Positions 1 to 64,000 of a DNA stretch of 64,000 nucleotides are shown here, piece by piece. How positions within the stretch are numbered: the first letter of the stretch is position 1; each line of letters starts with the position of its first letter. Both the position numbers and the translations under genes were made by a program. The notes below the pieces were generated by a model, which did not search any database, was not told where the DNA came from, and saw nothing but the letters and a program-made list of their open reading frames with translations. Location: positions 19,708,806 through 19,772,805 of the forward strand of contig NC_068978.1 of NCBI RefSeq assembly GCF_016808095.1. Reading direction: 5' to 3'. This DNA is from Vigna angularis. Its lineage: Eukaryota; Streptophyta; Magnoliopsida; Fabales; Fabaceae.

Positions 1-9
1 TGCGATAGA

Positions 10-27
10 TGGCGACTCCACTGGGGA
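10..27 (+). promoter_or_regulatory. Primer-binding site of the Tat/Ogre-like element
   Basis: tggcgactccactgggga starts two bases after the 5' LTR remnant. Ogre/Tat elements typically have a tggcgact... site complementary to a tRNA-Arg 3' end. The tRNA assignment is from memory of the family. The position beside the LTR end is seen directly. Confidence 0.75.
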
Positions 28-1320
28 TTTACCAGAGAGTCAGGCCATTTAATTAGATAAGCGAATTCGATGTGGTTTTTCTTTGTGTTTTTATTCCCTT
101 TTTCCTGATCTATGTCTGATATTTGGAATGATTGCATGTGAGTTTCTTTTACTTTTTCTTTATGTTTGAAATAATTGTTCCTTATCTATGTTTGATATGT
201 CTACTTATTTGTGTTTATTTTTGAAATTGTTGTTATAATCTCCCTCTACACAATATGCATATCATGAGTGAGGCCCTATACCCGGGTCTGAGCGCAACTT
301 AGAAATAGAGGGGTTGTGTAGCGGTGTCACTCTGGGATGTACTTCCTGTTTGGCTATCGTGAGAACTCCAGCTAGAGTCTATTCTCTTCATTTGTGTCTC
401 CACATCTAGTTGATTACTCTGACTGTTGTGGAGAAACACTGAAAAGAGCCATAGCTCTGGTGGCCTGATTTAAGCATTAGGAAGCTATCCTTGTGAGTGC
501 ATATATTTGGCCTTAGAACTTTTGTCATTCAACCGTTGATAGGGCACAAAAGGGAGAAATGTGTATTCCTGTAACCCTCATATTTGCTTAATAAAAATCA
601 CACACCTTGTACATATCATCATGTCTCTTTACAATTTTTTCTTTTTCTTTATGTCACATTTTGTGGATTCTAGTCGAGAAATTATAAATTTGTGATTGAA
701 TCCTTATGGTAAAAATGGAAATTAACATGGAATTTGAGTCGAAGGGTATAAGAATTTGGTGAGTTTGTCAAAGAGGAAGGATTTGGGCAAATCTTAAATG
801 CACGTCTGGAGGCCAAAGCTCTATACAACTAAATCGGGCAATATACCCATGTCTTGTCCTGGCTGAAGTCTATGGGACCCTTAATCGTTGTTATGAACTT
901 AAAGGGGGAAAGATGTTATGTTGTATTTGTGGTTCATTTCCCGTGAGACTAGAGACGCCTTAAATTCCCTATACCCCATGGACGAGTTATTGCAGTATAT
1001 AATCGATTACAAGGACACTGTAAACGATTACCCGAGAGAAAATTGGATTTTGTACAGAAAGTCCATCATAGGTACTCAGTCAGGTGAACACGGGTCACCA
1101 ATGGAAAAAGAAGTGACTTTTAGGCACTTTTGCACTTGTCTTAGGCTGTTCCTTGTGAACCACATGTGAAAAGAGTAAATGAATGGGCATAACTTTGTGC
1201 AAGTTTAAATGGTGTGTCCCTTGGCAGCATAGATCGTAAATTATATATCATTGCGGGAGCTAAAAATGAACTTGGAAGAGTCTCCAACAAACTATAGAGA
1301 TGAACCAACCACAAGGCACG
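28..1320 (+). other. 5' untranslated / decayed internal region of the Tat-like element
   Basis: T-rich leader followed by sequence with short open frames (for example 918-1169, 83 codons) that match no domain I know. By position it should hold the leader and the start of gag, but no gag motif is visible. A short open stretch also occurs at 1667-1852. Confidence 0.4.
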
Positions 1321-1324
1321 CAGA

Positions 1325-1710
1325 AACGCTCGTCACACATAAAGAAACGTTCGTCACAGGGTGACGCCAAGTGAACGTTCGTCCCGCTCTCTGAAGCCGA
1401 CGCTCGTCCTGAAGCAGAAGAGGACGCTCGTTTTGAATAAGACGCTCGTCCAGATAACGTGAGAAGAGGACGCTCGTCCAGTGGGATAAAAGGGCGCTCG
1501 TTCAATATTTAAGACGCTCGTCCTGAAGCAGAAGAGGACGCTCGTTTTGAATAAGACGCTCGTCCAGATGACATGAGAAGAGGACGTTCGTCCAACACGT
1601 TTACAGAGGACGATCGTCCAGGCAGAAGGGGACGCTCGTTTTGAAGAAGACGCTCGTCCTGATGATGTGAGAAGAGGACGCTCGTCCCGATTTCAGTGGA
1701 CGCTCGTTGA
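1325..1710 (+). repeat. Degenerate short tandem repeat with gacgctcgtcc core
   Basis: The core gacgctcgtcc, or close variants such as gacgttcgtcc, recurs more than 15 times with spacers of about 10-25 bases such as tgaagcagaagag. A longer unit from about 1400 recurs from about 1510. It lies inside the retroelement. The minus-strand open frame across it is only a by-product of the repeat. Confidence 0.8.
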
Positions 1711-2711
1711 AGATGTTTCTAAGCTATTAGCTGATGGTGAGTCTGCATTGCCACTCTCCGACCCGCCTAAGGGGACTGAAACATTCCTCAATCACTGTGA
1801 GAAACTGATCAGGCAAATGAAGAATGTGATGACTAAAACCTACGATGGTTGACCAAGAATTCCTATGTCTCGCATTTTGGGGATTTCTGAATGATGAATC
1901 GCCTTATTGACTCTGTTTCATGTTAATTTCCAAATTATACCGGGGCAATATTTTCATAGCTTTATAATTTTTGGCTAGAGATTTTGAACTGCGTTGTCTG
2001 TTCTTTTCATTTTTTTTTATTTCACAAAAAATAAAAATAAAAAATAAAAACGAAAAATTGGAAAAATCTTGAGTCACTTGTCTTTCTTGCAAATTGCCAA
2101 ACTCATGTTTTTCGAAAATATCAAATTTGTTAATCAAGAGCAAAGTTGCAGTGTCAGATTTTCCCGAATTTGTTGTTTTCTTGCGAGGCATGTTTTCCAT
2201 TCATATAGTTATTTCAGCGTGTATTGCAGCGTGTTTTCCATTAGAGGCTTGTCTTGAGCCAATTTCTTTCGTTGTTTCATACACATATTTCATTGAAATT
2301 TTGCTTATCCCTTTTACTTCAAATCTCATGTTTTTATTCGAATTCAATTTTTCCTTATTTTCTTGTAAATAAATTATTTTAGCCCATTTTTTATATACAT
2401 AATTGTTGGAAAATCTTGTTTTGACCAAATAAAAAGAAAAACCATAAAAATTTATTTCATTTCATCATCGGAGCAGGAAATTACAGTAAGGTTGGGTACA
2501 CTCATACGATCTTAACATTTGATAAATAAGATAAAAATGCATAAAAAAAAGAGAAAAAGCAGAAATAACAAAAAAAAAAGTGTGCAAAGTTACAAATTCA
2601 AATAAATAAAAAAAGCAAATAAAACATAAGCAAATAAGCAATGTTCGTGGTTCGATCACGAGTGATCGTTAAGTTAGAGACCATGAAAATAATATAGAAA
2701 TAAAAAAAAAT

Positions 2712-3267
2712 TCAGCGAAAGAATTCCTGAGCTGGTTGTGGTGGTCTAAGGGAGAGCTCCGTCGAAGGAGCTCTGGTTCGGAATGTGAGAAGCATGGGTG
2801 GAGGGATTTGTCGTTCGTCCCTGTCGTCGATGATGATCGGAACGGGGAATAAGTCCAGCAGCCTCGGCGCCCTCATGATCACCCAATCGTATTCTTTCCA
2901 AAAAAAAAAAAAAAAACAAACAAAAAAATTTTGTCAATAATAAGAGGAGGAGAAAATTTTCAAAAAAAAGATGGAGGTGATCAGGATGCTTACCATACAT
3001 GTATAGCGGCAGTTGTGAGAAGAGAGTTCCAGTGGGGTCCATCTCCGCTTGCCAGCGCCTGACCCGATTGCCATGGTTGTTGAACCAGCAGTGCACGTTG
3101 TACTCATTGGCATTTGCGAAAACCCTTAGTCGAGACGCAATCTCGACAACTTGCGCTCTGCTTGGGTGTGTGACCCCATGGTTGTAGATATTGGTCATCA
3201 TTTTGACCTGATCGTCAGTAGGTCGCCACCGCTGACTGGTGTACCTCTCCATTTCCATCTCGCTCAT
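2712..3267 (-). CDS. WUSCHEL-related homeobox (WOX)-like protein, two coding exons, antisense inside retrotransposon
   Basis: Exon 3267-2994 starts MSEMEMERYTSQRW. It joins exon 2893-2712 through a short intron (2993-2894, GTAAG...AG, T-rich end), and the phases agree (274 + 182 nt), giving 151 residues. Residues about 11-75 form an atypical homeodomain of the WOX kind: RWRPTDDQV at the start, an extended loop, then NVHCWFNNHGNRVRRW as recognition helix, with W, F and Asn-51 kept and Gln-50 replaced by Asn. After splicing, LLDLFPVP (103-110) resembles the WUS box and TELSLRP (136-142) resembles an EAR-type repression motif. These appear only in the spliced frame, which supports the intron. 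The family acts as nuclear DNA-binding regulators of stem-cell identity. Here the gene has its own leader intron and TATA box but lies antisense in a Tat-like element. The role is unknown. It could be an element-borne additional gene rather than a recent host capture. No stop or frameshift was seen. Confidence 0.72.
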
Positions 3268-3285
3268 CTTTCCTCTCTAAGTTTT

Positions 3286-3945
3286 CTGAAACAAAAAAAA
3301 AATAATAAAAAAAGTAAAAAGAACAAAAACATAACGAAAAGCATAACAAAAATTTTTGGTTTCTTTGTTCAGTGTTTTCTTTATGTGTTTTTGTTTCCTT
3401 TTAAGTTTATTTTGTCCGGTCAGTCTTTATTATTTCAGTGTCTGGTCTCGGATCTGTTTCACGGTCCTTGCAAAAAGGGTCCTAAACGGATCTTTGTCCT
3501 TTTGTCCTTGTCCATTTGTCCATGTCCGGTTCATACAAATAATTTTCTCTTTTTAAGTTTTCTGTTTTTATGGGGTACGTGGCATTGTTCTACCCGATTG
3601 TCTCTGCCATACCTTCAAACGAAGGGAGATAAACGTCTGGTTTCCAGCCTATATACCCCTTAAATTTAAGACAGTTGTGTTTTTAAGTGTTTTATGTTTT
3701 GAAAATTAAAAAAAAGAGGAAGAAAGAAGACTCAGAAATAAATGCAGAGAAGGGCAAGATTGAAATAAAAGCAGACAAAGCATAAAGAGGAAAGAGCTTG
3801 CAGAAAAGAAAAACAGTAAAAAAAATGAAGGGCGAAAAGAAAAAAAAAACAAAGAAGGAAGGAAGGAAAGATCGGAAGAGTAGAAAGCTTAAGAGAGGAA
3901 AAACAGAGAAGAAGGAAAAGAAGATTAAAAGCTCAGAAGACTTAC
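3286..3945 (-). other. Leader intron of the WOX-like gene
   Basis: On the minus strand ccag|gtaagt (exon ends at 3946) and tttgtttcag|aaaac (exon resumes at 3285) form a strong donor/acceptor pair 18 nt upstream of the WOX-like start codon. The leader exon (about 4105-3946) contains a short upstream reading frame (ATGAGCTTC...) that meets a stop just after the splice junction, so it would not extend the protein and might dampen translation. Confidence 0.6.
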
Positions 3946-4131
3946 CTGGAAGAGGAAGGGCTTACAGAAGCTCATCGTAGCACTGGGACGCCTCCGAAAG
4001 CACACGGGGCAGAGGCTCCTCTCAAAAATCCAGACGCTCAAAGAAGAGAGAGAAGAGAGAGAAGAGGGAGAAAGAGAAGGATAGACAGAGAGTAAGATCA
4101 GAAAATGTCGCTCGACCCCAAGGAGACACCC

Positions 4132-4139
4132 ATTTTATA
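4132..4139 (-). promoter_or_regulatory. TATA box of the antisense WOX-like gene
   Basis: The minus strand reads ctataaaatggg, about 190 nt upstream of the leader donor site. It is followed by a CT-rich stretch (4090-4030) typical of plant 5' leaders. A start site around 4100-4110 is inferred. Confidence 0.55.
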
Positions 4140-4621
4140 GCCGAGCAAATCCACTGTGGCTACAGTTCCGGTCACTGCAACCGTCTGGTGTCGGTCTAAT
4201 CTTTCTGAGTTCAAAAAAAAAAATTAAATTGAAAATCTGAAAACGGGTAGGGTTTTATTGGGTCAATCCGGCCAAATTCAAGATTTCTTAGATGATCCGA
4301 TTTCACCAAAAAAATAATAAAAAAAAATATAAAAAATGTGATAAATAGAAAATTTTCAAAAAAAATAATAATAAGTGGAGTGATGTAAAATTTGAAGTTT
4401 TCAAAATTGTTTTTCATTTGCATGATAAAGGACATTTTTCAGGTTCATTGGGCCTCATTGTCATGTTAGCCTTCTTTGAACCTAATTCTTCTGAAATACA
4501 AATTTGAGTGAAGAATTATTTTGGCATATTTGTAATTTCACATCACACCATTTTGTTTGATTTTATTCCTTCTTCTTCTACATTCTGAATAAATCTAAAA
4601 ATAAAAAATATTGAAAAAAGG

Positions 4622-5060
4622 GAACAGTGCTCGAGCCCATTAGGCCCAATAGCCTTCGTGGTTTTCTCTCGAGTTTACTTCTTTTGAAAATATGCCAAAA
4701 ATATTTTGTTTTCACATTTTTGCTGCTGAATGATGTTTTGTACAAATTGTCCTGTGTGATTTTCTTTGAATTTGTAGTTAAAAAACAAAATCTGAAAAAA
4801 ATAATAAACAGTGCTCGAGCCCATTAGGCCCAATGGCCTTCGTGGTTTTCTCTCGAGTCTACTTCTTTTGAAAGTATGTCAAAAATATTTTGTTTTCACA
4901 TTTTTGCTGTTGAATGATGTTTTGGACATTTGTTCAATTTGTTTTGTCTGATTTTCTTTGAATTTGTAGTTGAAAAAAATCTGAGAATGAAAGATGAACA
5001 GTTTTTGAGCCCATTAGGCCCCTTTGTCATTTGTGGTTTCTCTTAAACCGGTGCATCTGA
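4622..5060 (+). repeat. Three-copy tandem repeat, about 184-190 bp
   Basis: Units begin with aacagtgctcgagcccatta at 4623 and 4807, and a diverged copy begins at 4997. Each continues with a T-rich segment ending near gaatttgtagt. Weaker relatives of the gcccattgag core appear near 5228 and 5521, so the block once extended further. Confidence 0.75.
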
Positions 5061-5740
5061 ATTTCTGGAAAAAATAAAAAATGCATGTCTATGTAGATGT
5101 TGTGTTTTCAATTCAATTTTCCCTTTTCATTTGTGTGGATAAGTATTTGTGCAAAAAAAAAAAATAATAAATAAAGGAATTCAGACCCTTGTCTGATATT
5201 TTTGTCATGATGGTTAAGAATAGTGTTGGGCCCATTGAGTCTAGTGGTGTTGCAAAATTTTCTTTACTTCAATCTTGTGAAATCCTCTCATAACAAAAAA
5301 AAATGAATTTCTTTTAGCTTGTTCCATAAACTTTGAAAAATAAAAAAAAAAATGTTTTCTTTGTCATCTTCTTGTGACAAGTTCACACGGCTCAGGTCAT
5401 CTGATCCATTGGGTCAATGTGCCTGGTAAGTCCAACTTCCTTCTATGTTACTTCTCCTCGGGTCCGATCCGATCTGGATTTTCCCGTGTCGGAAAGTAAA
5501 AAAAAAAAAGATCGGTTCGGAGCCCATTGAGTCCAATTGTCCTTCTTTGTCAAAAAAAAATACAAAAAGATTTCTTTCCGTAAATTGCATAATTTTCCTT
5601 CAGTAATATATTTGTCAAATAAAAAAAACAGCATAAGTGTGAAAGATACAAATTGTTAACAATGTGTTTTAGTACAGTCTTCCAAATTATCAGCATGATT
5701 TTCTTGGAATTTGTTGTAAAAAAAAAAATAAGAATTAAAA

Positions 5741-6345
5741 AAGCCCAGTTCCTACACTGGCCCACAAAAGCCCAGTTCCTACAATGGCCCACAAAAGCCC
5801 AGTTCCTACACTGGCCCACAAAAGCCCAGTTTCCACATTGGCCGAAAAATCTCAATTTTCACATTGGCCCAGAAAAGCCCATTTCCTATACTGGCTTGCA
5901 AAGCCCAGTTTCCATGCTGGTTCGCAAGGCCCAGTTTCCACATTGGCCGAAAAATCTCAGATTCCACATTGGCCCAGAAAGCCCATTTCCCTTACTGGCT
6001 TGCAAAGCCCAGCTTCCATGCTGACCCGCAAGGCCCAGTTTCCACAAAGGCCAAAAATCTCAATTTCCGCAATAGCTCTCAAAGCCCATTTCCCATATTG
6101 GCTTGCAAAGCCCAGCTTCCATGCTAACCCGCAAGGCCCAGATTCCACATTGGCTGAGAAATCCCAATTTCCGCAATAGCTCTCAAAGCCCATTTCCCAT
6201 ACTGGCCTGCAAAGCCCAGTTCCTATGCTGGCCCGCAAGGCCCAGTTTCCATTGGCCAAGAAATCCCAATTTCCCCAATGGCTCACAAAGCCTATTTCCC
6301 ATGCTGACCCGCAAGGTCCCATTTCCAGGCTGGTCCGCAAAGCCC
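5741..6345 (+). repeat. 27-bp tandem repeat array (agcccagttcc...tggcccacaaa)
   Basis: About 20 copies of a unit such as agcccagttcctacactggc plus ccacaaa. The first copies are nearly exact 27-mers and the later ones drift with 24-30 bp spacing. Because 27 is divisible by three, frames stay open and read as a 9-residue repeat (AQFLHWPTK-like). This is repeat structure, not evidence of a protein. Confidence 0.85.
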
Positions 6346-6349
6346 AATT

Positions 6350-8528
6350 TTCAAAAAAAAAAAGACAAAAAAAAAACAAAAGAAAATATGTTTTTCAACT
6401 AGTCATCATTTTCATTTCATATTACTTTTCTTCATGCATAAAACCAAAAAATACGCAAAAGTTGAGTCATTTGTTTTCGATGCAAATTATCCAATTTATG
6501 AGATTTCAAAAAATGTAATGGATGTCATAATCTCCTGGAGTCAAATGATCAAGTCACATATTCTTAAGAGATATCTGTGTGTGCATTGCTTGAAAACATC
6601 ATCCTTCAGCCCTCGCCAAACCAAAGATTGACCCAATCATGTTCTTGAGCCCAAATAATTGACACCAAGTTTTATACTGGGGCAAATTTTCCATTACCTC
6701 CGCTGGCTTTCATTTGGGAGATACTTGAATCCGTTGGGATGCAAAAAAAAAAAAAAAAAAGAAAAAGAAAAATGACTCTTGTTGAGATCATTTAATCTTG
6801 TCTCCTAATTAATCTTATGAAAATAAAATAATCAAAATTTGAAATGATGTGTGGCCATCTTTCTTCATCCAAAAACAAAAAAATATATATATATATATAT
6901 CCATTGATACCAAATTTGAGCCAATAAGAAATTTCTTTTTAAAATTTACCCAAACAAGGGTTACCATCACAGTAGAAGTCAACTCAAATTGCAGGAAGAA
7001 CACACTTAGTGATCAAATGAAGAGAATTCCTCAAAAGTGAAGTAAAAACGGAAAGAATCACAAAGTGATGGCAAGCAAAGAATGAAATTTGAGAAATGAC
7101 AAGAACGTCAAAACAGTTTTGACGTATAACTGATACAAGGTGCAGATGGTAATTCTTGTTTCAAATAACCCACAAAAATTTATTTGAGCCTTTAGATCAT
7201 TTCTTTCAACACCCTTTAGCCCAAGCCACATTACAAGCTCAATAAAAGTCCACACAGATTGAATAATGGTTGCTTAAATTTTCATAAAGCTTAATTTTCA
7301 GACAAGACAAAATGACTAACAATGCAGTAAAAAAAATGATGAAAAAATAAATGTCCTCGGATGAAGGGACCTCCCTTTTGATTGAGATTATACAAAGGAA
7401 AATTAAGCCAATTGGGGCAATCCTTTCAAGCCAATCATTTCCATATCCATCTCAAATCCATATCCCATTCAAACTCTTCCCCCGATTCCCAAACTAGTGG
7501 GCAACTTTGGGAAACTTTGTGAGTTTCATATGTTTCGGCCCATTCAAAATATGGGGCAACTTTGTTAGTCTCACATTTCTTTCATCTGAATATTCAAAGC
7601 TCATACAAAGACCGGGGCATCCCTTGTCGGGCCTCGCATGATCTTGGTTCGCCCGGAACTTCAAAAATCCATTACCACCAAAATTGGGGCAATTTGCAAA
7701 GCTCACATGATATTCTCACTCCCTGATTCATGACTTATTCCCTCATAATTCCCAGATACATTTGTCCATACCTATCTTTTTACCGTGCTCCAAACTAGAG
7801 CAGCTCCTGAGTATCTACTACCTTACATTGGCATGTGTAACTATTTTAAGGAGTAAGAGGCCCAAGTAGCCAACCCGGTACTCTCCAAATCCTTCCACAT
7901 ATTTGTCCCAACTCTTGATATCAAGCATGTACACACTAACATTTCGTCAAGAAATTTCTAGCACAGAAGCTTCATTTTGAACATTTGACTTCAAAATTTG
8001 ACATCCTTTGCATAAAAGGAAAATGAAAGTCTAAATCTTCATAAATTTGATGATTTCAAAGAAAACAAATTGACACAATCTTCCGGTAAAAAAAAAAAAA
8101 AAAGTCAACATCATGTACATATTTTCATAAACTTTGAATTTACATACAATAAAGTTTTCTCCTCAAATTTCAAAATTTACATCCACCATATCTCTCTTCC
8201 ATATCGAGATTTCAAATCCTTGTACAAAAATGCAACACTTTGTTTATTGATTTCAAAACTTTCAAAAAAAAAATCATCCGAGTCAACATCATGTACATAT
8301 TTTCAAAAACTTTGAATATTTATCAAATCTTCTTCCTACAAAAAGACAAAAAAAAAAAATCAACATGCATCAAAGCTTTCTCCTACAATTTCCAAATTTA
8401 CATCAACCATGCTTCTCATTTCAAAAAAATAAAAATGGACACTCATTTCTATCTCAAAATCAAAAAAAAATCAACATCTCAAAATTTCAAAACAAATGCA
8501 AAAATTTCAAATTCAAAACAATCAAACA
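6350..8528 (+). other. Non-coding interior of the Tat-like element with relic ggggca repeats
   Basis: A-rich runs and no credible gene. Between 7400 and 7710 a diverged unit of about 70 bp containing ggggcaa(c)ttt and ctcacat recurs four or five times. A similar ctggggcaaattttc occurs at 6678. An (at)n run lies at 6883-6900. Confidence 0.5.
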
Positions 8529-8529
8529 A

Positions 8530-9244
8530 TTTTACTTTCTGTCATTGGCATCTCGGCCCTCTGCAAGGCAATGGTCGAGCCCAATTTTACTTTCTGCCAT
8601 TGGTATCTCGGCCCTCTGCAAGGCAATGGTCGAGCCCAATTTTACTTTCTGTCATTGGTATCTCGGCCCTCTGCAAGGCAATGGTCGAGCCCAATTTTAC
8701 TTTTTGTCATTGGTATCTCGACCCTCTGCAAGGCAATGGTCGAGCCCAATTTTACTTTCTGCTATTGGTATCTCGGCCCTCTGCAAGGCAATGGTCGAGC
8801 CCAATTTTACTTTCTGCCATTGGTATCTCGGCCCTCTGCAAGGCAATGGTCGAGCCCAATTTTACTTTCTGCCATTGGTATCTCGGCCCTCTGCAAGGCA
8901 ATGGTCGAGCCCAATTTTACTTTCTGTCATTGGTATCTCGGCCCTCTGCAAGGCAATGGTCGAGCCCAATTTTACTTTCTGCCATTGGTATCTCGGCCCT
9001 CTGCAAGGCAATGGTCGAGCCCAATTTTACTTTTTGTCATTGGTATCTCGGCCCTCTGCAAGGCAATGGTCGAGCCTAATTTTACTTTCTGCTATTGGTA
9101 TCTCGGCCCTCTGCAAGGCAATGGTCGAGCCCAATTTTACTTTCTGCCATTGGTATCTCGGCCCTCTGCAAGGCAATGGTCGAGCTCAATTTTACTTTCT
9201 GTCATTGGCATCTCGGCCCTCTACAGGGCAATGGTCGAGCCCAG
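8530..9244 (+). repeat. 55-bp tandem repeat array, 13 copies
   Basis: Units start with ttttactttctgtcattggt at 8530, 8585, 8640 and so on to 9190, in exact 55-bp steps with a few substitutions per copy. The unit has no stop codon in any forward frame and 55 is not a multiple of three, so all three forward frames are open and encode the same 55-residue period. The resulting frames of 258-366 codons are by-products. Low divergence points to recent amplification. Confidence 0.95.
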
Positions 9245-9261
9245 CAATCAAACTCATCATT

Positions 9262-9405
9262 CACTTCCATAGGGTTGGTACGCCCTCCACGAGGTTTCTA
9301 CACCTCATTCACTTCCATAGGGTTGGTACACCCTCCACGAGGTTTTTACACCTCATCAACTTCATCCATAGGGTTGTTACCCCTCAACAATGTCTACACA
9401 CCTCA
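9262..9405 (+). repeat. 48-bp repeat, about three copies
   Basis: cacttccatagggttggtac starts at 9262 and 9310, and a diverged third copy begins near 9357. Each carries ccctccacgaggttt and ends in acacctca. It lies between the 55-bp array and the polypurine tract. Confidence 0.75.
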
Positions 9406-9572
9406 ATTCTGTTAGCCTTGTTCATATTTGTTTTAAATTTTCCTGTTGTTCATTGTCCATTTTGAAATCCATACGAAATTAGTGTTTCTTTCTTTACTTA
9501 GCTTTTACTCCAATAATACGAAAATTCAAAATTATCATATTATCTAATAAAATCTAAGTAAAGAGGGGCAGC

Positions 9573-12500
9573 TGTCAACACCCAATTTCGTCCGGATTGA
9601 TCGTAATAAGTTTATTTTATCTTATTTTATTTTAAGCTATTTTCTTTCGTTTTTATTTATGTTTTTATTTTACTTTTTTTTGTATATATTTAGTTATTTA
9701 ATTTTTTGTTTGTTTTAAAAAATATAAAAATAAATAAAAATAAAAAAAATAAAAAAAACACACCGTAGTCACCCACGTTTTGGACACAGAGATGGTTTTC
9801 ATTTTTTAAGAACAATTGGTGAGGGTCCATGTTTGTTTTTATCGTTTCCATTAAGAGAGTGGTGCACTTGGACGGTTGGAAGAATTTCTGAGCACTGAGA
9901 CAGGAGGTCCCTTGGTGAAGAAGACAGTTAACAAATTTTCCCACTTCAGCATATGCCAATCAAAGCTGCCGACAAAGTTTGCTCCTTCTGCCAATTTAAG
10001 GAGTTCATCAACTTCACTGCAGGGGGAAGATACCTCACGGCCAACACCTTATACACGGCCAACATCCATCCATCTTCATCGCCTTCAGCTTCATCCTTAC
10101 ACTACAGCCCAGCACCTATCACCCTTATACTTCTCATTCTCATCATCCGTTCATTCACCTTTCAACAACCTTCATCTTCCCAGCCATCACTGATCTTAAC
10201 CTCTCTGCTATCACCCATTCTTCACCTTTTGCTCCCAATCAATCATCATCTCCTCATTCCTTACACCTCGTAGCCATCTTGACACTGAACCAGCACTTAT
10301 CAACTTCATTCAATTCCTTCCAGTTTCACTTCCACCATCCCACTTCCAATCTCCCACTGAAACTGTCGACACCTCTGATGATCATACCATGGCTGAACTC
10401 CAAACTCTGGAGGAGCCTCCATCTCATCCTCCCCAACCCAAACAGGGGGGTGACGACAGCCGAGGGGCATTAGGCTCCTCTGATCCAAAACCAGTAAACT
10501 CCCTTCCACCACTTTTATCCCTAGACAGGACCAAAACCCTCCTTCATCCATTACTTTCAGCTCCATACACCGTCTCCAACACCTATAATTTTCATCCCAC
10601 CTCTTCCTCATCACTCGCGGCCAACACCACCATATTCACTCCAAAATTTCCTTTTCACACCCAACTTCAACCTCATCTTTCAACCATCAAAAACCCCCAA
10701 CCATCAAACTCTCACTAGCTATTACAATTCATCCTTCATTTTGGCCAAAGTCATCTACAAACCCATCTTCACCTATTCCAACAGAATCTCAAATAACTCA
10801 AGAGTAAAAAACGAGACGCAGGAAAAGGCCCTGGTGATGACCAGCGGTATCGCCAACGTCCTGATGGCGAATAGCATCGCGACCTAAGGCGAGGGATTTG
10901 CTTCCCGCGTGCGAAGAAGAGAAAGGAAGAGAGGTCTGGATCCAGTGGCCCGGTGGCCGTTTCGTCGCGGTGGCTGGATCGGAGGAGCAGCGGCTTGTGA
11001 GCGAGAGCTGACGGAGGCAATCCCCTTCCTGCGTCACCGTCGTTGAAGAAAGGAAGAGGGAAGGAAGCGAGAGTCGTAGCGGCGAGGGTCATTACCAGTG
11101 ACGCCGTGGGTCACGATTCGCGGTGGCCGAATGGTTGGAGATTGAGTCATGGCCGTGGGTGGCAGAGGTGGATGTCCCTATTTTTCTTTCATTCAAAGAA
11201 GAAGACCCTAACACAAATGAGAGGATAAATGAGTTTCTGAACGTAGAGGCTTTGGACCTAGCTAGGGGGCCGCGTCTTTGCCATATACACGACTCCCCTG
11301 CACCCCCTTTCAGTTGGGCTTAAGCCCACTCTGCAAATAAAGATAAAAAAAAAAAGAATTGGACCGAACACACATTTCAGGATGCACCTCCGTTTTCATA
11401 TTTACACTCTTTGGTTTCCATATTTACACTCTTTGGCAGATATAAAGTTGAAGAAAAATGATGTTGATCCAAACTAAGGAGCCTCAAGTTTATCCTGCAC
11501 TTCGTTGGGTTTGTTTCTCTTGCGTTTATTTATTTTTATTTTATTTTGTTTTATTATTATGCTTTGTTTTTTTTTATTTTATTTTTATTTGTTTGGTTAT
11601 TAACTTTTATTATGTAACTCCTTGTATGATAGTTCCACACCCCTTTGTTTTATTTATATCTATTAGGTTAATTTGTTTCGTTTTGCATAAAAATTACAAA
11701 AAAATAAAAAAAAACATATAAAACTTTAAAAAAATATTTAATGATATAAATATCGGTATAAGTACTCGTGCGATCGTACGTATCAGCTTAGTACTTATTG
11801 CCCAAATATAAAATAAACAAAAAAGGCCGTATGAGTACTCGTGCGATCGTACGCATCAGCCTAGTGCTCATTACGCAAAACAATAAAAAATAAGAAAAAA
11901 GCCGTGTGAGTGCCCGTGCGATCGTACGCATCAGCCTAGTACTCATTACGCAAAACAATAAGAGGAAAAAGCCGTGTGAGTGCTCGTGCGATAGTACGCA
12001 TCAGCCTAGTACTCATTACACAAAAAATATAAATATTACAATGAAAATACCAAAAACATATAAAATCTTCAAAAACTAAAAAACATCTATTTTTCAAACT
12101 ACAAATAATATTGCCTTGCAGAACTACGTGATCCTTGATTCTCCATCAAAAGTGGAGATACGTAGGAGCAAGGCCAGTCCTTGTCAGGCTCATTCTCCCA
12201 AAAATCCAAATTATCCATAACAAGTTTTCAAACAATTTTCCAAGCAAATTTCTCAAACAGTTTTCTAAATGAACTACGGAACCCTGATTTCTCATTCTGA
12301 ATGAGAATACGTAGGAGCAAGGTCATTCCTTGTCGGGCCCAAAAATATAAAAAAAAATATATATTTTGTTTCTTTAGAGTTTTATTTTAAGGGAAAGTTA
12401 AACACTTTGAAAACCACATCCATATTCGCGCATTTAGTTAAAGGTACTGCCTTAAGGCAGGCGTTGTAGGGTGCTAATACCTTCCCTACACGTAACCGAC

Positions 12501-12665
12501 TCCCGAACTTAGAATCTCGATTTCGCAGGCCATGTCTTATCATTTTATGGTTTTTCCGTAGCTTTCCAGAATAAACTATGGTGGCGACTCCAAAATCTCT
12601 TTTCTTAAAAACTCGTTTCTTTTTCCTTTTCGGATCGTCGTCCCGTCGCGATTCCGGTTGCGACA
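9573..12665 (+). mobile_element. 3' LTR of the Tat/Ogre-like element
   Basis: Begins TGTCAACACCC directly after the polypurine tract and ends TTGCGACA, 3093 bp. Two copies of a motif around gatacgtaggagcaagg (about 12160 and 12308) are typical of Tat/Ogre LTRs. Open frames inside (9876-10718, 10769-11092) are proline/serine-rich or have no recognisable domain, and I do not call them genes. Confidence 0.8.
11754..12020 (+). repeat. Four-copy repeat inside the LTR, about 65-75 bp
   Basis: The core gtgcgatcgtacgcatcagc plus ctagtactcatta occurs four times (about 11768, 11838, 11916, 11984), separated by A-rich spacers of changing length. The core is far more conserved than the spacers. Confidence 0.85.
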
Positions 12666-12670
12666 ATATG

Positions 12671-13880
12671 CCTTTATCTTAACTTTTTTTTTCTCTTCTT
12701 CCTTCCTTTCTATCATATTTCTCTTCTTCCTTTTCTCTAAAATTTATCTTCCATACCTCATTGTTTTCAAAATTTGATCATACTTTTCATAGCTTAGGAG
12801 CTAATGAATATTTTTGTCCAATTATATTTTTAAAAAGTGTAAGTTCGTTTTTACTTTATAAATTATTTATTTTATTAATTTTCGTATGGTTTTATCACCA
12901 ATTTTAGTATGGTTAATTGATATAAGCAATCATTTCAACTCGATTTATCATAGGCTAAAACTATGCTATATTTGGATACCTTACTATTTGAGTATTCATA
13001 TTGTTTGGAGTTTGTAAATTCTTCATTAAAGATAACAATGCCAAGTAAGGGAAACTAGTTTATTTTCATGTATCACTCTAGATTATATGATCTGGATGTA
13101 GAGGTTATGTCATCACTACATTTTCTCATCAATTTTGATGGAGATCTTTTGTGAGGGGTGAATGGTTGATTTTAAGCATTTGAATGTAATGTTTAATTTA
13201 AAAGATTTATGTTGTCTGAGTAGTTAAATGAGGAGATACATCATTTGAGTTAAATTAATTCATTTTGAATGCTATTTTTTAGAACTAAATATATCATATT
13301 AGGTACAATAAATGAGTAAAAAAACTCAATCTGAATCCATTTGATGTTATGATTTGTTAATTTTAAGTTTATGAATTATGTAGAAATCATAATTAAGTAG
13401 GGCTTTACCAATGTTTTGGTGCACTAAGTGAGCCATTTCCTTGTTCAACAAAATTAGTTTTGTGAAAAACTTGAAAGCTCAAAGAGGTTGGTCGTTTGAC
13501 GAGTCAAGTTTTGCAAGACAAGCCTATCCTAGTATTTGGAGTCGTGGATGTGAAGTCTTAGAAAATTGATTTAAGAGTATAAAAGGGTTTTATAAATTAC
13601 ATTCATAAGTTTTATTATTTAAAAGTCAAAGTTGTTGGTAGAAATTTCTTTAAACAAGTTTCATTTTATAAAAATCTCCATATCTTTAGAAATCTATTCT
13701 TTAAAAACTCGTATACCTTCTTTAACCCTATTTCATCTCTTTGAATATTTGAGCACATCCTACAACTCTTGGTGAAGAAAGTTGTAAAAATACTTTACTA
13801 GAATTTTTAATGGAGTAAGTACTCTTTTTACTCCTTTTTGGTCCAATCTGTCTTTTGTTTGCATATACTTTATGAAATAC
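12671..13880. other. AT-rich sequence without a recognisable gene
   Basis: Flank of the Tat-like element. No long open frame or family motif seen on either strand. Confidence 0.4.
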
Positions 13881-13884
13881 ACAG

Positions 13885-15284
13885 GAAAACACTAGAGGGG
13901 GCGAATATTTTTTTCTAAAATTTTCGAAAAAGGTATATGATGAGTTTTCAAAGAGTTACTGAACAAGGGTATGCTTCAGATGATAACATATAAAACTTAA
14001 CAAAACCTCTTTAAAGAAGAAAACAATAAAACACAATTTTTATACTGGTTCACTCAACCTGAGCTACGTCCAGTTGTCCCTTAAGAACTCTTAAGGGGTT
14101 CCACTAGTCTTATCAAAGATTATAACAAGTTTAACCCACTCCTTGTTACAAGTATTATACCACTCCTAGTCCCCTTGTCAATCTTGACTAGTCCGAGTAT
14201 TATAAATCATTTTTTGTTCACTAGTCAATCTTGACTAGTCAGAGTATTATAAACCACTCTTGTTTCCCTAATTAATGCTGACTATTCTGAGTATTATAAA
14301 CCACTCTTGGTTTACAAATGTTTGATTACATGAAGGACAATAACTCTCATTGAGAGGGTTTTTAATTAAAATAATAAATTCCTGAATTCTTGTAATTACT
14401 CTCACTCACTCTTTTTGGATGAAAGCATCAGACCATGTAAGCTGATAGCAAAGCACTTGATTTCTGTTGACTCTCTAGTTTTCTTTCTTCTTTTCTTTGG
14501 GCATTTGTGTTTAGATGCTTTGAGCACAAAACGTTAGAGCAGATATTCAATGAAGGCTCTCTTTTGTTTTCCCTTTTTCTTTATCTCTTCTCTTCTCTTC
14601 TCTTCTTTGAAATATGTAGATGTTGTAGGCTTAGAGATAAATATTTGATGATAGCTCTTTTCTATTTTCTCTTATTTCTTGCTCATTACTCTTCTCATTC
14701 TCTTTTGCTAAAGTATGCTTTCATTCATTCTCTTATATCTTCATCATTTCTCTTAGGTTTACGAGCATTAGACAATATTTACATTAAGGTAGAGTAGAGC
14801 TTATATGTGTTATGATCTTTCGTGAGCATACTTTGTCTTTATTTTTTCACTCTCAATTTTATCTTTCATTTTTTACCCCTTTTTTTCTTTTTAGTTGATC
14901 TTCTTTATATAGACTTTCTTGTGAGATGACCGTTGGACATTGAGTTGATTTCAAAATAGGCTTCATAGCCTTTTTAAGTAGCTTGATCAGACTCTTGTCT
15001 ACGTTGTAGAGAAGCAAAACTTTTTCGCATAAATAGCTTGTACGGTCTTCTTGGGCAAGAGGATTTGATGAAACATTTTAAGAATGTCTTCTTATCTCTC
15101 AACGTCTTTTCGACCTTTATGTAGAGCTTCTAAGTTAAGCTAAATGTTGTCATTTCCTGCACAGATAAAGAGAGCAAAACATGAAAGCACAAAAGAACTT
15201 CTCCATACAACATTAAATATTTTATCCAATGATGATTGTACATCACATGACGTGCTCATAGCATATTTGCATATGTCAACATTT
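13885..15284 (-). mobile_element. Probable Copia-type LTR (solo or fragment)
   Basis: On the minus strand it starts tgttgacatatgcaaat (forward end 15284) and runs to the cccctctagtg area near 13890, a layout common in legume Copia LTRs. Within it, tttatactggttcactcaac (14038) and four units of about 50 bp with gtcaatcttgactagt...gagtattataaa (14170-14310) are visible. Boundaries are approximate and no target duplication was confirmed. Confidence 0.35.
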
Positions 15285-15655
15285 AATTAATGCATCATTT
15301 GTTATCAAGTTTACTTTAGATGAAGTAGATGATATACTCTTTATATACTTCCCCTATAAGAAAGTTTACAAAATCTTGCGGTTTTGTTTGAGCGAGGTTA
15401 ATACTTAGATGCTTTATCATTAGATCATACTCATGTTCTTTATTTCAGACGCTACAGAGTATAGATACTCTGTTAGGAAATCTACATTGTTTAGCGCAGG
15501 TCTAAGCTAGCATATTGCTTAATGGGATGACTATCGTTTATCCAACACGTTGTCTTCCTTTTAAGTGTGACATATACTTTTCCATAATGTTTAGTGCATC
15601 GTTTTAGATATCACACATGACTTATTTTTTCATACTCTTGATGACATAACCAACT
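15285..15655. other. Spacer before the CACTA terminus
   Basis: AT-rich sequence with no recognisable feature. Confidence 0.35.
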
Positions 15656-15984
15656 CACTAATGTAGAAAAATACGTTAACGTTAGTGTTTTTCGATCTTT
15701 AACATCCAATACAAAGCTAACGTCATATCGAGAGATGTTAAATTGAGACATCATATGGAGCCCAGCGCAATTCCCTTTGCGCTTAGCAAGTGATCCAAGG
15801 GTGGTTTCTGTGAAATGGAAAAGGGGGGTTTGACGTCTAATTTTGTGAAGACTTACGTCAAGTTCGTTAAAACATAGCATTTCTCTTCGCGAAGGTTTTC
15901 CTTTGGAGTGGCACTGTAAGTGAGTTGACGTCGGTAATTGTATAGGTTGACTTTAATTCATGTACTTTAACGTCGTGTAGTGCA

Positions 15985-18900
15985 TAGGAGAAAATAATGA
16001 TTCATCAGCGTCTTCCAATGGATTGCAGATGTAACTCAGAACGAATTCCCATGTCTACCAAAATCTGGCCATGCTTTCACTCCATCTTTTGTCTTTCCTT
16101 TTACGTTTAGTAAAGTCCCGAAAATACTATCACATACATTTTCTTCAACGTACATCACGTCTATGCAATGTCGCACATCAAGTTTAAAATATGGAATATT
16201 AAAGAATATTAATCGTTTCTTCCAAATGTTTTTCTCAATGGTCTTCTTTTGAAGTTTTCCTAACACAACATTAATGTTCTTGACCTGGTTGTATACTTCT
16301 TCCCCATTGCGAGGTCTGAACATAACATCATCTTCTGCAATTCCATTAAACACTTTTTTCAATTTACGATAAGGATGATTTTGAGGAAAGAATCTTCGGT
16401 GTCTTGTGTACAAAGTTTTCTACCCATGCTTCAATTGAAGATATCTAGTATTTTATGCAAAATGACCTTTAACACTATAACCACTCAAGTTTCCATATGT
16501 TGGGCAATCATTTATTATGCAAAACAACATTGCATACAAACAAAAGTTTTCTTCTGAATATGAATTGAAGATCTTGATGCCCTCTTCCCACAACATTTTC
16601 AAATCATCAATTAACAGTTTTAGATACACATTAATGTCATTTCCAGGTTATCTAGGACCCGATATCATCATAGGCAACATCATATATTTTCTCTTCATGC
16701 ACAACATAAGACATATATTGACCATGAACTATTTTTCCTACTTAAGTTGCCATAAGGATTCATATCATCGGTACCAAGTGCAAGTCTTAACTTTCTTGGC
16801 TCTACACCAAATTCTGGAAATTTTTCGTCAATCTTCTTCCATTCTAGGGAATCAGTTGGATGTCGAAGAAGATTATCACACTTTCTTCCATCAATGTGTC
16901 ATTTAAGATTCTTCCCATCTTCTTGAATAGAAAACAATCATTTCATCCTAGCTACTATAGGCAAGTACCACGTTGCCTTAGTAGGTGGACCATCATTATC
17001 TTCATTATTATTTTCATCAACTTTCTTCTTAAACTGTGATAAACCACACATCAGATACAACTTCAGTGAAGCATATTCATCTCTATACAAAACACAATCA
17101 TTGGGACATGCATGTATCTTTTGGTATTTCAAACCCAGTGGACATAAAATTTTCTTCGTCTGTAATTACGGGTTTGTAAGCCATTATTTTCTAGAAGGAT
17201 CTCCTTTAGCAACTCCAACAATTTCGTGAAACCTTTATCAGTCCATTCATTCCTTGCTTTTAAACAAAACAATTTCAAAGTTGCCGACAACCGTGTAAAG
17301 TTGGTGCATCCTAGATACAACTCTTACTTTGAATCGTTCTTAAGACTTTCATATAAATGAGCTTTTCCAAAATTTTCTTCTCCAACATCACGTATGATGA
17401 GTCAATATTATCTCAACTTCACTTACCTTATTGTACTAGATTTAATTAGGGAATTGTGCTTGAATGTACATTATTCCCCAATTTTTGTTAATTGTGCTTA
17501 ATTTGATCAAAAATTCTTGTTTCAATAAATTTGAATGATCTAGGACTAATTATTGTTATTATTAATTGCAGGAGAATTTTTGGAATCATATTTTGGGGAC
17601 ATTAAGAGTTGCCAAGTCATTCCAAATCTTCCACATCAGCATTTTAATTTAATTTAAATTGTATTTTAATTTTTTAGGCCTTTTTGGACCAATTTGCACA
17701 TTGAGCCGTTTTTGGCCATTTTTGGGAGTGACCCAATTGTAATTTCTGACCTAGTTTAGTGTGCCAAGAGGGGGGAAGACCTCCCATCTCTCCTTATTCT
17801 ACATTTTGTGTTTTAAGGGGTTCTTGGAGAGCTCCTCATCTTAGGTTTTTCGTTTTCTCTCTTCTCTTTGTATTGAACTCGTTTTCTAATTAAATGCAAT
17901 CCTGTTTTCAATTTCTTTCTCTATTTTCTTGCTCATTTTTGTTTCCATTGCTTCTACTATTCTTAGAATTTAATTTTCGTTTTCATCTTGCAATAGCATT
18001 TCGTTTTGCTCTTCCAATTCCAATTTACATTCTGTTTTCCCCTTTTGTTTTCATTTTGCGTTTTGTGTTTTGGTTTTGCGTTTTGAAGTTCTGGGTTTGG
18101 TTCGTTTTTATGTTGCATTTTGGTGCTGTAATTCATTTTCCAATTCTTGATTTTGCGTTTTTAATGTTGGGTTGCAGTTCTAATTCATTAATAATGGTAG
18201 ATTAATCGGTTTTTGTTGGTCATTAGTGATTTTACAGCATTTTCCATGAGATTATGTGCTATTATTGCAATTCTGCTACTGTCACTTTGTATCACATTTA
18301 ATCTGTTATGCACTTGCGATTAGGGCACGCTTAGTGGTCTAATTTCGGTTAATTATCGCTTAATTAGTTAATCTGTTTAGTGTAGGGGTTGATTAATTTG
18401 GTGCAATTCGTTTGCTTAATTCCTCTTAGGAAAACCCAATTAATCTTCGCTTAGTTGATTGATTGGTGTTTGAATAGGGTGAGGGTAACGTTCAATTGAT
18501 TGTTAATCGAGGATTGGGAGTGTTGTAACTAAGCCAATGACCAACCTGTCTTTGAATTGTGTGAAATTTGTGTTTTGATTTGTTAATTTCTAGTTCAAAA
18601 ATGTCTATTTCCTCCCCTCCACTACATGTTTGATCTAATTCCTGAACCACATTTGGTCCTTGGGAGGCAACCTAGGAGTCACTTCCTAGTATTATACTAC
18701 ACTTAATTGCATATTAATTTGATTCGGGTACGACCTCGATCAACGTACCATTTCCTCTAAATGACCACTCATTGATTCATCCACATAATTTGAATCTCTT
18801 GACATTGTTGGGTGGTATATTACTTCTCCAAGTCAAGTCCAAACTATATAACTTCTCATTATTTCATAATGAACAAATGATCACGGATATTGTCCAAGTC

Positions 18901-19010
18901 TTCCAATATTTGATTAAGACAACAAATAGAAGGACAAAAATATGTCTCGTTCATTGGGTTTGCATGTTCTTTAACATATTATAAGAGTAAAAACTCTCAT
19001 TTCATACTCT
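15985..19010 (-). pseudogene. Broken CACTA TNP2-like transposase
   Basis: Read leftwards on the minus strand. An N-terminal part (about 19010-18755) is decayed. After an interruption, IRDVGEENF and LYLGCTNFTRLSATLKLF lie at 17400-17270, then IHACPNDCVLYRDEYASL at 17110-17040. A frame with MMISGPR and LIDDLKMLWEEGI lies around 16670-16570, then YTRHRRFFPQNHPYRKLKKV and HCIDVMYVEENVCDSIFGTL from 16410 to 16110. These are family signatures of the TNP2 transposase of En/Spm elements, which cuts and moves the element. Several stops and frame changes separate the pieces (for example after 17129 and 16938, and inside 16510-16900), and an LTR-like insertion at about 17432-18750 splits the N-terminus. 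The C-terminal part beyond about 15985 is lost. Not functional. Confidence 0.8.
17432..18750 (+). mobile_element. LTR-like insertion splitting the TNP2 pseudogene
   Basis: Starts tgtactagatttaat and ends ...gatcaacgtacca between two TNP2 fragments. Contains T-rich leader-like sequence and ccttgggaggcaacctagga (18659) near its right end, a pattern seen in plant LTRs. The 103-codon open frame at 17894 is F/L-rich and not a recognised protein. No clear target duplication. Confidence 0.4.
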
Positions 19011-19479
19011 TCACCAATATAATGTTCATTCATCCAGCTTCAATTCATACTACTCTTAAAATGTTTTTAAACAATAAAAAGGCAAAAAACCACATCAAAA
19101 AATAAATATAACTTACGATTCACAAAATGAATAGAAACACGCGACTTAAAAAACAAATACATTTAAGGTAAATAACATAAAACTGACATTGGATGTTCTT
19201 TAACTTCGTGAACCAAGCAAATGGGGCTTACTTCAATAGATAGAGGTTCAACTCACTAACCACGTAAAAGCCTCAAGAAAACAAAAACCAATCGATCGAA
19301 ACATACAAAAAACAACACAAAAGATCATGAAACCATTATCGCAAAGACTTAACTGAGTGAAACGTAACCTTTGTTGTTATTCACACTTATCTTTGAAAAC
19401 GGAAGTTCAAGAAAAATGAAAGCGCAAAGAAATAGTTAAAGTAAGTTAAGTTTTTAAAATTTACAACATATAAGACGTT

Positions 19480-19985
19480 GGAAACCAAGTAAATCTGACA
19501 TCTTATAGATATATGACGTCAAAATCTAGGACACTCAACGTCATATTGTAGTAAATACTTAAACTTTCCCGCGAAAACTTTAATGTTTTTTGGGGAAATA
19601 TGATGCCGACTTAACCCACAGTCCGATGTTTATTTGGTCAATGAGAAGTGAAAAGGTCATCCTCACAACATCAACAAGCATATAACGTTTGGGAATACAA
19701 AAGATAAACGTCATATATCCATGAACAATGTAGTGAATGTTATGAATATTTATTTCATTGAAGTTGGAATCATTAATTATAGTGTTGTAAATGAAATGTT
19801 TGATGTTGAATTAGCCTTAGGTTCAATGTGTAATGGGTTAGGAGGACAGGGTAGTTGGTAGCATTAATTACAGTGTTGTTACCAATAAAGGCTTTGACGT
19901 CAAACTAGGTAATGATTCGACATCTAATTGGTTAGAAGAAGAGTGTAGTTGGGAGCATTAATTACAATGTTGTAAAATGTTATCA
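19480..19985. repeat. CACTA subterminal repeat array, first part
   Basis: Units of about 95-100 bp contain gcattaattacaatgttgtt, accaa(c/t)aaagg, tttgacgtcaaa and gacatctaattgg. The array resumes at 20855-21250 and 24020-24240, showing that the sequences between are insertions. Confidence 0.65.
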
Positions 19986-19989
19986 ATGA

Positions 19990-20855
19990 GGAGCATTGAT
20001 GCCTTGAAGTGATTTTGATGATAATACACTTGAAAGACTTGAAGAATCTATATGGTAAATGTTAAAAGCATACATTGTAGAAATCATTGTACATGAATTA
20101 TTTTGCATTTGTAAAGTACTTAAAAGTTTCATTAACTAGTGATTCTTTACTGCAATGATCGATTATCACAGGGGATAATGGATTATCACATGCCAAAACA
20201 GAAAAGGGTTGGTTGTGGCAATAATTGATTATCACAAGGGATATCGATTATCATGTTTTTCAAAAACCCATAACGGCATGAAATAATCGATTATCACTTA
20301 TGGTAATCAATTATCATTGGTAGTTAGGACCATAATTTCCTTTTCTTACCCATGGCCTACATATACAACCCTCATAACCTTTAAGAGGTTACCAAAACTA
20401 CTTGAGTGCACAAATAAGTTCTTAGGAAGTTCTTTGAGTTTAAGTGTGAGTTAGATCAAGTCTTGTGAAAAGGAGAAGATTGTGTTTACTACGTCTAAGG
20501 TCCAAGCGTTTTTCTTCAAGTTGATTGAGTTAGTTTCTTTACATCGTATGTCGAAGGAAGGTGTATTCTTTTCCTAATCTTTGCATTATTCAGATTGTAA
20601 TCTGAAACTGAATTATAGTGAAAACGTTAATCACTCTTTATAGTGATTAATGACTAGACGTAGAATCTATTTATTCGAACCAGGATAAAAATCATTTGTG
20701 TGATTTTCTCTATCCTTATACTCTTTGCTTACAAACTGTTCGTTAAAATTAGTGAAAGAAAATAATATGTTTTAAAAGAACCAATTCACCCCTCACCTCT
20801 TAGTTATTGACCATTTTCACGCTTTTAAACATTTGCGCGATACCAATCTCAACAA
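19990..20855 (+). mobile_element. Probable solo LTR inserted in the CACTA array
   Basis: Begins near tgatgccttgaagtg and ends near gcgataccaatctcaaca, interrupting an array unit (atcaatgagg on the left, acgaagtgtttgatg on the right). Carries four variants of the ataatcgattatca palindrome at 20160-20320 and the Copia-like tail ccaattcacccctcacctc. Exact ends not resolved. Confidence 0.45.
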
Positions 20856-21390
20856 ACGAAGTGTTTGATGTCAAATTGGGCCCAGGTTCGACATCTAGTT
20901 GGTTAGGAGGAGAGGGCAATTAGGAGCATTAAATACAATGTTGTTACCAACGAAGGATTTGATGTCAAACTGGACAATGATTTGACATCTAGTTGGTCAA
21001 GAGAAGGGGGAAGTTAGGAGCATTAATTATAGTGTTGTCAACAAAGCCTTTGACGTCGAACTGAGTAATGGTTTGACGTCTAATTGGTCAGGAGAAGGAG
21101 GTAGTTGGGAACATTAATTACAATGTTGTTACCAACAAAGGGTTTGACGTCAAATTGGGCAATGGTCCGACATCTAATTGATCAGGAGATGAGAACAATT
21201 GATAATAATAATTATAGTGTTGTTACCAACAAAGGGGTTCACGTCTCTTATTGCATATTCAGACATCTAAAATTCGTATTCAAATACCATTTCCATTCCA
21301 TACTTTTGTCCAGAAGTGTTTCCCTATTGAACATATTAGAACCCATTTTTATGTTTACCTAAAGATTTTTCTTTCCTTTAGATTTCAGAG
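20855..21390. repeat. CACTA subterminal repeat array, second part
   Basis: About four to five units of the same 95-100-bp repeat with gttaccaacaaagg and gacgtc/gacatc cores, ending in atttcagagcat, which recurs at 24361. Confidence 0.6.
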
Positions 21391-21391
21391 C

Positions 21392-23937
21392 ATTTGTCTT
21401 CTGATAGAAAACTCATAGGCAAGGGTCTTATCACTAGAAGTATGATGAAGCTTTTATAAGAAGAACTATCTTTAGAAGAAGAAACAAACTTTAGCTTCAC
21501 GTAGGTCATCATGGAAGATGAAGGAGTAGTATAGGATTTAGGCCATGTATTCAATCATGTAGTATAGGATTTCTTTAAGCTTGTATTAAGGCCTAATTAG
21601 TGTAGGGTTTTCCTTAAGTTAGACATCAAATCAAGTGGAAAGTGTGTGTCATGTGTCATGCTTCATTGGAGAGTATTTGTTTTTAGAAGTGACCACATGG
21701 CACTCTAGGATTGGAGGGGTTTACCTTTATAAGTGGCCACTTGTCCTTCCAACATTGAAGAGGATTTGTACACTTGCCTCCATCCTAGAAGGCCACCAAA
21801 TTTAGCCAAGCCTTGTCCTTTAGATTTTCCATTTTCTTTTAGGGTTGTATGAGACACCCTTACCTATATAAAGAGGTGCCTCCATCCTTGTAATCATCTT
21901 GGAAGTTTATTAATGTTATGCTGCCCAAATTTTGCATACATTTCCTAGATCTAGACCAGAGCAATCCTAGAGGCCTTTCTAGTTACATTCCTCCTTGAGT
22001 TGGCCTCACTTCTTTTGGAGCCATGAAACACTACACCACCACCACTATATCTACTAAATTTTGTGTGCTTCTAAACCATCCACACCTTAGCTCATCATCT
22101 TTTGACCATTTACCACCACATTTTCACACCATCTATCCAAGGAAATACCCCTCCGTGCACATTTCTAGATTTGGCCCAACCTAGCATAAGGAGGTTGTTA
22201 TCATCTTCTCCAAATAGCAATTTTTTGTCTTAGATTTCAAAGTGCCCATTCATCTTCAGGAAACATGTATGTATTAATGAAGGTGGCCTTTGAAATTCGA
22301 AGACTGGAAAATGTGTTGTAGAAGGGATAGGCCTTATTTCCCAACCAAGAGAGGTGGGTGAATTGGTTTGTATTAAAAAATAAGTTTTTTTTAAACCTTT
22401 GAAAATCTTTTGCACTTTCTTGAAACACAAGCAAATGAAGATTGTAATGCAATAAAATAGATAAGGAAGAGAAAGATTAAAACCAAGATTTATACTGGTT
22501 CGACCAAGCCTACATCCAATCTTCCATCAACAACCTTAGTTGAAGGGAGCCACTATAATGATAGAGTTTACAAGCAAGAATACAAAGACTCCCTCTCAAT
22601 GCACTCTTCTTCCCCACTCAAAATCACTTATAGAAAACAAGAGGTGAACACTCTCACACTCTCATAACCTAGAAAGCAATCCCAAATTTCTGTCACCTTA
22701 AAGCAATCCCAACTCTAAGATTACCGAGCAATCCCAATTCTCAATAAGAACAATCACAATTATCTCCTCTGGCACAACATCACAAGAACTCAATCCACCG
22801 ATTGAAAAGGATAAAAATGATCTTCACAGCAAGAACTTTAATATTATAGATATGATAAGCAACCTTTTAGCACACTTCTTGATAGAATCTTAATGTATAA
22901 ACCCAAAGTTGATCCTTGATTCTTCAAGATGGTTCTTGGACGCTCCTGTAATCAAAACTCAATCAAAATGTTAGTTATGAAATTGAATGTTCAAAGATTA
23001 GTTTGGAACCGCGCGCAAGATATCTATTTATAGCATTTTTGAAATCCTGACACATTTTAATCGATTACACTATTAATGTAATCGACTACGTTTTTCCTGC
23101 TAGTTTAGTAGTTTTTTCCAACATTTCAAAGTACGACTTATAATTAATTATATGGTGCATGCAATCGATTAAACAATTCTTAACAGCCAAAAATAAATGC
23201 AATATGACCGTTATAACTGTATTAACTTGAAGGAAATTGAATTCATCATATGAAGTGACTTAACCAATTATACAACTTATGTAATCGGTTATGTCCAACA
23301 CTTAAGTAAATTTTAAATTTCAAACACCATTTAAATCAGATTTTAACTCTTTAGAAAAGATGTATTGGCTAACTTTCTTAATCAGTTATATACATTGTAT
23401 ACCAATTATGTTAGAACAGTTTGCCTCCAATAAAGCATACAAGAGACCTTAAACAATTTAACAGATTACATGGATTGTTTAACAGATTAAATTATACCAT
23501 AAATACATTTTTAATCTGTTTAAACATGTAAACTTTTTTCCAATCAATAATACATGTATCAAGCACACACATCAATAATATCAAACATTTGTTATGCCAT
23601 TTTATGCAAGATAACTATAAAACAGATCCTTAATGTCCATCAACAAAATGTCCATTATACAATGTTCATTATCATGTACATCATCAAAAACAATATATTC
23701 AAAGATTAATTCTTAAACAATGAATATGCATATAATAGATATAATCACAAATATAATCACAATGAATATGCATAACATATAGTCCAAGCACAATCACAAA
23801 TATAGATAATAACAATTTTCATATATGTGTGGAAGAAACTATTAAAACATTTATGTTGTTGTCATCATCAAAAACACACAAGGGTTTGGGTTTAGCTTTC
23901 ACATTGTTCCCCTATCAACATGCGTTTTGGAGGATAG
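21392..23937. mobile_element. Composite insertion in the CACTA element, including a Copia-like LTR on the minus strand (about 22314-23920)
   Basis: Left flank atttcagagca and right flank aaatgtaatgaaa are adjacent in the related copy at 24361-24380, so 21392-23937 is inserted. Inside it, the minus strand from 23920 reads tgttgataggggaaca and ends near ccttctacaaca at 22314, with tttatactggttcgaccaag at 22490, all typical of legume Copia LTRs. The part 21392-22313 is unclassified. No gene recognised. Confidence 0.4.
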
Positions 23938-24019
23938 AAATGTAATGAAATCTTACTGAAAAAGGAATCTTCAGAAAACTTAAACCATGGTTCACAATAT
24001 GTTTAATGGTGAAACTTTT

Positions 24020-25323
24020 TAAACATAATGACGTCGAACTGAGACATAATTCGACATCTAATAAGTCGGCAGAAGGAGGCAGTTGGGAGCACTAATTATA
24101 AATTTGTTACCAACGAAGGGTTTGATGGCAGACTTCGCAATGGTTTGACGTCAAATTGGCCAGGATAAGGGGTCAATTTGGAGCATTAATTACAATGTTG
24201 TTACCAACGAAGGGATTGAAGTCCATTGGTGCATATTCTGACATCTAAAATTTGCCTACAAATACCACTACCATTCCATTATTTTATCCAATAGAGTTTT
24301 CCTCTAGATCATATTAGGATTCATTTTTTAAATTTTCCTGAAGATGTTTTTTATCTTCATATTTCAGAGCAAAATGTAATGAAATTTTACTGTAAGAAAC
24401 ATCTTTAGGAAATTTAAAAAATTAATCACAATATGTTTTAACAATTTGTCGTCGGACGTTCGTATTGTGCGACGTCAATATGCTTTGTCAATATAAAAAA
24501 ACCTCCAATGTTAAAAAACCTATGCACAAATATGAAAACCATTTAAGATAAGAGGCATCTTTAGAAAACTTAAACCGTGTGTGAATATATGTATAGTGGA
24601 ACCCTTGTTCAAATTGACATACAAATTGACATACAAATTAACGTCGAATTATGTGATAATCCGATGTCAATTACCTTTGAGGATTTCAAAAGCAACTACA
24701 TTATTACAAAACCTATGCACAAATATGAAAACCAAACCATCCAAAGAAGCATACTTTATGCAAAATGGAGAAGTTGTTTGAAATCCATATATGTTAACTT
24801 TTAGCCTCTAAATTTTTATCACACCTTCAAGGTTCACAAAAACTTTTCATAAAGATGATGAAAGCGTTACTTTTGTGAACTTGAAAGGGTTAATAGAAAT
24901 TCAAAGACAAAAAATTAACAATATGGAAGTTGGTTCCAAAAGCTCTTTAAGGAAGCGAAAGTTTGGTGAATGAATGTGTAGGTTTTACAAAGGATTCGAA
25001 AACTCTTTTGGAAAGTGAAACAATGAGGAATATAAGGAGAATTTCATATAAATTTATTTTGTTGTGGACGTTTGCGATTGCCTACGCAAACGTTATATTT
25101 TTACTCAGAGTACAATATAATGTCGAAGATGGGGTTAACCAAAGTTAAAGGACTTCGGTTGTGATTTTTTCGGACGTCATTAAGTTAATATGTCAAAATT
25201 TTAGCCTTGTACACGTCTAGTTTATTGCATTTATTTACAACAATGCCACCAGTATTTTTAACGTTGGTTTTTTCGTTCTCTAATGTTGATTGTGAGACGT
25301 TATAGCCTTATTTTGCACCAGTG
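24020..25323 (-). repeat. CACTA 5'-terminal repeat region
   Basis: Contains two more array units (24020-24240), then scattered gacgtc/aacgtc motifs (for example 24450-24475, 25170) up to the terminal cactggtgc inverted repeat. Short open frames here (24577-25148) have no recognisable content. Confidence 0.5.
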
Positions 25324-26370
25324 GCTTGATTGTGAATGCATATGTGTTTAGCGTAGTGTTTTTATGTATATCTTTATTGCATTAGACACTATCTATTTGA
25401 ACATAATTACTCTAGTATTCATTATGGATGTTTTGTCTTAGTAACTTAGATAGACAATTTTACTTGTCAAACATTTGTCTTTTGGCATATCCAATTATTC
25501 AGACATTTCTTTCTATAAGAAATATTTCATTGAGTATTGTTTGATAAACTTCAAAACATGGGTTCCTAAACAGTCTAGCTTCTCTAGACGATTTTGTCTT
25601 AACACTTTATAAATTGGTTGCACAAATTCTTAAGAGGTTCTAAATGTTTCTTTGTTCTCTATTAGTCATTAGGGTATGATTGGATCATTAATTTAAGCCT
25701 TTTGTGTATATATATTTGTTTAAAGATTTTGTATTGTGAGGAGGATTTGTTAGAAAAAGGGTTCATCAATTCAGGTAAAGGAATCTTATAATTATATTAT
25801 TAGGCATTTTAAGAATTGTGTGTGTTTTGAATGAAACTAATTAGATTGGATGACATGGGTAAAAATGTTTGAATTGTGTATATTGTGGACTGAGTTTTTT
25901 GAAACTGAATGTGTAGTAAGTATTGAAATTGGCTTTTGTGTTGTGCGAATTTATTATATGCATGTGTTATAAAATTATGTTTTGAGAGTGATCTAATTAG
26001 TTAAATGATGTTATTTGGGACATTTTAAAATCATGAACAATAGTTTAAGAAATCAAAACTAGAAATTTTGGAATGTATAAATTGTTTAAACTATTACTAA
26101 GTTAATATTCTATTTACTTGAAACTCGTTGCTTGAAATCAAAACTTGTCTCAATACTAAATAAGGAATAAGCAGATAGTGAAACCGCCACAAAGATGCCT
26201 TTAGCCCTTTATCTATTTATTTATTTATGCTTTTGAAACCCATCATCGACAATGAATATGCTGAGTGAGGATGAAGAAGGAAAAAGAAGAGGTGAAGAAG
26301 AAAAGAAAAGAAAATAGAAAAAGAATGTAAAAGAAAAAAATTAAAAAAAAAACCATGTTAGTGATGTGTC
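25324..26370. other. AT-rich sequence without a recognisable gene
   Basis: Flank of the CACTA element. No conserved motif or long open frame. A GA-rich run lies at 26270-26330. Confidence 0.4.
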
Positions 26371-27286
26371 AGCTAAGTGTTTTGACTTTTTAATCAATAT
26401 ATGGTTGTTAGACACATCACCTAACATTGTTGATTCTCGAAGACATATTCTATGCATTACTAAATTATAGGGATGAATATATTGTTAGAATCGCACATCG
26501 GAATGTTCGCATATGGACAAAGAACAAAATTAAGGTTAGAAAACACCTCCTCTGACACACAAAGGATGAATAGTTTTTCTAGCCAAATCAGCAACACTCA
26601 ATCACTTACACACACTTAGTGAAAGTTCACATTCTACCTACACTAGGTTTTTTAAAGCCCCTTTTTCACAAACTTTGAGAGTTTCTCTAACACATAGATC
26701 ATAAATCTCTTAGTGAAAAGTTATTTTCAAATTAGGTTTAGGTAAAATATATATAGACCCCTATTTTGAAAATTAGGTCAGAAAATTGAAAAGTCTATTT
26801 GCAATTTCCACTAATAATCAATTATCATAAATGATAATTGATTATTTCAAAAACTCTTTCAAAAATTATTTTCTTGTTGTGATAATCGATTATCAGAAGG
26901 TGATAATAAATTATCACAAATATACTTCTGAAAAACTTAATTTTAATTGGATAATCGATTATTATTAATGATAATTTATTATCACATAGGTTTTTATGAA
27001 AAGTAAAATTTTCCTTAAGTGTTTTATTGTATGAGTTCTATCTATTGACTTTTGATCTACTAATTTAAATAAAATACACAAATTATAAGACTTCAACAAC
27101 TAAATTCTTAAGTGTTTAATGTATCTCTTCATCCAATCATTTTTTAAATCTTCAACACTTTTTCATAAGCTAAGTGTTCTAACTTTTCAATCAAATCAAT
27201 ATATGATTCTTAGACACATCACCCCAAAATTATTTAATTGATTCTCGAAAACATATTTTATGTATTACTAAAATATAGAGATGAAT
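26371..27286. mobile_element. Copia-LTR-like segment between two 110-bp direct repeats
   Basis: A segment from tgttagaatcgcacatcgg (26483) to about 27167 contains three ataatcgattatca-type palindromes (26810-26985). It is flanked by direct repeats 26371-26478 and 27168-27286, which share agctaagtgtt, cacatcac, gattctcgaa and gggatgaat-like blocks. The repeats are about 80 percent alike by eye. Confidence 0.45.
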
Positions 27287-27609
27287 TTTGCATGAAATTT
27301 TTAAGTGAATAAATTTTAATTTCGCATTTAAGAAATTAAAAACATTATTAACCCTTTATTTTGTTAACAAGATTCAAAATCGTAATTTTTTAAACTAAAC
27401 CTAATTATATTCTGGTTTATGTGCTACTACTCCTTTTTATTTTCACTCTGCCAAAAACCCTTTCGTTAATCCAATATCGAATAAAAGTTTATATCAAAAT
27501 AATTTAGAATAAAAACAAGAAAAGATCAATTTATTTTACAATTTTTCTAACAGTTTTTCTTTAATATTTTATGAAAAATGTATAAATAAAAAGTAAATAA
27601 TTTAATGCG

Positions 27610-28440
27610 TTAAAAACTTGAACAGTTAAATACATTCTTTATTTATCAAGATAATTTGCAGAAAAGTTCATTTAGTAGCAGTCACAATATTTTGTCCATC
27701 CCTAATTCTTGCAATTTTTTTTTAAAAATTTTCCTTCATATTTTCTTAGAAAAGGTATGGCTTTAGAAATTTATTCCTAAACTAAGCTCCTATAATTAAT
27801 CTTCTCATTACAATCACAATCAAGTCAATATTTAAAGGTTTAAATATATTTAAGTGTGCTGCGCATATATAGAGAGAGATTTAATTTCTGTAACAAATTA
27901 CTTTTGATTTTGTTTAATGTCACTTATTTTATTTTCTTTTAGGCAAAACAACATGATTTATATTTTTACGATATATTTTAAAATAACTTACTTAAAATAT
28001 AGTAATTTCGTTTTAATATTATTGAAAATTGTGATATGAATTTTTGTTCCTAGTCCAAACAATATGTTGAGTATCTAACCAAAATAAGTGATAATGGATA
28101 TTACAAGATAAAATAATTAATAGAAACTATTTAAAATATATTTTACACGTTTAAATAAATAATGTAAGAAAGATACAAAGAATTAAAGAGAGCTGAAAAA
28201 ATGTTTTGTAAGAGTAATTCATTTTTCAATCAACTGAAATTGTACGACTTACAACTGAATGTTTAGGAATATTTTATTACACTTTTATTACAAACATTTT
28301 AATTATATAATTAGTAAATTAATTATATTTGCGCTAGTAAATAAGAAATACAGGATTGTAAAAATAAATAAACAATAAATTATACATTTCATTTTCTTTT
28401 CCTTTCTCTCTTTATCTAACAATTTGAATGTGAACAAAAG
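27610..28440. repeat. Diverged copy of the germin-like gene's 5' flank
   Basis: Resembles 33005-33850 in order and detail: acttgaacagtt, aatacattctttatttatca, tttgtccatccctaattctt, cttttaggcaaaacaac, taaccaaaataagtgataat. It suggests that a tandem duplication containing a germin-like gene once existed to the left. No gene remains there. Confidence 0.65.
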
Positions 28441-29264
28441 TATAACACTCTAATATTTATTCCATCCTTAACATCAAATATCTAATGTTTATAAAGTAAA
28501 AGCATATATGTCCTTTGAAAATACAAGTTATTCTAAAGTAAAAGTTATATACACTTCTATGATGTTAACAAATGGACATTTTTAATGTTATGGACTGTAA
28601 TATAATTATGTAAGTTATATTAGGAATGTGAATTCTTGAGTTAATCCACATGTTTAAGTTGGATTGAGTTAGAAAAAAAATTAAATATGGATTAAACCTG
28701 ATTCACTTAATTTATGAGTTAAAAACGGATTGAATCTGGTTGAAAGTGAATTCACCCATAACCTACCAACAACAACTTTTTATTAGTTTTTCATCATTTT
28801 TTATAAGTTTATATTATTATAATTATTTACTACTTATAATTGTGTAGGTTAACAATTTGATTTTTTAAATATTAGAATGTTGATAATAATGTTTGAATAG
28901 TTTAAATATTTAATTTGTTTGTTTGCTAAATTATGTATGTTAAAGTTTTAATTTTCAACTATTCTCTTTATAATAATATTTGGAAAAATAGGTGAACAAT
29001 TTGATTATACTACTATAAAAAATGAATTAAGTTTATTCACTTTAATTGCATTGTAATAAATATATAAAATAAATCAAAAGAATAAAACATCCTTCAATAT
29101 GTGAACCTACTAACTCATCAAATGAAATCTATGATATAAAATTTCTAATTTACCAAAGAGTGAATCAGGTTGAAATGCTTTATTTTTAATTCAATATATG
29201 ATAAGTGAATCCATGTAAGTAAAATTGACTTATTTTGATAGAACAAGCTAATTCAATTCAAATA

Positions 29265-29480
29265 GTATTATCAAGAAATTATTTAAGAAAACATCAGACA
29301 AACCAAACTTAATTAACCACATGCTATCTTAAAGACTCTGATATTGGATCCAAACCCAACTCTTAAAATAATAGGTTGTTCCATTAAATTGACAAACATT
29401 GGAATAAACCAAATGAAACTACAACCGAAAACAACATTACGGTATACCAAAATAACCCAGATGCACTTTTTTTACTATAT
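29265..29480. repeat. Diverged copy of the germin-like gene's 3' flank
   Basis: Resembles 31057-31275: aacttaattaaccac, tatcttaaagactctgata, ttggatccaa, ttaaattgacaaacattgga, ataacccagatgc. It is the second half of the putative tandem duplication. Confidence 0.65.
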
Positions 29481-29561
29481 TAGTAATTATATGTCGGGGT
29501 TGGACTGCTCCGTCCTGTTTTAAATATATGGGCTCGATTTTCTGGTGTGCCCTGCATATAT

Positions 29562-30536
29562 GGGGTGTTGCTCCCTCCAGTACCATTCCTTCTCCCTCTA
29601 CCTTCTTAACTCTCTACAAAAGTTTTTTAATTATAAAAGTAGTCTTTTTTACTTTTAACCTTAATTTATTTACTTTATTTTGAAATCCTAAATTTATACA
29701 TATTTTTACTCACCCATTTTCACTCGTAAGTCCACCCCCAACTCTCCCAAGTCTCACTTTTTCTCTTTCTAGATTCTCACCCCTTTCAACTCTCACCGGA
29801 TCCGTTTCTTCTCATCTTTTAACTCTTACTTCTCTTTTCCATATCCGTTTAGTTCTTCTTCATATTCTTGTCTCCATATCTGTTTGGTTTCATGGTGTGG
29901 TGGTGTGACTTTCTGTGGTGCGATGATGCAGGGTGTTTGCGGTGGTCATTTGACGATGGAGCGATTTCAAACGATAATGAATATTTTATGACTAACAATA
30001 ATGATCAAATTCCTCTCTTAAAGTTTTAAAATTTCAATATCTTAATTTTTTATTTAAATGATTATATAAAATAATGTTTCAACCTTTTTATAAAATTAAT
30101 TATCCTCCACAATATTTTTTCTGACACATTGCGAGATATATTTCTTCCTCATGTATCAACATTTTTTTTATGTGAGATTGCTTAACTCTTCGTATGTTGG
30201 TGTGGGTAAGATAAACAATCAGAAAGTTCAAAAGATACAAGAAAGAAGCATAAAAAACAGGGAGAGACAGAAGAAAATGAAACATAGAAACATGAGTCCA
30301 CCATTAAAATGGTTGTGTTGTTTGGGTGATGAGATAGAAGAGAGAAAGAAACAACATAATGGTCAATAACAAATGCTTATTGGTTAAGCATAAACCAAAC
30401 CATCGCATTCATATAGGAGATTGGAGTGGGTAGAAGTTACAAAATATTAATCCTAAAAATAAAATTATACTAAAGGATAAAACAGGAATGGGGAGATGGA
30501 GGGAACAAGAGGTGGTGGTGAAGGGAGCAACACCCC
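29562..30536. mobile_element. Short non-autonomous terminal-inverted-repeat element
   Basis: The left end ggggtgttgctccct is matched exactly by its complement at the right end (agggagcaacacccc, ending 30536), a perfect 15-bp inverted repeat that extends outward through atatat on both sides. About 975 bp. No transposase. The flanks also share a direct repeat (atatatgggct...attttct at 29524 and 30537). Superfamily not settled; Mutator-like is possible. Confidence 0.5.
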
Positions 30537-30575
30537 ATATATGGGCTTAATTTTCTTGCCAACCTACATACATCT

Positions 30576-31050
30576 TGACCCGTAGGCCTGGGTACTGGCC
30601 CATTTTTGGTGGGTTTAATAAAGTATTAGCTAAATTAGTATATTATAAAAAGCTAAATTAACACTAATTGTTTACTGTCCATATAAATGTAAATTGTAAA
30701 GTAATTAGATGCTAAGGTTAGGCCCAATATAATTATATTCCCAATACCTATGTGCTTATTTCATGTCTTTTACACGTCTTTGGTCGGTCTTTGATCCGCG
30801 CAGACAACAGGTTATGCAGGACGAGTTTAAGCATACCAATAAATTTTAAATCTCAACTCGTTTTACACTTTTTCTTGCAACCTAACTCGCACAGGTCATC
30901 CTATATTAATTCATCCATGATTAAATGATGATCTTTTGCTTTCAATGGTATATACATAAACATAAAATTCATTATAGGGTTTACGATTTAGAGTAACTCG
31001 CTTTTAACATCCTAAATATACAGGAAAGATATAACAATATAATTAAATTC
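30576..31050. other. Intergenic, no gene seen
   Basis: AT-rich spacer between the inverted-repeat element and the 3' flank of the germin-like gene. Confidence 0.4.
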
Positions 31051-31352
31051 AAATAGCATTATCTTAAGAAAACATTGACAACCGAACTTAATTAACCACG
31101 TGTTATCTTAAAGACTCTGATACTGGATCCAAGCACAACTCTTGCAACAATATTGTTGCATTAAATTGACAAACATTGGAATAAATGAAATGAAAGTACA
31201 ACAAAAAACAATCCTACAATATATGAAAACAACCCAGATGCGTTTTATTTATTATATTAGTAATTATTTGGAGGTCTATGGGGTGATAGAAACATGAAAT
31301 TCATTATTTGTATACGTAGAATAAGAAATGATGGATGATGTTCCCAGACAAA

Positions 31353-32431
31353 CTAGTCCTTGCCGTACCATGATTTCCTTTGAAGGTCTTCAATTACTTT
31401 GTTATCAAGTTGAAGAGCCCTGGCGAGAACCTCAACAGAAATAGGTGGAACAGCTTTAAACAAAGCGTTTGCAACAATAACAGTTCCTGGATTTTGACTG
31501 CTAAGACCAGCAATAGCAACAGCATTTCCATAACCGACATTGAGTTGGAAGTGAACGAGACCAATTGGGAAGACAAAGACATCACCCTTGTTCAAGACTT
31601 TGGTGAAAAGGCGATTTCCATCTTGATTTGAGGATACAAATCCAACATAAAGTGTTCCTTCGAGAACAATAAGGATCTCAGTGGCACGAGGGTGGGTGTG
31701 GGGAGGGTTTAAACCCTTTGGTGCAAAATCTATGCGAGCCAAAGATATGCCCAGCGTGTTCAATCCAGGTAGTTGATCAACAGCCACAGGAGTCACCTGT
31801 GCATTCAGTGGGTTGTCGGTGTTCCCAGGTTCCACATGTAAGGAGAAATCTTCAGCTTTCACTGCCTTTGGGTCTTTGCAAAATTCTCCATTCACAAACA
31901 CTACCAATTACAAAGCAATGGTTATTATATATGTAGCATGAATACTATCCTGATCCCTTCACACGTGGACACTTGGACACGTGTAATTTTCAAATGGTAA
32001 GAAAGAAGATTTATATATTAGATCATTATGAATTATTTAAATCGAGGTATTCAAAATTATCTAAAAGTAAAGTTGGTAAAAAAATAAATGTTATTCATTT
32101 ATGTCATATCCAAATAGTAAAAAGAAGATATAATTCTTTCAAGACGTTTCATCCCTTCTTAATCATCATCCTGAAAAAGATACTTCAGTCCAATTATTTA
32201 AATACAAAATTTAAAAAAAAAAATACATTGTATAAATAGGTGATTAGGAATTTAATAAAATCATTTTCAATATATAATTGTATCTATATATATGATTGAA
32301 GACTATTTTTACGTACCACCATCGCGTTCCTTGATTGCAACACAAAAGTCTTGCAGGGGACTAGGGTCATACGCAGAAACAAGTGAGGAAGTGAAAGCTA
32401 AGATGGCAAGAAGCAAGTAAACAGCTTTCAT
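31353..32431 (-). CDS. GLP: Germin-like protein (secreted cupin), two exons
   Basis: Exon 1 runs 32431-32317 and exon 2 31900-31353. The intron (32316-31901) begins GTACGT and ends TAG, and the join reads [12 protein letters not shown] in phase. The product is 220 residues, the usual germin-like length. Residues 1-20 ([20 protein letters not shown]) form a signal peptide. QDFC and NGEFC supply the two cysteines of the N-terminal disulphide. Germin box 1 is [17 protein letters not shown] and box 2 is [18 protein letters not shown], giving the three His and one Glu that bind manganese. KGD stands at the RGD-like position. Such proteins are secreted, oligomeric apoplast proteins, some with superoxide dismutase activity and roles in stress and wall changes. 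The activity here is not deducible. A TATA box lies about 80 nt upstream of the start. Diverged copies of both flanks at 27610-29480 point to an earlier tandem pair. Confidence 0.95.
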
Positions 32432-32510
32432 TTTTTTCCCTTTCGGTATCAAACGATTCTTGTGCTTTGTAATGTTGTGAGAAGTGAGTTTTGATTCATT
32501 TGGAGATCGG

Positions 32511-32519
32511 TATTTATAA
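32511..32519 (-). promoter_or_regulatory. TATA box of the germin-like gene
   Basis: The minus strand reads cttataaatacc about 80 nt upstream of the start codon at 32431, the expected place for a leader of about 50 nt. Confidence 0.65.
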
Positions 32520-32529
32520 GGATGAAGCA

Positions 32530-33850
32530 TCGATTGCTTTGCAGATTGTATTTACCGTAATTAATTTTTTATTTAGTGAGGAACCGTTCCTTAACAACTA
32601 CATAGGTACTTGATCAAAGAGTAGACTAAAGAGATGCCCCATGTGAAAAAGAAAACGCAAGTGTTTCGGTGTTACCTCTTCAACTGGCTTTGCTTGTTAT
32701 ACTTGTTCCCCTAATATTATTTTATGAGAGGATTATCGTTAACTTAATCAATGTTTAGTTTGGACTTTGTTTCAATATAGTACATTGATGACGTTATAGT
32801 TTAAATGGGTTGAATGGAAAAATTTTGTGAGGGACTGGGTCATACTTATCATCAAATGTATATTTACCACGGCTAAACATAGAGACCATTTCTGATGCCG
32901 CTGTCAACAACTTCAGAAAATGACTACTCAAACATTTCAATAATACAAGAGTGTTTGAATATATATATGATCTTGAATCATTCACAAAATAAAATGGCCA
33001 AGGGAAAACTTGAACAGTTCAATACATTCTTTATTTATCAAGATATTCTGTAGAAAAATTATAATTACTTTATTATTATATTCTTTAATGCTATTTCGTT
33101 TTTCTTTTTCTTTTTCCTTGTTGTCTTCTTCTCGACGTCTGTGTTGTTGGTAAGATCCCACGATTTAGTAGCAGCGACAATCTTCAGTTTGTCCATCCCT
33201 AATTCTTTCAGTTTTTTTTTAATTTTTCCATAATATTTTCTTAGAGCAGGTATGGGCTTTAGAAATTTGTTCCTAGACTAAACTCCTATAATTAATCTTC
33301 TCAATTATAAGAATAATTAATCTTCTCAATTTAGAATCACAATCAAGTCAATATTTAAAGGTTTAAATATGTTTAGTTATGCTAGATTTAATTTTTGTAA
33401 CATTATTCTTTTAGTTGTTTAATGTCACTTATTTTATTTTCTTTTAGGCAAAACAACGCTGTTCATATCTTTGCGATATACTGTAAAAATATGTACTTAA
33501 AATATAGTAATTTCGGTTAATGTAATATGAATTTCTGTTCCTAGTCCAAATAATATGTTGAGTATCTAACCAAAATAAGTGATAATGGATATTACAAGCT
33601 AAAAGAATTAATAGAAACTAGTTAAAATCTATTGTACACGTTTATTTAAAGAGACCTAAAAAGACTTTTGTAAGAGTAATTCATTCTTCAATCAACTAAA
33701 ATTGTACGACTCATAACCTTTTATATAACTGATAGAAATATTTTATTACAATTAATTATATATAATTAGTAAATCAATTATATATGCGCTAGTAAATAAC
33801 AAATACAGTATTGTAAAAATAAATAAGCAATAAATTATACTTTCAATATT
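32530..33850. other. Upstream region of the germin-like gene
   Basis: AT-rich, and partly duplicated at 27610-28440. A 63-codon frame at 32794-32985 (minus) has no recognisable domain. Confidence 0.4.
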
Positions 33851-34101
33851 ATTTGTCTGAAATATAACTTAATCACGCTAAATTAATGAATAGTTGATTT
33901 CATAAAATTTTAATTTTATTTCATATTTTGATATTTCGGTGAGGGAAATGATATATTATTTTATTGATATAATGATATTATTTGTTTGAAATATTCTACA
34001 ACTTATATAAAGAATTTGTAATAAATTGTATGTTTTATTTTTGCTTATATTGATATGTAGAATATGGATCATAATTTTGTTATCTTGCCAGCTGATATAA
34101 A

Positions 34102-34189
34102 CCGACCTTAGCTCAGTTGGTAGAGCGGAGGACTGTAGTTGGATTTAACAGACATCCTTAGGTCGCTGGTTCGAATCCGGCAGGTCGGA
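34102..34189 (+). tRNA. tRNA-Tyr: tRNA-Tyr (anticodon GUA) with a 15-nt intron
   Basis: The acceptor stem ccgacct (34102-34108) pairs with aggtcgg (34182-34188), with discriminator A at 34189. The D-arm has agctcagttggtagagc and the T-arm has ctggttcgaatccgg. Anticodon GTA is at 34135-34137. A 15-nt intron (34139-34153) follows G37, the normal site in nuclear tRNA-Tyr genes. The mature part is 73 nt before CCA addition. It decodes Tyr codons UAU and UAC. Confidence 0.95.
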
Positions 34190-34196
34190 TTTTTTT
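34190..34196 (+). terminator. RNA polymerase III terminator
   Basis: A run of seven T directly after the tRNA-Tyr gene. Confidence 0.8.
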
Positions 34197-36335
34197 CCTC
34201 ATTTTTCTCAATAAAGCAGAAAAAATAATAATTTTCTTTTGTCATTTGAAGTATTCCATAACACTTTATGAATGTGTTATTCAACAATACCTGGTAACAA
34301 AAAAATCACATGAAATTCTTAAATAGTAAGACATGATAAAACTTTCTTGCATTTCTATAAAAATTTCATGCTTCCTTAGAAAAACTATTTTTGGAACGGA
34401 TTAACTCTTCGTAATATCAATACTTTCAAAAATATACTCTCTATAACACTTTACAATCACATTTATCATCATGAAAAAAGTTATTTGAAACCAATTTTAA
34501 ATTCATCCGCTGTAAGATAAATTTTATTTTCAATTATTTTTGCTAATATAATATCTATGTTATTTCTCTATTAACATTAGCATCTACAATGTTTTTTTTC
34601 TAATATCAAAAGCAATTTTTTTATGAGAACTGAGATATTTTAAGTTGATGTCAAAAATATTATTTTTTGACCAACATAAACCAAAACAAAGGTCGCCATT
34701 ATTTTTCTACTAACATTAATTAGTCTTTTTTTATTGATATGAAATTATTTTTCACTTAGAAGTCAAAATTACTTCTCAATTCACATTTGATAGAATTTTC
34801 TCCAATGATGTCAATGAGCCTATTCTTTTATCGATGTCAACTTTTTCACTTAAAATCTACAATGATTAATCTTGTCAATATCTAAAAGGATTGTTTATCC
34901 GTCACATCACGCGTATTATTTGGCGGTAATTGGAATAATCAATCCAAACAAAATAAATTATAATTCTTCAAACTATTTTATCTAAACATAGCGTTTCAAA
35001 AATTAAAATAATTCAAGTTGAATATATTTAAATATTTTAAAAGTGATAAATTCTCAAATACTAATGACTTAAAATGTCACATTATGAACCCATTATATTT
35101 AAATTATGAAATCAACTTATAGCTCCTTGTATGCCAGTTATAGCAGTACTAATCACAAATCGATATCATTTCCACTGTCAAATTTGGGTGAAATATTCTT
35201 CTGACGTTTTTGTCAGTAATTCGACTTTTAGTGGCAGACAGTCAAGAAAACCATGTTTTTCCCTTCGGAATTATCTGATGTCGCAAGTTACGTACTGAAT
35301 ATTTTTCATTTATAACTCTTATAAATATCATCAACATTATTGCATAAATATCTTATACACATTGATACGTTGGTAAAATTATACTAAATCACATTGGAGT
35401 ACAAGTTGATCTAAATAAGCTCCTTTTGTCCCACCCAAACAAGTCAAAATGAAAACTTTAAGGAGTCCATACAGGTACACAGAACAACTTCTGAAAGCTT
35501 TATTTTGGTTTAAATTTATGATGTATATGGTTGAGTGGATAAAAAAACAAAAGAATTAGAAGCAAATAAAAATCTGAACTATGGAAAAAATGAACTATTT
35601 GAGTTTCAGTTAGTATTTATTTCACTTCAGAAATTCCCTTACAGCAATTATAAGGCCAATATACCATACAGTTCTAGCTTCTTCCACCTCAGAAATGCTT
35701 TTTAACTTCACCATAATTTATACTGACAAGAATATTCTTAGAGATGCTGCTAAACATGCCATAACCCTGATGTTTTTATAAGGCAACAAAAGCATGCCTA
35801 GAATGTGCTCCAGTTAAATCTGAAAATAGATTTAGTCCAAAAGCACTCAATGTGTATATCCCTTTTAGTGGTGTGTAAAGGTTTTATTTATAGAGATAGA
35901 AGAGGTTATTTTCCACTCTATCACCTAGGAGCAGTAGGGTAATGATACTATTGTTAGGGTTTCTTGCTCTAAATGGACTCCAACCCCAATATTTAAATCC
36001 AAATTTTATCAACTTTTCATATTCACTATCCTGGACCTACCAGAATATAATAAGTATAAATATAATATTCACACTGAAAAAATCATTTCATCATGAGAAG
36101 GAGATGAAAGAGAAAATGAATAAATCACATTCAAAAGAAATCAAAACATATAACTACCTTAGTTTTATGTTCCTTAAGGTGCACATCAGCATTGATGAGG
36201 CCTCTAAATTTTCGGCATTTACTTGTCAAAAGAAGTCTACCCTGGTGTGTAAACAACAAGTAGAAACAACTTTTACCAGTCAAAATGCAGATATTGGCTG
36301 CTATATTCAATGAAGAAAATTGAATATTGTAACAT
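34197..36335. other. Intergenic, AT-rich
   Basis: No gene recognised. Scattered gatgtc/aatgtc motifs at 34640-34880 may be remains of a CACTA-type repeat, but no termini were found. The last few hundred bases should contain the TBL 3' UTR. Confidence 0.35.
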
Positions 36336-39300
36336 CTATAAAAAATGGAATAGCAATTCATTCCACACATCAGGTACCCCAGGCAAGCACCAATGTATGC
36401 AATCAGAGTAAGATGAGGGATTTGACAACTGTTCAGGCCTAAGGGGCTCCCAAAATTTGCGAAAAATGGAAGGATGACCATCTTTCCTATACTCTGATAG
36501 TTGAGTGATGTTGATGACAGAAACTTTTGAACTCAAATTGCTTAGGATCTTCTCCACAGTGTTCATTGTGGGCAAATCTGAACCGCTTCCCCAATAGCCC
36601 TCATTGTAAATAGGGTCCTTCTCCCCATAGCAGTTTCCTTCACTTTCTGGTTTCCACTCTCGGCTCCTGAATGATAATAGTTTCAATTCAGTGAGAAAAC
36701 ATGGAGGAGGAGATATTTGGATTTCATCAATTAATGTTGTGATGGTATAGATAGAGAGGTGTAGCGATATAAATGAGAAGATATCAAATATTTTGAATGA
36801 GATGCATTTCGGAACTAAATACGAGGATAACAAAACAATATCATACACCATTAATAACGAATAAAAATACTTTCAATTCACTTCTAATTTTCATAAACTA
36901 ATGACGACTTCAGCAAAAGCCAATTCCTTTTTGTTTTTCAGTGTCTATGGAAGATCCCATATAGGAACCTAATAACTGTTGGACCGATTCACCTCATTTT
37001 CTTCACTGTTATATTATTATTATTCTAAAACTCTTACTGACTTGTGTAACATAGAGTCTCTCATAGGTGTTCATACTTGGACATTACTCTCAGAGGTTCT
37101 CCTCACGGAGTCCACAAGGTCGATAAGGAGACTTCGCTTCTTCTATGGTTTGTACAACAATGCTCTACCTTTTGGTAAAACCTGTTGGCACCCATTATTG
37201 GGCTTGGGTAAAATCTTTCCCAACCCACTCACATTTATGGTAATTACTAGAAGCCAGAAGAATACCATCTCCTCTTCAAACTGTTAGATGGATCTTTCTT
37301 CAATCATAAACAACCTCAACACATATGGAGAAACTGTTTCAAAAGAACAACGACACAATGCACAACAGAATTGCAGCCATGAAACAACAGAGAGAACATA
37401 TGATTTTAACTCGCCAAGGCTTGGAGCTTGTTCGACAACATCAGACAGCCTCCAACAATAACATAACAACCTCTAGTGGGTATGTGATCAACAAATTGAC
37501 GAATTCCAAGTTCTATGTGACCCATATACTTTATTATCACTGTCAATATGATGTTCTTTCGTAAAGCACTCATACAAAGGTAAAATATATGTCATAAAGG
37601 AAGTTTTGTCTACACTTTATTCTCGGCAGAACACACTTCAACCTTAATGAGCCCAACAACATCACTATTACATGCACTAAACAATTTGAGGAACTCCTCT
37701 ATAAAATCCCTCAAGGTATACTTAGAGGCGTAGGAATCAACTTCACCGAAATGAAAATAGAGGGAAACCTATCTTTGCTTTTACCTCTCAACCTACTCAA
37801 CCCTACCAATTCTACAGTCTCTTGAGAAGTAGTGTGTCACTTAAGTAAAAATTGGAAACAACATGCATTATCTCCACCAAGAAGGGGCGGTCACCAGATA
37901 ACACCAATGAAAGATGAAAGAGGGCTATCTCTTCCACCATGTCCCTCCCTATGGAGAAAGAGTTCAGCCACTCTTTGAACAAGACTCCTCCAATGTTGCT
38001 AACCTCCTTGATGACTAGGGGGCTACCACCATAAGAAGAGTTGGGAAAAGATGAAGAAAATGACTTGTTGAAATAAGAACATACCTAGATTGACAAAAGG
38101 AAAGAAGAACAAGTTGGAGGATACGAACAAATAAGGAGAAGAAGGCAAGTGTGCTCTTGAAGGATATTGAATAAAAGAAAAAGTGTCAAAACGGAAGTAA
38201 AAGTGTCTTTCAAAAGAACATTAACTGATCTTGTGCAAAACAACACACCCTTACCAAAATGTCACGTCTTAATGACATGTCTTGAAAACACATGATTGCC
38301 ACCAAAAAGATTGGTCATAAAAATGAGCATTGAAGGTATATTTTACAATGGTTGCTCATCATTGCAAAGATTTTTTATATACTTGGCGAAATAAAGTGGT
38401 CGTGTTCAAACACATAAAAATAGAATTAATACAAATCATAACCATAAAATTCGATCATAAAAGGTCAACCATCAATAACCCAATCGTTAAAAGTCTACCT
38501 CGTCAAACTTGTTCACCCTATAAAGGTGAACAAATCGTTCAAATCTTACATAACTTACTCACTCGACTTCTAAGCTTGGGGTTTGTGTACCTACCTACCT
38601 CCAAGATACTCATATTTGTAGTATTTCCTATTTTGATAAACTTAAACTTCAATCTAGTAGTCCAAAATTCAACCTAGTCAGTTGAGTGTTGAACTTGGAA
38701 CCGAAATCTTGTAGTTAATTTCAATTTAGTGATGCAAAGAACACAACAACAGGACTTGGAACCGAAATCTTGTAGTTAATTTCAATTTAGTGATGCAAAG
38801 AACACAACAACAGATTATCCTTTATTGTTGTTAAGCTTCACTCACATAGACCAAAAATCCTATAAATATATACCACTACCAAAGGGATTACTACCTACCT
38901 ACTTATCTCCACTCTTATATTACTATTATTCTAAAGCTCTTAAAAATATAAGTGTCGAAGAGACTTTTATAAGTGGACCTTCACTGAGTATTCTAACAAT
39001 TACAATCAAAGTTCATTTTTAGGGATTTTGTCAGCTCAACAAGGAGCCATCAATCCTCCCACATCTCACCATTGACACCCCACCTTCTAGTGAGAGCAAA
39101 CCTGTATCATATATACCAACAAGGGGCACTTAGTGCACAATAGGTGATCTAGGTAATGGCCAATTGACATCTAAAATTCCATAGTCAGATTCGACTTCAA
39201 AGGGAGCTAATACAATTTAAGTTTAAGGCAAGGAGGATACCCCGTTGGCTAGTACATGTCAAAGGCAACATCCGTCAACAAGAGCTTCATTTGTGACCTA

Positions 39301-42300
39301 CCAAGGGAAATTATGAACAATGGGAATCAAACCAAGCCTTCAAGGCTAAACACGTTGGTTCTTACAAACTAAACTAACCAAGAGCTAACATCTTTTTTTA
39401 TTCAAAGGAATTGAACAAAAACATGATGACAATCTCTCAAATTAAATTTTAAACTCCTCAAATCTTTCACAATTTCAAGAGGACAATGAGTTAATTCTTG
39501 TTAGATATATTAGATTATTACATATCTTATATATCTTATCTTTATCTTTTATCTTTATTTAGTTTGTTATTATTCCTTATTTGTATAAAATAATTCTAGA
39601 AGGCTTAATTGATCTCTCTCATAATCTTCTATTTATAAAAATAAATTGATACAAGAATACATGATAATTAGGGTAACTTAAACACAATATAATCATGATA
39701 AATAGGGTAACCTAGACACAATATAATCATGATAAATAGGGTAACCCTAGACACAATATAATCATGATAAATAGGGTAACTCTAGGCATAATATAATCAT
39801 GATAAATAGGGTAAATATTCTAACACTCCCCTCAAGCTGGAGCATACAAATTGTATGTGCCAAGCTTGGAATAAATAAACTCAATCCAACCAAATCAACT
39901 TGTCTAAAATGTCAAGACAATAGACGTGGTAACTTTGGCTCTGAACAAGATGCACATATGCTTCCGACCATCGAGAGAGAATGTTTATAAACCAAATTGG
40001 ACTCACAATCCAGCATAGCCAAAGAGACTCCTAATAAGCTTATGAAGAATAATATTGGACAACCACGAAACTTCATTTAGCACCATGAACCTTCAAGTAG
40101 GATGACTTTGACAAGGTTGATTTCCATCAAAAGTGAATGATGAGTGGTAGACAACGACAAACTACAGAGACTGGATTGCCATCAAGTAAGGATGGGGCTT
40201 GCATGGCTAATTAAGACAAACTACAGGGATTAAATTGCCATCAGTGACTGATGGGGCCTGTAGTGGTTGAAAGCGACCAAACTGCAGGGACTAAACTACT
40301 ATCAAGTAAGGATGGGGCCTGTAGTGGCTAAAAGCGACAAACTACAGAGACTAAATTGTCATCCGTGACTAATGGGGCCTGTAGTGGTTGAAAGCAACAA
40401 ACTACAAGGACTGCCATCACTGACTGATGAGGTGATGGGGGCCTGCAATGGCTGAAAGGACAAAACTACAGGGACTGCCATCACTAACTGATGGGGCATG
40501 CAGTGGCTGGAAACATATTGCAGTGGCTAGAAATATATTGCAGTTGCTGGAAACATACTCCCCCTCACAGAAAACGACGAAAATGACGACGTGCCAAGAC
40601 AAATCGTGAAGGTGGAAGATCATTATGGTCTCCTTTATTCATCAAAGGATCCAAAAATAGATCTCACAAGGGACTGGTGAAATTGTTTGACTAAGATTCT
40701 TAATCTTGCCAGAAATAGACTCCCCCTCATGGCATGAGAACCTTCAACCTATGACTTTGGTTTTGAAATTCCTTGTGTTAACAAGCTAATAACACTGACT
40801 CTCCTTGGAGACTTGTAAATAAATGACACAAGCCATCAGAAACATCACAACTGCTACAATACGCAAATGCTGAAACAGAGGTATAATGCTGAAATAGAGA
40901 GTTTTTTTTTTAATTTGGTCGAGCGAGACGAACTACAATGACACGGTGTGATTCCGACACCGGAAAGGTGGCATGACAAGCGTCGAATGCTTATTGAAGA
41001 GAAGTCGTGCGTGACAAGATGAGAATGAGGCAACGACTAGGGATGAGTCGTGCTCCTCGAGGCGCACAAAACCCCTAACTTCGCCAGAGAAAATGTGACC
41101 ATGGCAGAGGCGAACGTCGGACAAATGTGGCGTGCATGGCGGCGCCTAAATGAGAACTAGCCCTCTCGCTCAAGGAGGCGATCCAGATCACTAGTGGTCG
41201 GACTAAACTGTGGCAGCAGATGGCAACGGACGACAATAGACGACAATAGACGGTGGTCGGCAGCGGACAACAGCGGACGATGACAAACGGCGTCGGGAAC
41301 AGAAGTTGATGGTGACAAACTTCTGTGGACAGCTCCTCACTGTGGCAAAACAGTGTTAGATGGCCAACGGCAAATGGCACCAGACAACGACAAACGACGT
41401 CGAACAGCTGCAAACGGCGCCGGGACAGCGGCAAACGGCGCCTGGACAGCAGCAAACGGCGCCTGGACAGTGGCAAATGGTGCTTGACAGTTGCGGACAA
41501 CAACTAAGGTTTGGAGACTAAACAGAAATCAGAACGAGACTACTCATTGAAGTATTTCATAAAAGATGACATTTTTAAGACCGCTGGTGGCCAGTGCCGC
41601 CACCGGCAGCAACAAACACAGAGTAGGAAGAGACTCAGATAACCTGCTCTGATACAAACTTGAGAATTAAACTGTAAAATAATTCTAGAGGGCTTAATTG
41701 ATCTCTCTCATAATCTTCTATTTATAAAAATAAATTGATACAACAGTACATGATAATTAGGGTAACTTAGACACAATATAATCATGATAAATAGGGTAAC
41801 CTAGACACAATATAATCATGATAAATAGGGTAACCTAGACACAATATAATAATGATAAATAGGATAACCCTAGACACAATATAATCATGATAAATAGGGT
41901 AACTCTAGACATAATATAATCATGATAAATAGGGTAAATATTCTAACACTTACAAACTAAACTAACCAAGAGCTAACATCTTTTTTTATTCAAAGGAATT
42001 GAACAAAAACATGATGACAATCTCTCAAATTAAATTTTAAACTCCTCAAATCTTTCACAATTTCAAGAGGACAATGAGTTAATTCTTGTTAGATATATTA
42101 GATTATTAGATATCTTATATATCTTATCTTTATCTTTTATCTTTATTTAGTTTGTTATTAGTCCTTATTTGTATTTTGGACTTAATCCATATTTATTCTA
42201 TTATAAATAAAGTACCCTATGTGTATATTCAACACAAGAAAGATTAATCTCATACATAATTTTTACTATATTGAACATGGTATCAGAGCCTATGTTTCTT

Positions 42301-45300
42301 TTAGAAAAAAAAATTTGTCGCCTCTGCCACTACACCCGTCGTGCCGGCAACGGCGCCATCTATCGCCACCATCACCAAAGTTCCAATTTCGACCAGAGAC
42401 TACACAGTTTTGATCATCTCAGCCAGGCAACCACCGTGCCGTCAACGACGCCTTCATCGGAGCTCTTACGCACTCTCGACACCTTTCTAAGTTGTGAATT
42501 TGCTCCCTTTTTCGCTGTGCATGGTGACGCGTCCTGTCTCCTCTCCGACAATGATTCAAAGCGCTAAGGTTGCCCGTTTTCCTGTTTCTAGTTCCTTGAT
42601 TGGAGAATCTTAGATTTTAGGGTTTATGTTCATCCATGGCTTCTTCCGCTGCTATCTCTTTTGACCTTTGTTCTATCACTGGTGTGTCTGACTCGTACAT
42701 ATATGCTTTTTCTCCAATGGCAAAGATGGCTTCTGTTAGTTTATTAATAACCATGGTGGCTCTTCAACAATGATCTCTTTATCAACTAGAGTTCCTTAAC
42801 GACGATTTGCATGAAGACATTTAAATGGAGCAACCTCTTGAATTTGTTGCTCAGGGGAGTCTTTTGAATTGGTTAATCGTCTTCACAAATCATTAATAAT
42901 TTGGTATCACTCGAGTGCAAAAGTAGATATTTTCATTAAGTCTTTATTTATTATATTTGTAACAAGCTTGGTATACACACATTTGTATGTATCAGTTTGA
43001 GGAGAAATGTTAGATATATTAGATTATTAGATATCTTATATATGTTATTTTTATCTTTTATTTTTAGTTAGTTTGTTATTATTCCTTATTTGTATTTTAG
43101 GCTTAACCCATATTTCTTCTATTATAAATAAAGTACCTTATGTATCAAAAGGAAGATTAATCTCATACATAGTTTTTACTATATTGAACCATTCTATATC
43201 AAACTTTTTATTGGATAAACTTGCATAAACTCTCAAATCAAGAAGCATGTTCATAAATGTGAAATCAGTTATAATGTTTGTTCCCATTGACCCCACAGTA
43301 ATTGCTATACCATGACTTAGATGATCTGGAAAATAACTCATTTTAAAATCTTTTCACTTTAATGACCATTGTGCACATTGGATAAAATGAGCCCACAAAC
43401 AATGGAAGAACAAATGCAACAACACTGGTTGTCAAACACACTTTTGGAGACAAACAAACAAAGAACACACAAAGCAAGATACCAAGAATTGTTAGATAAA
43501 CTTAAATGTGGTTAGTTACCTTTAATAGTTCTATCATAATTAGTAGTCTTAGGAATTGCAAAGGTTAGGAGTGCTTCTAGTAATGATTGTGGCATGCAAT
43601 AGAGTTCATTACATATAGTTTAGGTAGTAGTTGTATTTAATGGATGTAGTTGAAGGGCCAAGACAAAAATAGTTCTTGTACCACTCAATGTAAAAACACA
43701 AGTAATATTACAGAGTGTTTATCCAGAAAGACTTGTTTGTCAACAAGAATAAGTCATCTCATTTACTATGCCGTGCAATTTTTTTCTCTACTAGAGAGGT
43801 AGATGCTCTAAAAGGAGCTTTTTACAAGACTGTTAAGAATTAGCTAGAAACACTAATGAACTTCTAACTAAATGAGTGTAAATAGTTATGCAGAAAACCA
43901 GATTGCTAGCACATAAGCAGATAAGAAAAGTCCCTGCTAGACGCTTTAATCCAATAGATGCTTCTGATAAGCAACACGCTCTATAAGAATATCTAAGTTG
44001 TTATACTTTAGATGCCCTTATCCTAGAAAGTAGTTTAGTACACAAGATCCTACTGTGACTTACATTTTTATGAATTTATATATAATTTGATCACTAGAGT
44101 AGTTTGATCTAATATTGTATTAATATATAATCAACACTTCATTAGTGGAATTTTCTATTTAGCTTTATAATGATGTTGAAATATTGAATTATTGTTGTGT
44201 TAATAGCATTTTGTTTTGCCTATATGTCATTAGTAAGTCTTCTAATAATTTTACTTTTTCTATTTCATAAGAGTTGACAGGTCACAGAGCTTAAGAATCA
44301 ACTACACAAGCCAGCTTGGTGGAAGATCCACAAACTCACGTTTGACAACCTAGAATAGGTACCGAGAAGTTTACAACAACTTCCAAACACTCTTTAACCA
44401 ATTGAATTTGACTCTCTAAAACCTATAATATCTTGATACAACAGAATCGTATTAGATGTTTTCAAAGAAAGTCAAAATTCAAACTAGAAACTATAAGTAC
44501 TCTTACGGTGCTTATCTAACAGAACTGCTCTGTCATGGAAGTGAGAGGACTAGAAGCCAAGGAATTAAAAACTCTAGAACAGGTAAGTTGTAAACCATAG
44601 AATTTGCATTGGGTTATCCAATGAAACATGGTTAAGAGGAATGATAACAATCAATATAATTCTGCTATAAGTTCTAAGAATACACAACAAAGTTAATCTA
44701 GACCAGCCAGCAAAAACTGGTTTCCGCTCTAGCTATTGTATCATAATATAACCTGTGGAAAAAGGTCTATCTCCAAGAATGCATACTAGCAATATTTCCC
44801 TCCATATATGATCATACAAAATATAGATTGGTTGCTCACCAGAGATGAGTTGGTGACATGGTCACAAAAAAGACACGCTTCTTCAGGGGATCAACTTTTG
44901 AAGATACCCATTCTGCCCAAGCTCCCATGGCCAACTCCATGGCTCCTCGCCCATCCAATTCTTCACAAGCTCCATTTTCTTCAGTAGTCCATCTGCCATA
45001 GAAGAAAATACAAGATACATTAGAACAGAGAAGAAAAATTTTCCTTAAAAAACAACTTGTACATTGATGAATTGATACGGACAATAGCTTAACTGGGCCT
45101 TGTCTCCACCATAAGTATGTGTTAAAAACAAGAATATCAGCATTTTCCCACAGTGATGCGTGTCTAAGAACTGTATCAGGACGAATTATGCGTTCATCTA
45201 GTCTGTGATTTACTGGATCATCAGAATTAGATTCAACAAGCAGGGGAGCCCAGAGAAACTCCACAGTTGCATTATAATCCTGAAAATTAGTACAAAAATA

Positions 45301-47198
45301 GCAGTGTGCTGGAAATGAGACTCAAAACAATGGCACTTGTGAACTAGACCCCATCAACAAGTCTTGGAGCAAGCAATGTGTATAAAGAAATTCGGTTAAA
45401 TGATGGAAAAAGGCACATATTGGTATGAATGACTACATTTATAACATCATAAAATTGTTTTCAGTAAAGGTTTCTTACCTCTGCTCTGAAAATGGTGAGA
45501 TGGGCATTTGGTGACATTGATCTCTTATCAGCGGGAATTACTGATTGTAACAAACATACCATTGATATCCATTGCCCTCTATTTAGTGAATCTCCAACAA
45601 ACATTAGCCTTTTATCTCTCAACTTCTCCCACATTTCTTTCACATTCCACCTGTTTTATATAAGAAGTCAGTGGATCTTATCAGAAGAAACCTACCCTAT
45701 CACATAAATAATTAAAGATTTAATATGTTTCTAGTTCCTATAAATAGAAAAATTGTACGATTGCAGTTTCCCTGATCCCATATTAATGTCTACAATAACA
45801 TTGACATACATATCAGGGACTAAAGAAGAACATTCCCAATTTGTAGGGCTTAAATAACTTTAACCCAATAGTTAAATAAACACGTACACAACCCACAGCT
45901 AATGCTACATTTAGGCACCAGAAAAAAATAAAAAATTTCCACTATCCACAGGAACGATGTTAGGATATAAGGAGAAGGAGAAATTAATTAAGATAGACCA
46001 TTAATATGTTAGGTTAGGTTAGTTAGACTGGTGTTAGATATAAGTACGGGAAGATGGATAAGAGAGGGGAAGGATGTTCATTCTTTAGATTGAGCATTAA
46101 TGAGAAATCTTTTATGAAGCTCTTGGAGAGAGAGGGTGGTCTCCTATTTCTTGTTCTTTTCAACTCTTGGTTCCTACCTAACAAACAACTCAACAAAATG
46201 TTATTCTACTTGGACCTTTACAAAGCTAAATCTTGGTCACACATCAACTTCACAAAATACTGACAACCTTCAAGCAATTGAATTGGATTATTCCAACTCA
46301 TGTCACCACTAAGGGCCTGTTTGGAGAAACATCTTCACAAGCCTTGGAGGAAAAAAGAAGAAAAATAAAATTAGTTTTTCCACAAGTTAAGATGAAATTA
46401 TACATAAGCTAATTTGTAAAAATTATTTCGTTTTAACTTTTCCAAAATCAGATTTTTTTTTTTTATTATGCACAAGCTGTGGAGAAACTGATTTTAATTT
46501 TTCGTATCATTTTTCCAAAGTTTCCTCCAATCAAGCTCTAAGTCCAAAGCAACAACTTGACCATGGTGATTCAGCCAAAAACCACAAACACAAAGCTCAG
46601 ATAGAGAACCACCTCTTCAAATTGCAGTTATGTGGTTGCCATCTCCAATACTGGTAACCCAAATCAGACCTTCCATGCTTGTGACAGGCCAATTGGTCAG
46701 ACATGTAAGGGCAATCTGATTCATTGTACAGTGGATGCGAAACATTATCAAACACCCATTTGCCTGAAAAAACATCACAACTTTCCGGCCTCACTCTCCG
46801 GCGACCAGACTGCCAAGAATCACCACGCCAAGCAATTTTCTTGCCACTATACTCAACAGTAGAGTTGCATCTACTGAATCTATCCAAAACCTCTAAAATC
46901 CAACAACCCCATTTCAACAAGTCAGAGAAAGCACAAAGCTTAGCCTCCAATGAAGCACAAAGCAAGCAGTGAAGAGAAATGCCATACCTGGAGCTTGCTT
47001 GAGGTGACCAGAGAGGTTGGGTTTGACAAAGGTGGCTGAAGAAACCTCTTGGTGGTTAAGAACACGATCTGGGATTTCATGGATTCGTTGTATGGTGTGC
47101 TCACTGTGGAGGGTTGAGAAGGCTATGAAGAACAGCAAGACAAGCACAAGTAAAGGGAAAATGGGGGGTTTCTTTCTGTGCCACTTCCACCTCTGCAT
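36336..47198 (-). CDS. TBL35-like: TBL/PMR5-type (DUF231) polysaccharide O-acetyltransferase, six exons
   Basis: Exons on the minus strand: 47198-46988, 46892-46613, 45650-45479, 45279-45083, 44992-44840, 36666-36336. All junctions are GT-AG and in phase, giving 447 residues, a normal family length. The N-terminal anchor [17 protein letters not shown] (11-27) suggests a type II Golgi protein. The TBL domain follows: [32 protein letters not shown], then the GDSL-type block [12 protein letters not shown] with the catalytic Ser. The DUF231 part ends with [18 protein letters not shown], whose D and H complete the Asp-His of the triad. TBL enzymes transfer acetyl from a donor to xylan or other wall polymers. 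The sequence reminds me most of TBL35, recalled rather than searched. The intron 4 donor is weak (GTCCGT). Intron 5 is 8173 bp and full of retroelements, yet the split Trp codon (tg|g) still joins exactly. No stop seen. Confidence 0.9.
37000..39360 (+). mobile_element. Decayed Ty3-gypsy-like remnant
   Basis: Sequence resembling an LTR end and leader (37000-37290) is followed by broken plus-strand frames, such as 37325-37564, that look gag-like but contain many stops. The phrase ttatattactattattctaa at 38916 echoes ttatattattattattctaa at 37008, perhaps two LTR pieces. Assignment is weak. Confidence 0.3.
38693..38813. repeat. Perfect 61-bp tandem duplication
   Basis: acttggaaccgaaatcttgt at 38693 starts again at 38754. 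The two copies are identical by eye and end in acaacaacag. It must be recent. Confidence 0.9.
39361..39586. repeat. Left copy of a 226-bp duplicated target
   Basis: Matches 41949-42174 with only a few differences (for example ttacatatc versus ttagatatc). Both start cttacaaactaaactaacca and end ccttatttgtat. The last 87 or so bases are the start of a Copia LTR that is complete only on the right side. Confidence 0.9.
39587..41948 (-). mobile_element. Non-autonomous Copia element (minus), inside the older Copia LTR
   Basis: The LTRs are 39587-39825 (3', lacking its outer 15 bases) and 41661-41948 (5'). Minus-strand LTR start is tgttagaatatttaccc. The minus-strand PBS tttgtatcagagcagg (41658-41643) and polypurine tract gaggggag (39833-39826) sit where expected. 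Next to the PPT, the minus strand has a Copia pol tail reading [12 protein letters not shown] and a stop. The rest of the interior lacks gag and pol. It holds repeats at 40140-40520 and GC-rich 21-bp repeats at about 41370-41500. Each LTR contains four to six copies of acacaatataatcatgataa plus atagggtaac. It is flanked by a 226-bp direct duplication instead of the usual 5 bp. Confidence 0.8.
40140..40520. repeat. About 60-bp tandem repeat, six diverged copies
   Basis: The core gacaaactacagggactaaa, followed by attgccatcagtgactgatg and gggcctgtagtggttgaaag, recurs about every 58-62 bases inside the Copia derivative. Confidence 0.75.
41949..42174. repeat. Right copy of the 226-bp duplicated target
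   Basis: See 39361-39586. This copy continues uninterrupted into the rest of the 5' LTR of the older Copia element, so it is the original locus. Confidence 0.9.
42087..43190 (+). mobile_element. Internally deleted mini Copia element with complete ends
   Basis: 5' LTR 42087-42277 (tgttagatatattag...attgaaca), PBS tggtatcagagc at 42278 (initiator tRNA-Met type), polypurine tract gaggagaaa before 43008, 3' LTR 43008-43190. Target duplication attct at 42082-42086 and 43191-43195. The 0.73-kb interior keeps the leader and small shreds of pol, such as a frame reading PLEFVAQGS near 42835 that recalls the RT motif region. Not able to code for its own movement. Confidence 0.85.
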
Positions 47199-49136
47199 GG
47201 TGGTGTTGGTGGGTTGTGCTTGATTTTGATCTTGAATTTTGATTTTCCTCTATAAGGAAACCAAATCCTGGCTCTGCCTGAAACATGAAAAGCCAAATAC
47301 ATCACCTAAAAGATAAAAGACTGGTCATGAACAATAAAAGAAAACAGCTTCAGATTCACGAAGAATGTGTAACAAAGACTAGTCAGTGCTCAGAATGACC
47401 GAATCAGAAGCTTTGATTTGAACTTCGGTGCTTCGTGTTAGTGTTGCATTTGCAACCTATTCTGTGCAGGATTGAAGAGTTTTTTATTATTATTTTTCTG
47501 GTCAACATTTGTAGAATTATTTTTGGTAAATGTAGAATCGTCGTTACACCGTTTTACTGCATTGTTCATATTCTCACTCCTACATTATGTCCCCCAAATT
47601 ATACCTTCATATAGTTATTATGATCAATGACACGCAAGATTTTAAAGAAAGTAATATTCATGTTTTTGATCAAATAGAAAACGGGATATCTTAACCTGTT
47701 CATATCCTTTCTAGTAAAAATTAAGCTGCAGATGTAGTTGCCGTGGTGGTTGTAAGAAACAAAATTAAGAGCGGTTTAATGTAAGAAATTCATTATTACT
47801 ATATAAAAAAAGTATTAATGGTATATTTTATAATTATTATCGTAAAATTTAGTGAATATGTAATTAAATTATATGCAAAAATATCTTATATAACGTGACT
47901 TGAAAAAGAAAACACTGTTTTATATAATGATTAACCACCAGAATCATAAATAAATTTGTTTCCATATTATCTAAATTTATTCTAATTTTAGCATATATTA
48001 ATTTTGATAGTATTTCTCTCTCGTTACAACTTCAATTATGCATTTTTTTTTTATTTTCATATTTTATTCAAATTTTCTTAATTGAGAGTGTCACATTGAT
48101 AATCTCAAAATGTTTAATTTTGTAAATTTTTAATGAAAAATATTTTTTCACTAAACAAATTCATTAGACGTGAAATATAGATTAAACATGTTTAGCACTT
48201 TTTTCTTGTCTTGGATCATCTTATTTTAGTATTCCAACTCACTTAGGACTAAGGTAAGAATATTAGTTTCTCTTAGTCATTAGAAAATATTCAATTTAGT
48301 AACGTTTATATTGTCAATAGGGTCATCAGATGATCTATCCCTATATTTACAAACGACTTATCAACTTGGTTTCACTTCAGCTACACAAAACCTAGGTTAG
48401 AATGCTTTAGAACAAAATATGTTACATAATATCATTAACACTCAACACATACATGATTTATAAGTCATCTAGGTAAATTCCATAAACTAGACTCTAATGA
48501 AACTCTTCTAGCTAGAGCATCTAATGAGTACATATTTATCCCCTTATTTGGTCTTTAATATTGGATTCTTTAATTGGTTTTTATACTTTAATAGAATATT
48601 TTAATTAGAATTTGTTATAATTGGGTTTATTTAGCATGAGATACAAAAACATGTTAAAAATAGTTTTTTAATTGCATAAATGTTTTTTGGATATTTTGAT
48701 GCGTGTTAGTGGAGTTGCAGCTAAGTTGACTTCATTGAGATGTGGAAATAAATTGGGTAAAGTTTCATGAGACCTTAAAGATAAATTCAAGAATAACAAA
48801 TAATCAAGATCATAAGAAGTCAATCCAAGCATAACATGAAAAAGTGAAAAATTTGGTAAAGCCAAGAAGAGGGAATAAGCAACAAAATTTGATCTTGCGG
48901 TTTTCTCTATCTTTTCTACTAAAAGGGCTTTGATAATTCATAAATGTTCATGATTGAAGATAATTTGGGAAAAATATGTCCTAAGATATTTTATTTGATA
49001 TTGTTAAATAATTACCTTATTTAACTATATCAATAAATACCAAAAGATAATATTTACCACATTTTTTTAATCTAACATATATCATCTCAAATATTTTTAG
49101 ATCTCCACAGCAATCACATATATTTTGAAGATATTT
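47199..49136. other. TBL 5' region and AT-rich spacer
   Basis: An acceptor-like tttcatgtttcag at 47294-47282 (minus), ahead of the TBL start, suggests a possible 5'-leader intron. Beyond about 47500 the sequence is AT-rich with no recognised gene or element. Confidence 0.4.
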
Positions 49137-49872
49137 GATGAGTTATGTCCCAACTATGGGTGATAATGAAGCAGCGGAATGTGGTTTGGACCGTGCGCAA
49201 AGATGATGTTGCGCATTGGATTTCCTTTGGCAACGCAAGTAATGAATTAAGTGAAGGTTGTTGGTGGAGGAAGGAGCTATCAGTGGAGGCGAAGCTAGCT
49301 CAGACGGCCTTCCATCCCTGGAAGGAAGCTAGAGGAGAGAAAAGGGAAGCTCAAGAAAGGTGACTTTTGGGCAGAGTAAGGGGGTTGGCTTCAAGGTAGC
49401 AAAGGCTTACTCATATTCATTCAAAAGTATCTTTACAAAGATAAACGATGATCATTTATAGCGAAGCTTAAGCTATTCACGGTCCCAGCACCAACAACTG
49501 ATGATCAGCCGAATATCACAGATCATGGGCCACATATGCGTCACATGGGTCATGCAGAAGCAACTTCTGGAAGGCCAGCTGTTGGCACGCATGTGCTGCT
49601 GGCGTGGGCTTCACATGAAGCGCTGGGCGGTGGCTAGATTGGGCTGAGCGTGGCCCAATCCGGAAGTCACTTTCTTCATGGCTCCAAATGAAGTAGTTTC
49701 TTGGGCTAGGTGGCTTGGACATGTCTTTTAGGTCCTCTTGAAGCCTTCTAAGCATGCCTTTAGTCAAGGATCCTTGGGTGCAAGGCTTCATAGATGACAA
49801 CTCTTCTTGATTGTGCATGACTTTATTAGTGATGGGCCATGGTTGTCTATTGGGCTTGAGCCCAAGTCATCA
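49137..49872 (-). mobile_element. Possible LTR-like repeat fragment
   Basis: A block more GC-rich than its surroundings. The minus strand starts tgatgacttgggctcaagcc (49872). Short frames on both strands (49145-49363, 49516-49818) show no domain. No target duplication found, so this is a guess from composition and end bases. Confidence 0.25.
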
Positions 49873-51917
49873 ATATTGGATTATTTAGAAGATGATTGGA
49901 GGAGATTACATTATCATAAAGAAAATTACAACAACAGAAAAGCCTAAAACAAAGCCCAATCCAATTTCTATATAAAGAGACTTAGGAAAACACATTAGGG
50001 TAGCTAAGTAACCCTTTGGGGGGTCCAAATTTCGTCCTCCCTCTTTTCTCTCATGTTCTCCACCCTCTCTTCTTCTATTTTCATGTTATTTCTACATTCC
50101 ATGGAGTGTTAAGCCTGTAGGGTTGATTGTGTTGTAATTTATTAACTGAATTATGAGGTTAGATCAATAAATATATTTGTTCTTTTGATTCTTGTTGTGA
50201 TTTATTTTTATCTATGTCTTTTGCTTCTTAATCAAGTAAAAGTAATGATTTTTACATTATATCAATTTAGCATGGTGTCAAATCTACATAACATATCAAT
50301 CATATGATTCCAAGGGTTTTTAATTTTAATTGAGAATTTACTTTGATTAAAGTTAGAAACTTTCATATGATTAAATGAGTTTTTGTCAATAATTGAAAAT
50401 ATACTTTGATCAGTGGTAAAAACTTTAACAAGAATTAATCATGAATGTACTTTGGTTAATTAGCTTTTTACTTGATATAAGAGGTAAAAAAATAAACATG
50501 ATTAGGCATAGTAATATTTAATTAAAAATGTACTTTCGTTAAATTTACTATAATTAATCTACAAAGTTCTTACTTTTAATTGAGAATGTACTTTGGTTAA
50601 GAGTGAGAACGCCAACAAATTAATGGAGAATTTACATTGATTAATTTGAAAATCTAAGATAATAATTAATTGAACAATAAACTTTAGATAACCAATGATG
50701 AATCCTATTTTGAAAAAGCAATGAAATCAACCTATTTTCTTTATCATTGTTTTTTTATCTTTTTAAATCTCTTTTATAAATTTCGTTCTTTCTAACTTCT
50801 GCTACTTCGTTCTTTAATTTTTTTTTCTTTATCTTTATTTTCTTTATTATTTTACTAACCTTTTGTATAGTTTTTATAAGAACTAATTTGTTAATAATCA
50901 ATTTCGTGTTTGTTGGGAGACGACTTAGGGTTGAATTTACCCTTTTTATTTTGTTGGCTACTGTCTTAACAATAATGAAGTTGCTATAGTTTAGTAATAT
51001 TAATTTGATTACGTCAACGACAACGTTATCAACATCTAATGCACATTATTTGCTTATATTTTTTGTCTAATAAGGCTTCAAAACTTTAACATATAATTTC
51101 ATTCAAAACTTATTTTATCCTTTTTGGAGAAATCTTAATTAAAATGATATATTTAAACACAATTGTTATACTATAAACCTAAGATTAAATTATGTATGCT
51201 ATACGTGTTGATTCAAGAATCAAATAACAAAAAACACAACATGAACGACGATTCCCAAAATAGAATTGAAAATTAATGAAGGAAATATAACCTATGTGAT
51301 TGAAGATTTCCTATGCGAATTGGAAGATGAATGACGTGAATGAATGGTGCTTGGAATGGAGTCTTGCCACACCACTTGGAGGTGCTCTAAGATAACTAAG
51401 GATTGAGTAGTCACTTAAAGCTCTCACTCTAGATGATACTCACGAATAAGAGAGAACAATTCACTCTCAGTTTCGATAGATTTTTTTTCTATTAATGCCA
51501 AAATTTTCCAATGTACAAATACAACCCTTTATTTATAAGAAAAGAAGTTTCCAAAATCTTACAAGCTAAGTATATACTAAACATGATTAAGGGAAGTGTA
51601 TGATGCAAGCTATCACTAATGACTAGCATACAAAATAAGCTAAGCTAAAAACGTATCCCATAAGCTAATTATGTGTGCTCTAAGCTTTAGTTCTCTCTAG
51701 TTAAGGCACTATGATGAACTTCCTTCAAGTTAGCTGAAATTTACATACGTCAATGCTAAGTGTGAAAGCCAACTATCGAGCACAACATTCATTGAGAAAG
51801 AAAAAGCTTCCACTCGGCGCCTATATCTAAATCACACAAATGAATATTTTCCTTTATGTCATGCTCTTAGTTACTCTGCTTTAATCCATAATCAAGACCT
51901 CATCATCATGTTCCACG
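49873..51917. other. Repeat-derived AT-rich sequence
   Basis: Between 50320 and 50650 a phrase like aattgagaatgtactttggtt(aa) plus agagtgagaac recurs about seven times, and ttgttgggagacgacttagg at 50909 recalls LTR sequence near 18660. No gene recognised. Confidence 0.35.
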
Positions 51918-53396
51918 TAGGGATAGGCAAAGTATACTATATTGTACTGAACTATAAAAATGTATAGTTAATTATAAACTAGTTTAAGAAAACTCCACTG
52001 AACTAAAAAGTAGTTCATAATAACTGAACTGAACTATTTTTAGTTTACTTAAAGTGTAGTTCAATTCAGTTAACTACTTTTATGTTCACTATGATGTAAT
52101 TCAGTTAAGTATAGTATAATGTAAGTGGATTTCCTTGCAGCAAACTATACTGAGTGTCCAATGAATCGAACCGGCAAAACAAACTCAAGCCTGAGAATTC
52201 TACCATGTCCGTGAGAATGCCCACAATCAAAACTAAGAACAATTTGACACCTTATAAGTCAACAACACTTGGTGGCGAGCTGTCACGCTTGAACACAACT
52301 TTCCCATTGTTAACAGCGAGAATACAACAATCCTTGGACAAATTTTTAGCACAGTATTTAGCTACAAAGGTAGATGACCTGATTCTATGCAAACCATGAG
52401 TTGTTCCGACCACAACATGAGTTGCAGAATAACCATTTGCTTCTCGAACCAAAATTTTCTTCATTGATGAACCACAACATATTTTGAGTTTAAGGTGACC
52501 TGAAAAAGAAAAAAAACAAAAACCATAAAATTCAGTATGTTTTGTTCAGGGACCTCAAATAAGAGCACTTTCACAAACTTCAAAATTACGCTTTTGTTTC
52601 CACTAGGAAGTTTCATTTTTTATGTCCCGCATTTCCTACCTGATTAGAAGACAACAGATGAATTTGCATTTCCGTTTATAGAAATTGAAAAAGGTCCACA
52701 CAGAGAACGAAGATTGAGAAATTATACCTATTTCAAGTTGCAGAATCCTTCATAAACGGCAAGAACATAGTCAAACGCCTTGACAAGTGAAAGCAGCGAA
52801 GATTTCCCGTCTCCATTCGCAGTTTCTACAGAACCCCATTTCACCAGTCAATATTCACGTTAAAAAAACAAAAACCCAAAGCAAAAAAAGAAAAAGGAAC
52901 TCGAATTCCCCAGGTACCCTGGTTCCCAAGAACATGCAGAGCAACCACGGTGTCACCAGGGTGAGCGACTTTGACCAAAGCCCACGTGAGAAATTCCTTG
53001 CTGGGGGAGTCCATCTTCAACCCCACCACCACCTTTCGGCAACCGGAGCCTCCATGGGAGGGTTCTTTGGCAAGATCTGTTTGAGGCATTTTTTACGTTG
53101 ATCACAAAAGTGAATGATAGAAGTGAACCTTTGACGACAACGAACCTCCAACGGCGGCGGCCTCCAACGACGACAGCCTTCAACGGTAACAATCTTCAAT
53201 AGGCGAGTGAGCTTTGAACAAGGCAGAAAGCAAACGAGGCCTGGTTGAGAAAAGAAATAGAAAACCTAAACTGCAGTTAACTGTACTATTAATCAGTTTA
53301 ATTAGTTTTTAGTAAATTTAGTTTAAGTTTTTTAAGTATAAAAAAATATAGATAAACTATAGTTTAGGTTTTTTAAGTTAACTCTGCCCAACCCTA
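51918..53396. mobile_element. Non-autonomous hAT-type transposon carrying a host gene fragment (Pack-type)
   Basis: The left end is tagggataggcaaagtatac and the right end, on the minus strand, tagggttgggcagagttaac, about 16 of 20 alike. This resembles the (t/c)aggg(g/a)tgggcaa ends of plant hAT elements. A perfect 8-bp target duplication gttccacg flanks it (51910-51917 and 53397-53404), the hAT size. AT-rich subterminal sequence with actgaact/agttcagt motifs surrounds the captured fragment. No transposase. Confidence 0.85.
52252..53089 (-). pseudogene. USP-domain receptor-like cytoplasmic kinase fragment, introns kept, inside the hAT element
   Basis: Exons 53089-52918, 52825-52728 and 52499-52252 join at GT-AG sites. 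The frame starts MPQTDLAKEP and continues VVVGLKMDSPSKEFLTWALV, ALHVLG, SSLLSLVKAFDYVLAVYEGF, then KKILVREANGYSATHVVVGT and YCAKNLSKDCCILAVNNGKV. This is the N-terminal universal-stress-protein domain found in plant USP-kinases. The kinase domain is absent. It is broken by TAG at the end of exon 2 (52730-52728, where Gln is usual), a probable 1-base deletion at the start of exon 3, and TAA at 52254-52252 (again a likely Gln codon). Retained introns show capture at the DNA level, not through mRNA. GC-rich upstream sequence to about 53220 may be the donor gene's leader. Confidence 0.8.
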
Positions 53397-53404
53397 GTTC
53401 CACG

Positions 53405-54045
53405 GGTTGGAGAGAATTCACCCTCGAATTCAGAGAGACCTATAAAAGGAAATGCCTTTACACTTAAATATTTTATTTTTTGTAAAGGGTGATGTTGGAT
53501 GTGATGCCGTTTTAGTTTCCCAAGGTCCTTACATTTAAAAACTTTGCAAAAAGTTGGAAAAGTTTTGTATTGCTTACCATTGTGTGCCACCCAATGAATG
53601 TATGTAAAAGTTAGCAAATGGAAGGGTGTAAAATTCCATGAGGCACCTTGAAACCCTTGCCTAGACTCTCAACTTCCTCCTTTATTCCATAGGGTTCTTT
53701 GTGTGTGCTAAAGGGTATTTTATTGTATGTGATATGAGGCTGTCTTATTACCAACAAAAATTTATTACTTGAAAAGTTATTATGCTCTTTTTCTTTTGTT
53801 ATCTCTTTTTCTCATTTGTGTTTCATTTTTAGTTTATCTTCTTTAACCTCTTGTGGAGTCAAAGATTTGAGAGTAATATGGTGCCCTTGGAAGCCAAATA
53901 AAATTTTGTTTGAAAATCCATCATAAATAATCTTGTGATCATATTACCATGACCTTCCTAATAATAGGTGTGTTGCTTTCATTGGCACAACATCACACCT
54001 AACCTTATCCTTATATTTTCCAATGGCAAAAGTTATGGGGGACTT
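53405..54045. other. Intergenic or repeat flank, no gene seen
   Basis: No recognisable domain in either strand. Confidence 0.35.
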
Positions 54046-55019
54046 TGTAACGCCCCAAATTCTACGACATCACGGGTTAACAAAAAGCGATAAATTTCAA
54101 AACTTTATGATAATACGAAAATGTATTTTTCAAAAACGTTAACCTTTCAACATGCATAATTTATTCAAAACATAATAGTTTCAAAAGCCTTATCCAATTA
54201 CATTATTCCAAAAGTAATTAAAATGACTAAGGAAATAAAACAACTACAATTACTTTGTTTCAAAAGTCTATACCAAAAGAAATTTTTAAAGAAACTCAAA
54301 TATTTCCCTCATCATCTCACGAATCTATCATGCATCTAGAACATTTTCAATATCATTTGCTCACGTATAACACATTATACGATCACCGCCGATAATTTCG
54401 TTCACAAACACACAAACATGTATGGGGTAAGCTACCGATAAAGTAATCATAATAAAAAGATATAAACCTTCAAATATATCAACCATAATTAAACACCTCA
54501 TACATATAAGTAATAACAATAGGATTACTAATCCTCTAACATAAGCAATTCAATCATAATGAATTACTCGATCTTCGATCCCCAATCCTCAAACTTCCGT
54601 CCTTGATCCTTGATTCCGAATCCTAGATGTCATCACCAACATCTCACCCATAGAACTTTGGTTTATCCACTCATTAGCACATATGCTAACTACTACTATA
54701 ATCATTATGGTAAGACCACTATCAACATAGCATAACTTGGAGCATGTCAAATACCATGATCATCATCATAGATACACCACCATAATGATTATCCTAGTCA
54801 TGAATCACACCATTAGCATCACCAAACCACGAACTCCATCATGACAAGACTTAGTCACACTCTTGTACCTTTCCTCACCGGCTGTAGCCGCTCCTATAGC
54901 CCCATCTGTAGCTTCCCCATACAGATACACTCGAGTGATCCTTCTTATGGCTTCAGACCTGTTCTCCTATCACACAAGGCAGAACATTTATCCCCCTCAC
55001 CAAAGAAGATTAAACACTC

Positions 55020-55205
55020 GAACATCATTCTCTTTTCTACAACCATTTGCCAAAGAGAATGTCACTCTCTTTTCAACAACCAATGCCAAAGAGAGTCATC
55101 CCCTTTTCAACAACCAATCCCAAAGGGAATATTCCTTGCTTTTCAACAACCAATGCCAAAGGTAGTCACAACTCTCTTTTCAACAACTAATGCCAAAGAG
55201 AGCAC
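55020..55205. repeat. About 35-bp tandem repeat (ttttcaacaaccaatgccaa)
   Basis: Five diverged copies of ctcttttcaacaaccaatgc plus caaagagagtca. Confidence 0.8.
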
Positions 55206-55439
55206 ATATCCGCAAATAGAACCAATATTTACTAGGTACAACAAGTAGACTAATCTCCCATGCCTCATGCTCATTAATCACACACTTAAGTACATCCCAA
55301 TACTCATTCATGCTCCATTTCACAATCACCAGTCAAAATTGACTCTAAACATGTCCATTACTCTTATTCCTTGAGTACCAACGCGTTTAAGTGCTTCCTA
55401 GGCTTGAACCACATCCATTCTTTATCAAATTCATCCTTT

Positions 55440-55625
55440 TTCACAAAAATACATTGTGATAATCGATTATCACTTTGGATAATCGATTATCTCAATGAAA
55501 ATCACCTAGAAACGTCATGCAAGAAGGGATAATCGATTATCATAAGTGATAATCGATTATTCTCGCAACCAGACTCATATTGACACGCAATAATTGATTA
55601 TCCTTAGTGATAATCCATTATCTGT
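55440..55625. repeat. Cluster of the 14-bp palindrome gataatcgattatc
   Basis: Perfect palindromes at 55458, 55478, 55528 and 55547, with two variants near 55590-55620. Related copies occur in other LTR-like segments at about 20160-20320 and 26810-26985. Confidence 0.85.
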
Positions 55626-55718
55626 TAAATGAAACACATCCTGGACATAATTCAAGTATGCAAACACACATGCAACAACCCTAAATCACGAGAAAACTCT
55701 GTCAAAACATCATTCATG

Positions 55719-56943
55719 CACTACAAAAATTATTAATATTACCGACGAATTTTTACTGACAGATACATTTTCGTCAGTAAATTTTCATTACCGACGGCAT
55801 TACCGACGAATTTTGAATTTTATTTACTGACGGCCAAAAGCCTTGGGTAAATCCGTCGGTAACTGACATACACATTACCGACGAATATGTTCCATCGGTA
55901 AATTCGTCGGTAATGTCAATGTCACTTACCGACGGTTTTATCAAAGGCTTTTGGCCGTCGGTAAAAAAAGCGGGAATTTTCTCGCCCATTATTTCACTTA
56001 TCGACATTACCGACGAATTTACCGAAGGTCCATGTCCTTCGGTAAAAAGAACGGGAATTTTCCCGCCCAAATTCTGCCTCCATTGTCAATATATGTGGCA
56101 AAGACGCTCATTTCTCCTCATTTTCTTTACCAACTCAGTTCACACCACCACTACTCATTTCTCCTTACCGTCTTGTGGCTTCAGCTCTCTACCATTGTGG
56201 GTTGCTTTCCACCATCATAGGATAGTCTCCACCATCACGGGATGCTCTCAACTTTTCCGGCGAGCTCTACTTTTCCGACAAGCTCAAGTTTTCTGGTGGA
56301 CTGTTGTAGAGTTCATTTGTGCGATTAGGAACATCACCGGTGCTAAACTTTTCCGGCGAGCTCAACTTTGCATGATAAAATGACACAACATCACTGGTCC
56401 TAAACCGGTCCTAAATTTGTGCGAGTTCATTTGTGCGATTAGGAACATCACCGGTGCTAAGCTTTTCCGACGAGCTCAACTCTGCATGATAAAATGACAC
56501 AACATCACTGGTCCTAAATTTTTTCGGCGAGCTCAACTCTCTATGATAAAATGACACAACATCACCGGTCCTAAACTTTTCCGACGAGCTCAACTCTCCA
56601 TGATTCCCTATGGTTATTCGTGTGATGCCCTTTTGGTGGCGGAGTTCGTGGAAATGAAAAAAAAAAATTGACACAGCGACGAAGGAAGAGGAAGAAGATG
56701 AACCAGGTCGCGACATTTACCGACGGATTTACCGAAGGCCTAGATCCTTCGGTAATTATCGAAGGCTTTACCGACGGCCAAAAGCCTTCGGTAATTACCA
56801 ACAGACGAAAGATCCCTTGGTAAAGTTTACCGACAACATTTTTACCGACGGTATGTTGGCCGTCGATAAATGTTAATTACCGACAGATTTTATACATTAC
56901 CGACGAATTATGACCGTCGGTAATCTCAATCATTCTTGTAGTG
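55719..56943. mobile_element. Non-autonomous CACTA element with 3-bp target duplication
   Basis: Left end cactacaaaaatta and right end cattcttgtagtg form the CACTA inverted repeat. Target duplication atg at 55716-55718 and 56944-56946. Subterminal taccgacg/cgtcggta motifs lie in both orientations over about 300 bp at each side. The centre (56240-56620) has three or four copies of a unit with ttttccg(g/a)cgagctcaac and tgataaaatgacacaacatc. No transposase frame. Confidence 0.9.
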
Positions 56944-57897
56944 ATGTATTCAAGCATCACATACCCTTGAAAACATATTCAAACACATACATTACCACAC
57001 TTGAATCATCCAAATTCAATCAATACACATGTTATAACTCAAACAACACAAATATAATGCATATGATTATTACCACACCCTTACACATACATTTGCATGG
57101 AAAATCCCCAAGCCTCATAACTTTATTCTCCCTTAGCATCAATCCCTCAATTGGGATAACCCAACAATGATACATATATTCATAGGGTTCACCCAACTCA
57201 AATATTACATAAACCTTATGTCTATGCATACATAAACTCTTGCCTAAAAAGAACAACATACAACCATAATCATAATCATATAACATATATTAACAAGGAT
57301 TATTAATCAAAATAACCAAGAACACATATAACATACAATAATTAACAAACAAAGGTAACCTTCCCCATACCTTGGTCAATCCTAGGGCTTTATCTAACTT
57401 CAAATAACCACAAGTCCTCCCTTGCACTAAGGTTTTCTGCAACTCTTCCTCTTTTCTCCTAGAAAACGTCTTTTACCCTTTTCGTTATTATCTTCTTCTA
57501 TTCTATCTCCATCTTTTTAATTAAAATCATATCTCTCACTTAATCTATAAAACCACCAAGATTTCCTCTTATTCTCTCTTAACTACTTTTTAAAACATCA
57601 AGAACCACTAAATCTTTCTAAAATCCACTAGATCTTTTAAATTTTAAATTTATTTTTATTCATTTACTTCCTACACCCCTTATATTAATTCTACACCAAT
57701 TAATAAAGTTAAAAGACAATTTTGCCTTTGGGCCCAAAAATACAAATTAAACAAAAGTTTACCTTAACTCTTTTTCTTTCTAGAATTTGGCGCACACCTA
57801 TTAAATCCTAAATCACCCTTCTACCAACAAGCCCACACATCACATTGGTAATATCACACACATACAAATCATCATAGTAACAACATAACAATCATGT

Positions 57898-58052
57898 CAC
57901 TAGTAAAAAAAACTATTTTTTTAACTCGCACAATAGACTTCGGTTTTGTAAAAACTGAAGCATAAAAATGTCGTGGCATTTTCGTAGTTATGGTGAACTT
58001 ATATGCCTCGATTTTCTGGGAACAGAGGCAATAGGACCGTTCTGGGGACAAA
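57898..58052. mobile_element. Truncated CACTA-like end
   Basis: cactagtaaaaaaaacta starts at 57898 and is followed by a short subterminal stretch that ends abruptly near 58052 where Athila-type flank begins. No second end found. Confidence 0.4.
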
Positions 58053-59160
58053 GGAAATACTCAATTTAGATCATCAACAAGACTAAAATCAAGATGTGTA
58101 CATGCTTTCAATGTTCACTAAATCACATAATATCCAACAAATGCTATTTTCATGAATGATCAATCAACTAAGCAAATATGTTCTTATGTGTTCATGGAAT
58201 CTATCCTCACTAGATAAAGTGTTTCACCCAAACACACAAGTGTATAGGAGATATTCACTCATTCACTTTACTATCACAATGTCACATGAATTAACTTTGC
58301 CTTTCATTTAACCATAATCAAAACATTTACAAGTAAGGATCATCACAAGGACTTTTCAATGGCTTATAATGTGGCTGGGCTAACAATAATAATTAGTTTT
58401 TCTGGATCACAAAACCCTTGAGTTAAGAGAATCACAACCATTCTTAATTATCCCCAACTTTCTTTTGCATTGAGCTTTTCTTTTCTTTTTCTTCTGCTTT
58501 TCACATGCTTAACTTTTGGCTCAATGCTTTTTATTTTCCCTTTCTGTTTTCCAACAACCCCAAACTTGAACATTTATCAATACCACAAAATATTTTCAAC
58601 TTAACTCAAGGTAAAGCTTTTCAAAAAGGGTTTTCAAATCATGTTCAAGGCTAAGGGTTCAAAGGATAGCACACTTAGTGCTCTCTTTTAGTGGGCTAAA
58701 TTCATGCATCTGGCTAACAAAAGGGTTACCAACAAATGGCCTTGATCATATGATGCAAAAGAACAAGTGATTTAATCATAGAAAACCTGGGCAAAGTCAT
58801 TCATGCTTTCAAAGTAATAACATTCAACAACAACTCTGGAGCTCAAAATCTCACATATAAGCTCATTCACATTCCACATAAACATCCTACTTAGCATCAT
58901 AATCACAATCATAACATCATGCATTTGTTCACAAGGCTTGTGAACCACCTGTATAAGCATATAATGTGCACATTCTCAATCATCAATCAAGATCCAAACA
59001 TCATCAAGCAATACTCATCATGCAATAAGTCATAAGCAAACCATCATAACAAAAAAAGTTCAAATTGAGTACATCAACCCTATTCTAAAAACATAAGCAA
59101 ATAAGTTCAATATTACAAAACACTAGGTTGCCTCCTAGTAAGCGCTTGTTTAACGTCACG
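58053..59160 (-). other. Untranslated 3' part of the Athila-type element
   Basis: Lies downstream of the pol fragment on the same strand. AT-rich, no open frame of note. By position it should be spacer between pol and the 3' LTR, but I could not identify the LTR. Confidence 0.4.
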
Positions 59161-59178
59161 AGCCTGACCCAAAATAGT

Positions 59179-60833
59179 TCAAGGATCCGCCAACTTCATC
59201 ACTGTGGATAATTGCTCTACTTCTCCACCTAAATAATGCTTGAGACGTTGACCGTTCACCACCCAGCTTCTTTGTTGATCACTAGCAGCTGGATCAACTA
59301 ATTCAATTGCTCCATGTGGACACACATTCTTCACTATGAATGGTCCGGACCATTTTGACTTCAACTTTCCAGGAAACAGCTTCAATCTTGAATTGAACAA
59401 TAGCACCTGCTGTCCTGGATTGAAAATTTTCTTTATCAACTTCCTGTCATGATAGAATTTTACCTTTTCTTTGTAGTTTCTGGATGAATCATATGCATGC
59501 AACCGCATCTCTTCAAGTTCCAACATTTGCCTTCTACGCTTATTTTGAGTTTTAGAAGGATAAAAATTCAGAAATTTAAGCGCCCATAAGGCTTTATGCT
59601 CCATCTCCACTAGTAAATGACATTCTTTCCCATAGACAAGCTGATAAGGTGATAAACCCATAGATGTCTTCATTGCAGTCCTGTATGCCCAGAGAGCATC
59701 ATCAAGTTTATGTGATCAGTCCTTTCTTGACGTAGCAACTGTTTTCTCCAATATTCGCTTGATTTCTCTGTTAGATACTTCACCTTGCCCATTAGTCTGT
59801 GGATGATAAGGTGCAGCTACCTTATGTCTCACACCATAATGTTTGAGTACCTTAGATAGCTGATAATTGCAAAAATGAGATCCTTCATCACTAATAAGTA
59901 CTCTAGGAGTTCCAAAGCATGTAAAGATTTGCTTCTTTAGAAATTTAATCACAGTGCTTGCATAATTTTTAGGACACACCAATGCTTCTACCCATTTACT
60001 CACATAATCTACTACCATAAAAATGTATTCAATTTTGAAAGATGGTGGAAATGGTCCTACAAAATCAATGCCCCAACAATCAAAGATTTCAACTTCTAGA
60101 ATGCCCTGTAATGGCATTTCATGACGTCTTGAAATATTTCCAGTTCTTTGACACCTGTCACAATTCCTGGCATGATTATGAGCATCTTTAAATAAAGTAG
60201 GCCAATAAAAACCTGATTGGAGAACTTTTGCTGTTGTTCTTTCTCCATTAAAATGTCCTCCATAAGGTGAATCATGGCAATGCCAGAGAATTTCTTCAGC
60301 TTCTTCATTTGTAACACATCGCCTCAAGAGATTATCTGCTCCTATTTTAAATAAATAAGGGTCATCCCAGATAAACTGCTTGGCATCATGCAAAAATTTC
60401 TTTCTTTGTTGCCAATTAAGATCTTTTGGAATTACCCCTACAGCTTTAAAATTTGCCATATCAGCAAACCACAGCCTCTTTTGAATATACATGAGTGTTT
60501 CATCCGAAAAAGATTCCCAGATTTCTGTTTCTTTGCTAGTAACCTCAGTATTAACTAGCCGGGATAAGTGATCAGCAATCAAATTTTCACTCCCCTTTTT
60601 ATCATGGATTTTTAGATCAAACTCTTGCAGTAGTAACACCCATCTAATCAGACGTGGTTTAGAATTTGGCTTTGTCAACAAATATTTTATAGCTGAATGA
60701 TCTGTGTAGATAATCACCTTAGACCCTATGAGATAAGATCTGAATTTCTCTAAAGCATAAACTATGGCTAGAAACTCCTTCTCAGTGGTAGCATAATTTA
60801 ACTAGGCATCATTCAACACCTTGTGTAAGACCC
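59179..60833 (-). pseudogene. Athila-type Ty3-gypsy pol fragment (RNase H C-terminus and integrase)
   Basis: Minus-strand reading: [19 protein letters not shown] and [12 protein letters not shown] (RNase H end), then the integrase zinc finger (H...H as [17 protein letters not shown], then C..C as NCDRCQRTG). The core domain follows: [10 protein letters not shown] with the first Asp, [12 protein letters not shown] with the second, and a Glu near [20 protein letters not shown]. The C-terminal part has [13 protein letters not shown] and [21 protein letters not shown], typical of the Athila lineage. Integrase inserts the cDNA of the element. Two nonsense changes are visible: TAG at 60804-60802 and TGA at 59718-59716 (usual Trp of KDW). 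The N-terminal part of pol is cut off at 60833 by the next element. Confidence 0.9.
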
Positions 60834-63126
60834 TAGAAAAACGAAGCACCATTAATTCCCTGTCTCATCCTCATTAATTGCCCTAAAAACCCTTCTGTGT
60901 GCATTAAAAACACACTTCTAGACTCACTGCCTTCCTGCCAGGTGTCGTGATGGAATGTTCCTAAATCAGTAGTGGAAGACAAGTGGCAGCAAGAGAACGG
61001 ACGTTGGTTTTAAACAAAAATGACTTTTTCTGAAGTCCGCATCACTCTTTGCATGCACTCTTCTTCTTCCTCAGATTCTAACTTTCCATATTCTTCACCT
61101 TCTCTCTAGAAATCTCTACCTTCTCTCTACTGAAACTTCTTCTTTCTCTTCTCCGTTCACGTTTCAGAAACCGTAGAACCATTCCTAGTGTCGTGAGCTT
61201 CGTTTTGAACCGATCACCTCAACGTTCTGATACTGGTAAGTCTCTCTTCTTGTCGAACGTTTTCTGTCTCATGCAAAGCCAGATCCTGGTTGCATGAAGG
61301 GTTAAGTTCTTAATATTTCTTGGTTTTTATGGTTAGATCGGGTTGGAAGAGTTAAGTGATCCTGTGAGAGTAGAGAACTGTTAGCGTACGAACCAAACAC
61401 CCTGAGTTAGGACGTTCACTTCTGATCCAGGTAAGGGAAGCTTATTAAATTTAATTCGTATGTTTGTCGTGTACCGTATGAACATTATGTGTGTCGCATG
61501 AAGTATGAACTATGTTATTTGATTGTTGGTATATGATCATAAGTATGAGTTGATATGAGTATTTGAAAATATGAAATATATATATGTATGCTGAGAAATG
61601 AGTGAATGTAAGTGAAACTTGAATATGAACTTCTCTATGATAACGTACGTTCGACATTAAACGGTTCTTGACCGTTTGGTGTTCTAGTAAAATTCTTTTT
61701 ATTGAAATACTTTCATTCGGGAAGATTTCTGGTCGAGGTTGAGCTGTGTCGGTCCTTTACTTAGAGCTCATAATGAGCAGTGTCGAACACCCTTGATAAT
61801 ACAGATCATCCATCTGTGTCGACTGACCATGTCGAGCACCCTTCTTAAGACAGGTCGACCATCTGTGTCGACCAACAGTGTCGAGTACCTTTGCTAATAC
61901 AGATCATCCATCTGTGTCGACCAACAATTTCGAGTACCATTGTTAATACAGGTCGACCATCTGTGTCGACCGACAGTGTCGAGTATCTTTGCTAATGCAG
62001 ATCATCCATCTGTGTCGAACACCCTTCGTGAGGTAGGTCGTCCATCTGGGTCGACCGTCCATGTCGAGTCACCTGGTAATATGGGTCGTCCATTTATCTT
62101 GAAGCCGGTATTACTTTATTTTGGAACGGGGCAAGTTCTTTGGTCTCGTTCCTCACATTCGTTCTTGTTAAAAAGAGGTCGTGATTTTTATGTACTTGGA
62201 CAGAAAGACAAAAATGAAAATAAAAGTGAAAGATTATAAATGATGAACATTATATGAGGTGAACTACGGTTGTGAATTTCGGACGAGCGTTCCAGGGAGG
62301 AACGACTCATGGTTGAATATGGAATTTTGTAAAGTATGATTGTGGGCATGCTAATGCTGGCTTGGTCCATCCTGATATTCCGTGATACTCATCTTCACGT
62401 AGAGGAGAGTAGTTCATGTGTGGGAATGGCAGGAGGTCCTTAGTCCATAAGTTAACATGGGCGACGTAAGAAACGGACTAACCTCGAGTGGCAGCTGTCG
62501 AGTGTAATACAATTACTACATCACTCGGGTGCAAGGACGCCTATAGCTACACAGATTCATACAGTCCGGACGGTCAGTCTAGTATCAGGAATTGATTTGA
62601 GTTAAGGGATTGATTTAATTATATGTTGTGAAATATTTGATATGTTTGATGTATTATGAAATGAATGATTTTCCTTGAATTAAATTCAATAAGCTTACCC
62701 TGTGTTCTTTTCCTTGCGTTGTCGATCGTCATTGTACGTCCGTCCTGTCTATGCAATGATCATCCGTGTGGATGTGAGCAGATGGTGAGGCGTTACTCGA
62801 GGAAACACTTGAAGAGGAGAATCTGGAGGAAGCAACCCTTGTAGATGTTGAAGTAAAGGCTGAACATTAGGCGTTCGGTTAGCTGCTTAGATTAGATGTT
62901 TCATTGTGCTGATTTTGGATCGACCTTTATATTATTTGGTCGATTGATATGTATCTGTACTTTGTAACCGAGGGTTGGGTACGACTATGTCGTGCGTGTT
63001 TTCTTATTTAACTTCTTGTAAGGCCGTTCAGCCTAAACCCGTGCTTTCGTTAATTTAAGACTGATTGGTTTATCATTAGTGTATTTAATTCTACTATATG
63101 GTGTTACTGTATTTTGGGATGTTACA
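60834..63126 (+). mobile_element. 5' LTR of the Tekay-like element
   Basis: Starts tgtaagaccctag and ends gggatgttaca, 2293 bp, immediately followed by ttag and the PBS. It contains the tandem block at 61740-62100. Confidence 0.85.
61740..62100 (+). repeat. About 60-bp tandem repeat in the LTR (catctgtgtcgacc)
   Basis: Five to six diverged copies of gtgtcgagtacctttgctaa plus tacagatcatccatctgtgt. tcgacc/ggtcga motifs are frequent. Confidence 0.8.
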
Positions 63127-63130
63127 TTAG

Positions 63131-63142
63131 TGGTATCAGAGC
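63131..63142 (+). promoter_or_regulatory. Primer-binding site of the Tekay-like element
   Basis: tggtatcagagc, complementary to the 3' end of initiator tRNA-Met, four bases after the LTR end. Confidence 0.9.
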
Positions 63143-63279
63143 AGTTTTGTTCTATTAAAAGGACACTGTAGGTTATGAGTGCACTTTGTTTTTGCTGTGT
63201 GCTTAATATGTGTTTAATGAGCTATTTCTCAAACTCGTTGAACATGACTAACGCTCTTCTTCTCGGTTCCAGAAGATAA

Positions 63280-64000
63280 ATGGCTCCTAGACTCCCTCCT
63301 CCACCGCAACCTACTGACCCTGAGGCGTCCAACAACGCTAGGTTGTTGGAAACGGTGATTGAGAGACTGCAACAACAAAATACCACTCTGATGGAACAGA
63401 ACGCTACACTGATGCAGCAAAACCAGGCCGCTATGCAGAGTTTGGAGGCCTCGCGTGCCAACTCTGAAACGACGCAGAGACAGCTGATGGAAATTTTAGC
63501 AGCAACTAGACACACTCCAGGGGCGTCTTTGTCCAACGCTGCCCCGCCTACTGCTGAATGTAGTTTGGAGAGCTTTCTTCAACATCATCCCTCCAAGTTT
63601 AGTGGAAAATGCCTTCCTGATGAGGCAGATCAGTGGCTGCGGGACATGGAGAAGATTTATAATGCAAAGAGGTGCCCTGACGACAATAGATTGGCGTTTA
63701 CTGAATACCTGTTGACTGGTGAGGCCAGCCACTGGTGGGCGAGTGTGAAGGCTATCCTGACAGACGCTCATGCTCACATCACTTGGGAACTTTTTAGGAA
63801 CAAATTTTATGAAGAGTATTTCCCAGATAGCGTTCGCTACGCCAAGGAAGTAGAGTTCCTTCAGTTGGTGCAAGGGGGAAAGTCTATATCGGAGTACACC
63901 AATGCTTTCAAGCAGTTGTTGAGGTTCAACACTATGGCCACTAGTGAAGAGTGGCAGTGTAGGAAGTTCGAGAATGGGCTAAGGAGCGACCTGAAGGTGT
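63280..64000 (+). CDS. Gag polyprotein of the Tekay-like element (5' part, runs off window)
   Basis: Open from ATG at 63280 to the window end, 240 codons without a stop. A proline-rich start (MAPRLPPPPQP) is followed by a Gln-rich coiled-coil stretch (about 20-75). The retrotransposon gag domain then has FSGKCLPDEADQWLRDMEKI, LTGEASHWW and WELFRNKFYEEYFPDSVR, with VEFLQLVQGGKSISEYTNAF near the end. This is the capsid part of Ty3-gypsy gag, which assembles the particle that packages element RNA. The zinc knuckle and pol would follow outside. ATG 63280 is the first start after the PBS that opens this frame. No disruption is visible. Confidence 0.92.
   Translation, partial: MAPRLPPPPQPTDPEASNNARLLETVIERLQQQNTTLMEQNATLMQQNQAAMQSLEASRANSETTQRQLMEILAATRHTPGASLSNAAPPTAECSLESFLQHHPSKFSGKCLPDEADQWLRDMEKIYNAKRCPDDNRLAFTEYLLTGEASHWWASVKAILTDAHAHITWELFRNKFYEEYFPDSVRYAKEVEFLQLVQGGKSISEYTNAFKQLLRFNTMATSEEWQCRKFENGLRSDLKV

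Follow-up and report, generated by a model that had tools for sequence, protein, structure and literature searches.

A WUSCHEL-related homeobox gene under purifying selection, carried antisense by a dispersed LTR retrotransposon of Vigna angularis

How does a complete-looking WUSCHEL-related homeobox (WOX) gene, with a promoter and introns of its own, come to lie antisense inside a retrotransposon, and does its protein matter there? The question arises from a 64,000-nucleotide stretch of Vigna angularis DNA, here called the window. A first-pass annotation had described on its minus strand, in this order, a TATA box, a CT-rich leader, a donor/acceptor pair, a start codon, a homeodomain, a second intron and a tail exon, and all of these parts are present as first noted (Table 1). 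Joining 3267-2994 to 2893-2712 on the minus strand, with the ATG at 3267, yields a protein of 151 residues, and the motifs LLDLFPVP and TELSLRP are readable in the spliced frame only. Due to an upstream ATG in exon 1, the leader may carry an upstream open reading frame of 12 codons. Chance is excluded as an explanation of this gene structure.

Table 1. Features of the gene and of its carrier element, in window coordinates.
Feature	Position	Strand	Basis and remarks
5' LTR, last 7 bases	1..7	+	Remainder lies upstream, C9:19705719-19708805 (L032:6914-10000); ATATG precedes the LTR
Primer-binding-site-like TGGCGACTCCACTGGGGA	10..27	+	Sequence; identical motif after the LTR in L037
Exon 3, coding part (tail with WUS-box-like and EAR-like motifs, stop 2714-2712)	2712..2893	-	Spliced translation, copy alignment, dN/dS
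EAR-like ELSLRP	2742..2759	-	Motif match in spliced frame
WUS-box-like LLDLFPVP	2838..2861	-	Motif match in spliced frame
Intron 2, GT-AG, phase 1	2894..2993	-	GT and AG in 31/31 copies; near-identical position in host WOX2-like gene
Exon 2, coding part	2994..3267	-	Spliced translation, copy alignment
WUSCHEL-type homeodomain	3055..3243	-	Pfam, PDB sequence match, Foldseek
Intron 1, in leader	3286..3945	-	CAG/GTAAGT donor at 3945, TTTCAG acceptor at 3286
Leader exon 1, CT-rich, upstream ATG at 3975	3946..4110	-	Sequence; transcription start is a guess
TATA box	4134..4139	-	Sequence; TATAA at aligned place in 23/31 copies
Tandem repeat array inside element	5738..6353	+	Repeat analysis
55-bp tandem repeat array inside element	8527..9243	+	Repeat analysis
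Polypurine-tract-like AAAGAGGGGCAGC	9560..9572	+	Sequence
3' LTR (TGTCAACACC...TGCGACA)	9573..12665	+	LTR alignment
Target-site duplication ATATG, 3' copy	12666..12670	+	Matches ATATG before 5' LTR

The gene lies antisense inside a complete LTR retrotransposon. The paired LTRs of this element measure 3.1 kb, a target duplication of 5 bp flanks it, and both a primer-binding site and a polypurine tract are present. The two LTRs differ at 9 of 3,083 aligned sites, and the final 7 bases contribute one more difference. If plants accumulate about 1.3e-8 substitutions per site and year, the insertion is roughly 0.1 million years old. The LTR pairs of two other copies are 99.3% identical over 2,281 and 99.6% identical over 2,024 alignment columns. 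Repeats around GACGCTCGTCC were also seen between the primer-binding site and the gene, at 1399-1699.

The first-pass annotation had found neither gag nor pol in the element. This is true of the window copy, inside which tblastn with gag (L046 as query) and with a gypsy RNase H-integrase gave no match; the copy lacks a stretch of ~2-2.7 kb in which sibling copies have a gag frame. It is not true of the family, at least 9 of whose 30 loci retain the C-terminal end of gag adjoining the gene, as seen in flanks of 1.5 kb (L005, L007, L009, L018-L022 and L027). A sense gag frame is found in two of six other copies with wide flanks (L043 and L046, the same copies as L005 and L009), with Retrotrans_gag matches at about 1e-14. 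No pol turned up in any carrier with Pfam on part of the ORFs and tblastn with one gypsy RNase H-integrase over all the loci retrieved, a search that a divergent pol could escape. Beyond the source of the query, the RNase H-integrase matched in L031, ~8 kb upstream of the window element, and in L048, ~12 kb from the gene of L013, both times on the strand opposite to the carrier. To the extent covered, then, the family is non-autonomous, no pol having been found in the carriers. We take the primer-binding site and the LTR ends to resemble those of Tat/Ogre/Retand elements; together with the antisense ORF, and in part on this assumption, the anatomy of the carrier would fit the Tat/Ogre label. 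TRP28 was absent from the part of the carrier ORFs scanned with Pfam.

The genome (448 Mb, 33 contigs) was searched with the window protein. Scoring 150 of 1,011 first-look candidates gave 300 matches, those listed being 73-96% identical; the copy count is a lower bound, and the window's own copy is absent from the matches listed. With a noncoding promoter query, 40 of 293 candidates were scored; every one of these 40, the window among them, was a match, with identities of 85-100%. Element DNA was found on the promoter side of the gene in 27 of 30 loci, on the other side in 27 and on both sides in 26, with neither side in L012 and L013. The idea that an antisense WOX-type gene is being spread by a mobile element thus agrees with dispersed copies that share the same flanks, and the proposed count of element-linked copies comes to at least many dozens.

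The structure of the gene was compared in 31 copies, namely the window and 30 loci picked by protein similarity. Both the GT and the AG of intron 2 are retained in every one of them, and 29 of the 31 still splice to a frame of 149 aa or more, L008 and L017 having stops in exon 2. L012 has a frameshift that alters its tail. The first intron and the promoter are less uniform across copies than intron 2: a literal AGGTAAG, the intron-1 donor, occurs upstream in 26 of the 31 copies, and the acceptor AG stands at the aligned place in 21 but not in the other 10. Several annotated proteins share the splice joint of the window gene, and P0009 and P0023 are among those with other joints.

In 27 of the 30 loci, the match used for ranking extended no further than residue 91 or 92, and exon 3 therefore offers a fairer test of selection on the protein. 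In 30 sequences (L012 was left out for its frameshift), exon 3 gave a pS of 0.193, a pN of 0.042 and a JC dN/dS of 0.195, with the caveat that copies with an intact exon 2 may be the better-preserved ones. Intron 2 differs by 0.177, similar to the synonymous sites. In a codon bootstrap, the interval for the raw pN/pS of exon 3 was 0.119-0.363, and the ratio reached 1 in none of 2,000 replicates. Third positions carried 3,598 changes vs 1,353 and 1,292 at the other two, the ratio stayed at 0.17-0.29 in every divergence bin from the nearest to the farthest pairs, and the control ratios from intron 1 were 0.76-0.97. The dN/dS of 0.118 in exon 2 is biased by the selection of loci, and that of gag, 0.34, comes from one pair. 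The opposite-strand frame that shares third positions gave 0.30 in exon 3 and 0.21 in exon 2, vs 0.22 and 0.14 for the gene frame. With a dN/dS of about 0.2, divergence between copies, which the first-pass annotation had proposed to measure, is not neutral. The WOX-like protein has been under purifying selection during the spread of the element.

What kind of protein is being preserved? The window protein matches the Pfam Homeodomain profile at E=4.9e-7, better than the cutoff, and its top sequence matches in the PDB are WUSCHEL (9e-11) and STENOFOLIA (1.7e-10). When Foldseek was run with a model of P0001, the closest annotated relative, the ten best matches were WUS/STENOFOLIA chains, one of them with E<0.001. 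The AlphaFold model (mean pLDDT 53.8; residues 80-152 below 50) is usable for the homeodomain only, and the tail is predicted to be disordered. Profile and fold searches hence both group the domain with WUSCHEL/STENOFOLIA, as the earlier homeobox assignment had it. The motifs of the tail resemble the defined WUS-box and EAR motifs; among the 58 family proteins of 130-190 aa, the WUS-box pattern occurs in 48, as does the EAR pattern.

A protein search with the window protein gave 57 clusters, the names among the matches listed being all V. angularis; the clusters stand for 256 annotated sequences, with several annotations per species and hence not 256 loci. Profile searches returned 73 proteins at E<=10 and 80 at E<=1e-6, and the names among the matches listed are all from Vigna: V. 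angularis, V. radiata (P0067) and V. umbellata (P0076, P0079). The 111 pattern matches in viral contigs included no relative. The family falls into three divergent groups, A (that of the window, with WFNNHGNR), B (WFQNHGNR) and C (WFQNYGYR), and members of all three retain the homeodomain, the WUS-box and the EAR motif. Group C is also dispersed over the chromosomes, with 31 places listed at >=80% identity over >=90 residues, 11 of them with an internal stop. The group-A copy L013 has a different flank; in L049, which covers its surroundings, the gene lies antisense beside a gag-like sense frame (4322-5749 (+) and 6464-7099 (-)), a weak match (E=0.015).

WUS reads bases via R38, N90, R94 and, less clearly, Q89, according to the text of PMC7203112. 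The equivalents of R38, N90 and R94 are all retained in the window protein. K92 of WUS is replaced there by Gly, and Q89 by Asn in the aligned group-A proteins; those of B and C have Gln. On account of the Asn and Gly, the affinity or specificity for DNA may differ from that of WUS. Recognition helix 3 reads NVHCWFNNHGNR in the window protein vs NVFYWFQNHKAR in canonical WOX proteins. As this helix is non-canonical while R38, N90 and R94 are kept, the protein is WOX-derived and no ordinary WOX orthologue. With WUSCHEL/STENOFOLIA (PDB 6ry3, 6wig) it has in common the homeodomain fold, the three contact residues and the WUS-box-like and EAR-like motifs; it differs in a homeodomain identity of ~40%, in helix 3, in being very short and in being borne by a mobile element.

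For the source of the gene, the adzuki genome was searched with the WUS homeodomain, which gave 11 loci at 63-84% identity, the next ones being at 38-59%. C11:3752270 is the sole one of these 11 canonical WUS-clade loci among the group-C matches listed. It falls in the host gene L051 (C11:3751080-3752560), which reads as a 197-residue WOX2-like protein; the name WOX2 is our assumption from its motifs. L051 resembles the window gene and group C in having an intron ~25 codons after the homeodomain, a WUS-box-like TLNLFPLHP and, in common with group C, RWSPTREQ; unlike the window gene, it has a canonical helix 3 and a longer linker. Past the equivalent of R94, the intron follows after 26.3 codons in L051 and 23.3 in the window gene, in phase 1 in both, the L051 donor having been set by eye with two later GTs that would yield other phases. 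Arabidopsis WOX2 presumably agrees with the chosen donor. Group C scores 180 against L051, 134 against WUS and 145 against STENOFOLIA; in the same score comparison, groups A and B gave no clear preference for L051 over the other two. The WOX ancestry of the element gene is established. Because the introns of the window gene and the host WOX2-like gene almost coincide in position, capture at the DNA level is probable, and the simplest account of the source is probably that a WOX2-like gene was taken up as DNA, intron included. The captured gene may then have been L051 or its ancestor.

To the gene structure, the dispersal, the young LTRs, the purifying selection and the WOX ancestry, we apply the reading that a captured WOX gene has become an accessory gene of a non-autonomous Ty3/gypsy element, kept by selection and coding for a DNA-binding protein, with a probability of about 0.68. 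A WUSCHEL-clade gene, probably WOX2-like, would have been captured with its intron into a Vigna Ty3/gypsy-type element, antisense to gag, and would later have evolved as the accessory gene of that element, presumably expressed from its own promoter as a spliced mRNA. The product would be a small protein with a homeodomain, in which the three main DNA-reading residues are kept, and the two tail motifs. WUS-box and EAR motifs recruit co-repressors in WOX proteins. Most likely, the protein would enter the nucleus and there bind and repress targets relevant to the element, to the presumed benefit of the latter; candidate targets are its own or related LTRs, silencing genes and cell-state genes. 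As R38, N90 and R94 are kept and Q89 and K92 altered, a DNA-binding repressor with shifted specificity would be the natural reading of the residues. The window element would be a recent, complete, non-autonomous insertion relying on pol from elsewhere.

WUS-type TGAA repeats were considered as self-binding sites in the LTR and rejected. The LTR holds 6 of them vs 1.64 expected, a number reached in 0 of 200 shuffles (24 motif-region pairs were tried), and the promoter stretch holds 2 vs 0.34 expected. However, 0-6 such repeats also occur in each of 16 background stretches of the window that have the same size, and the sites of the window LTR are not common to two other LTRs, for which reasons this idea was dropped. 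TAAT and the G-box showed no excess in the motif-count test. Separately, the LTR contains at 11739-12041 an array of conserved repeats with an imperfect dyad, with 3 to 6 units of the exact motif per LTR stretch and 28 such units over the window and the other stretches analysed. Judged by its repeats, it is a candidate regulatory site and a lead only.

The gene could also be a passenger, i.e. a host gene that was captured by ordinary transduction and hitch-hikes without function. Plant LTR elements are known to capture genes, usually in one or few copies (text of PMC7264820), and 2 of the 31 copies bear stops in exon 2. This explanation is unlikely and already disfavoured, given an exon-3 dN/dS of 0.195, a third-position excess at all divergences next to intron-1 controls of 0.76-0.97, an intron 2 intact in 31 of 31 copies, and a homeodomain, WUS-box and EAR motif kept in three divergent groups. 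The same codon-shaped constraint bears on the proposal that the antisense RNA, rather than the protein, matters by pairing with the genomic RNA and tuning silencing. Apart from the spliced frame, the opposite frame that shares its third positions is the sole one with low ratios; since the constraint is shaped by codons, an RNA role alone does not predict the pattern. We regard this proposal as quite improbable, even though action through dsRNA has been proposed in the text of PMC7264820 for antisense transcripts of such genes. RNA and protein roles could coexist.

Selection might instead act at the level of the host, some retro-WOX copies having been domesticated and thereby yielding the low dN/dS. 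The 57 clusters for 256 annotated sequences (not 256 loci) would suit such retention, as would the expanded WUSCHEL-related family of V. reflexo-pilosa, for which RNA-seq support was required (text of PMC10357499). Yet the gene is present in recent insertions whose LTRs are nearly identical, and close pairs of copies show much the same constraint as distant ones, as expected if a mobile lineage carries it, so that retention by the host is an unlikely source of the low ratios. An ordinary host WOX gene with a retrotransposon inserted into or beside it, finally, would have the plain anatomy with promoter and introns seen here, but it is hardly tenable: 26 of the 30 dispersed copies have element DNA on both sides, the 11 canonical WUS-clade homeodomains, with 63-84% identity to WUS, are separate loci, and the dispersed copies refute it.

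Compared with known systems, the captured accessory gene is closest in arrangement to the antisense ORFs of Retand/Grande/RIRE2-type elements, which likewise are extra genes antisense to gag-pol in elements with internal tandem repeats, and of which the Grande gene has its own promoter and a nuclear protein (text of PMC11963269 and PMC7264820). Those ORFs mostly have TRP28 or SMC-like domains and no clear host source, whereas the window gene is WOX-derived, spliced and found in Vigna. The main text of neither paper mentions homeobox or WUS, and that of PMC11963269 does not mention Vigna, Phaseolus or Fabaceae. As in orchid Ty3/gypsy elements with a captured RNA demethylase, a host-type gene has been fixed in a multicopy lineage of one genus (text of PMC9289625). 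The screen of 121 angiosperm genomes in that paper found 15 extra domains, including B3 and LONELY GUY-type YgdH, and its main text does not mention homeobox or homeodomain. Because the screen took reverse transcriptase as its starting point, and none was found in the carriers of the window gene, an element of this kind would escape it. The main text of the adzuki genome paper (PMC5389050) contains no mention of homeobox or WOX, and no title or abstract describing a WOX gene in a retrotransposon was found in a search without most subscription journals and all preprints. Gene capture by plant Ty3/gypsy elements is known; that a stem-cell-type transcription factor is kept by selection is well supported as the new point.

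Most antisense extra genes of plant retrotransposons are without recognisable source or function (text of PMC7264820). The present gene comes from a class of developmental regulators that has been studied in depth and whose contacts with DNA are known, and function thereby becomes testable. If an element spreads many copies of a stem-cell-type regulator, the numbers of WOX genes counted in Vigna genomes would also have to be interpreted differently. An expansion of WUSCHEL-related homeobox genes has been reported in V. reflexo-pilosa (PMC10357499), and the section on it draws no link to transposons. According to the text of the same paper, known proteins were used to screen the repeat library, and the gene set was limited to genes that had RNA-seq support and no more than 20% overlap with repeats. 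Because of this filtering of the library, the published expansion may be the present element family; if they are retro-WOX copies, the expanded genes would be transcribed ones. Tentatively, one may go further and suppose that a lineage of Vigna elements made a stem-cell or embryo regulator their own transcription factor, which alters cell state or opens LTRs in germ-line founder cells (embryo, meristem) and so lets them spread. If this doubtful but possible reading were true, the V. reflexo-pilosa expansion would be the same element family.

Elsewhere in the window, the RNase H and integrase of another Ty3/gypsy element lie at 59716-60801 (-), and a tRNA-Leu gene at 34102-34189 (+) is the sole Rfam match at the gathering threshold.
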